Shown here: in pieces, positions 1-36,857 of the stretch | Numbering within the stretch: position 1 is the stretch's first letter | Layout: the number at the start of each line of letters is the position of its first letter | NCBI GenBank assembly: GCA_013044295.1 | Contig: JABEUU010000044.1 | Span: forward strand, 1-36,857 | Length of the DNA stretch: 36,857 nt | Source: Candidatus Dormiibacterota bacterium | GTDB taxonomy: Bacteria > Chloroflexota > Dormibacteria > Aeolococcales > Bog-877 | Direction of reading: 5' to 3' | Notes under the pieces: model-generated | What the model was told of the DNA's origin: nothing | What the model saw: only the letters and a program-made list of their open reading frames with translations | Databases searched by the model: none | Translations under genes and position numbers: made by a program

Positions 1-2
1 GG

Positions 3-74
3 AGCCGACGGGGAGATTCGAACTCCCGGCCAGCGGTTTACGAAACCGCTGCTCTACCACTGAGCTACGTCGGC
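3..74 (-). tRNA. tRNA-Thr (anticodon CGU)
   Basis: Read on the minus strand, a complete cloverleaf is visible. The acceptor stem is GCCGACG paired with CGTCGGC, the D arm is GCTC/GAGC, and the anticodon stem GCGGT/ACCGC holds the loop TTCGTAA. The T arm is GGGAG-TTCGAAT-CTCCC. Loop positions 34-36 are CGT, so it reads the threonine codon ACG. The discriminator base is U, followed by CC at the very edge of the window, so I cannot tell whether CCA is fully encoded. A TAGACT box (92-87, minus) lies 12 nt before the 5' end and may be its -10 element; no good -35 is visible. Confidence 0.95.
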
Positions 75-240
75 AGCCGACCTCGGAGTCTACCAGCCGG
101 CCAACCGGTCCGTCCCCAGAGGACATCCCGGTTCCACCGCAAGTGGCGCAGAGTTACCGAGAGCGACCCGAGCCCCAACTCAATTGCCGAATGCAATCAC
201 GTCTGCTGAGTCGCGGCCCGCATCCCGAGAGGAACGGGAA

Positions 241-274
241 ACGGGCGGCCCCACCATCGGGTGAAACCGCCCGT
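241..274 (-). terminator. Hairpin downstream of the HtrA gene, probable terminator
   Basis: ACGGGCGG at 241-248 and CCGCCCGT at 267-274 form a perfect 8-bp stem, starting 8 nt after the HtrA stop codon on the minus strand. The loop is long (18 nt). The transcript downstream of the hairpin is only mildly T-rich. This is a weak intrinsic terminator at best. Confidence 0.4.
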
Positions 275-282
275 CGTCAGGG

Positions 283-1644
283 TCAGGCCGTAGGGCCCGC
301 CGACAGTGTGATCGTGGCCGTCTGGGTGCTGCCTCCCGCAGCGCCCACCCAACTGATGCTCGCACTCTGGCCAGGATGGTCCCCTGCTATTGCGGACCTA
401 AGGGCCCCCACGGAGCTGATCGCCTTGCCGCCAAAGGAGGTTATGACATCGCCTGCCACCAGGCCGGCGGAGGAAGCCGGGGTGCTGGGGACCACCGAGA
501 CGACCAGGGCGCCCGAGCTGACCGGAGGCGTGTAGCCCCCGAAGAAGCCGGACTGAGCCGGAGGCACGTCCTCGACGTCGACTCCGAGGAACGCCGGCTG
601 GCCGATTTGGATCGATGATCCGGATTGTCCCTTCTGGATCTCGCTGGCGATCGAGAGCGCCTCATTGATGGGGATCGCGAAACCGATGTCGGAAGCCGAT
701 TGGGCACTGCTCCCGGTGGCTGCCGCGGTGTTCATGCCTATCACCTGGCCTGCCTCATTGACCAGCGGGCCACCGGAGTTGCCTGGGCTGAGCGGAGCAT
801 CCGTTTGCAGGAGTCCAGAGAGGTTCTCGCTATTGCCACTCAGCTGGTCGCTCGCGGTGATCGAGCGGTTGAGGGCCGAGACGATGCCATCGGTCACAGT
901 CGGCAATCCGGGCAGATCCAGGGCGTTGCCGATCGCCACCACGGGCTCACCGACTTTGACGGTAGCGGAGTTACCCACGGCCACCGTGTGGAGGCCGGAG
1001 ACGCCCTGCAACTGGAGCAGGGCGACGTCGTGGCTAGAGTCAGTCCCGATCACCTTGGCGGTGTACTTGGGCCCCGACCCATCTACCTGGGCCGTGATGG
1101 TGGTGGCGCCCGCGACCACGTGGTTGTTGGTCAGGACCTCGCCATTAGCGGTCAGGATCATGCCGGTGCCTGCCGAGACCGCATTCTGATAGGTGTCGGT
1201 GGCGGTGATGTCGACCACGGCAGGGTCGACCTTGGCGACCACGCTCGAGACGTTCAGCTTGCCGGTGCTGAGTGAGTTCGACGGTGCGGACCCGCTAGCT
1301 GGGGTGGGAATCGGCTGGGACACCGTCGAACTACTGACGTGTCCCCCGGTGCCGAGTTCGTAGCCGCCGAACCCAACCGCTCCCAGCACGACCACCGCCG
1401 CGGCCCCCGCGGCCAGCCACCTCGGCAGCCGTGAGCCGGAGTTCTCTCCCGCGCCGCTCCCACCGGCGTCGATCGGCTCCACCGCGTTTGGCGGAACCCA
1501 ACCGCCCTCGCCGCCGACCGGCGACGACATTGGCGTAGCGGCCTCGCTCGGTTGCCAGGACAAGTTGGAGCCGGTAGAGGACTCCATCTGGGGTCCGCCT
1601 GGGACGTTCTCTGGGTCGCTATTCATCTGATCTGGATCGTCCAT
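283..1644 (-). CDS. HtrA/DegP-like membrane-anchored serine protease with PDZ domain
   Basis: The 453-aa product has a proline- and glycine-rich cytoplasmic N-terminus of about 70 residues. One membrane segment follows (around residues 75-97, WLAAGAAAVVVLGAVGFGGY), then a trypsin-like protease domain and a C-terminal PDZ domain. The triad is visible: His in LTNNHVV, Asp in SSHDVALL and Ser in SPGNSGGPL. The PDZ part carries a LGVDVEDV carboxylate-binding-loop equivalent and SAGLVAGDVI. This is the single-pass HtrA type of Gram-positive-like bacteria, which degrades or senses misfolded exported proteins outside the membrane. I chose ATG 1644 because GGAAGGAG lies 8 nt upstream; a GTG 21 nt further upstream would put that ribosome site inside the gene. 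It follows the peroxiredoxin gene on the same strand by 195 nt, so the two may or may not be co-transcribed. Confidence 0.93.
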   Translation of the reverse strand: MDDPDQMNSDPENVPGGPQMESSTGSNLSWQPSEAATPMSSPVGGEGGWVPPNAVEPIDAGGSGAGENSGSRLPRWLAAGAAAVVVLGAVGFGGYELGTGGHVSSSTVSQPIPTPASGSAPSNSLSTGKLNVSSVVAKVDPAVVDITATDTYQNAVSAGTGMILTANGEVLTNNHVVAGATTITAQVDGSGPKYTAKVIGTDSSHDVALLQLQGVSGLHTVAVGNSATVKVGEPVVAIGNALDLPGLPTVTDGIVSALNRSITASDQLSGNSENLSGLLQTDAPLSPGNSGGPLVNEAGQVIGMNTAAATGSSAQSASDIGFAIPINEALSIASEIQKGQSGSSIQIGQPAFLGVDVEDVPPAQSGFFGGYTPPVSSGALVVSVVPSTPASSAGLVAGDVITSFGGKAISSVGALRSAIAGDHPGQSASISWVGAAGGSTQTATITLSAGPTA

Positions 1645-1839
1645 CTGGTCAACTCCTTCCAGCACGAGGTGGTGACTGCCTGACTTCCACTTTGCTCCGG
1701 GATTCTTAGAGTCAAATTAGAGGACTCTGAGTTACCTCCGTGAGTCTGGAGGCACCCTCGAAGCAAGGTCAGCCCGGCAGAAGGAACCCACCCAGCTGGT
1801 CGCCTGTGACCTGGGTTCGGGACTGGAGACAGCCGCCGA

Positions 1840-2301
1840 TCAGGACGGAAGCACCGCCATGACCTCGGCCGCATGCCCAGTTGGCTTGACGTCCGCGAAG
1901 ACGTGCTCGATCCTCCCTTCCGGGTCGACCACGAAGGTGGTGCGGGCGATGCCCATGTATGTATTCCCGGCGAAGGTGCGCTGCCCCCAGACGCCGAAGG
2001 CCTCAGCCACCTGGTGGTCCGGGTCGGCCAGGAGGGGCAGCGCAGCCGCATCACAGCTCTCCGCGAAGGCCTTCTTGGCCGCGGCGTCGCCCACCGAGCA
2101 ACCGAACACACGGACGCCTCGAGCGGAGAACTCTGGCAGCGCCTGGCCGAACTCTCGGGTCTCAATGGTGCAGCCGGAGGTGTTGTCCTTGGGGTAGAAA
2201 TAGATGACCCAGCGACTACCCCTCAAGCGGGCGGTTCCGACGCGCTCGCCAGTGCCCGCCTCGAGATCGAATGTCGGAACCGAATCGCCCACTTCCAGCA
2301 T
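1840..2301 (-). CDS. bcp: Peroxiredoxin, Bcp/PrxQ type thiol peroxidase
   Basis: The 153-aa thioredoxin-fold protein starts MLEVGDSVPTF and contains FYPKDNTSGCTIETREF, the active-site region of the Bcp/PrxQ family that reduces hydroperoxides with thioredoxin. The peroxidatic Cys is present, but the family's resolving Cys five residues later is absent. Other cysteines (VFGCSVGD and ESCDAA) might take over, or it may be a 1-Cys enzyme. The sequence before the active site (PxFDLEAGTGERV) and the LLADPD motif fit the family, as does the length. The start is supported by GAGGAGG 10 nt upstream. It lies 85 nt downstream of aroQ on the same strand and could be reached by readthrough from the aro operon or by its own promoter; a TAAGGT box lies at 2342-2337. 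Confidence 0.93.
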   Translation of the reverse strand: MLEVGDSVPTFDLEAGTGERVGTARLRGSRWVIYFYPKDNTSGCTIETREFGQALPEFSARGVRVFGCSVGDAAAKKAFAESCDAAALPLLADPDHQVAEAFGVWGQRTFAGNTYMGIARTTFVVDPEGRIEHVFADVKPTGHAAEVMAVLPS

Positions 2302-2386
2302 CTGCTTTGAACCTCCTCAGCCAGCCTTGCCCCAACACCTTACCAACTGGAGCGCGGAGCCGGCATCGGCCGCCCAGCGCGGCGGC

Positions 2387-2824
2387 TCATCCGCCGCTGG
2401 CCAGCTCCACCAGGCGCTCGAGCGCCATCACGTAGCCGACCGCGCCAAAACCGGCCACCGTGCCTCGACAGGCACCGGCAACCAGATCGGTCTGTCGGAA
2501 CCACTCACGGGCGGCGGGATTGGTGAGGTGGACCTCCACGGTCGGCACCCCGATCGCCGCGATCGCGTCGCGAATGGCGACACTGGTGTGGGAATACCCA
2601 CCCGGGTTGATTATGATGCCGGCCGCGTCCTCCTGGGCAGCTTGCAGCCAGGTGACGAGTTCGCCCTCAGAGTTCGACTGGCGCGCCTCCAGCTCCACTC
2701 CGAGCTCGCGGGCCCGCTCGGCCAGAAGTGCTTCCACCTCGGCGAGGGTCTGGCGACCGTAGAGAGCGGGCTCCCGGCTGCCCAGCAGGTTGAGGTTGGG
2801 CCCGTGCAAGACCACGATCTTCAC
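2387..2824 (-). CDS. aroQ: Type II 3-dehydroquinate dehydratase
   Basis: This 145-aa cytoplasmic enzyme dehydrates 3-dehydroquinate to 3-dehydroshikimate, step 3 of the shikimate pathway. It starts with the family signature VVLHGPNLNLLGSREP. The catalytic Tyr region (ALYGRQTL), the QSNSEGELV motif, INPGGYSHTSVAIRDA and VEVHLTNPAAREWFR (catalytic His) are all present. Length is typical of the dodecameric type II enzymes. The GTG start overlaps the aroKB stop as GTGA, so translation is probably coupled. It is the last gene of the aro operon. A GC-rich 6-bp hairpin (2369-2386) follows its stop codon directly but lacks a T run. Confidence 0.96.
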   Translation of the reverse strand: MKIVVLHGPNLNLLGSREPALYGRQTLAEVEALLAERARELGVELEARQSNSEGELVTWLQAAQEDAAGIIINPGGYSHTSVAIRDAIAAIGVPTVEVHLTNPAAREWFRQTDLVAGACRGTVAGFGAVGYVMALERLVELASGG

Positions 2825-4476
2825 GACCCTGCACCCGCCGCCGGCTCCCCATCAGGCCAGAGAAACCGCACCGCCCAGGCGAGCTCCAACCCCTCCACCA
2901 AGAGGGCCCCTCCATCCCGCCGCGGCACCACGAACACCGCCCTTCCGGCCCGACGCTTTTTGTCTCCCGCCATGGCCTGCAAGACCCTGACCGGGTCGAG
3001 TCCGGAGGGGGGATCCTGAGGAAGCTCCAGTCCCCGGGCGAGCTCTTGCAGCTCCAAGGCGAGTCCGGTTGGCGATAACCCCAGATTGGCGCCAAGTTTG
3101 GCGGCCGCTAGCAGACCCACTGCGACCGCCTCACCATGGGACAGCGCGTAATCGCTGGCAGACTCCAGGCCATGAGCGAAGGTGTGGCCCAGATTGAGTG
3201 CTTGCCGGGCCCCGAGGTCGCCCGGGTCCACCGCCACGTAGGCGGCCTTGATCCTGACCGCCTGCTCCACCAGCCAGCTCCAATCCTGGCGGGAGGAGGC
3301 TCCCACAGATTGCTTGATGAGGTGCAAGGTCAGGGGCGACCCTAGCACCGCGGCCTTGAGAACTTCTGCTAGGCCCTGGCGCAGGATGCCGACTGGAAGG
3401 GTGGCCAGAAACTCGGGATCGGCCACCACCAACCTCGGCTGGTGGAAGGCACCCACGGAATTCTTGGTCCCCGAATGGTCGATCGCTACCTTGCCGCCGA
3501 TGGCCGCGTCCGCCATGGCCAACAGAGTGGTTGCCACATTCACCAGCGGCAGTCCCCGGGCGAAAGTGGCAGCAGCGAACCCGATAGCGTCCAGGGCGGC
3601 GCCTCCGCCGACGGCAACGATAAGGTCGTGCCGATCAGCCCCGAGGGCAGAGAGCTGCTCCCAGAGCCGGGCCACCACCTGGATGCGTTTGGCGGCTTCG
3701 CCTGCCGGAACCTGGAGCGCGACGACCTGCAGGCCCCCGGCCCGAAGAGCCGTGGCTGTGGCTTGGCCGGCAGTTCCCGCCACCAGCGCATCCGCGATCA
3801 CCACCGCCCGCTGCACCTCGCCAATCTCACGGGCCACCGCCTCCCCCAGCTTCGCCACCGCCGACGGCCCAATCAAAACCGGATAGGAGCTTGGCCCATC
3901 CGTGACCCTTACCTCCGCCGGCCCCGGAGGCACGGCCGCTCGGTACCTCGCCTCCACCTCAGCGGCCACCTCGGCCACGGACCGGCCGGTGGTCGAGACC
4001 AAGGGTCCCGCGGCGGCGTAGGCCGCCTCCCTCTCCCTCATGAGGGAGGAAATGGTCCTGGCCCGTTCAGGCTCCAGCAGCGGCCGGGGGTGGGAACCCA
4101 ACAGCCGCCGCTGCGTCTCAGCCCGGTCACAGTCCAGAACCACCACGACAGCTCCGGCTGCCAGCTGTCGAAATCGGTCCGAGTCGGTGACAGCGCCACC
4201 CCCAGTCGCCACCACGCAGCCGGAGAGCTTGGCTGCGTCGGTGAGCGCCGCCCGCTCCAGAGCCCTGAAGCCACCCTCTCCCAGGCTCTCGAAGATCTGC
4301 TCCACGGAGAGGCCAGCCCGGTCCGCCACAACCTCGTCCAGGTCGATGAACGGAAGCCGGAGGCGCCCCGCCACCTCCCTGCCGACGGTCGTCTTCCCGC
4401 TTCCAGAGAAGCCCGTGAGAACCAGCTTGGCCCTGCCTGAGGGCAGGTCTGGGGGCAGGATCTCCGTCGCGGTCAC
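2821..4476 (-). CDS. aroKB: Bifunctional shikimate kinase / 3-dehydroquinate synthase (AroK-AroB fusion)
   Basis: This is a 551-aa fusion. Residues 1 to about 170 are shikimate kinase: Walker A GFSGSGKTT at 22-30, then FIDLDE, GGFRALE and ATGGGAVT. From about residue 190 the chain is 3-dehydroquinate synthase: VAVGGGAALDAIGF (NAD binding), TTLLAMADAAIGGK, GTKNSVGAFHQP, and zinc-ligand segments QGLAEVLKAAVL, LNLGHTFAHGLE and LSHGEAVAVG. It thus covers steps 2 and 5 of the pathway in one chain, which are not consecutive reactions. The GTG at 4476 overlaps the aroC stop as GTGA, the pattern of its neighbours. An open frame extends 50 codons further upstream, but that part is aroC in another frame and shows no kinase homology. 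The order kinase-synthase matches the adjacent aroK-aroB order of many bacteria, so a gene fusion is the simple explanation. Confidence 0.95.
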   Translation of the reverse strand: MTATEILPPDLPSGRAKLVLTGFSGSGKTTVGREVAGRLRLPFIDLDEVVADRAGLSVEQIFESLGEGGFRALERAALTDAAKLSGCVVATGGGAVTDSDRFRQLAAGAVVVVLDCDRAETQRRLLGSHPRPLLEPERARTISSLMREREAAYAAAGPLVSTTGRSVAEVAAEVEARYRAAVPPGPAEVRVTDGPSSYPVLIGPSAVAKLGEAVAREIGEVQRAVVIADALVAGTAGQATATALRAGGLQVVALQVPAGEAAKRIQVVARLWEQLSALGADRHDLIVAVGGGAALDAIGFAAATFARGLPLVNVATTLLAMADAAIGGKVAIDHSGTKNSVGAFHQPRLVVADPEFLATLPVGILRQGLAEVLKAAVLGSPLTLHLIKQSVGASSRQDWSWLVEQAVRIKAAYVAVDPGDLGARQALNLGHTFAHGLESASDYALSHGEAVAVGLLAAAKLGANLGLSPTGLALELQELARGLELPQDPPSGLDPVRVLQAMAGDKKRRAGRAVFVVPRRDGGALLVEGLELAWAVRFLWPDGEPAAGAGS

Positions 4477-5627
4477 GAAGCCCAGTCCCCGTTCGGCTGG
4501 CCTGCGACCGCGGCCGCCGCCAGCATCGCATCGAGGCGGTCTCCCCCGAAGCGGTCCACGATCGCGCTCCCCAGGACGCAGGCCATCATGGCTTCCCCGA
4601 CCACCGCTGCCGCGGGCACCGCGCAAACGTCGGACCGAATGTAGGCTGGGTCGGCTGGGGCACCGGTTTCGAGATCGACTGAGGTGACCCGGGCCCGCAC
4701 CGAGGAGAGCGGCTTCATTGCCGCCCGCAGCAAGACCGGTTCGCCATTGGTGACCCCCCCTTCAATCCCGCCGGCGAAGTTGGACGCGCGCTCCAAGCCA
4801 GTCTCGGTCCTAACAATCGAGTCTTGGGCCCCTGCCCCCGCCATCTGGGAAACGCCGAACGCCGGTCCGATCTCGACTCCCTTGACGGCAGGAATTGAAC
4901 AGATCGCGCCCGCCAAACGGCCGTCGATGCGGCGGTCCCAGTGGGTGTAGGAGCCAAGTCCCACTGGGACCCCGGTGGCGAAGACAACGAAAACTCCCCC
5001 CAGCGTCTGGCGCTCGAGGCGAGCCCCATCGATCGCGGCGATCATCGCCAGCGCGCGCTCCGGATCGGGGCAACGCACCGCGTCAGATTCGGCTCGGTCT
5101 GCCATCTGTCGCAGCTCGGACCCTGCCAGGCCGGCTAGATCGGTGTCCATTCCCACCGGGCCGATCGCCGTGACGAAACTACCCAGGTCGATCCCGAACG
5201 CTCCCAACAGGGGGCGCAGCAGCGCTGCGGCAGCCACCCGGGCGGCGGTCTCGCGAGCGCTGGCGCGCTCTCGCACCACCCTGAGGTCGCCGAGCCCGAA
5301 CTTGGTTGCCCCGGCCAGATCCGCGTGCCCGGGCCGCGGCGTCGTCAGCACTGGCTTGGAGGTCGGCTGGTTGGCGAAGTCCAGATTTTCGATCCGCATC
5401 GCGACCGGGGCGCCGGTGGTCCTGCCGAGCGCGACTCCGGAGGTGATCTCAGCATGATCTCGCTCCACCTTGGTGGACCTGGCCCCACGCCCGTGCCCGC
5501 CCTGGCGTCGCCGCAGCTGCCGATCGATGTCCTCCGGATCCACCGGGACTCCTGCCGGCATACCCTCCAGGATCAGCACCAGCTCCGGGCCGTGAGACTC
5601 ACCCGCGGTGAGCAGTCGCAGGCTCAA
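4473..5627 (-). CDS. aroC: Chorismate synthase
   Basis: The 384-aa protein converts EPSP to chorismate, the last shikimate step, using reduced FMN. Diagnostic segments are LTAGESHGPEL at the N-terminus, RRQGGHGRGARS, TTGAPVAMRIEN, RPGHADLAGATKFG, VRERASARETAARVAAAA, ASNFAGGIEGGVTNGEP and DVCAVPAAAVVGEAMMA. The length is normal. The start is a TTG at 5627: it overlaps the aroE stop as TTGA and puts the conserved N-terminus at residue 1. It is the sixth gene of the aro operon and overlaps aroKB by 4 nt. Confidence 0.96.
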   Translation of the reverse strand: MSLRLLTAGESHGPELVLILEGMPAGVPVDPEDIDRQLRRRQGGHGRGARSTKVERDHAEITSGVALGRTTGAPVAMRIENLDFANQPTSKPVLTTPRPGHADLAGATKFGLGDLRVVRERASARETAARVAAAALLRPLLGAFGIDLGSFVTAIGPVGMDTDLAGLAGSELRQMADRAESDAVRCPDPERALAMIAAIDGARLERQTLGGVFVVFATGVPVGLGSYTHWDRRIDGRLAGAICSIPAVKGVEIGPAFGVSQMAGAGAQDSIVRTETGLERASNFAGGIEGGVTNGEPVLLRAAMKPLSSVRARVTSVDLETGAPADPAYIRSDVCAVPAAAVVGEAMMACVLGSAIVDRFGGDRLDAMLAAAAVAGQPNGDWAS

Positions 5628-6472
5628 AGCCCCGCTCCCGCAGGGTTTGCCCGGTAGGCGGCCTGCCTCATTACCTCAACTGGGGCGGCGGCCCCGGTCC
5701 AGACCTCAAACGACAGGGCCGCCTGCTCCACCAGCATCTCGATTCCCTCCACGGTTCGGCAGCCGGATGCGGCCGCCTGTCGCAACAGCGGGGTCTGCCG
5801 TGGCCGGTACACCAAGTCCACCACGGCCACGTTCGCGGGCAGCACGATGGCCCCTCCAACCGGTGACTGGTCGGGCGCCGTTGGGCCGCCCAGGGGAGTC
5901 GCGTTGACCAGAAGGTCGGCATCGACCAGGGCCGCGCCCAGGGACAGAGCATCCAGCGGGGAGAACGCGACCTTACCTGACAGCGGCGGCCCTAGCTCCA
6001 GGGCAATCGTATCTCCGCGGGCCCGGTTGCGTCCCATGACGGTGACCTGTGTGCCCTGGCCCGCCAGCGCCGCCACGACTGAGCGGGCCGCCCCACCTGT
6101 CCCCAGCACCACCGCGCGCTGCACGCGGTCGACTCCCGCCCTGGACAGGGCCGCCATGAACCCACGGCCATCGGTCGAGTCGCCAAGAGCGCCTGATGCC
6201 CTGAAGGTCACCGTGTTCACAGAGCCGCAGAGAGCGGCCACCGAGGTCCTCTCGCTGACCAGGCGGGCGGCTTCCACCTTCAGGGGAATGGTCACGTTGA
6301 GGCCCAGGAATCCCTCCATTAGCTCGCCCCAATGAGCCTCTAGCTGGCCCTTGGGAACACCGACCAGGACATAGTCCCAGTCCAGTCCGACCTCCCTGAA
6401 GCCAGCGATCTGGATCTGCGGAGAAGGGCTGTGGTCGACGGGGTCTCCGACCAGGGCAATGCGGGCGCTCAC
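5624..6472 (-). CDS. aroE: Shikimate dehydrogenase (NADP+)
   Basis: The 282-aa enzyme reduces 3-dehydroshikimate to shikimate. The substrate-binding N-terminus reads VGDPVDHSPSP; the usual form is GxPIxHSxSP. The catalytic Lys is in LNVTIPLKVEA and the Asp in DSTDGRGFM. The nucleotide fold has VVLGTGGAARSVVAAL followed by GRNRARGD, whose arginines suit NADP. VNATPLGG and a conserved C-terminal helix (EMLVEQAALSFEVWTG) complete it. The GTG at 6472 overlaps the aroA stop as GTGA and gives MSARIALVGDP, the usual family start; a longer reading frame adds six residues without homology. Confidence 0.94.
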   Translation of the reverse strand: MSARIALVGDPVDHSPSPQIQIAGFREVGLDWDYVLVGVPKGQLEAHWGELMEGFLGLNVTIPLKVEAARLVSERTSVAALCGSVNTVTFRASGALGDSTDGRGFMAALSRAGVDRVQRAVVLGTGGAARSVVAALAGQGTQVTVMGRNRARGDTIALELGPPLSGKVAFSPLDALSLGAALVDADLLVNATPLGGPTAPDQSPVGGAIVLPANVAVVDLVYRPRQTPLLRQAAASGCRTVEGIEMLVEQAALSFEVWTGAAAPVEVMRQAAYRANPAGAGL

Positions 6473-7767
6473 CGGAGGCGGTCCAGGCACTCGAGAAACC
6501 CCGGGAAGGAGTCCTCGACAAACTCCAGTCCGCTCACCTCTACCGGTCCAGCGGCGACCAGGCCCGCTAAGGCGAAGGTCATCGCCAGGCGATGGTCCGT
6601 GAGTGAGTCGCAGCGGGCGGGACCCAAGCGACGAGGGCCCTCGACCACGAAGCCGTCAGGGAGCTCCTCGACATCGCCCCCGAGCGCACGGAGTCCATCC
6701 ACCAAGCCACGGATGCGGTCGCTCTCCTTGACCCGCAACTCGGCTGCGCCGCGAACCTCGGTCGCTCCCTCGGCCTGGGTGGCCAGCAGCCCGACCAATG
6801 GCAGCTCGTCCACCAGCAGGGGCACCTCGGCCGCGGACACCGAGGTGCCGCGTAGGGGAGCGTGCCGCACCCGCAACGTCACCGTTGGCTCGGGAGACTC
6901 GAGCCCAATCTCAGGGCTGACCTCCACGCTACCGCCCATGCGCAGCAGGACCTGCAGGAGGCCGAGACGGCTGGGGTTCCCAGACACTCCCTGGAGCACC
7001 ACGTCGGACCCGGGCACCAGTGCGGCCGCCGCCATGATCACGGCGGCCGAGGACGCGTCCCCCGGAACGGCCAGGTGGAGCGGGCGCAGGCTGGACCGGC
7101 TCACCCTTATTTGGGTCCCTTCTTCAGAGGGGACCACACTGAGGCTGGCGCCCATCGCAATCAGCAAACGCTCGGTGTGGTCCCGGGTCGGGATCGGCTC
7201 CCAGACCACCGTTGTGCCACTGGCCCGCAGGCCGGCGAGCAGGACCGCCGACTTGACCTGGGCACTCGCCACCGGGCTGGTGAAGCTGATGCCCGACAGC
7301 CGACCCCCCGTAAACCGCAGCGGCGGTCTGCCCGCCGGCTCGGTTTCAACCCCGGCCCCCATCTGACGCAACGGATTCGCCACCCGCTCCATCGGCCGCC
7401 GCAGCAGCTGAGGATCACCTGTCAGGACGGTGACCCCCTGCCAGGACGCGGCAACTCCAGAGAGCAATCGCATCGTGGTCCCCGACCGATGGCAGTCGAC
7501 CACCCGCGAGGTGGAGGCGCCTGCCGCCTCGCCTCCCCGGCCATTGACCTGAACAGTGCCTCCGAGGTGGCGCACATCTGCGCCCAGGGCAGCCAGAGCT
7601 GCCAGCGTCGCCCGGCAATCCCCGGCACTGGAAAAGCCCGAGATGGAGCTCACGCCGGTGGCCAGGGCGGCGAGGATGGCGGCCCGATGTGATATCGCCT
7701 TGTCCCCCGGCACCCGGCAGTACCCCGTGAGGGGCCCGGAGGCCGGCTCGATTAGGCCGAGGGTCAT
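6469..7767 (-). CDS. aroA: 3-phosphoshikimate 1-carboxyvinyltransferase (EPSP synthase)
   Basis: The 432-aa enzyme joins shikimate-3-phosphate and phosphoenolpyruvate. Visible motifs are GDKAISHRAAIL (PEP/substrate Lys, Ser and Arg), RSGTTMRLLSG (NAGTxMR equivalent), RRPMERV, SAQVKSAVLLAGL, GDASSAAV, LRVKESDRI and DHRLAM. SAQxK occurs in glyphosate-tolerant class II enzymes, but the Gly of SGTTMR is the ordinary form, so tolerance cannot be read from this. The ATG overlaps the tyrA stop as ATGA. Length is normal. Confidence 0.96.
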   Translation of the reverse strand: MTLGLIEPASGPLTGYCRVPGDKAISHRAAILAALATGVSSISGFSSAGDCRATLAALAALGADVRHLGGTVQVNGRGGEAAGASTSRVVDCHRSGTTMRLLSGVAASWQGVTVLTGDPQLLRRPMERVANPLRQMGAGVETEPAGRPPLRFTGGRLSGISFTSPVASAQVKSAVLLAGLRASGTTVVWEPIPTRDHTERLLIAMGASLSVVPSEEGTQIRVSRSSLRPLHLAVPGDASSAAVIMAAAALVPGSDVVLQGVSGNPSRLGLLQVLLRMGGSVEVSPEIGLESPEPTVTLRVRHAPLRGTSVSAAEVPLLVDELPLVGLLATQAEGATEVRGAAELRVKESDRIRGLVDGLRALGGDVEELPDGFVVEGPRRLGPARCDSLTDHRLAMTFALAGLVAAGPVEVSGLEFVEDSFPGFLECLDRLR

Positions 7768-8645
7768 TGGGAAGCACCCAGCAGATCACGCCTGGCGGCG
7801 GCGCCATCCCGCAGGATCTCGGCGACCGATCCCTGCCCCAGGGAGAGAGCCTCAGCGAGTCGGCTCAATTCAGCGCTCAGATCCGCCACAGCCGCCGCCA
7901 CCTGGGTGGCATTGGCCACCAGGAACGAAGCCACCATCTCGGGGTCCGACTCGGCCAACCGGGTGGCACCGCGAAAGCCCGGACCGAGAAGCGCTACCGT
8001 CGAGGGATCGACCAGCCCGCTGTCGCGGCAGAGCCTGGCGAGAGTCCCCGCGACCACGTGGGGCAGATGGCTGGAGCGAGCCACGATCCGGTCGTGGACC
8101 GCCGCTGCCATGGTCACCGGCCGCGCTCCCAAACTCTGGACCAGCCGGGTCGCCAGCGTCAGGGCAGGGCCATCCTCTCTGACTGGTGTGAGCACGAAGG
8201 GGGCGTTCCTCAGGGCTTCCTGCCTGGCGGCCGCAGGTCCGTTCGCCTCGCTCCCGCAGATTGGGTGGCCGCCAACAGCGGCGGCACCTGCCGGAACCGT
8301 CCGCGCCATGGCCGCCACCACCGCACCCTTCGAGCTGCCGGTGTCAATCAGCAGGGAGCCGGGTGGGACCCGGGAACCCCACGTCTCGATCCATTCCACT
8401 ATCCCAGTCACTGGGATGGCAAGGATGATCACGTCCGCAACCAGCACCTGGTCCATACCCACCAGCACCCGGTCCCCTCCGCCGAGGGCCAGCGCCTCCG
8501 CCGCAATCGCGGGGTCGCGGTCCTGGAGCCCGACCTCCAGAACGCCCCATCTCTGGTCGGCCCCCGTCAGAGCCTGGCCAATCATGGTGCCGATCTGCCC
8601 CGCGCCCACGATCGAGACCCGGCCCAAGCCCGTCAAACCAGACAC
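7764..8645 (-). CDS. tyrA: Prephenate dehydrogenase
   Basis: The 293-aa protein has a Rossmann N-terminus (VSIVGAGQIGTMIGQAL), an IDTGSSKG segment, GGHPICGSEANG and the substrate helix ARSSHLPHVVA with its catalytic His. It oxidatively decarboxylates prephenate (or arogenate) towards tyrosine. No ACT or chorismate mutase domain is attached; the mutase is the separate aroH. I prefer GTG 8645 because GGAGG lies 10 nt upstream. A TTG at 8636 would form the TTGA overlap seen elsewhere in the operon but has no ribosome site at the right distance. Either way it overlaps the end of aroF. With aroH in the same operon, the transcript makes a complete tyrosine branch, which fits the Tyr-rich leader peptide upstream. 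Confidence 0.93.
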   Translation of the reverse strand: MSGLTGLGRVSIVGAGQIGTMIGQALTGADQRWGVLEVGLQDRDPAIAAEALALGGGDRVLVGMDQVLVADVIILAIPVTGIVEWIETWGSRVPPGSLLIDTGSSKGAVVAAMARTVPAGAAAVGGHPICGSEANGPAAARQEALRNAPFVLTPVREDGPALTLATRLVQSLGARPVTMAAAVHDRIVARSSHLPHVVAGTLARLCRDSGLVDPSTVALLGPGFRGATRLAESDPEMVASFLVANATQVAAAVADLSAELSRLAEALSLGQGSVAEILRDGAAARRDLLGASQ

Positions 8646-9649
8646 CGATCAACTGCCTCCGCCACCCTCCCCGCCTGTTGGTAGAGTCGGTCGAAGCTGG
8701 CGGGATCGAGCGACTGCGCCCCGTCCGAAAGCGCCTCAGATGGCCGGGGATGGACCTCCACCAGGAGGCCGTCGGCTCCCGCCGCCACGGCGGCTCTGGC
8801 AATCGCCCCCACGTACTCCGCCCGGCCAGCGGCATGGCTGGGATCCACCACGATCGGCAGGGAGGTCAATTGCTTCAGCACGGGGATCGCGGTGATGTCG
8901 AGGGTGAACCGCACCGACGGCTCGAAGGCGCGAATTCCGCGCTCGCAAAGCGCCACCTGCTGGTTGCCGCCGGCCAGGATGTACTCCGCCGCCTGCATCC
9001 ACTCGTCGAGCGTGGCAGCCAGGCCCCGCTTCAAGAGCACCGGTCGGTCGACGGCGCCACATGCCTGCAACAGCCTGTAGTTCTGCATATTGCGAGCCCC
9101 CACCTGCAAGAGGTCGGCGTAGCTCGCCACCAACTCCACGTCCTCGGATGAGAGCACCTCGGTGACCACCGCCAGACCGAGGTCGTCGGCGACCTCCCGC
9201 AACATCTTGAGCCCTTCCTCTCCCAAGCCCTGGAAGGAGTACGGGGAGGTCCGTGGCTTGAAGGCCCCTCCCCTGAGCACCTTGACCCCCCGGGCTGCCA
9301 CCGCCTCGGCTGACTCCGTCAGCTGCTGCCGCCCCTCCACAGCACACGGCCCGGCCATCATGAGCACGCCCTGGCCACCCAGAATCGCTCCATTACCGAG
9401 TGTGATCACCCTGTCCGCGGGATGGAAGTCACGGCTGGCCAGGGGATAGTCATTGAGCACCCTGACCACCCTCTCCACCCCATCCAGCGCCGCCACCGCA
9501 TCCAGATCCGAGTCACGTTCGTGGCCCACGACGCCGACGATCGTGCGTTCGCGCCCGTGGGACACATGGGGCGTACAGCCGAGCAGCCGGACCTTGGCCA
9601 CCACCGCGCGGACCTCGGCGGGCGTCGCCTTGGCCGACATCACGATCAC
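8633..9649 (-). CDS. aroF: DAHP synthase, type I-beta with N-terminal ferredoxin-like domain
   Basis: The 338-aa protein catalyses the first committed shikimate step, condensing phosphoenolpyruvate with erythrose-4-phosphate. The first ~70 residues match the small ferredoxin-like regulatory domain found on Thermotoga-type enzymes, where it mediates Tyr/Phe feedback. The barrel shows MMAGPCAVEG, LRGGAFKPRTSPYSFQG, VTEVLSSEDVE, LLQVGARNMQN, VLLKRG, LDITAIP, VVDPSHAAGR and GLLVEVHPRP. The GTG start overlaps the aroH stop as GTGA. Its partner substrate comes from the pentose phosphate pathway, whose genes lie about 10 kb away in this window. Confidence 0.96.
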   Translation of the reverse strand: MIVMSAKATPAEVRAVVAKVRLLGCTPHVSHGRERTIVGVVGHERDSDLDAVAALDGVERVVRVLNDYPLASRDFHPADRVITLGNGAILGGQGVLMMAGPCAVEGRQQLTESAEAVAARGVKVLRGGAFKPRTSPYSFQGLGEEGLKMLREVADDLGLAVVTEVLSSEDVELVASYADLLQVGARNMQNYRLLQACGAVDRPVLLKRGLAATLDEWMQAAEYILAGGNQQVALCERGIRAFEPSVRFTLDITAIPVLKQLTSLPIVVDPSHAAGRAEYVGAIARAAVAAGADGLLVEVHPRPSEALSDGAQSLDPASFDRLYQQAGRVAEAVDRCLV

Positions 9650-10098
9650 GAGCGTTCGCTCCGCTCGGCCACCAGGTCTGGACGCAACTGCTGGGCGCCT
9701 CCCAGGTAAGCGTGCTGGATCTGCTGCTGGGAGAGGCGGGAGTTGACCAACATCAGGGCCCTGATGCAGTGCGGCAGCCGGGTGTCGCCGCCATGCTCGC
9801 GGACCATGAGCAGGGGCACCCGGTCGAAGCCGCAGGCGCGCGCCGCGGCGGCCGGATTGACGTCGCCAAGGTCGGGCTGAAGTGTGAACACCAGGGCCGC
9901 AATGTCCTCGATCAGAATCCGGTTCTGATCCAGCATCAGCTTCAGCATCCCCCCCACTGCCGCCTCCAGTGCGGAGGAGGAGGGTTGGGAATCGACTGTG
10001 ATGGCACCTCGAACCCCGCGGCAGGCGATGGCCGCCGGCGCCCGGTCAGCCACATTTGCGCCCGGACTCTCGTCCCGGTCGGGCCGCTCATTGAACAT
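9646..10098 (-). CDS. aroH: Monofunctional chorismate mutase, AroH (trimeric) type
   Basis: The 150-aa protein matches the small AroH family rather than the helical AroQ class. Active-site counterparts are visible: Arg in CRGVRGAITV, the FTLQPDLGDVNPAAAAR segment, Glu in MVREHGGD, Arg in LPHCIRALM, Tyr in HAYLGGA and Arg in QLRPDL. It turns chorismate into prephenate for tyrA (and phenylalanine synthesis elsewhere). The start ATG 10098 has AAAGGAG 8 nt upstream; the open frame continues far upstream through the leader region, but without homology. It is the first structural gene of the operon and begins about 57 nt after the attenuator terminator. Confidence 0.95.
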   Translation of the reverse strand: MFNERPDRDESPGANVADRAPAAIACRGVRGAITVDSQPSSSALEAAVGGMLKLMLDQNRILIEDIAALVFTLQPDLGDVNPAAAARACGFDRVPLLMVREHGGDTRLPHCIRALMLVNSRLSQQQIQHAYLGGAQQLRPDLVAERSERS

Positions 10099-10155
10099 CA
10101 ACCCATCTCCTTTCCCCATCAGGGGATTTGGGAGCGGGACCGCGGCCCTGACATC

Positions 10156-10184
10156 AAAAAGGCGCGGACTCCGCTCCGCGCCTT
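10156..10184 (-). terminator. Intrinsic terminator (attenuator) before the aro operon
   Basis: On the minus strand AAGGCGCGGA (10184-10175) and TCCGCGCCTT (10168-10159) form a perfect 10-bp stem with a 6-nt loop. Five T residues (10160-10156) follow, two of them shared with the stem. It stands between the promoter/leader peptide and aroH, so it can stop transcription before the first structural gene. Its 5' arm is shared with a longer competing hairpin (10239-10177). Confidence 0.88.
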
Positions 10185-10239
10185 CCGCTGTCTTCGAGTC
10201 TCGGCTGGCTACCCGAAACGATGACACGCGGAAGGCGCG
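10177..10239 (-). promoter_or_regulatory. Antiterminator hairpin of the aro leader
   Basis: CGCGCCTTCCGC (10239-10228), inside the leader peptide frame, is exactly complementary to GCGGAAGGCGCG (10188-10177). With one bulged G the pairing continues through TGTC/GACA (10192-10189), giving about 16 bp in total. The 3' arm contains most of the 5' arm of the terminator, so the two structures exclude each other. CGCGGA at 10280-10275 can also pair with TCCGCG at 10232-10227. That gives a possible third, ribosome-sensitive hairpin with the Tyr codons in its loop. The pairing is read directly from sequence; the regulatory role is inferred by analogy to trp/phe attenuators. Confidence 0.8.
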
Positions 10240-10310
10240 TTGGCAAAATACGCATAGGCGTACTCGCTCAAGCGTCCGCGGGTCGGGGTAGACGAGCCGA
10301 ACAACATCAT
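10209..10310 (-). CDS. Leader peptide of the aro operon (33 aa, Tyr/Phe-rich)
   Basis: A 33-codon frame starts ATG-ATG at 10310 and ends TAG at 10211-10209. Its centre reads EYAYAYFANAPSACHRFG: three Tyr codons (TAC, TAT, TAT) alternate with Ala and are followed at once by Phe TTT. The T-ending codons stand out in this G+C-rich DNA. The codons lie about 10 nt before the segment that forms the antiterminator. A ribosome held there for lack of Tyr-tRNA (or Phe-tRNA) would therefore leave that segment free, while one reaching the stop would cover or approach it. No Shine-Dalgarno site is present, but the start lies only 10 nt after the -10 box, so the RNA is probably leaderless or nearly so. The downstream genes make tyrosine, which matches the stall codons. 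Confidence 0.82.
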   Translation of the reverse strand: MMLFGSSTPTRGRLSEYAYAYFANAPSACHRFG

Positions 10311-10320
10311 GTGACTGGTC

Positions 10321-10349
10321 ATTCTCGCTGGTTGCCAGCTCCGCGTCAA
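10321..10349 (-). promoter_or_regulatory. Sigma-70-type promoter of the aro leader and operon
   Basis: TTGACG (10349-10344) and GAGAAT (10326-10321) are separated by 17 nt on the minus strand. It begins 13 nt after the trpG stop codon. Expected transcription start is about 10314-10312, immediately before the leader ATG at 10310. Transcripts coming through from the trp promoter would also meet the aro attenuator. Confidence 0.72.
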
Positions 10350-10361
10350 GCCCGGGGAGGA

Positions 10362-10940
10362 TCACCCAGCCACCGTGATCTCGGCGAGGAAGTTGGCCAC
10401 CAGGCTGGGGCCCTCCGGGGTCAGGACCGACTCGGGGTGGAACTGGACCCCGAACCAGGGCCGGCGGCGATGCCGCAGCGCCATTACCAGGCCACTCTCG
10501 GTGGTGGCATCCACCAGGAGCTCTTCCGGCAGGGTTTTCGGATCGACCACCAGGGAGTGGCAGCGGCCGCCCTCCAGGGGAAATCCGACGCCCGTGAATA
10601 GGCCCTCCCCATGGTGCAAGATGGAACTGGCCTTGCCATGCACCGGGTCCGGCGCCGTGGTGACGACGGCACCGAAGGCGACCGCGATTGCCTGATGCCC
10701 CAGACATACACCCAGCAACGGGGTGTCGACGGGCAGGGTGCTCACCAGGTCCACAAAGCATCCGGCTTCCTCGGGCCGGCCCGGTCCAGGGGAGAGGATC
10801 AGAGCTGCCGGCCGGAGCGCTACCAGGTCCGGCGCGAACGCCGACTCCGAACCCACCACCCGGACCTCGTAGCCGGCCATGGCGACCAGCTGGACCAGGT
10901 TGTATACAAAGGAGTCCTGATGATCGACCACCAGGATCAC
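10362..10940 (-). CDS. trpG: Anthranilate synthase component II (glutamine amidotransferase)
   Basis: The 192-aa class I amidotransferase supplies ammonia to TrpE (or PabB). It starts ILVVDHQDSFVYNLVQ. The nucleophile Cys79 lies in GVCLGHQAIA and the His168/Glu170 pair in GVQFHPES. ILSPGPGRPEEAG and GRCHSLVV are also typical. The GTG start overlaps the trpE stop as GTGA. It is intact although trpE before it is broken. No other trp gene is in the window. Confidence 0.93.
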   Translation of the reverse strand: MILVVDHQDSFVYNLVQLVAMAGYEVRVVGSESAFAPDLVALRPAALILSPGPGRPEEAGCFVDLVSTLPVDTPLLGVCLGHQAIAVAFGAVVTTAPDPVHGKASSILHHGEGLFTGVGFPLEGGRCHSLVVDPKTLPEELLVDATTESGLVMALRHRRRPWFGVQFHPESVLTPEGPSLVANFLAEITVAG

Positions 10941-12433
10941 GACCGATCTCCGGTGGGACCGGCCACGGCAGCCAGGATGGCCGAGGCCTTCGCTTCGGTC
11001 CCGCGCAGCTCGCGCTGGGGATCGGACTCAGCCACGATCCCGGCCCCGGCCTGGACATGGACCTGCCCTCCGGCAATCACGGCGGTCCGGATCGTGATGC
11101 TGAAATCCAGGTTGCCGGCAAAGGCAACGTAGCCGACCGCGCCCGGGTAGGGACCGCGCGCGGTCGGCTCCTCGCGGGCGATGATCTCCATGGCCCGGCG
11201 CTTGGGAGCACCAGTTACGGTGCCCGCTGGAAAGGTTGCGAAGAGGGCGTCCAGCGCGGTCATCCCAGCGGCCAACTGGCCCTCCACGGTGCTGACGATG
11301 TGCATCACCCGGGGGAAGTTCTGGACTGTCTCAGCTCCGTGGCGGCCACGCTGCCGGCAACGCAAACGCGGCCCAGGTCGTTGTGGGCGAGATCGACCAA
11401 CATGGCATGCTCGGCCCGTTCCTTGGGGTCGGCGAGCAGCTCCACAGCCAGTCTGCGGTCGTCCTCGGGATCCTCCCCCCTGGGCCTGGTCCCGGCGATG
11501 GGACGAGTCAGCACCCGGTCCCCGGCCACCTTCACCAGCGGCTCAGTGGAAGAGCCCGCCAGCTCCAGATCCGGAAGCCTGAGAAAGAACATCGCTGGCG
11601 ACGGGTTGGTCCGGCGCAGCCTCCGATAGAGCCGGAACCCAGCCTCCTGGGCGGATGCGGACAGCCGCCGGGACAGCACCGCCTGGTAGATGTCCCCGGC
11701 TGCAATGTGCTCCCGGGTCCTCCGCACCGAACCCTTGAACATGTCTCCTGAGAAATTAGGTGCGACCGCCAATCTGCCCTCGGTCAGGGCCGGGCCGTCC
11801 GGCGGCATAGGAGTTGCCTTGCGGATCAGGTCCGCCATCGACTCGACCGCCGCCACACCCTCCCGGTAGCCGCCGTCAGGTTGGACGTGCGCGACCAGGC
11901 ACAAGCGATTGAGCCGATGATCGAATACGGCCACGCGGTCGATCAGTAGGAGCAGGATCGGGGCGCCAGGGGGCCGTCCACGGCCCTGGGGGTAGGCATG
12001 TCCTTCGAGCAGCCCGGCGGCCTCATACGCAAGCATGCCAACCAAGCCCCCCGACAGCGTCGGAAGGTCGGGCACCCCAGGCGCCCGGAGTTGTGGGCGA
12101 TGCGCTGCAGGGAGCCGCGCGCATCGCCCGGCGGTTCCGTCCAGCCATCGGGGATCGGAAGCGGCCGCCGCCTCTCTACCAGCCGCACGCCTTTGGCGTC
12201 GACCACCAGAACCGCCACCGGGTCCCCGGCGACGATGGTGTACAGTCCCGGCTGACCAGAGATGTCGAGGCTCTCCAGGAGAACGCCAAGTCAGTCACCC
12301 GCGAGCGCGCCGAAGGCGTCCAGCGGGGTCGCGGCCCCGATGGGAAGCTCCTCCAGACGGGCACCAGCGGCCAGATCCCTCCCATCGCGGTCACGCTCGG
12401 CTCGTCGAGTCGGATCAGCACAGGGTCAGGCAT
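10937..12433 (-). pseudogene. trpE: Anthranilate synthase component I (trpE), interrupted by frameshifts
   Basis: Pieces of one TrpE follow each other in different frames. GIWPLVPVWR is followed by ELPIGAATPLDAF, then LLESLDISGQPGLYTIVAG. Next come MPDLPTLSGGLVGMLAYEAAG through HNDLGRVCVAGSVAATEL, and finally VQNFPRVMHIVSTVEG, TVTGAPKRRAMEI and VQAGAGIVAESDP. Single-base losses near 12350, 12087 and 11332 restore a continuous product when corrected, each in a short G or C run. A TGA near 12292 also interrupts the frame, as a nonsense codon or a pair of compensating indels. The repaired protein would have a normal length near 500 aa. The start ATG 12433 has GGGAG 5 nt upstream, just after the attenuator. 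Either the gene is decaying or the sequence carries errors here; the neighbouring genes read cleanly. Confidence 0.8.
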
Positions 12434-12450
12434 GTCGTCTCCCATTTGCC

Positions 12451-12480
12451 AAAAAAAAGGCCCCGGGTGCAAACCCAGGG
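12451..12480 (-). terminator. Intrinsic terminator of the trp attenuator
   Basis: CCCTGGGT (12480-12473) pairs with ACCCGGGG (12468-12461) across a TTGC loop (8 bp, one G-T pair). CC and an uninterrupted run of eight T (12458-12451) follow. It ends 18 nt before the trpE start codon and behind the Trp-rich leader peptide, the standard position of a trp attenuator. Confidence 0.92.
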
Positions 12481-12535
12481 CTCGGTGTTCGGACGCCGGT
12501 CTAATGGCTTACAGGCGTGCGGACACCGGACCCAG
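12476..12535 (-). promoter_or_regulatory. Antiterminator hairpin of the trp leader
   Basis: The 22-nt segment 12535-12514 can pair with 12497-12476. I count 18 of 22 positions pairing, including one G-T, with the core CGGTGT/ACACCG and ACGCC/GGCGT. The 5' arm begins 6 nt after the last Trp codon and ends just before the leader stop. The 3' arm runs into the first five bases of the terminator stem, so the two hairpins compete. The leader stop codon lies in the loop, so a ribosome finishing the peptide would disrupt this hairpin and favour termination. Confidence 0.75.
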
Positions 12536-12580
12536 ATAGGGCCAACTCCACCGCCACCCCAAAGACACCAAGCGAGCCAT
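12509..12580 (-). CDS. trpL: trp operon leader peptide (23 aa, three Trp codons)
   Basis: The frame runs from ATG 12580 to TAA 12511-12509. The product has 23 residues, with GWRWSWPYLGPV in the middle. The three TGG codons at 12556, 12550 and 12544 alternate with Arg and Ser. No ribosome-binding site precedes the ATG. It lies 9 nt after the likely -10 box, so the mRNA is probably leaderless, as described for actinobacterial leader peptides. The antiterminator and terminator that follow make this a classical ribosome-stalling attenuator responding to Trp-tRNA. A longer open frame runs through from upstream but shows no homology there. Confidence 0.88.
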   Translation of the reverse strand: MARLVSLGWRWSWPYLGPVSARL

Positions 12581-12589
12581 AGCCGCGCC

Positions 12590-12619
12590 AGTGTGTGTCC
12601 CCCAAGCCCTCACCGTCAA
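12590..12619 (-). promoter_or_regulatory. Promoter of the trp leader and trpEG
   Basis: TTGACG (12619-12614) is followed after 18 nt by CACACT (12595-12590); a 17-nt spacing gives ACACAC instead. The -10 is poor, but the -35 is identical to that of the aro leader. The leader ATG also lies exactly 33 nt after the -35 hexamer in both cases. Confidence 0.55.
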
Positions 12620-12746
12620 CCCACACCGCCGCAGGAAGCCGGGTTGGGCACCAGCCGCGGACCTGTGAGCCCAACTTTGACCTGGGCCGTTTAGGTCGGA
12701 TGCGGCGCCCCCCACGACCCTTGGCCAACCAGCTATCGTGCGACCG

Positions 12747-13295
12747 GTGAACTCCAGTTCCGCCGGCAGCGGGCCCACCTTCGCCGACCAGGGGGTTGGT
12801 CCGTCAGGAACCCAATACCCATTCGAATCCGGTGGCGAGTGGCAACGCCCCAGCCGACGCCTGCGCCAGATGCGACTTTGGGAAACGGCCGCGGCCACTC
12901 TGGTCTGCCTGGTCGCCGGAGGCGTGCCCGCGGTCACCAGTGGTAGAAACTCCCTGGTGGTGGTCGTTCTGGTCGTGGTCCTGGCGGCCGGCGGCCTGCT
13001 CGCTCTATACATGGCCCGCAGGTTCGGCGCTTGGGGATATCTGGAAAGGGACCAGGACCTCCTGGTCAGACGCGGCGTGATGCTCCGCCGGATCTCGGTT
13101 GTCCCGTACGGCCGCATGCAGACGGTGGAGGTGACAGCGGGACCGATCGAACGATCGTTTCACCTGGCAACGGTGCGACTCCACACCGCCTCCGCCGCCA
13201 CTGATGCCAGGATCCCCGGGTTGGAGGGGGCAGCCGCCACCGCCCTACGCGATCGCCTCGCCACCCTTGGGGAGTCCCGCGCCGAGGGCCTGTGA
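12747..13295 (+). CDS. Bacterial PH-domain (bPH2/DUF304) membrane protein, YdbS-like
   Basis: The product (about 182 aa) has a hydrophilic N-terminus of about 45 residues and two adjacent membrane segments (TAAATLVCLVAGGVPAV and LVVVVLVVVLAAGGLLAL). A bPH2 domain follows: WGYLERDQDLLVRRGVMLRR, then PYGRMQTVEVTAGPIERSF and LATVRLHTASA. This is the layout of Bacillus YdbS, always paired with a YdbT-like partner as here. The molecular role of the family is poorly known (membrane-associated, linked to envelope stress or bacteriocin resistance in Bacillus). No Shine-Dalgarno is visible. TATCGT at 12734-12739 lies 7 nt before GTG 12747, so I take that GTG as a leaderless start; GTG 12738 is the alternative. 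Its stop overlaps the next gene as GTGA. It is divergent from the trp leader. Confidence 0.8.
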   Translation: MNSSSAGSGPTFADQGVGPSGTQYPFESGGEWQRPSRRLRQMRLWETAAATLVCLVAGGVPAVTSGRNSLVVVVLVVVLAAGGLLALYMARRFGAWGYLERDQDLLVRRGVMLRRISVVPYGRMQTVEVTAGPIERSFHLATVRLHTASAATDARIPGLEGAAATALRDRLATLGESRAEGL

Positions 13296-14671
13296 TCATT
13301 CCGTCCAGCGAGCCGTGGCATCGGTTACACCCACTCTCACCGGTGGTCCGGATCGGGCGCAGCTTCGTCGGCGTACTGGCGGTCCTGGCGATTCCCTACC
13401 TATCCCGGCCCCGTAGCGCCAACTCAGGCGACCTTTTCGACCTGGCGGTCGTGGTGGTCGCCGCCGTCGGGGGCCTGGTCTCCTGGCTGGTCACCCGCTG
13501 GAGGGTCGAGGAAGGCACCCTCCACCTCGAGACTGGACTGCTCCGCCGCCGCACCACCCGTCTGCCCCTTAGCCGGGTCCAGTCCGTGGACATCGTGAGA
13601 CCGGGGCTGGCCCGAGTGCTGGGCCTGGCGGAGGTCAGGGTTAGAACCGCGGGCGCCCACGACGGAGATGCCCGCCTCGCCTATGTCGCGAGCGAGCAGG
13701 CAGATGCCATTCGCGCTCATCTCTTGGCTCTCGCCCACGGCCTCACAACCGACCAGGCCGCCCTCCAGGAGGTGCCGTTGGCGACGGTCCGGAACCGCCG
13801 ACTGCTGGTCGCAGTCTGGCTCGAGGGGACAACTCTGATCCCGCTGCTCTTGAGTGCCGCACTGCTGACCGCTGGTCTGCTGGCCCCCACCCGGGCCGGG
13901 AGCGCCTCGCTGTTGGGAGCCGCTTTGGTGGTGGCGTTGGTCGTCGCCGGCATGGTCAGCCGCATGTTCAACTCCCAACTAGGCTATGAGGTGGCCAAGG
14001 CTCCCGACGGACTGAGGGTCCGGGGCGGACTCGTCGGCACCGTGGTCGAGACCATTCCGCTGCACCGGATTCAGGCGGTCCGACAGGTGGAGCCTCTCTG
14101 GTGGAGACTCCTGGGCTGGGTGAGGCTGGACGTGGACATCGCGGGCCGCCAGCGCCGCCAAGGGGAAGATCGGGGCGCGTCGGGCCAGCTGCGAGTGCTG
14201 GCGCCGGTGGCGACCCGCTCCGAAGCCGCCGCGCTGCTCGCGATCCTGTTTCCAGCGGCCGGCCCACCGGAGTCGCCTCCGCCTCCCAGGGCCCGACTTA
14301 AAGCGCCCCTCAGCTTCCACTTCCTCCGCGCCACTCTCACCCCCGGGCTGGCCGGCTGCAGCACCGGCCGGTTCCGGCGAGTGTCCACCTGGGTCCCCCT
14401 GGACAAGGTGCAGAGCGTGCGCTGGACCCAGGGACCATGGCAACGCCGACTCAGCCTGGCGACTGTCCACCTGGACATCGCGGGGCACGGGGTGGGGCTC
14501 GCCCTGAGAGATCGGGAGGCCACGGAGGCCGAGCTCTTCGCCCACACCCTGCCCGATCTATGCCGCGCGGCGCGGGCCGACCAGCGCCCCTCGAGCCGTT
14601 TTCCGGCCGCAAGTCCGGCGTCCCCAGACGTGGAGGCTGGGGAAGGCCGCCCGGTGGCAGAGGTCCCCTAG
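13292..14671 (+). CDS. Multi-bPH2-domain membrane protein, YdbT-like
   Basis: The 459-aa protein holds repeats of the bPH2 unit. The first has EEGTLHLETGLLRRRTTRLPLSRVQSVDIVRP and VRVRTAG. The second has APDGLRVRGGLVGTVVETIPLHRIQAVRQVEP and WVRLDVDIAG. A third, degenerate unit has WVPLDKVQSVRWTQGPWQRR and ATVHLDIAG. Pairs of membrane segments precede the first unit (around 28-42 and 52-66) and the second (around 175-225). The GTG start overlaps the previous stop as GTGA, so both proteins are made together and probably form one membrane complex. The proline-rich tail is not conserved in character. No substrate can be named. Confidence 0.82.
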   Translation: MIIPSSEPWHRLHPLSPVVRIGRSFVGVLAVLAIPYLSRPRSANSGDLFDLAVVVVAAVGGLVSWLVTRWRVEEGTLHLETGLLRRRTTRLPLSRVQSVDIVRPGLARVLGLAEVRVRTAGAHDGDARLAYVASEQADAIRAHLLALAHGLTTDQAALQEVPLATVRNRRLLVAVWLEGTTLIPLLLSAALLTAGLLAPTRAGSASLLGAALVVALVVAGMVSRMFNSQLGYEVAKAPDGLRVRGGLVGTVVETIPLHRIQAVRQVEPLWWRLLGWVRLDVDIAGRQRRQGEDRGASGQLRVLAPVATRSEAAALLAILFPAAGPPESPPPPRARLKAPLSFHFLRATLTPGLAGCSTGRFRRVSTWVPLDKVQSVRWTQGPWQRRLSLATVHLDIAGHGVGLALRDREATEAELFAHTLPDLCRAARADQRPSSRFPAASPASPDVEAGEGRPVAEVP

Positions 14672-14805
14672 AGGACACCTGCGCCGCAGCCGAACCATGC
14701 TAGGGCGCGATCGTGAAGATCTGGTCGCCGCCCCGTGGCCGCTTCAGGCGGTGCCCCAGCGCCGGGGGGATGCACCTCCCGAGCCGCACCGGCCGGGCTC
14801 GCCGA

Positions 14806-14811
14806 TAAGCT
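14806..14811 (+). promoter_or_regulatory. -10 box for a leaderless quinone oxidoreductase mRNA
   Basis: TAAGCT ends 6 nt before ATG 14818. That would place transcription start on the A of the start codon. No ribosome-binding site and no good -35 are visible. Confidence 0.5.
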
Positions 14812-14817
14812 ATTCAG

Positions 14818-15774
14818 ATGCGAGCGGTCACGATCGTGGACGGCGCCTTGCGGTGGCTGGAGCACCCCGACCCGGTCCCCGGCGACTCCGACCTGCTGAT
14901 TCGGGTCCGGGCGGCCGGCATCAACGCCGCCGACCTGCTGCAGCTGCGCGGCGGCTACCCCCCACCCCCTGGGATCGCTCCGGACATCCCCGGCCTCGAG
15001 GTCGCGGGCGAGGTGGTTGCGGTGGGGGCTTTGGTCACGCGGTTTGCTCCGGGCGATCGGGCGATGGCCCTGCTGGGGGGCGGTGGCCAAGCTGAGCTGG
15101 CAGCCGTCCATGAGACAGCGGCGGTGCGAGTCCCCGACTCGGTCACCTGGGAGGCGGCCGGGGGATTTCCCGAGGTTTTTCTGACCGCCTACGACGCCCT
15201 CTTCGCGCAGGCGAAGCTCGCCATCGGTGATCGAGTACTGGTGACCGGTGCCGCCGGCGGAGTTGGCACCGCGGCGGTCCAGATGGCGGCTCAGGCGGGA
15301 GCCCACGTGGTCGCCTCGGTGCGGACGGCAGGCATGAGACCCGATGTCACTCGGCTTGGAGCCACCGAGTCGCTGGAACCGGAGGAGGCTTGGCGCCACG
15401 GTCCTTTCAACATCGTCCTGGAGTTGGTTGGTGGTGCGAGCGTGGGGTCCAGCCTGGAGGCCCTCGCAATCAGAGGGCGGATAGCGGTGATCGGCTTGGG
15501 CGCGGGGCGGACGGTCGAACTCAACTTGCCGCTCCTGATGGGCAGGCGAGCCCAGATCTTCGGCTCCACCCTCAGAGCCCGCAATTTGGCCGAGAAGGCG
15601 ACCCTGGTGAGCCAGGTGGAGACCCATGTGGTCCCCCTCCTGGCGAGCGGCCGCCTCCAGGTGCCGGTGATGGCCACCTATGGAATGGCCCACGCCGACG
15701 AGGCCTACCGGCGCCACGCCCAGGGCGGAAAGCTGGGCAAGATCGTCTTGGTGTCAGAGCCCGCCGGTCACTGA
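14818..15774 (+). CDS. Zinc-independent NADPH:quinone oxidoreductase (MDR family)
   Basis: The 318-aa medium-chain dehydrogenase/reductase begins with an N-terminal GroES-like domain: VRAAGINAADLLQLRGGYP, then PGLEVAGEVVAVG. The Rossmann motif is VLVTGAAGGVGTAAVQMA. The zinc ligands of alcohol dehydrogenases are missing, and the QOR-type AGINxxD segment is present, pointing to the quinone oxidoreductase/zeta-crystallin branch (PIG3-like). It would reduce quinones or other electrophiles with NADPH in the cytoplasm. It stands alone, 147 nt after the YdbT-like gene and 164 nt before hpt. ATG 14818 is chosen because the -10 box fits a leaderless start. Confidence 0.88.
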   Translation: MRAVTIVDGALRWLEHPDPVPGDSDLLIRVRAAGINAADLLQLRGGYPPPPGIAPDIPGLEVAGEVVAVGALVTRFAPGDRAMALLGGGGQAELAAVHETAAVRVPDSVTWEAAGGFPEVFLTAYDALFAQAKLAIGDRVLVTGAAGGVGTAAVQMAAQAGAHVVASVRTAGMRPDVTRLGATESLEPEEAWRHGPFNIVLELVGGASVGSSLEALAIRGRIAVIGLGAGRTVELNLPLLMGRRAQIFGSTLRARNLAEKATLVSQVETHVVPLLASGRLQVPVMATYGMAHADEAYRRHAQGGKLGKIVLVSEPAGH

Positions 15775-15926
15775 GACTTCGGACAGACGCGCCCCTGACT
15801 CGAAGGGCCGGCCGAGACTTGAGCCGTCCCGCGTTCCCCTGGTCAGATCGGGGTGGCAGCCGGCGATTCTGCCCCCGGAGTGTCGAACCACCCATCGAGA
15901 AGCCATGCCTGGTTGGCCTCGGTTGC

Positions 15927-15932
15927 TAAAGT
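15927..15932 (+). promoter_or_regulatory. -10 box for a leaderless hpt mRNA
   Basis: TAAAGT ends 6 nt before ATG 15939, the same spacing as at 14806-14811, 25752-25747 and 33449-33444. No Shine-Dalgarno sequence is present before the ATG. Confidence 0.5.
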
Positions 15933-15938
15933 TGATCC

Positions 15939-16592
15939 ATGGAGGGTCCCCGTCCGGTACCACGACTGACGGTGCCGATCCTGGAGGTGCCCGCCCCCGA
16001 GCCAACTGGACAGCTCGCCTTCTGGAGCGAGGTGGGTATCGCGCCCATGCCCGTTCGCGAGATTGCCAGCGCCGACCTGGTGCGGCGGCGAGTGACCGCG
16101 CTTGCTCAGGAGATCGCTGCCGAGCTGGGCGGCGAGCCGCTCACCCTGGCGGTCGTACTACGGGGGGCCTTCGTGTTCGCCGCCGACCTGGCCCGAGAGC
16201 TGATCTCCAACAAGATGGAGAACCTTTTGGTGACCTTCTTTCACGCGAGCAGCTACCGGGGTACCAAGGCCTGGCGGGCCCCCCTGATCCAGGAGCTGGG
16301 CGAGAGCAGCGTGGATGGCAAACAGACCATCCTGATCATCGACGATATTGTCGACCAGGGCCACACCGCCGAGGCGATGATCAAGCGTCTGTCCTCCCCC
16401 ACCAGAAGGGTGGAGTACTGCGCTCTGCTGGACCGCCCAGAGGCCCGGGCTGTGCCGGTTTACCCTCGCTATGTAGGCTTCAAGCTGGCCGGACCCGGAT
16501 TCGTGGTTGGCTACGGCCTCGACTATGACGACAAGTACCGGGAGCTCCCCTACCTGGCCCAATGGGTCCCCTCGCCTCCGGTGAGCGAATAG
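15939..16592 (+). CDS. hpt: Hypoxanthine phosphoribosyltransferase-like protein
   Basis: The 217-aa type I phosphoribosyltransferase would salvage hypoxanthine/guanine with PRPP. The PRPP-binding loop is ILIIDDIVDQGHTAEAM (usual VDDIVDTGxT). The C-terminal FVVGYGLDYDDKYRELPYLAQ strongly matches bacterial Hpt, and LAVVLRGAFVFAADLAREL matches the early PPi loop. Two things are atypical. There is an N-terminal extension of about 30 residues rich in proline. The flexible-loop region reads HASSYRGTKAWRAPLIQEL instead of the usual SSYG-x-S form, so substrate preference may differ. It is convergent with an NCS1 nucleobase permease, consistent with a salvage pair. Confidence 0.85.
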   Translation: MEGPRPVPRLTVPILEVPAPEPTGQLAFWSEVGIAPMPVREIASADLVRRRVTALAQEIAAELGGEPLTLAVVLRGAFVFAADLARELISNKMENLLVTFFHASSYRGTKAWRAPLIQELGESSVDGKQTILIIDDIVDQGHTAEAMIKRLSSPTRRVEYCALLDRPEARAVPVYPRYVGFKLAGPGFVVGYGLDYDDKYRELPYLAQWVPSPPVSE

Positions 16593-16611
16593 GCCAGCGG
16601 AAGGGGTTGGT

Positions 16612-16661
16612 GGGCGGGGACCCGGAGCGCCGTCGCTTGACGGTGCCCCAGCTCCCCGCCC
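16612..16661. terminator. Nested hairpin between convergent hpt and permease genes
   Basis: GGGCGGGGA (16612-16620) pairs with TCCCCGCCC (16653-16661). Inside it GCGCCGTC and GACGGTGC form a second 8-bp stem with a GCTT loop (one G-T pair). The structure is symmetrical and could serve both converging genes. No T run follows on either strand, so termination would depend on the hairpin alone or on Rho. Confidence 0.5.
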
Positions 16662-16682
16662 CAATTCCGCGCCAAGATGGGC

Positions 16683-18161
16683 CTAGCCGACCACCTCCGA
16701 CCCCTGAGTGACCGACCCGGTGGCACCGGCACGCTCTCGACCGACGCTCCCGATCGACAGCACCAGGTACACCAGCCCGCCCACGACTATGCCCACCGCC
16801 CAGCTGAAGTCGGCACCTCCGGTGGCCTTCGAGATCGGGCCCAGGTAGGAGGGCACGTAGAACTGGGCGTCGATCCACATCATGGCGGCCGCCATACCCA
16901 CCACCTGGGCGATGATCGCCTTCCAGTTGAACCCTCCGGAGCGCCAATACAGGCCTCCGCGCTTGGCCGCCAGTGAGTCTGGGTCGTAACGGCCACGGCG
17001 GAGCAGGTAGTCGGCCATCAAGATCCCAAACCAGGGCCCGAGCCAGACCACGATGTAGTCCAGGAAGCCCGAGAGATCGGTGTAGAAATTGCCTTTGAAT
17101 ATGACCAGGGCGGTGACCGCCCCGGCCACGATGGTGTCGATCAGTACCGCTCCCCACCGCTTGACGGGGATCCCCAGAGCCTGCAGTGTCACCCCTGAGG
17201 AATACAGGTCGAGGGAGTTGATGGCGAAGAGCTGAGGCAGGACCAAGATCAGGAACGGCCAGAAGAACCAGCTCGCAAATGACGACGGAACCCCGGTCAC
17301 GGCAGTCACCTTGGGGCTCACCACGAAGGCCGCGGCGCCCAGCAGCTCCAGCAGGATTGAGGGGATGGCGCCGCCCAGGGTGGCTGCCCAGAAGGTCTTC
17401 GCCCTGGCCGTCTTCCGGGGCAGGTACCGGGAGAAGTCGCTGGCGTTCTCAGTCCAACCCAAGCCACCAGCCGCCACCAGCAGCACCACCGCCGTGGTCC
17501 AAACCGCCCAGGACGCCTGCTGGTGGAAGTGGCCCAAGTTGACATGGGGCACGACCAGGATCGCCATCACCGCGAAGAGGACGATGAAGACGAAGGATAG
17601 ATAGCGCAGGGTCTTGGTGATCATGGCGTGGCCCAGGAACGGCACGATGAACTGGATGGCCACGGCCGCGACGATCAGGCCGATCTTGAGCGGGGTCCCG
17701 GGGCCCACCCCGCCCCTGGCGAACATGGCCAAGGCCACCAGGACGATGAGCACAATCCCTTCGATCTCGAATCCGACCTGAGTGAGCCAGTTGAAGAGCG
17801 ACACCAGTCGGTTGCCGTTGAGGCCGAACGGCGCTCTGGAGACCATGAAGGCGGTGGTGCCGGTCTCAGGCCCGGGGAGACTGGCCAAGCCCAGGAACAC
17901 GTAGAAGACATTGCCCACCAGGATCGCCAGAACCGCCTGCCCAAATGAGAGCCCGAAGGATATCGCCAGGGCCCCGTAGACCAAGAATTCGACGTTCCAG
18001 ATCCCGCCGGCCCAGAGCCAGAAGAGCCCCCAGGGAGTCATCTTCTTCTCTGACTCAGGAATCAGTTCAATGCCGCGCTGCTCCACCTTGAAGGCCGCGT
18101 ATGTTTCCTCCGGGGCCTTCGGCCCCCCGAGCTGTAGGTCGATCGGATTACTGGTTGCCAA
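16683..18161 (-). CDS. NCS1-family nucleobase (cytosine/purine/allantoin-type) permease
   Basis: The 492-aa membrane protein has about 12 hydrophobic segments. Features of the NCS1 family are PWGLFWLWAGGIWNVEFLVYGAL near residue 45, the FMVSRAPFGLNGNRLVSLFNWLTQVGFEIEG segment and GLGWTENASDFSRYLPR. FAINSLDLYSSGVTLQALGIPVKRWGAVLID and a C-terminal MADYLLRRGRYD also fit. It imports a nucleobase or related compound with H+ or Na+; the exact substrate cannot be read. The start is TTG 18161 with AGGAGGGG 9 nt upstream. A good promoter (18268-18240) and a stable leader hairpin (18223-18184) precede it. Being convergent with hpt suggests purine uptake plus salvage, although the two are separately transcribed. 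Confidence 0.92.
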   Translation of the reverse strand: MATSNPIDLQLGGPKAPEETYAAFKVEQRGIELIPESEKKMTPWGLFWLWAGGIWNVEFLVYGALAISFGLSFGQAVLAILVGNVFYVFLGLASLPGPETGTTAFMVSRAPFGLNGNRLVSLFNWLTQVGFEIEGIVLIVLVALAMFARGGVGPGTPLKIGLIVAAVAIQFIVPFLGHAMITKTLRYLSFVFIVLFAVMAILVVPHVNLGHFHQQASWAVWTTAVVLLVAAGGLGWTENASDFSRYLPRKTARAKTFWAATLGGAIPSILLELLGAAAFVVSPKVTAVTGVPSSFASWFFWPFLILVLPQLFAINSLDLYSSGVTLQALGIPVKRWGAVLIDTIVAGAVTALVIFKGNFYTDLSGFLDYIVVWLGPWFGILMADYLLRRGRYDPDSLAAKRGGLYWRSGGFNWKAIIAQVVGMAAAMMWIDAQFYVPSYLGPISKATGGADFSWAVGIVVGGLVYLVLSIGSVGRERAGATGSVTQGSEVVG

Positions 18162-18183
18162 GCCTGTACGCCCCTCCTGGTGT

Positions 18184-18223
18184 GGTCGCCCGGGCCCGGC
18201 GCCAACTCAGGCACCCGGCGACC
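18184..18223 (-). other. Stable hairpin in the 5' leader of the permease mRNA
   Basis: GGTCGCC (minus strand 18223-18217) pairs with GGCGACC (18190-18184). Inside it GGTGCC (18215-18210) pairs with GGCGCC (18203-18198) around a 6-nt loop. The structure lies between the promoter and the ribosome-binding site. It matches no riboswitch consensus I recognise. Confidence 0.45.
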
Positions 18224-18239
18224 GCCTGCGAATCCGTCT

Positions 18240-18268
18240 ATTCTCGGCTATATGTAGTGGTGTGTCAA
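18240..18268 (-). promoter_or_regulatory. Sigma-70-type promoter of the NCS1 permease
   Basis: A perfect TTGACA (18268-18263) is followed after 17 nt by GAGAAT (18245-18240). The same -10 hexamer occurs in the aro leader promoter. It predicts a leader of about 70 nt before TTG 18161. Confidence 0.75.
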
Positions 18269-18739
18269 TCGGGCGAATACAACATGCTGGGTCGCCCCTG
18301 GGTTCCAGCCGGCGCCGGTCAAGGTGACCTCGACCACCTCGAAGCGCCTCTTCACGTTGCGGAGAGCCAGCGCGTCAGCTGCGCCGCGGGGCCAAACGCC
18401 GGCCGGCCCTGGTCAGGTGGGCCAGTTCGCCCCGTCCGCGATCCGACGGCCAGCAGCTGGGATCGGGCAGGTGTTCGAAGCGGCTGTTCCTGGCCTCGGA
18501 CGATCTCGGAGGCATGGACAGGGCCGGTATGGGCGGGAGTCTCCGAGAGTGCACTCTTGCCGGCGAACCCAAATTGACCACCCGGACCGCTTGGCCGCGG
18601 TCTCGAGAAGACCGGCCCAAGCCCGCCGGATCGGTGGAGTCGTCTGCGGGCTCAGGTCCAGCCTCTCGGACCTCGGCGCGGTGCCCCTTCGCGCCTCCGC
18701 CGCGAGGCGGCGGCCCTGAGGTGGGCACGCTGCCATCGG
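18269..18739. other. Intergenic region without a recognisable gene
   Basis: About 470 nt between the permease promoter and the DedA-fusion gene. The short open frames on both strands have no family features. Near 18697-18710, CCGCC-GCGA-GGCGG forms a small GC-rich hairpin 30 nt past the DedA-fusion stop codon; it could aid termination but has no T run. Confidence 0.5.
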
Positions 18740-19915
18740 TCAGCCCGGGCGCGTCCCCCCATCGTCCAAAACTTCGGTCATCCAGCCCCGAAACTTCTCC
18801 TGGACCCGGTAGAGATCGGCGCCGTCGCCATCCGCCTCCACCAGCCCCACCTGGCTCAGGGCGGCCAAATGGTACCGGCTCTCCTCGGTGCTGATCGCGA
18901 CGTGCTGGGCCACCTCGGAACTGGTGCGAGCACCTCCCATGAGGGCCCTGACCACGGCCAGCCGAGGCACTGTCCCGAGGGCGTGCAACCGCTCCGCGGC
19001 AGACTGCAAGGCCGGGTCCAGGGTCTCAGCTCCCGCCCGATCGCCGGCCCCGTGCGGAACCCCGTGCCGAGGGAGATAGACCGTGTGCAGAAGGGCCTCC
19101 CCCACGGTGGCTCCGGTGCCACGCCGAGTGATGAACAGGTACACGGCCGCCACCGCCGCCACCAACACCACGCCGTCCGCCCAGCTGGCGGCCAGGCCGG
19201 TGGGCGTGAAGCGCCTCGCGATCGAGAGCAGACCGGTCAGGATGCTGGCCACCACCCCCAGGTCGATGAACAGCGCCAGCGATGTCCTGACCCAGGTCGG
19301 GAGATTGACAAGCGGTTCTCGCTCACGCGCGGGGGCCCGCCGAATCGCCAGATAGCCGCCCACTCCAATGACGACCAGAATGGCTCCCTGGACTGCCAGC
19401 CGAGCCAACTGGTTGAGGAAGTGCTCAACTGGGATACCGACCACGATTCCCAGCACGACAAACACCACCACCCAGACCGCCGTGCTGGGTACCAGGCCGA
19501 GTAGGAAGGTGCGCCGGCGGACTCCGAAGGCTCCGGCCACCAGAGTGGTGTAGATGCGGAGGCCGGGAATCAGCCGGGATACGCCGATTCCGACCGGGCC
19601 CGCCGAGCCAATCCGCCCGGCCACCCGCTCCAGGGCGCGCGCCTGGTGGAAGCGTGCAGCCAGACCGGTCAGGCTGTGCTCGCCCACTATCCGGGCCCAG
19701 CTGTATCCCACCATCGCCCCGCCGACGCACACGGCGAACGCCAGCGGGATGAAGACCCAAGGATCGAGTCCCCCGGCAGCGATCAGCAGGCCGCCGGCGA
19801 GGAGCGTGAGCTCACCCGGAGCGAACGGCAGCGGCACCCCGGCCTCCTCCACGAAGAGGAGGCTGCAGAGCAGCACTATCGCGACCACCCCATGGAGCCC
19901 GGAGAGAAAGTTCAC
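18740..19915 (-). CDS. DedA-family membrane protein fused to an RDD-like segment and a winged-helix domain
   Basis: The 391-aa chain has three parts. Residues 1 to about 195 are DedA/SNARE-associated: FVEEAGVPLPFAPGELTLLAGG, GYSWARIVGEHSL and GPVGIGVSRLIPGLRIYTTLVAG, with the conserved Arg/Pro. A middle part follows with two membrane segments and RRGTGATVGEALLHTVY, resembling an RDD domain. The last ~90 residues form an ArsR-like winged helix: ALGTVPRLAVVRALMGG, TSSEVAQHVAISTEESRYHLAALSQVGLVEADG. DedA proteins act in undecaprenyl-phosphate or phospholipid recycling across the membrane. A DNA-binding tail on one is unusual and suggests a membrane-bound sensor/regulator, which is inference. I take GTG 19915 as start since it begins the first membrane helix; the longer frame to 20092 looks non-coding. 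Confidence 0.85.
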   Translation of the reverse strand: MNFLSGLHGVVAIVLLCSLLFVEEAGVPLPFAPGELTLLAGGLLIAAGGLDPWVFIPLAFAVCVGGAMVGYSWARIVGEHSLTGLAARFHQARALERVAGRIGSAGPVGIGVSRLIPGLRIYTTLVAGAFGVRRRTFLLGLVPSTAVWVVVFVVLGIVVGIPVEHFLNQLARLAVQGAILVVIGVGGYLAIRRAPAREREPLVNLPTWVRTSLALFIDLGVVASILTGLLSIARRFTPTGLAASWADGVVLVAAVAAVYLFITRRGTGATVGEALLHTVYLPRHGVPHGAGDRAGAETLDPALQSAAERLHALGTVPRLAVVRALMGGARTSSEVAQHVAISTEESRYHLAALSQVGLVEADGDGADLYRVQEKFRGWMTEVLDDGGTRPG

Positions 19916-20288
19916 GGTCTTGGCCTCAGCGGCCCGCTGGCGAAAGCTGGCCCGCCGGCAACCCCGGCGCCCCGGCCAGGTGCAAGCGGACAGCCCGGCT
20001 CTGGTGGGGCGGTCACCACTCGCGACCCAGAGCCACCGCTTGTAGGGCCCGGGGTCCCACCACCTTCCGAAGCGACCGGACGGCTGACGCACTCTCCCTT
20101 AGACGTTGACGAACCGGATCGCCCGCCCGCGAGGCGGCACCGAGCCAAGCGCCCTCCCGCTGCGGACTGGTCAGGGGCCGACCCGGTCCAGACCACGGCC
20201 CCGCCGATCAACCGCCGTGCGTCGAGCGCACTCGGAAAGCGGGGGCCGCCTCCGAGGCGAGCTCACCGCAGGCCTTCCAGCAGCACCA
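19916..20288. other. Intergenic region between the DedA fusion and pgi
   Basis: About 370 nt without a convincing gene. It must hold the end of the pgi transcript and the start of the DedA-fusion transcript. A short palindrome of the form CGCCTC/GAGGCG lies near 20253-20265, but I see no clear promoter or T-tailed terminator. Confidence 0.45.
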
Positions 20289-21950
20289 TCACTCGGGCCC
20301 ACGACGCTCCCGGTAGCGCCGGATCAAGGTGTTGGTGGAACTGTCGTGGGCGAGCTCCGGCTCGGAGTCGGACTCCAGCTCGGGAATGATCTTGTCGGCC
20401 AGGATCTTGCCCAGCTCCACCCCCCACTGATCGAAGGAGTCAATCCCCCAGATTGCACCCTGGGTGAAGGTTCGGTGCTCGTACAGGGCGATCAGTGACC
20501 CCAGCGACGCGGGGGTCAGACGCTCCAGCAGCAGAGTGTTGCTGGGGCGGTTTCCGACGCAGACGCGATACGGGATCTGCCACTCGGGGATGCCCGCCTG
20601 GCGCAATTCCTCAGCCGAACGCCCGAACGCGAGGGCTTCCGTTTGGGCCAGGAGGTTGGCCATCAGGAGGTCTTGGTGACGACCCAGCCGGTTGAGCGAA
20701 GCACAAAAGCCAATGAAGTCGCAGGGGATGAGCCTGGTGCCTTGATGGATTAGCTGGTAGAAGGCATGCTGACCATTGGTGCCGGGCTCGCCCCAGATGA
20801 TCGGTCCGGTCTGGAAGCCGACCGGCTCCCCGGCCAGGTCCACGTGCTTGCCGTTGCTCTCCATGTCCAGCTGCTGCAGATACGCCGGTAGCCGCCGGAG
20901 ATATTGATCGTAGGGCAGGACCGCGACCGATTCGGCGCCGAAGAAATTGTTGTACCAGACCGCCAGCAGCCCCATCAGGACGGGCAGGTTGGCATCCAGA
21001 GGGGCGCTCCGGAAGTGCTCGTCCATGGCATGCATGCCAGCCAGCATCTGCCGAAACTGGTCGGGCCCAATCGCGACCATGAGGGAGAGCCCGATCGCGG
21101 AATCGTAGGAATAACGGCCTCCCACCCAGTCCCAGAAGGGGAACATGTTGGCCGTGTCAATGCCGAACTCGGCGACCCCCTGAGCATTGGTGGAGACCGC
21201 CACAAAGTGCTTGGCGACCGCGTCCGCGTCACCCCCCAGGCCCCGCAGCGCCCAATCCCGAGCCGTCTTGGCGTTGGTCAATGTTTCCAGGGTGTGCCAG
21301 CTCTTGGAGCAGACTACGAAGAGCGTTTCCGCTGGGTCCAGGTCACGGGTGGCCTCGACGAAGTCGGTACCGTCAATGTTGGAAACAAAGCGCACCTTGA
21401 GGTCTGGCCTGGCGTAGTGCCGGAGCGCCTCATAGGCCATCCTCGGCCCCAGGTCCGAACCGCCAATGCCGATGTTGACGACATTGCGAACCGGCTGGCC
21501 AGTGTGCCCTTTCCAGCTGCCGTTTCGCACCCGTTCCGCGAAGTCGGCGAGCCTATCCAGCACCTGATGCACGGGGGCCACGACATCTTCACCGTCGACC
21601 ATGATCGATTCCCCGCGAGGGGCTCGCAGCGCGACATGGAGCACTGGACGGCTCTCGGAGACGTTGATCCGCTGGCCCGAGAACATCGCCTCGATCCGCT
21701 CCGGCAGGCCGCACTCCCGGGCCAGCTTGACCAGGAGGCGCAGGGTAACCTCGGTGATCCGATTCTTCGAGTAGTCGAGATAGATGTCGCAGGCCTCCGC
21801 TGCCAGATGGCGGGCGCGGTCCGGATCGGCGGCGAACAGGTGCTTCAGCTCAAGGTCTCGGACCTCCTGAAAGTGCTGCCCCAGCTCCTGCCACGCCGGC
21901 CGCTCGGTAAGGGGGAGACGCCCCTTGGGTCGAGCGCCCAGAGCCGGCAC
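20289..21950 (-). CDS. pgi: Glucose-6-phosphate isomerase
   Basis: The 553-aa enzyme interconverts glucose-6-phosphate and fructose-6-phosphate. Family motifs are [12 protein letters not shown] near the N-terminus, [13 protein letters not shown] and the signature [15 protein letters not shown]. Also present are [22 protein letters not shown] (catalytic Glu/His) and [13 protein letters not shown] with the catalytic Lys. Length matches the long E. coli-type enzyme. GTG 21950 starts one base after the tal stop codon; the open frame further upstream lies within tal. It is the last gene of the zwf-gnd-tal-pgi cluster and may be translated by coupling to tal. Confidence 0.96.
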
Positions 21951-21951
21951 C

Positions 21952-23037
21952 TCAGTGGCCTGCCACGAGCTGGCCCGCCCGATCCCCAATGCAGGCCACC
22001 AGATTGTGCCAGGAGGCGTCGAAGGCAGCTGCCCCTTCGCGCTGCAGGCGCAGGGCGAGCTCCCCTGGATCAATTCCAGCAGCGGCCAGTTGGCTCATGA
22101 CCAGGTCGGCATCCCCGCCCGTCGGGTCCAGTGTCCCCCGCACCTGGCCGTGGTCCGCGAAGGCCAGCAGGGTCTCCTCGGGCATCGTGTTGATGGTCAT
22201 GGGGGCCGCCAGGCCCGAGATGTAAAGGGTGTCGGGAGCAGCGGGATTCTTGGTGGAGGTGCTGGCGAAGAGCAGGCGCTGGGGACGTGCCCCCGCGTTC
22301 TCCAGGCGCCGCCAGCGATCCGAGGCGAGCAGCTCGTGATAGCTGCGGTAGGCCTGCGTCCCGGCGGCGATCCCCACACGGTCACGGAGGGCCTCAGGAC
22401 CCTGGGTGGCTAGCGCCTTGTCCCAGCGACTGACGAACAGGGACGCGACCGAGGCCACGTCCAGACTCAGCCCCTCGGCGAGCCGGCGCTCCAACCCAGT
22501 CATGTAGGCTCCGGCAGCCGCGGTGTACTGGGCGGAGGAGAACAGCAGGGTGACATTCACCGGGACCCCCGCGAAGATGCACTCGCCGATGGCCTGCAGA
22601 CCGGCGGGCGTCCCAGGAATCTTGATGAACAAGTTGGCCCTGGCCGCGCGCTGGTGCAGGGCGACGGCGGCGGCCACGGTCGCCGCCGCATCGTCGGCCA
22701 GCAGTGGAGACACCTCCAGGGATACCCAGCCATCCACCCCGTCGCTGCCCCTGTGTACGGGCTCGAAGAGGTCAGCCGCGGCTCGAAGATCATCAATCGC
22801 CAGCTGGAAGAAGATCTCCTCCGCGGAAGCTCCCTCAGCCGCCCCCTTGGCTATGGCGGGATCGTAGGCGGAGCTGCGCTCGATGGCCTGATCGAAGATG
22901 GTCGGATTGGAGGTGAGGCCGGTCACGGCCAGCTGCTCGATGTAGCTCCGGAGCTTGCCCGAGGTGAGCAGGTCTCGGGTGATGTTGTCGAGCCACAGGC
23001 TCTGGCCCGCGTCGTGAAGTTCCTGAGTCGGCTTCAT
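21952..23037 (-). CDS. tal: Transaldolase
   Basis: The 361-aa protein transfers a dihydroxyacetone unit between sugar phosphates in the non-oxidative pentose phosphate pathway. It starts with [12 protein letters not shown] and [13 protein letters not shown]. The Schiff-base Lys lies in [44 protein letters not shown] and [11 protein letters not shown] follow. Length and motifs are those of the actinobacterial/cyanobacterial type. ATG 23037 has AAGGAG about 7 nt upstream. It feeds erythrose-4-phosphate, a substrate of the DAHP synthase encoded in this window. Confidence 0.95.
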
Positions 23038-23059
23038 GGTCTCTCCTTAGCACTCTGCG

Positions 23060-23089
23060 GCGGAGTCCGCAAGGGACTGCGGTCTCCGC
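23060..23089 (-). other. Hairpin in the gnd-tal intergenic region
   Basis: On the minus strand GCGGAG-A-CCGCA and TGCGG-A-CTCCGC form an 11-bp stem with one A/A mismatch and a GTCCCT loop. It lies 22 nt before the tal start and has no T run. It may be an mRNA-stability or processing element within the operon rather than a terminator. Confidence 0.4.
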
Positions 23090-23245
23090 CTCCGTCTCCG
23101 CTCGGCACTGAACCGCCGCTCACAACGTCACCGTCTTCGCGGGCCAGATGTGAGCAGCCGTCCCCAAGGGCCGGCGTCACACCAGGGCGCGCGAGCGTAC
23201 CAGCGGAGCCCAGGATGCCCCTGCCCCGCTGCGACCAGTCGCCGC

Positions 23246-24286
23246 TCACTTCGGGGCCGCCTTTTCATCGTGGCCACCGAACTGCTTGCGCATCGCCGAC
23301 AGAGTCTTGTTGGCGAACTCGCCCAGACTCCGCGAGGAAAATCGGGAGTAGAGCGCAGCGGTCAGCACCGGGGCGGGGACCCCTTCGTCGATGGCGGCAA
23401 TCGACGTCCAGCGGCCCTCGCCTGAGTCGGACACCCGGCCCGCGAATGAGGCCAGGTCGGGCGATTCCTGGAGGGCGATGGCTGTCAGGTCCAGCAGCCA
23501 GGAGCCGACGACACTGCCCCGGCGCCACAGCTCAGCCACCGAAGTCGTGTCAATGTCGAACTGGTAGAACTCTGGCTCTTCCATGGGAGCGGTCTCGGCG
23601 TCGGACTGCTGCGGACGCGACCCCGCGTTGGCGTTGTGGAGAATGTCCAGGCCCTCCGCCAGCGAAGCCATCATGCCGTACTCGATCCCGTTGTGCACCA
23701 TCTTCACAAAGTGGCCAGAACCATTGGGCCCGCAATGCAGATAGCCCAGCTCGCACTGCGCCAGGTCTCCGGTTCTGCCCGGTGACCGCGGCGCCGCGGC
23801 CGAGCCCGGTGCCACCGAGGCGAAGAGGGGCTCGAGATGCTTGACCACCTCCGACTCCCCACCGATCATGAGACAGTAGCCCCGGTCCAGCCCGAAAACC
23901 CCGCCGCTGGTGCCGCAGTCGACCAGGTGAAGGCCCCGCTCAAGGAGCTTGGCGGACCGCCGGATGTCGTCTCGATAGTAGGAGTTGCCGCCATCGATGA
24001 TGATGTCACCCCTCTCCATCCGGGCCGAGAGCTCCCCGATTGTCTGCTCGGTGATCTCGCCGGCCGGAACCATCACCCAGGCGGCTCGGGGTCGCTCCAG
24101 CTTGGCCACAAAGTCGTCCAGGGAGGTGGCCCCGGTCGCGCCAGCCTGAACCAGCTGCTGGACCGCGTCCTGGTCGATGTCGAATACGACGCAGCGGTGC
24201 CCGTCCCGCATCAGGCGGCGCACGATGTTGGCCCCCATCCGACCCAGGCCCACCATCCCTAGCTGCATCGGTTCGCGGCTGCTCAT
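23246..24286 (-). CDS. gnd: 6-phosphogluconate dehydrogenase, decarboxylating (short type)
   Basis: The 346-aa enzyme oxidises 6-phosphogluconate to ribulose-5-phosphate. The N-terminal nucleotide fold is LGMVGLGRMGANIVRRLMRDGH. IIDGGNSYYRDD, DCGTSGGVFGLDRGYCLMIGG and GHFVKMVHNGIEYGMMASLAEG (catalytic Lys and Asn) are all present. At ~340 aa it is the short, often NAD-preferring GndA/YqeC type. The Asp in VVFDIDQDAV after the second strand also fits NAD. ATG 24286 has AAGGAG 6 nt upstream; the longer frame reaching into zwf is rejected. It lies 35 nt after zwf. Confidence 0.95.
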   Translation of the reverse strand: MSSREPMQLGMVGLGRMGANIVRRLMRDGHRCVVFDIDQDAVQQLVQAGATGATSLDDFVAKLERPRAAWVMVPAGEITEQTIGELSARMERGDIIIDGGNSYYRDDIRRSAKLLERGLHLVDCGTSGGVFGLDRGYCLMIGGESEVVKHLEPLFASVAPGSAAAPRSPGRTGDLAQCELGYLHCGPNGSGHFVKMVHNGIEYGMMASLAEGLDILHNANAGSRPQQSDAETAPMEEPEFYQFDIDTTSVAELWRRGSVVGSWLLDLTAIALQESPDLASFAGRVSDSGEGRWTSIAAIDEGVPAPVLTAALYSRFSSRSLGEFANKTLSAMRKQFGGHDEKAAPK

Positions 24287-24321
24287 AGGTGTCTCCTTGT
24301 TGACCTTGAAATCCGTCCTGG

Positions 24322-25740
24322 CTAATTGCTCGAATCGCCGCCGACGGGGCCCAGCCACGGCACCTGCCAGGGGAGATGGCCCCGCACCAGTCGGCGCGCC
24401 GCTGGGGGTCCCCATGAGCCTTGGGGATAGGGAAGCACGGCCGGCGGAGCGTCGATCAGCGACTGCACGATCCGCCAACTCTCCTCGACGCTGTCCTCGC
24501 GGGTGAAGAGGCGCTGGTCCCCCCGCATGGCGTCGTCCAAGAGGCGCTCGTAGGGCTCTGGTGGGTCCCCCAATTCCGCGGCGAAGGAGAGGTCCAGATT
24601 CACGCCTCTCAGGCCGGCGGCGCCGAGGCCCTGGGACGTCAGCGAAACTCTCAACCCCGCCCCAAAGTCGATCCGCAACACCAGCTGGTTGGGATGGGCC
24701 GGGGCCGACCGCCCCAGGAAGGCCAGGTGCGGAGGGCGCCGGAAGACCAGCCGCACCTCGGTCGCACTTTGCGCCAGTGCCTTGCCGGTCCGAATGAAGA
24801 ATGGCACCCCTGACCAGCGCCAGTTGTCAACCCCGAGGCGCAGGGCCAAGTAGGTCTCGGTCTGGGAACCCCTGGCCACCCCGGGCACCGACTGGTAGCC
24901 GACGTACTGGCCCCTGACCGCCAGCTTTGGATTGGCCGCCGCCACCGCCCGCAGGACATCCACCTTGCGGTCGCGGAGCGAGTCCGCGTCGGCGCCGCTC
25001 GGAGGCTCCATCGCCACCAGCGCCAGGACCTGGAGGAGGTGATTCTGAACCACGTCGCGGAGCGCCCCCACCGCGTCGTAGAACTGGCCACGGTCGGCCA
25101 CTCCGAAGGACTCGGCCAGCGAGATCTGGACACTGGCGACGTGGTCTCGGTTCCAGATCGGCTCGATCACCTCGTTGGCAAAGCGGAGAAATTGAAGGTC
25201 CATCACGGGCTCCTTGCCGAGGAAGTGATCGATGCGTAGGATCTGCCCCTCGCCGAGATGCTGGTGGAGGTCCCAGTTGAGCTGGCGAGCCGACGCCAAG
25301 TCGTGCCCGAATGGCTTCTCAACCACCACCCGGGCCTCCTTGGTCAATCCGGCATCGGCCAAGGCGGCAACCACCGGTGCGAAGAGCGCGGGGGGAACCT
25401 CGAGGTAGAAGAGCGGGTGACGAGTCCCCGCCAGAGCATCCGCCACCCGCTGATAGGTAGCCGGCTCCGAAAAGTCTCCACGCACATAGGTCAGGCGCTT
25501 GGCGAACCGCTCGAAAACCCGGGCCGAGACCACCTGACCCGAGGCGGTCAGTGCCTGGCGCGCCTTGGCCCTCAGAGCATCGTCGCTCCAGTCATCCTTC
25601 GCCACCCCGATGACCGGGCATTGGAGGCGGTGCCTTGCCTCCAGGCGATAGAGGGCGCGGAACGTCATCTTGCGCGCCAAATCCCCGCTGATGCCAAAGA
25701 TTACCAGCGCGCCGGTCGTGTTGTGACTGCGATCGGGCAC
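24322..25740 (-). CDS. zwf: Glucose-6-phosphate 1-dehydrogenase
   Basis: The 472-aa enzyme opens the oxidative pentose phosphate pathway. It has the nucleotide motif VIFGISGDLARK, VVVEKPFGHDLASA, the active-site signature ILRIDHFLGKEPV (usual RIDHYLGKE) and LQVLALVAMEPP. YERLLDDAMRGDQRLFTREDSVEESW lies near the C-terminus. The GTG start has no ribosome-binding site. TAAGAT lies 6 nt upstream, so the mRNA is probably leaderless. It is the first gene of the zwf-gnd-tal-pgi operon. Confidence 0.95.
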   Translation of the reverse strand: MPDRSHNTTGALVIFGISGDLARKMTFRALYRLEARHRLQCPVIGVAKDDWSDDALRAKARQALTASGQVVSARVFERFAKRLTYVRGDFSEPATYQRVADALAGTRHPLFYLEVPPALFAPVVAALADAGLTKEARVVVEKPFGHDLASARQLNWDLHQHLGEGQILRIDHFLGKEPVMDLQFLRFANEVIEPIWNRDHVASVQISLAESFGVADRGQFYDAVGALRDVVQNHLLQVLALVAMEPPSGADADSLRDRKVDVLRAVAAANPKLAVRGQYVGYQSVPGVARGSQTETYLALRLGVDNWRWSGVPFFIRTGKALAQSATEVRLVFRRPPHLAFLGRSAPAHPNQLVLRIDFGAGLRVSLTSQGLGAAGLRGVNLDLSFAAELGDPPEPYERLLDDAMRGDQRLFTREDSVEESWRIVQSLIDAPPAVLPYPQGSWGPPAARRLVRGHLPWQVPWLGPVGGDSSN

Positions 25741-25746
25741 GCTTGG

Positions 25747-25752
25747 ATCTTA
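25747..25752 (-). promoter_or_regulatory. -10 box for the leaderless zwf operon mRNA
   Basis: TAAGAT (25752-25747) ends 6 nt before GTG 25740. The identical hexamer and spacing precede the MFS gene starting at 33437. No clear -35 element is visible. Confidence 0.55.
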
Positions 25753-25783
25753 TGCCCCCGCTCAGAAACACCGGGCTGAGGAG

Positions 25784-26023
25784 TTGCCGGACAGGCACGG
25801 CAGCAACCCCTGGGTGGGCACCCCGCTGATGCTCAGCGAGCCCGATCTGGCCCTGGATCTGCCCACCCGAGTCCTCGTCCGGGTGAGCCCACCAGGATGC
25901 GAGGTTGGGCTGCACGACCCATTTCCGCTGGCGGCCGGCTGCGGCCTCCGCCAGGAGCAGACCCAGCTGCTCGCGGGCAGCGCCAACCTGGTGCGAAGCG
26001 CCATCGCCGAAGGAGTCGGGTGA
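25784..26023 (+). pseudogene. C-terminal fragment of a DUF302-family protein
   Basis: The frame encodes about 79 aa including NPWVGTPLMLSEPDLALDLP followed by TRVLV. This matches the conserved second half of DUF302 domains (GNPxxGTPLMxxxPxxALDLPxxxLV, then a Y/HDP and a LAxxxGL segment). The first half of the domain is missing: upstream lies the zwf promoter and zwf itself on the other strand. Codon third positions are G/C-rich as in real genes. It is either a truncated remnant or a short gene from TTG 25784; a remnant is more likely. DUF302 proteins have no settled function. Confidence 0.6.
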
Positions 26024-26056
26024 GCCGTCCTCGCAGCTCGGTGACCACAGATCCAG

Positions 26057-27097
26057 TCAGCTGCTCTCGGTGGCGGCCAGGCCCCTCTCGGTCGACCCAT
26101 CTCGGCGCCCGGACCGTCCCGGCTGGAGCGTGAACAGGCTGCCGATGTGATAGCGGCGGCGGGCGATCACAAAGGCGACCAGGCCGGTGACCGTGGCAAC
26201 TCCCTGGTCAGCGGCCCGCTGCATCAGGGCCACCGCGGTGGCTTCGGCCGGAGGCAGCCCGACGACAATGAGAAGTCCCGCGAAGGTCGCCTCAGACGCC
26301 CCCAGGCCACCAGGAATGAGGCTGATCGCGCCGGCGATGCTCGCCACCGCGTAGAGAGATGCCGCCTCGGGCCAGGTGAGGGCCCCCGGATCGAGGGCGC
26401 TCACCACCAGGAAGAACACGGTCGTCATGGCGGCCACCTGCACCAGGCTGATCAAGGACCAGACGATTGTGTCCAGCCGGTGCAACAGGCCCGCGGTGCC
26501 CGCCTGGAGTTCGTCCAAAGGGTCCAACAGTCGCCGCAGGCCCAGCACCCCGGACATCAGGCTGTGCAGCCCGCAGAAGATTCGCGGAACCGTCAGCACC
26601 GCCAACGCCGACAGCGCCACCAGCAGAGCGGCAGCTGGTATCAGTGGGTTGAGGTGGAACTCAAACAGCCCCGGCACCGCCACCACCACCAACAGCAGTC
26701 CGTAAATGAGCTCCTGTACCGTGACCGTGGCCAGCGCGTCGCTGAACGGCACCCGAGCCGCCCGCGCCGCCAGTACCACCCTGGTCAGCTCACCCAGGGG
26801 CAAGAGGGTGGTGACCTGGCCGGCCAGGTTCAGAAGCACCGTCTCCCCCATTGGCAGCTTGGCGCCAACGTCTCGGAGCAGGAACTGCCAGCGCACCCCC
26901 TGGAGCACGTAGTAGGCGACGGAGCCGGCCACGATGGCGGGGAGCAGGAACAGGTTGAAATGGGTCAGCGCAGACCCCAACTTGGAGGGATTGATGACCA
27001 AGATCAGAGCGGCGATCCCAGCCAGGCCCACCGCCCCGGCCAACCACGTACCGAGGTGGTGGCGTTTCAAACGGGTCCACACTTCGACCGCACTCAC
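26057..27097 (-). CDS. YbhN/AglD-like membrane protein (LPG synthase transmembrane-domain family)
   Basis: The 346-aa protein has about eight hydrophobic segments and the family pattern ISLIPGGLGASEATFAGLL near residue 255. Other features are QGVRWQFLLRDVG, LPLGELTRVVLAARA and a C-terminal ATAVALMQRAADQGVATVTGL. It belongs to the UPF0104 / lysylphosphatidylglycerol-synthase transmembrane superfamily. The catalytic GNAT-like C-terminal domain of MprF is absent, so lipid flipping or transport is more likely than lipid lysylation; that is inference. GTG 27097 has GGAG 5 nt upstream and overlaps the stop of a doubtful 72-codon frame as GTGA. Confidence 0.85.
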   Translation of the reverse strand: MSAVEVWTRLKRHHLGTWLAGAVGLAGIAALILVINPSKLGSALTHFNLFLLPAIVAGSVAYYVLQGVRWQFLLRDVGAKLPMGETVLLNLAGQVTTLLPLGELTRVVLAARAARVPFSDALATVTVQELIYGLLLVVVAVPGLFEFHLNPLIPAAALLVALSALAVLTVPRIFCGLHSLMSGVLGLRRLLDPLDELQAGTAGLLHRLDTIVWSLISLVQVAAMTTVFFLVVSALDPGALTWPEAASLYAVASIAGAISLIPGGLGASEATFAGLLIVVGLPPAEATAVALMQRAADQGVATVTGLVAFVIARRRYHIGSLFTLQPGRSGRRDGSTERGLAATESS

Positions 27098-27312
27098 CAG
27101 GGCTCCTCACCGAGCGCGCCGGTGCAGACCGCGACCAGCCGGCGCTTCCCGGAGGCCGCGCCCGTGGCCGCATCAGGGCGCGCGACGGCACCCGGAACCC
27201 CGAAGGACCTGGCCAGGGTGCCGCCGGGCGACCCTGCTGGGAGGTGCTGGCCCCGTTGGCCCCAGACCCTCTGACCACAGTTGTCCGCTCCGCTCAGAGT
27301 CAATCTCCCCAT
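27094..27312 (-). CDS. Possible small upstream protein (72 aa), doubtful
   Basis: A frame from ATG 27312 ends in TGA that overlaps the GTG of the YbhN-like gene (GTGA), as at most real junctions in this window. TACTGT (27326-27321) lies 8 nt before the ATG in a locally A+T-rich patch, as expected for a leaderless start. The sequence itself (ending RRLVAVCTGALGEEPW) matches no family I know and its composition is not clearly coding. It may be a real small gene, a translated leader, or chance. Confidence 0.28.
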   Translation of the reverse strand: MGRLTLSGADNCGQRVWGQRGQHLPAGSPGGTLARSFGVPGAVARPDAATGAASGKRRLVAVCTGALGEEPW

Positions 27313-27694
27313 TACTTTGAACAGTACTCGAACTCGACCGCCCCGAGCGATTGAGTATCCCCGCTCCCAAGGGCCGGTAAACTTGTGGGAGGCACGTCGG
27401 GCAAAGAGCGCCCGCCTGGCCGGCGGCGACTGGGATCGCGAAGATGCCGGGTGGGTCCACCAGCATCACGCTTGTGCCGCAGCCCGTGCCCGCACCGTGG
27501 GAGATATCCAATTTGAATGGCGACTGCGAGATTGACCGGAGCGCAGCCGGCGATCGCCCAGCCACATCTGGGGCCCGGTTGGCAGGTGGGATCGGCAGCT
27601 CCCGTCCGTGCGGCCCGATGCCCCCCAGTCGTGATACGGAGGCTCGGGCCCACCGGGGTTGGCGGCCGCGCCTCGCATGACGTCTGGAGCTGGC
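27313..27694. other. Intergenic region upstream of prfC
   Basis: About 380 nt with no convincing gene on either strand. CTCCCA and TGGGAG near 27364-27391 could form a hairpin on the plus strand. I see no match to a known riboswitch, tmRNA, RNase P or SRP RNA core. Confidence 0.45.
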
Positions 27695-29287
<1,593 letters not shown>

Positions 29288-29375
29288 GCCCGATGAGGCT
29301 TTCGTCCCCAAGCCGTCGGTGCCTGGGCTCGAGCCAGCGACCCGGACCATCCAGGGCCGTGCCTGGGCCCAGCCG

Positions 29376-30785
29376 ATGACGCCTGAAGTGTCAGCGTCGC
29401 TGCTCCTCGACCTCTACGAGTTGACCATGGCCGATGCCTACCGGCGAGAGGGCATCGCCGATCGCCGCGCCACCTTCAGCCTATTTGTCCGGTCCCTGCC
29501 GCCCGAGTGGGGATACCTGGTGGCCGCCGGCCTGCAAGACTGCCTCAGTTGGCTCCAGGGACTTCACTTCACGGCATCTGACCTGGTCGCCATCGACCAG
29601 TTCAAGATCTTCCACCCGGACTTCCTCGACTGGCTGTCCGAGCTCAGGTTCACGGGATCGGTCAGGGCGGTCCCCGAGGGAAGCATTGTCTTCGCGGGCG
29701 AGCCGCTCCTGGAGGTAGAGGGGCCGATCGCAGAGGCCCAGCTGGCAGAGACCTACTTGCTGAACCAGATGACCTTGCAGACCACGCTCGCCACCGAGGC
29801 CGCCCGCTGCCGCCACGCCGCCCAGGGACGGGCCGTGATGGACTTCGCCCTGCGCCGGGTTCCGGGGACAGATGCCGGCATGAAGCTCGCCCGCTGCTGC
29901 CGCCTGGTCGGGCTGGATGGGACCAGCAACGTGGCCGGCGCAGCCCGCTACGGAGTCGCCCCCAGCGGGACCATGGCCCACTCCTTCGTCCAGGCCCACG
30001 CCGACGAGACAGAGGCGTTCAGAGCCTACGCCCGCGCCTTCAAGGAGGCGACAGTCCTGCTGGTAGACACCTACGACACCCCCCTTGGCATCGAGCGCGC
30101 CATCCAGGTGGCTGGCGAGATGCGCGCCCAGGGGATCGAGCTCCACGGGGTCCGGCTGGACTCAGGTGACCTGGGGCCGTTATCGTCCCTGGCTCGCCGC
30201 CGGCTCGATGAGGCCGGCTTCCCGGGCATGACGGTCTTCGTCAGCGGCGGCCTCGATGAGTACAAGATCGACGACCTGGTGGAGCGTCAGAGGGCACCCA
30301 TCGACGGCTTTGGAGTCGGAACCTCGCTCGGGGCGGCCGGCGGGGCGCCCACGCTTGACAGCGTCTACAAGCTGGTGAGCTTCGGCGACCGGCCGGTGCG
30401 CAAGACCTCCACTGGCAAGGCCACCTGGCCGGCAGCCAAACAGGTCTGGCGCCGGACCGACTGGTCCGGAGACCTGCTCGCCCTGGCCGATGAGACGCCA
30501 CCTGGCGACTGCTACCGACCCCTGCTGGAACCGGTGATGCACTCGGGACGACCCCGCTCGCGCGGGCAGGGAGACCTGGCCGAGGCCAGCGCCCTCTTCG
30601 AGCGCGAGTGGCTGGCGTTGCCAGGGCCACTGAAACGGCTCCGAACTCCGGCCCTGCACCCGGTCCAGCCGAGCGCAGCCCTGCTGCACCTCACCGCCAC
30701 CCTGGGCTCCGGCCAGCCGGGCCCGGGTGCAGGCGAGCAGCAGAGTCGGCTCCGGGCTGACCGGACGCGAAGTGCGTCAGATTGA
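29376..30785 (+). CDS. pncB: Nicotinate phosphoribosyltransferase
   Basis: The 469-aa enzyme joins nicotinate and PRPP in the NAD salvage (Preiss-Handler) pathway. Motifs are LLDLYELTMADAYRREG at the N-terminus, DGTSNVAGAARYGV and GTMAHSFVQAH, with the His that is phosphorylated in the family. Also present are VDTYDTPLGIERAI, GVRLDSGDL, VFVSGGLDEYKI and FGVGTSLGAAGGAPTLDSVYKLV. ATG 29376 is chosen because it sits 10 residues before the conserved start; the open frame begins much earlier inside prfC. The last ~40 residues are low-complexity. It lies 88 nt after prfC, possibly in the same transcript. Confidence 0.94.
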   Translation: MTPEVSASLLLDLYELTMADAYRREGIADRRATFSLFVRSLPPEWGYLVAAGLQDCLSWLQGLHFTASDLVAIDQFKIFHPDFLDWLSELRFTGSVRAVPEGSIVFAGEPLLEVEGPIAEAQLAETYLLNQMTLQTTLATEAARCRHAAQGRAVMDFALRRVPGTDAGMKLARCCRLVGLDGTSNVAGAARYGVAPSGTMAHSFVQAHADETEAFRAYARAFKEATVLLVDTYDTPLGIERAIQVAGEMRAQGIELHGVRLDSGDLGPLSSLARRRLDEAGFPGMTVFVSGGLDEYKIDDLVERQRAPIDGFGVGTSLGAAGGAPTLDSVYKLVSFGDRPVRKTSTGKATWPAAKQVWRRTDWSGDLLALADETPPGDCYRPLLEPVMHSGRPRSRGQGDLAEASALFEREWLALPGPLKRLRTPALHPVQPSAALLHLTATLGSGQPGPGAGEQQSRLRADRTRSASD

Positions 30786-30825
30786 CCGCGCCGGAAACTC
30801 CCGGCATCGCGTCAAGGCCTGAGGC

Positions 30826-30866
30826 GGGGCGCCCGAGCAGGGAAGCCGCCTTGCCCGCTCGGCCCC
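30826..30866. terminator. Long hairpin between convergent pncB and L,D-transpeptidase genes
   Basis: GGGG (30826-30829) pairs with CCCC (30863-30866). CCGAGC (30833-30838) pairs with GCTCGG (30857-30862), and GGG-AAG pairs with CTT-CCC around a CCGC loop. Small bulges interrupt the stem. It fits a bidirectional terminator between converging genes, although no T run follows on either strand. Confidence 0.5.
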
Positions 30867-30878
30867 TGGGAAACTCGG

Positions 30879-32048
30879 TCAGGCGGCTTGGAACTGCGAC
30901 CAGGGTAGGTTCCAGTCGCCCTCTCCATTGACCTCAGACGCCTGCAGCGAGGTCCCGGTTATCTCGACCACATCACCAGGGACCGACCAGTTGTAAAACC
31001 AAGCCGCATCGGCGGGATTCTGCTCCACGCAGCCATGGGACACGTTGGCCACACCGTGATCGTAAATGTCCCAGTTGGCCGAGTGCATGTAGTAGCCGTC
31101 GGTGCTGATGGCGACGTCCTCGTAGACATTCTGGGCGTACAGGCCGGGATAGCCAATGGTGGCTGAGTTCATGAACACGACCGGGGTCTTGTAGAGCACC
31201 ACCAAAGTTCCCGAGATGGTGAGAAAGCCGGGCCGGCCCAGGCTGACTGGGAAGGTGTTGATCAACTGGGTGCCGTTGAACACCTGCTCCTCATGGGTGA
31301 TGGCGCTGACCTTGGTCAGATGCTGATTGACCACCGTGAAATTGCTGGTGACCGAGGAGTTCACCAAACGGTAGCCTCCCAGCACCAGCCCGTCCAGATT
31401 GAGCGACAGCGACGCCTGTTCGTTCAGGGGCCAGAACTGCTGCGGTCGCCCGTCGACCTCGGTGCTGGACCACCAGTGCCATCCGACTGGGTCGGGCAGG
31501 GACTCGGTGGTGTTCAGGCGCTGCAGAATCTGGGCCTGGAGGCTCGGTGGGATCGGCTGCGAGAACTGGAGCACCCAGGTCGCTCCCATTCCCACCTGCG
31601 CCCCCGGGTTTGGGGAGATGGTGACGGCCAGGCTCTTGGTCGGCAGCGGAGCCGCCCCAGTCTCCCAGGTGGCGGTCTTGACCACGGTCCTGACCGGAGT
31701 CCCGCCCCGGGCTCGCAGGGTGAGCTCAAATTTCGTGGCCCAAGGCAGCGGCGACACGGCGACCCACCCGCCCGGGACCAGACGGCCAGCGACGACTGCT
31801 CCAGTGCTCGTGGTCACCACCAGCTTCTCCACCCGAGCATGACTGAGATGGATTCCGATGATGGCGGCAGGGCTGACGGAACCAGCGGGGACCGAGATCG
31901 CCACCTCGGGCGCTACCGGTGGTGGTCCGCTCGAGGCGGCCACCATCGCCGTGGCACCGGCTCCTGCCAGGATCACAACTGCCGCGCTCCCGGCTATCAG
32001 CCAGCGCCGACGGGGCCAGCGCCTTTGCACCTTGGCTGACTCGTCCAT
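30879..32048 (-). CDS. L,D-transpeptidase (YkuD domain), membrane-anchored
   Basis: The 389-aa protein has a basic cytoplasmic tip (RRWPRRRWL), one membrane segment (about 16-36) and an extracytoplasmic region with Ig-like repeats resembling actinobacterial Ldt proteins. The YkuD catalytic domain comes last. The catalytic pattern H-x14-S-H-G-C is present (His322, Cys340 in NVSHGCVEQNPADAAWF). The residue two after Cys is Glu rather than the common Arg or Asn. Such enzymes make 3-3 cross-links in peptidoglycan. ATG 32048 is preceded by TATATT with a 9-nt gap, so the mRNA leader is at most a few bases; GGGAG lies too close to act as a normal ribosome site. Confidence 0.9.
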   Translation of the reverse strand: MDESAKVQRRWPRRRWLIAGSAAVVILAGAGATAMVAASSGPPPVAPEVAISVPAGSVSPAAIIGIHLSHARVEKLVVTTSTGAVVAGRLVPGGWVAVSPLPWATKFELTLRARGGTPVRTVVKTATWETGAAPLPTKSLAVTISPNPGAQVGMGATWVLQFSQPIPPSLQAQILQRLNTTESLPDPVGWHWWSSTEVDGRPQQFWPLNEQASLSLNLDGLVLGGYRLVNSSVTSNFTVVNQHLTKVSAITHEEQVFNGTQLINTFPVSLGRPGFLTISGTLVVLYKTPVVFMNSATIGYPGLYAQNVYEDVAISTDGYYMHSANWDIYDHGVANVSHGCVEQNPADAAWFYNWSVPGDVVEITGTSLQASEVNGEGDWNLPWSQFQAA

Positions 32049-32195
32049 GCTCCCAGCAATATATCTCGGGTCTGGGCCAACCGCACCCCGTCGCTCTCGA
32101 ACGACCCTCCCATCTGCCCAGGGCGTCGCTGGCCCGAGCCGGCGACACGGCCGACCCGAGATGGACCGGTCGGGGTCACCGGTGCGCGGATCAGC

Positions 32196-33437
32196 TCAGG
32201 GAGACGGGTCATTGGCCCCAGCCGGGATGGCCCACCCCAACCCCAAGGTGCCGCCCGCCGTGAGCAGCGAGCCGGCCACCAGCGGCCCGATCCAGAGAGC
32301 TGGATCGCCAAGGGCGAGCAGGAACGTCGCCAGAGGAGGCCCTACGATGCCAGTCACACCCCAAACCGATGCGGCCAGCGCGTTGTACCTACCGCGCAGC
32401 CGATCCGGGGCCAGCGCGTTGACCAGCGTGGAGGCGGCCGGCGAGACCAGCGTCTCGCCAAGGCCGAACACCGCGGCCGCGACCACCAGCAGGGCCGCAG
32501 AGAAACCCAGGGTCAGACCGGGGAAATCGGCGAGCCCCACGATGCCCCAGGAGATCGCCACCAACAGGGCGCCCAGGGCCAGGGACCTCGTTCGCAGCCT
32601 CCACTCCGTCGCCTTGGTCACCGCCGCCTGCAGCGCCACGATCACCAAGCCGTTGGCTGCAAAGGCCAGGCCGACCACTCGTGGGCCGACCCGGACGAAC
32701 TCGATGGCGAAGAGCGAAAAGCCCGCCTCCAACTGAGAGTATCCGAAGAGAACAAAAGCCAGGCTGCAGAGCAGGTAAAGGGCGAAGGGACGGTCGCGCA
32801 GGACGGCCCGGTAACCGACGTCGGTCGCAGCGTCCTCACCGGTTGCGAAAGGCGCAACTCCACGAAGGTGGCGCAGTCCCCGCCACAGGACCGTCCCAAA
32901 CAGCAAGAAGCTGACGCCGTCGGCCAGGTAGACCACCTGGAAAGTGGACGCGTGCTGAAGCGACACAAAGCTTCCGGAGATGAGGCCCCCCACCCCGATC
33001 CCGAGGTTCATCAGCATGAATTGGCTCGCAAAGGCCCGGGACCGCAGTTTTTCGGGGACCACCATCGCAACCAGCGAGCTGAGCGCGGGCCAGGTGACGC
33101 CCTCTGCGGCGCCAATCGCCGCCGCCACCACGATCGCTTCGGGAGCGGTGGTGACCCCGGCTAGGGCGGCGGCCCCCGCGGCTTCGAGAAGCAGCCCGAA
33201 AAGAACCATCCAAACGGGGCCGATACGGTCCACCCAAGCGCCCCCGCTCAGGGAGGCCAGCAGTCCCACCAGGCCGGCCGCGGCCAGCGCCAGGCCCGCC
33301 TCCGGGAGAGAAATTCTCCGGACGGCATGGAGGTAGACGACCAGGAAAGGCAGGGTCAGGCCGGTGCCCAACGACGACATTGCCATGCCCCCGAGAAGCC
33401 ATCGGGTGGTGGGGACGTCGCGCAACAGCCTTATCAC
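32196..33437 (-). CDS. MFS transporter, 12-TM efflux type
   Basis: The 413-aa protein has about 12 hydrophobic segments. The MFS motif A region between helices 2 and 3 reads SGGAWVDRIGPVWMV (GGxxxDRxG form), and a related motif LAPDRLRGRYNAL lies between helices 10 and 11. LPFLVVYLHAVRRISLPEAGL is typical of drug-efflux members. Substrate unknown. The GTG start has no ribosome-binding site; TAAGAT (33449-33444) ends 6 nt upstream, so the mRNA is probably leaderless. It lies 147 nt upstream of the L,D-transpeptidase gene and is divergent from the second MFS gene. Confidence 0.88.
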   Translation of the reverse strand: MIRLLRDVPTTRWLLGGMAMSSLGTGLTLPFLVVYLHAVRRISLPEAGLALAAAGLVGLLASLSGGAWVDRIGPVWMVLFGLLLEAAGAAALAGVTTAPEAIVVAAAIGAAEGVTWPALSSLVAMVVPEKLRSRAFASQFMLMNLGIGVGGLISGSFVSLQHASTFQVVYLADGVSFLLFGTVLWRGLRHLRGVAPFATGEDAATDVGYRAVLRDRPFALYLLCSLAFVLFGYSQLEAGFSLFAIEFVRVGPRVVGLAFAANGLVIVALQAAVTKATEWRLRTRSLALGALLVAISWGIVGLADFPGLTLGFSAALLVVAAAVFGLGETLVSPAASTLVNALAPDRLRGRYNALAASVWGVTGIVGPPLATFLLALGDPALWIGPLVAGSLLTAGGTLGLGWAIPAGANDPSP

Positions 33438-33443
33438 CGGCGA

Positions 33444-33449
33444 ATCTTA
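33444..33449 (-). promoter_or_regulatory. -10 box for the leaderless MFS mRNA
   Basis: TAAGAT ends 6 nt before GTG 33437, the same hexamer and gap as zwf. No convincing -35 is visible. Confidence 0.5.
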
Positions 33450-33580
33450 ACCGCGGTCCCTCGACCGTCAGAACCGCCTCAGCCCAGCTCCCAGCCCGGG
33501 TAGGGGAGCCGCGGTGAATGATCCTGCAGGGAACGCTCGGCGCCCAGCATCCCGACGCCCCGGCGCTGAGCTCGCGCCTT

Positions 33581-33602
33581 TTGGTTAGTATGTACCAACC
33601 AA
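33581..33602 (+). promoter_or_regulatory. 22-bp palindromic operator before the MFS-marR operon
   Basis: TTGGTTAGTA and TACCAACCAA flank a central TG. The half-sites match at 9 of 10 positions when reversed. It stands 27 nt before the MFS start codon. It overlaps the likely promoter: TAGTAT at 33586-33591, or CTTAAT at 33606-33611, as -10. Size, symmetry and A+T-rich centre are typical for MarR-family sites. The marR gene at the end of this operon is the obvious candidate to bind it. Confidence 0.75.
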
Positions 33603-33629
33603 CTGCTTAATCCTAGGAGGGAACACGGT

Positions 33630-35477
33630 ATGGGCCAAGGGCACGGGGCGGCGACTACGGCGTCCACTTCCAGGCCGTCAATGGGGCCGAACTACAAGTG
33701 GATCGCCCTCTCCAACACCACCCTCGGCATCCTGATGGCGACCATCAACTCGTCGATCGTCCTGATCTCGCTGCCCGACATCTTTCGCGGCATCAAGCTC
33801 AACCCCTTGACCCCCAGCAACACCCCGTTCTTCCTCTGGCTGTTGATGGGCTACATGGTGGTCACTGCGGTCCTGGTCGTGAGCCTTGGACGCATCGGGG
33901 ACATGTACGGCCGAGTGCGGATGTACAACCTCGGCTTCGCCCTCTTCACCTTCTTCTCGATCATGCTGTCGCTAACCTTCGGTAGCGGCCCCGGAGCCGC
34001 CCTTTTCCTGATCGTGATGCGAGTGCTGCAGGGGGTCGGCGGAGCTTTCCTGTGGGCCAACTCCTCGGCCATCCTCACTGACGCCTTCCCCTCCAACCAG
34101 CGCGGCCTCGCGCTCGGCACCAACATGGTGGCGGCGATCGCGGGATCCTTCATCGGCCTGGTCCTGGGCGGGGTCCTGGGCCCCGTCGAGTGGCACTTGG
34201 TGTTCTTGGTGTCGGTTCCCTTCGGCCTGTTTGGCACGGTCTGGGCCTATCTCAAGCTGCACGACACCGGGGTACGGGTTCCATCCACCATTGACTGGTG
34301 GGGCAACCTCGTGTTCGCGGCCGGTTTGATCTCGTTGCTGGTTGGGATCACCTACGGCATCCTTCCCTACGGGAGCCAGAGCATGGGCTGGACCAACCCG
34401 TGGGTGCTGGCCGCCATGATCGGGGGGGTGATCGCGCTGGGAGGCTTCCTGTGGATCGAGACCAAGGTGGCGCAGCCGATGTTCCGGATCCCACTGTTCC
34501 GGATTCGAGCCTTCGCCGCGGGCAATGTGGCGGCTCTGTTTGCGGCCCTGGCACGAGGGGGGCTCCTGTTCATCCTGATCATCTGGCTGCAGGGCATCTG
34601 GTTGCCCCAGCATGGCTACAGCTTCACCGAGACCCCGCTCTGGGCGGGCATCTACATGCTCCCGCTCACAGTCGGCTTCCTGGTGGCTGGCCCCCTGGCC
34701 GGCATCCTCTCCGACCGCTACGGCTCCCGCCTGTTCGCCACCGTCGGGGTCGCCGCCTCGGCGGTCATATTCGCCCTCTTCATGACCCTACCGGCCAACT
34801 TCAACTACCTGGCGTTCGGCACCCTGTTGTTCGTGTACGGGCTCTCGAGCGGACTCTTCGCGTCACCCAACCAGGCCGGGATCATGAACAGCCTGCCACC
34901 CCACCAGAGGGGCGCCGGGGCAGGCATGGCAGCCACCTTCCAGAACTCGGCTCAGGTGCTCTCGATGGGCATCTTCTTCACCCTGATCATCATCGGGCTA
35001 TCGGGCAGCATGCCCCATGCCCTCTACCACGGCCTCACCGCCCAGGGAGTTCCCGCAGCCTACGCCAGCAAGGTGGCCAACCTGCCCGCGGTGGGCAGCC
35101 TGTTCGCGGCTTTCCTGGGCTACAACCCGATCGGAACGCTGCTCGGACCCATCCTGCCTCACCTCAGCCACGCCAAGGCCGCCTATCTCACCGGGCGCGC
35201 ATTCTTCCCCCAGCTCATCTCCGACCCTTTCATGACCGGCCTGAGGGCAGCGTTCACGTTCGCCATCGCCGCCAGCCTGGTGGCCACGGCCGCCAGCTGG
35301 CTGAGGGGTGGCAAGTACATCCATGAGGAGGATTCCCCCGCCACCGTTCCCTCGGGAGCTCCGGCAACGGGTCTTTCGGCCGGCACCGCCGCGGCCTCTC
35401 GCCCCGGCGACATGGCGCCGCGTCGCGGCATGGAACCGGGCCCCACCACCGTCAAATACATCGAGCCGAAAAAGTGA
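33630..35477 (+). CDS. MFS multidrug exporter, DHA2 (EmrB/QacA) 14-TM type
   Basis: The 615-aa membrane protein begins with the DHA2 pattern LGILMATINSSIVLISLPDIF. The second-helix loop carries LGRIGDMYGRVRMYN (motif A), and the fifth-helix region contains FPSNQRGLALGTNMVAAIAGSFIGLVLGG (motif C-like). About 14 hydrophobic segments can be counted, and GAGMAATFQNSAQVLSMGIFF lies late in the protein. The last ~65 residues are a cytoplasmic Ala/Pro-rich tail. AGGAGG lies 9 nt before ATG 33630. It overlaps marR as GTGA, so pump and regulator are translated together. Substrate unknown; most relatives export drugs or lipophilic compounds. Confidence 0.92.
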   Translation: MGQGHGAATTASTSRPSMGPNYKWIALSNTTLGILMATINSSIVLISLPDIFRGIKLNPLTPSNTPFFLWLLMGYMVVTAVLVVSLGRIGDMYGRVRMYNLGFALFTFFSIMLSLTFGSGPGAALFLIVMRVLQGVGGAFLWANSSAILTDAFPSNQRGLALGTNMVAAIAGSFIGLVLGGVLGPVEWHLVFLVSVPFGLFGTVWAYLKLHDTGVRVPSTIDWWGNLVFAAGLISLLVGITYGILPYGSQSMGWTNPWVLAAMIGGVIALGGFLWIETKVAQPMFRIPLFRIRAFAAGNVAALFAALARGGLLFILIIWLQGIWLPQHGYSFTETPLWAGIYMLPLTVGFLVAGPLAGILSDRYGSRLFATVGVAASAVIFALFMTLPANFNYLAFGTLLFVYGLSSGLFASPNQAGIMNSLPPHQRGAGAGMAATFQNSAQVLSMGIFFTLIIIGLSGSMPHALYHGLTAQGVPAAYASKVANLPAVGSLFAAFLGYNPIGTLLGPILPHLSHAKAAYLTGRAFFPQLISDPFMTGLRAAFTFAIAASLVATAASWLRGGKYIHEEDSPATVPSGAPATGLSAGTAAASRPGDMAPRRGMEPGPTTVKYIEPKK

Positions 35478-36064
35478 ACGTGGCCGACCCGGTGCTGGTG
35501 TCGCCGCCGACGCAGGGTTCGGCGCCCTCGGCCCGGTCGCCCTTGGATCAACCCGGCCCTGGAAGGACCATTCAGGCCCTCCAGCCGGCATCAACGGAGC
35601 TGGCGGACTCGCTCACGGCGATCGTTGGCTGGGCGAGTCGCAACGACGTCCAAACGGAGGTCATGCGGCGCGCCCACTGCTCCCTCCCGATCTCTCACAT
35701 TTGGCTGCTGGTGCGTATCGCCAACAGTGGCCCCTGCCATCCTTCCGACCTGGCGGTCGTCAGTGGCGTGGACAACTCCACCATCACGCCCAAGCTGCAA
35801 CGGCTGGAGGCCGAGGATCTGCTAGGACGACGCTCGGATCCAGCCGACCGGCGGGCGGCGTTGGTTCATATCACCCCAGCTGGAATTCGCCTTCTTAAGC
35901 GCATTCGAATAGCTCGGGCGCAGCTGGTGGTAGAGGCGATGGCGGGGCTCACACCCGAGCGACGGAACGCTCTGGAGAGTGCCCTCAGCGAGTTGGCGGC
36001 GGTGCTGGGGGACGCCGGTAGGTGTGGAGAGCACATGCGAGCAACCAGCGGTTGCTCGCATTGA
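35474..36064 (+). CDS. MarR-family transcriptional regulator
   Basis: The 196-aa protein has a ~50-residue N-terminal extension and a MarR winged-helix core. SLPISHIWLLVRIANSG, then HPSDLAVVSGVDNSTITPKLQRLEAEDLL forms the recognition helix. RRSDPADRRAALVHITPAGIRLL is the wing with the conserved DxRR. The dimerisation helices are ARAQLVVEAMAGLTPERR. Its GTG overlaps the exporter stop. It most likely represses the exporter through the palindrome at 33581-33602 until a ligand binds. A perfect 12-bp hairpin overlaps its last codons. Confidence 0.93.
   Translation: MNVADPVLVSPPTQGSAPSARSPLDQPGPGRTIQALQPASTELADSLTAIVGWASRNDVQTEVMRRAHCSLPISHIWLLVRIANSGPCHPSDLAVVSGVDNSTITPKLQRLEAEDLLGRRSDPADRRAALVHITPAGIRLLKRIRIARAQLVVEAMAGLTPERRNALESALSELAAVLGDAGRCGEHMRATSGCSH
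36035..36061 (+). terminator. Perfect hairpin at the 3' end of marR
   Basis: ATGCGAGCAACC (36035-36046) and GGTTGCTCGCAT (36050-36061) form an uninterrupted 12-bp stem with an AGC loop. It lies inside the last nine codons of marR, up to the base before the stop codon. No T run follows (TGAGCGAAC). It probably helps end or protect the exporter-marR transcript. Confidence 0.5.
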
Positions 36065-36214
36065 GCGAACACGGCGGCGGCGAGTAGGGCTTTCAGGGGG
36101 CCCCGCGCGTCAGGTGACAGGCAACTCACCAATGTCAAGTCCCGACAACCCACCTCACCATCCGGGCTGCCAGCGCATGGCAAACGCGCGCACTTCGATT
36201 AAACTCCCATTGAG

Positions 36215-36574
36215 ATGTGCCGGGTATGCCTGCGCCGGCCCGAGATCCCCGACGAGCCCCACGGGCGTTGCGAGTCGTGCGCCCGCGCCGGAAGAAGGGT
36301 CTACCAGTTCCGACTGCGGCCGACCTCAACCGGGTTTCAGATCAGCGCGGGGGAGCTGTCGCCGCGGGCGCTGAGAGAGCACGCCGGAGCCGCGCTCCAG
36401 GGCTTCTCGGGCAGCCCCACCAGCAAGCCCCATTTGACCAGCACCACCTGTGAGCTGGTCATGGCCGGCAAGCGCCTGGAGTCGATCAGAGTGTCACCCG
36501 GGCTGGCCTCCAAGACCGAGGCGGTGGTGCTGGCCCTGAGGCAGGGAGCGGTACGCAGCGAGGCCACCTGGTAG
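36215..36574 (+). CDS. Small protein with an N-terminal zinc ribbon, function unknown
   Basis: The 119-aa product starts MCRVCLRRPEIPDEPHGRCE and SCA follows, giving a CxxC-x14-CxxC pair at residues 2-5 and 20-23. This is probably one zinc-binding site. The remainder (from FRLRPTSTGFQISAGELSPRALREHAGAAL to the C-terminus) is a mixed alpha/beta stretch I do not recognise. TAAACT at 36200-36205 lies 9 nt before the ATG and may be the -10 of a nearly leaderless mRNA. It stands 150 nt after marR and converges with clpB with an 11-nt gap. Confidence 0.65.
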   Translation: MCRVCLRRPEIPDEPHGRCESCARAGRRVYQFRLRPTSTGFQISAGELSPRALREHAGAALQGFSGSPTSKPHLTSTTCELVMAGKRLESIRVSPGLASKTEAVVLALRQGAVRSEATW

Positions 36575-36585
36575 GCGGCGACCAG

Positions 36586-36857
36586 TCAGTCCAGAACCTC
36601 GACCTTGGCATCGACCAGCTCATCTGATGGCCTGGGACTGGTGGAGTCCTCGGCGGCGGGAGGCGGCACCTCCCGCTTGATCTCGATGCCAGCCTCACCG
36701 CTGTCAACCGCCAGGACGTCTCCGTCTCGGTAGGTTCCGGCCAGAATCCCCATCGCGATCCGGTCGCCCAGCTGACGCTGGAGGACCCTGCGCAAAGGCC
36801 GAGCGCCGTAGACGGGGTCGTATCCCTGCTCGGCCAGCCAATGGACAGCTCCCGGCA
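36586..36857 (-). CDS. clpB: ClpB disaggregase, C-terminal part (runs off the window)
   Basis: The visible ~90 residues begin WLAEQGYDPVYGARPLRRVL, then QRQLGDRIAMGILAGTYRDGD. This is the conserved C-terminal D2 small domain of ClpB/Hsp100 ATPases (usual GYDPxYGARPLKRxIQ). The rest lies beyond position 36857. After the domain there is an acidic and proline-containing tail of ~30 residues ending SDELVDAKVEVLD, longer than in E. coli ClpB. ClpA/ClpC cannot be fully excluded from this fragment, but AMGILAGTYRDGD fits ClpB best. Confidence 0.85.
   Translation of the reverse strand, partial: PGAVHWLAEQGYDPVYGARPLRRVLQRQLGDRIAMGILAGTYRDGDVLAVDSGEAGIEIKREVPPPAAEDSTSPRPSDELVDAKVEVLD

Follow-up and report, generated by a model that had tools for sequence, protein, structure and literature searches.

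A putative tyrosine-codon transcription attenuator preceding an eight-gene shikimate-tyrosine operon in a Candidatus Dormibacterota genome

Introduction

Attenuators of trp operons (trpL) are off by default when the leader is not translated, as is predicted for the leader described here, and the two follow the same logic, with Trp codons in trpL and Tyr codons at our locus. The leaderless short-frame Cys attenuators of mycobacteria, in which a leader peptide is made from a leaderless mRNA, offer a second parallel, with Cys codons and other genes. The Escherichia coli pheL/pheA and pheST attenuators (PMC11802643) also combine end-product codons with an antiterminator that overlaps the terminator; they differ in having Phe codons and controlling other genes, and the present leader has no Rfam match. 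In C. glutamicum, the aroR leader (Neshat et al. 2014, as reviewed in PMC11802643) encodes Phe-Tyr-Phe before the aroF operon and reportedly responds to limitation of Phe, not of Tyr. Its likeness to our locus is one of logic, namely, ribosome-mediated attenuation of a shikimate-entry operon through a leader peptide with aromatic residues, whereas at our locus Tyr codons are the usable ones, ahead of an operon with the entire pathway plus tyrA. A Phe-codon short frame with a terminator has also been described before aroF (DAHP synthase) in Acholeplasma (uORFC-13-1; PMC8632094); this shares the short frame and terminator with our leader and differs in the amino acid, in preceding aroF alone, and in phylum. 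RNA-level control of aromatic amino acid genes by tyrosine supply is likewise a property of Tyr T-box leaders (named in PMC1262725), although T-boxes, unlike our leader, bind tRNA directly and have no leader peptide. A survey of Actinobacteria from 2005 (PMC1262725), which cited T-boxes for Tyr, reported no conserved RNA element upstream of operons for Phe or Tyr.

Here, we analyze a 36,857-nucleotide stretch of DNA (the window), part of a 2.3-Mb draft genome of Candidatus Dormibacterota. A sequence-only reading had placed a Tyr-codon attenuator within it and called the arrangement new. That claim is tempered by the aroR leader of C. glutamicum, the nearest precedent. In the literature that we searched, which covered few subscription papers, no published Tyr-codon attenuator was found. 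Rfam models at their gathering thresholds returned only a tRNA in the whole window, with no leader family or T-box, and none of either type was matched by the leader at E values up to 10 or by 17 related loci. The leader is very probably a well-conserved new example of classical attenuation rather than a new type of switch; what is unusual is the choice of amino acid and the completeness of the operon.

Results and discussion

The operon and its surroundings

The leader lies on the minus strand between trpG (end at 10362) and aroH (start at 10098). The operon consists of eight genes in the order aroH-aroF-tyrA-aroA-aroE-aroC-aroKB-aroQ, with neighbors that overlap or abut (Table 1). Pfam searches identified all seven shikimate enzymes, AroK and AroB being fused, together with a type I chorismate mutase and a prephenate dehydrogenase, in agreement with the earlier reading of a complete set of shikimate genes joined by these two activities. 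The gene for prephenate dehydratase, pheA, is outside the operon, within a cluster of his genes on a different contig.

TABLE 1 Positions in the window of the leader elements and operon genes
Feature	Position	Strand	Evidence or remark
-35 box TTGACG	10344..10349	-	Promoter scan; TTGAC in 15/15 leaders
-10 box GAGAAT	10321..10326	-	Promoter scan; leader ATG 10 nt downstream
Leader peptide frame MMLFGSSTPTRGRLSEYAYAYFANAPSACHRFG, then stop; 33 codons	10209..10310	-	ATG 10310, TAG 10211-10209
Upstream segment able to pair with arm 1 when the ribosome is absent	10276..10284	-	Minimum-energy fold of whole leader
Tyr control codons TAC 10262-10260, TAT 10256-10254, TAT 10250-10248	10248..10262	-	-24/-18/-12 nt from antiterminator
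Arm 1, CGCGCCTTCCGC, antiterminator 5' arm, within leader frame	10228..10239	-	Covarying helix; 10239-10228 pairs with 10188-10177
Arm 2, GCGGAAGGCGCG, 3' arm of the antiterminator, with a 3' half that doubles as 5' arm of the terminator	10177..10188	-	
Terminator hairpin AAGGCGCGGA-GCGGAG-TCCGCGCCTT	10159..10184	-	91% of cells paired, mostly invariant (15 leaders)
T-run, five T, then G	10156..10160	-	In window, L043, L045, L048
Region 4, CCCGCTCCC	10130..10138	-	Complements GGAGCGG of terminator 5' half; family-conserved
aroH Shine-Dalgarno AAAGGAG	10107..10113	-	
aroH, chorismate mutase type I	9646..10098	-	Pfam PF07736, E 7.9e-32
aroF, DAHP synthase	8633..9649	-	Pfam PF00793 + PF18152
tyrA, prephenate dehydrogenase	7764..8645	-	Pfam PF02153 + PF20463
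aroA, EPSP synthase	6469..7767	-	Pfam PF00275
aroE, shikimate dehydrogenase	5624..6490	-	Pfam PF08501 + PF18317
aroC, chorismate synthase	4473..5627	-	Pfam PF01264
aroK-aroB fusion, shikimate kinase + dehydroquinate synthase	2821..4626 (true start below 4626)	-	Pfam PF01202, PF01761, PF24621
aroQ, dehydroquinase type II	2387..2824	-	Pfam PF01220

On the same strand, trpE (10937-12433) matches an intact relative of 509 amino acids in three reading frames (12350-12156, 12093-11311, and 11326-10955), which implies two frameshifts, whether from assembly errors or in a broken gene. A second attenuator-like leader (12433-12619, minus strand) precedes trpE. It has a TTGACG promoter box at 12619 and a leader peptide, MARLVSLGWRWSWPYLGPVSARL, that contains three Trp codons and ends at a stop codon (12580-12509, minus strand), followed by a hairpin and eight T (12458-12451). 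Trp-rich short frames (WRWSW and WRWP) also occur upstream of trpE in L034, L035, L038, and L039.

Elements of the leader

The promoter TTGACG/17 nt/GAGAAT proposed from sequence was recovered by a promoter scan (10349-10321), with two promoter-like sites in the stretch compared to 0.1 in shuffles. A short frame with its own start and stop codons follows, ahead of the biosynthetic operon. As first described, this frame has 33 codons and includes EYAYAYF (TAC GCC TAT GCG TAT TTT after the codon for E); its strand, which the description had left out, is minus. Three Tyr within five codons anywhere in the frame have a probability of ~2e-4 at the Tyr frequency of the operon (0.85%). All three are at positions competent for stalling (-24, -18, and -12), and tyrA, for the end product concerned, is in the operon. 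We predict a leaderless mRNA for the leader, since the distance from the -10 box to the ATG is a constant 9 to 10 nt in the 15 leaders described below (10349-10308 in the window).

Two mutually exclusive helices have arm 2 in common. The antiterminator consists of 12 perfect pairs, as had been claimed, with its 5' arm inside the frame. The terminator had been described as 10 bp followed by five T. The five T are present, and the core, GGCGCGGA/TCCGCGCC, has 8 pairs (10182-10161); a total of 10 is reached only by counting pairs between AA and the first two T of the run. The window has a predicted intrinsic terminator of 8 to 10 pairs with a T-run, an element lacking in 11 of the 15 leaders. A consensus terminator scan listed no terminator for the stretch; the T-run is short. 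The leader as a whole folds with a z-score of -6.2 (equally stable shuffles, 0/200) and matches itself as an inverted repeat with an E value of 2.8e-5.

Conservation in related genomes

The same leader was found before aroH in 12 further genomes of the same family (Ca. Dormibacterota) and in two more distant ones (L043 and L048), giving 15 leaders with the window. A covariance model detected it at 86 to 115 bits in 13 same-family genomes, window included, with one copy in each, and nothing else scored above 25.5 bits among 110 genomes of the class. A search for a second copy elsewhere in the genome returned only weak, chance-level matches.

In all 15 leaders, 17 nt separate the two promoter boxes, and the stop codon falls 27 nt past the start of the antiterminator. 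Thirteen of the 15 have a Tyr codon exactly at -12 relative to the antiterminator, and 12 have Tyr at both -18 and -12, the -18 codon alternating between TAC and TAT. The peptides themselves vary (EYAYAYF, RFYAYRYA, DYPYAYAHG, LFTYRYVN, FFFYGWAY, and FGYRWYG). The earlier reading had proposed looking for the Tyr run in relatives, and Tyr codons, paired arms, and spacing are all retained.

It had also proposed looking for covariation in both hairpins, which we found in the antiterminator. In the antiterminator helix, 88.3% of cells are paired, versus 41 to 56% when the helix is slid, and the covariation score of 0.190 (0.146 when shuffled) was reached by 0 of 500 shuffles, although independent events are few, eight of the relatives being members of a single genus. 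Compensatory two-sided changes occur at three pairs: G-C replaces A-U at the second pair and U-A at the seventh, and U-A replaces C-G at the last. In the terminator helix, the count of covarying pairs was not above that of shuffles across the 15 leaders, with a single compensatory pair (U-A for C-G in L035); the helix is nearly invariant, so this count is uninformative.

Modeled switching and proposed mechanism

To represent a ribosome, the leader sequence behind its front edge was removed before folding, with an assumed distance of 13 nt between this edge and the first base of the A-site codon. In a scan of footprint positions, the antiterminator wins when arm 1 is free, and covering its first 3 to 4 nt raises the terminator above 0.9 in the window and most relatives. 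With the ribosome stalled at the Tyr codons of the window (-24, -18, and -12), antiterminator probabilities are 0.92, 0.92, and 0.79 and terminator probabilities 0, 0, and 0.16, compared to a terminator probability of 1.0 with the ribosome at the stop codon. With no ribosome, the terminator probability in the window is 0.77, a value that depends on the assumed 5' end; if that end is placed 3 nt before the ATG, the terminator dominates in 14 of the 15 leaders, L045 being the exception. The modeled switch works in the window and 11 relatives (L034, L036, and L038 to L045, and weakly L037, where a Tyr stall disfavors the terminator helix only slightly, with P 0.54 to 0.60). A modeled Tyr stall does not clearly disfavor the terminator helix in L033, L035, and L048.

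We consider it highly likely, from sequence and modeling, that the eight-gene shikimate-tyrosine operon is under the control of this leader, acting as a ribosome-mediated transcription attenuator and sensor of charged tRNA-Tyr. The conserved Tyr codons, arms, and spacing and the covariation of the antiterminator support this core of the sequence-only reading. We show the sequence elements, with their conservation, spacing, and covariation, and a thermodynamic switch under a modeled footprint; we infer promoter use, leader translation, termination, and a response to tyrosine. RNA polymerase would start from TTGACG-17-GAGAAT, and the leader peptide would be translated from the predicted leaderless mRNA. 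A shortage of Tyr-tRNA would stall the ribosome at a Tyr codon 24, 18, or 12 nt before arm 1 and leave that arm free to pair with arm 2, so that the terminator is blocked and the operon transcribed. With ample Tyr-tRNA, the ribosome would pass over arm 1 and reach the stop codon, arm 2 would pair with arm 3, and transcription would end at the T-run. Without translation, the upstream segment would tend to take arm 1, making "off" the default state.

Absence of the T-run in most relatives

That sister lineages have lost the T-run is the most surprising part of the comparison. It is absent from 11 leaders (L033 to L042 and L044), eight of them from one genus and three from the window's own genus. 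These T-less leaders have a strong anti-Shine-Dalgarno sequence before aroH, such as CACCTCC facing GGAGGTG. Region 4 (CCGCTCC), conserved in the family, extends in those of one genus to a potential helix of ~14 pairs with arm 2.

This pattern raises the alternative that the same Tyr-codon sensor has a translational output, in which the helices gate the ribosome-binding site of aroH and termination is minor or absent. It would apply mainly to the 11 T-less relatives, whose best anti-Shine-Dalgarno duplexes (-9.3 to -14.9 kcal/mol, versus -7.3 to -9.3 kcal/mol in leaders with a T-run) are consistent with it, as is the ability of region 4 to pair with arm 2. However, computed access to the aroH binding site in the stalled state relative to the stop state is better in L039, worse in L041, and similar in most others. 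Because access is not consistently switched, we demoted this model of the T-less leaders to a rival, and we consider it improbable; the leader in the window, moreover, does have a T-run. Absence of the T-run in relatives leaves the reading of the window as a transcription attenuator unchanged. It is possible, though we hold the idea only tentatively, that the sensor has been rewired within one family: the sensor, antiterminator, and terminator-like hairpin would have been kept while most members lost the T-run and gained the anti-Shine-Dalgarno sequence, their output now being translation or a T-less terminator, and the window would represent the ancestral form.

Predicted specificity for Tyr

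The title given to the sequence-only reading called the attenuator responsive to Tyr and Phe; on a reading of this kind, shortage of either amino acid would open the operon. A TTT codon does follow the Tyr run in the window, Phe codons lie closer to usable positions in L033 to L035 and L043, and the leaders that precede chorismate mutase genes in other phyla combine Phe with Tyr. In the window, however, the only Phe codons upstream of arm 1 are that of the run, at -9, and the fourth codon, at -63, and a stall at -9 gives a terminator probability of 0.98. A ribosome there would cover arm 1 and leave the terminator, and we therefore describe the window leader as "Tyr" and not "Tyr/Phe"; under the model, Phe should not trigger the switch. 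Considering also that pheA is not part of the operon, dual responsiveness is very unlikely, and the "Tyr/Phe" label was not upheld for the window. As a separate matter, the idea that the Phe content of a leader tracks the presence of pheA in the operon was not supported, since leaders with and without a nearby pheA both mix Phe and Tyr.

A constitutive terminator or spacer at the trpG/aroH boundary, with incidental Tyr codons, might be proposed given that the hairpin is directly downstream of trpG and that function is read here from sequence, but this is extremely improbable, as every leader has a promoter ahead of it, the Tyr codons keep their register with the stop position and the antiterminator, and no trpG was found upstream of aroH in L043 and L048.

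Tyr/Phe-rich leaders before chorismate mutase genes elsewhere

Beyond the close family set, we also surveyed 68 chorismate mutase loci for upstream short frames with at least 5 Tyr/Phe in eight codons. Such frames occur at 22 of the 68 loci, compared to 1 in antisense and 0.45 in shuffles. A hairpin followed by at least 4 T lies between frame and gene in all 15 loci inspected (14 of the 22, plus L048). Loci with these frames include L049, L050, L052, L054-L056, L077, L080, L081, L083, L086, L089, L091-L093, L095, L097, L100, L101, L107, and L108, with peptides such as FSYYYFYF, FFFAYYFYAYFYG, and TTYYGYYF, and metagenome-assembled genomes of Chloroflexota and Neomarinimicrobiota are among them. 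By analogy, we regard the Tyr/Phe leaders outside the family as functional look-alikes of the window leader.

These results suggest that chorismate mutase genes in Chloroflexota and other phyla are preceded by a large set of Tyr/Phe leaders that has apparently not been described. Such a set would offer a natural experiment in the way attenuators change their specificity and output. If the proposed mechanism is true, the leader in the window would be a Tyr-specific ribosome-mediated attenuator in an uncultured phylum, governing the whole pathway, from the first committed reaction through to the intermediate that immediately precedes tyrosine.
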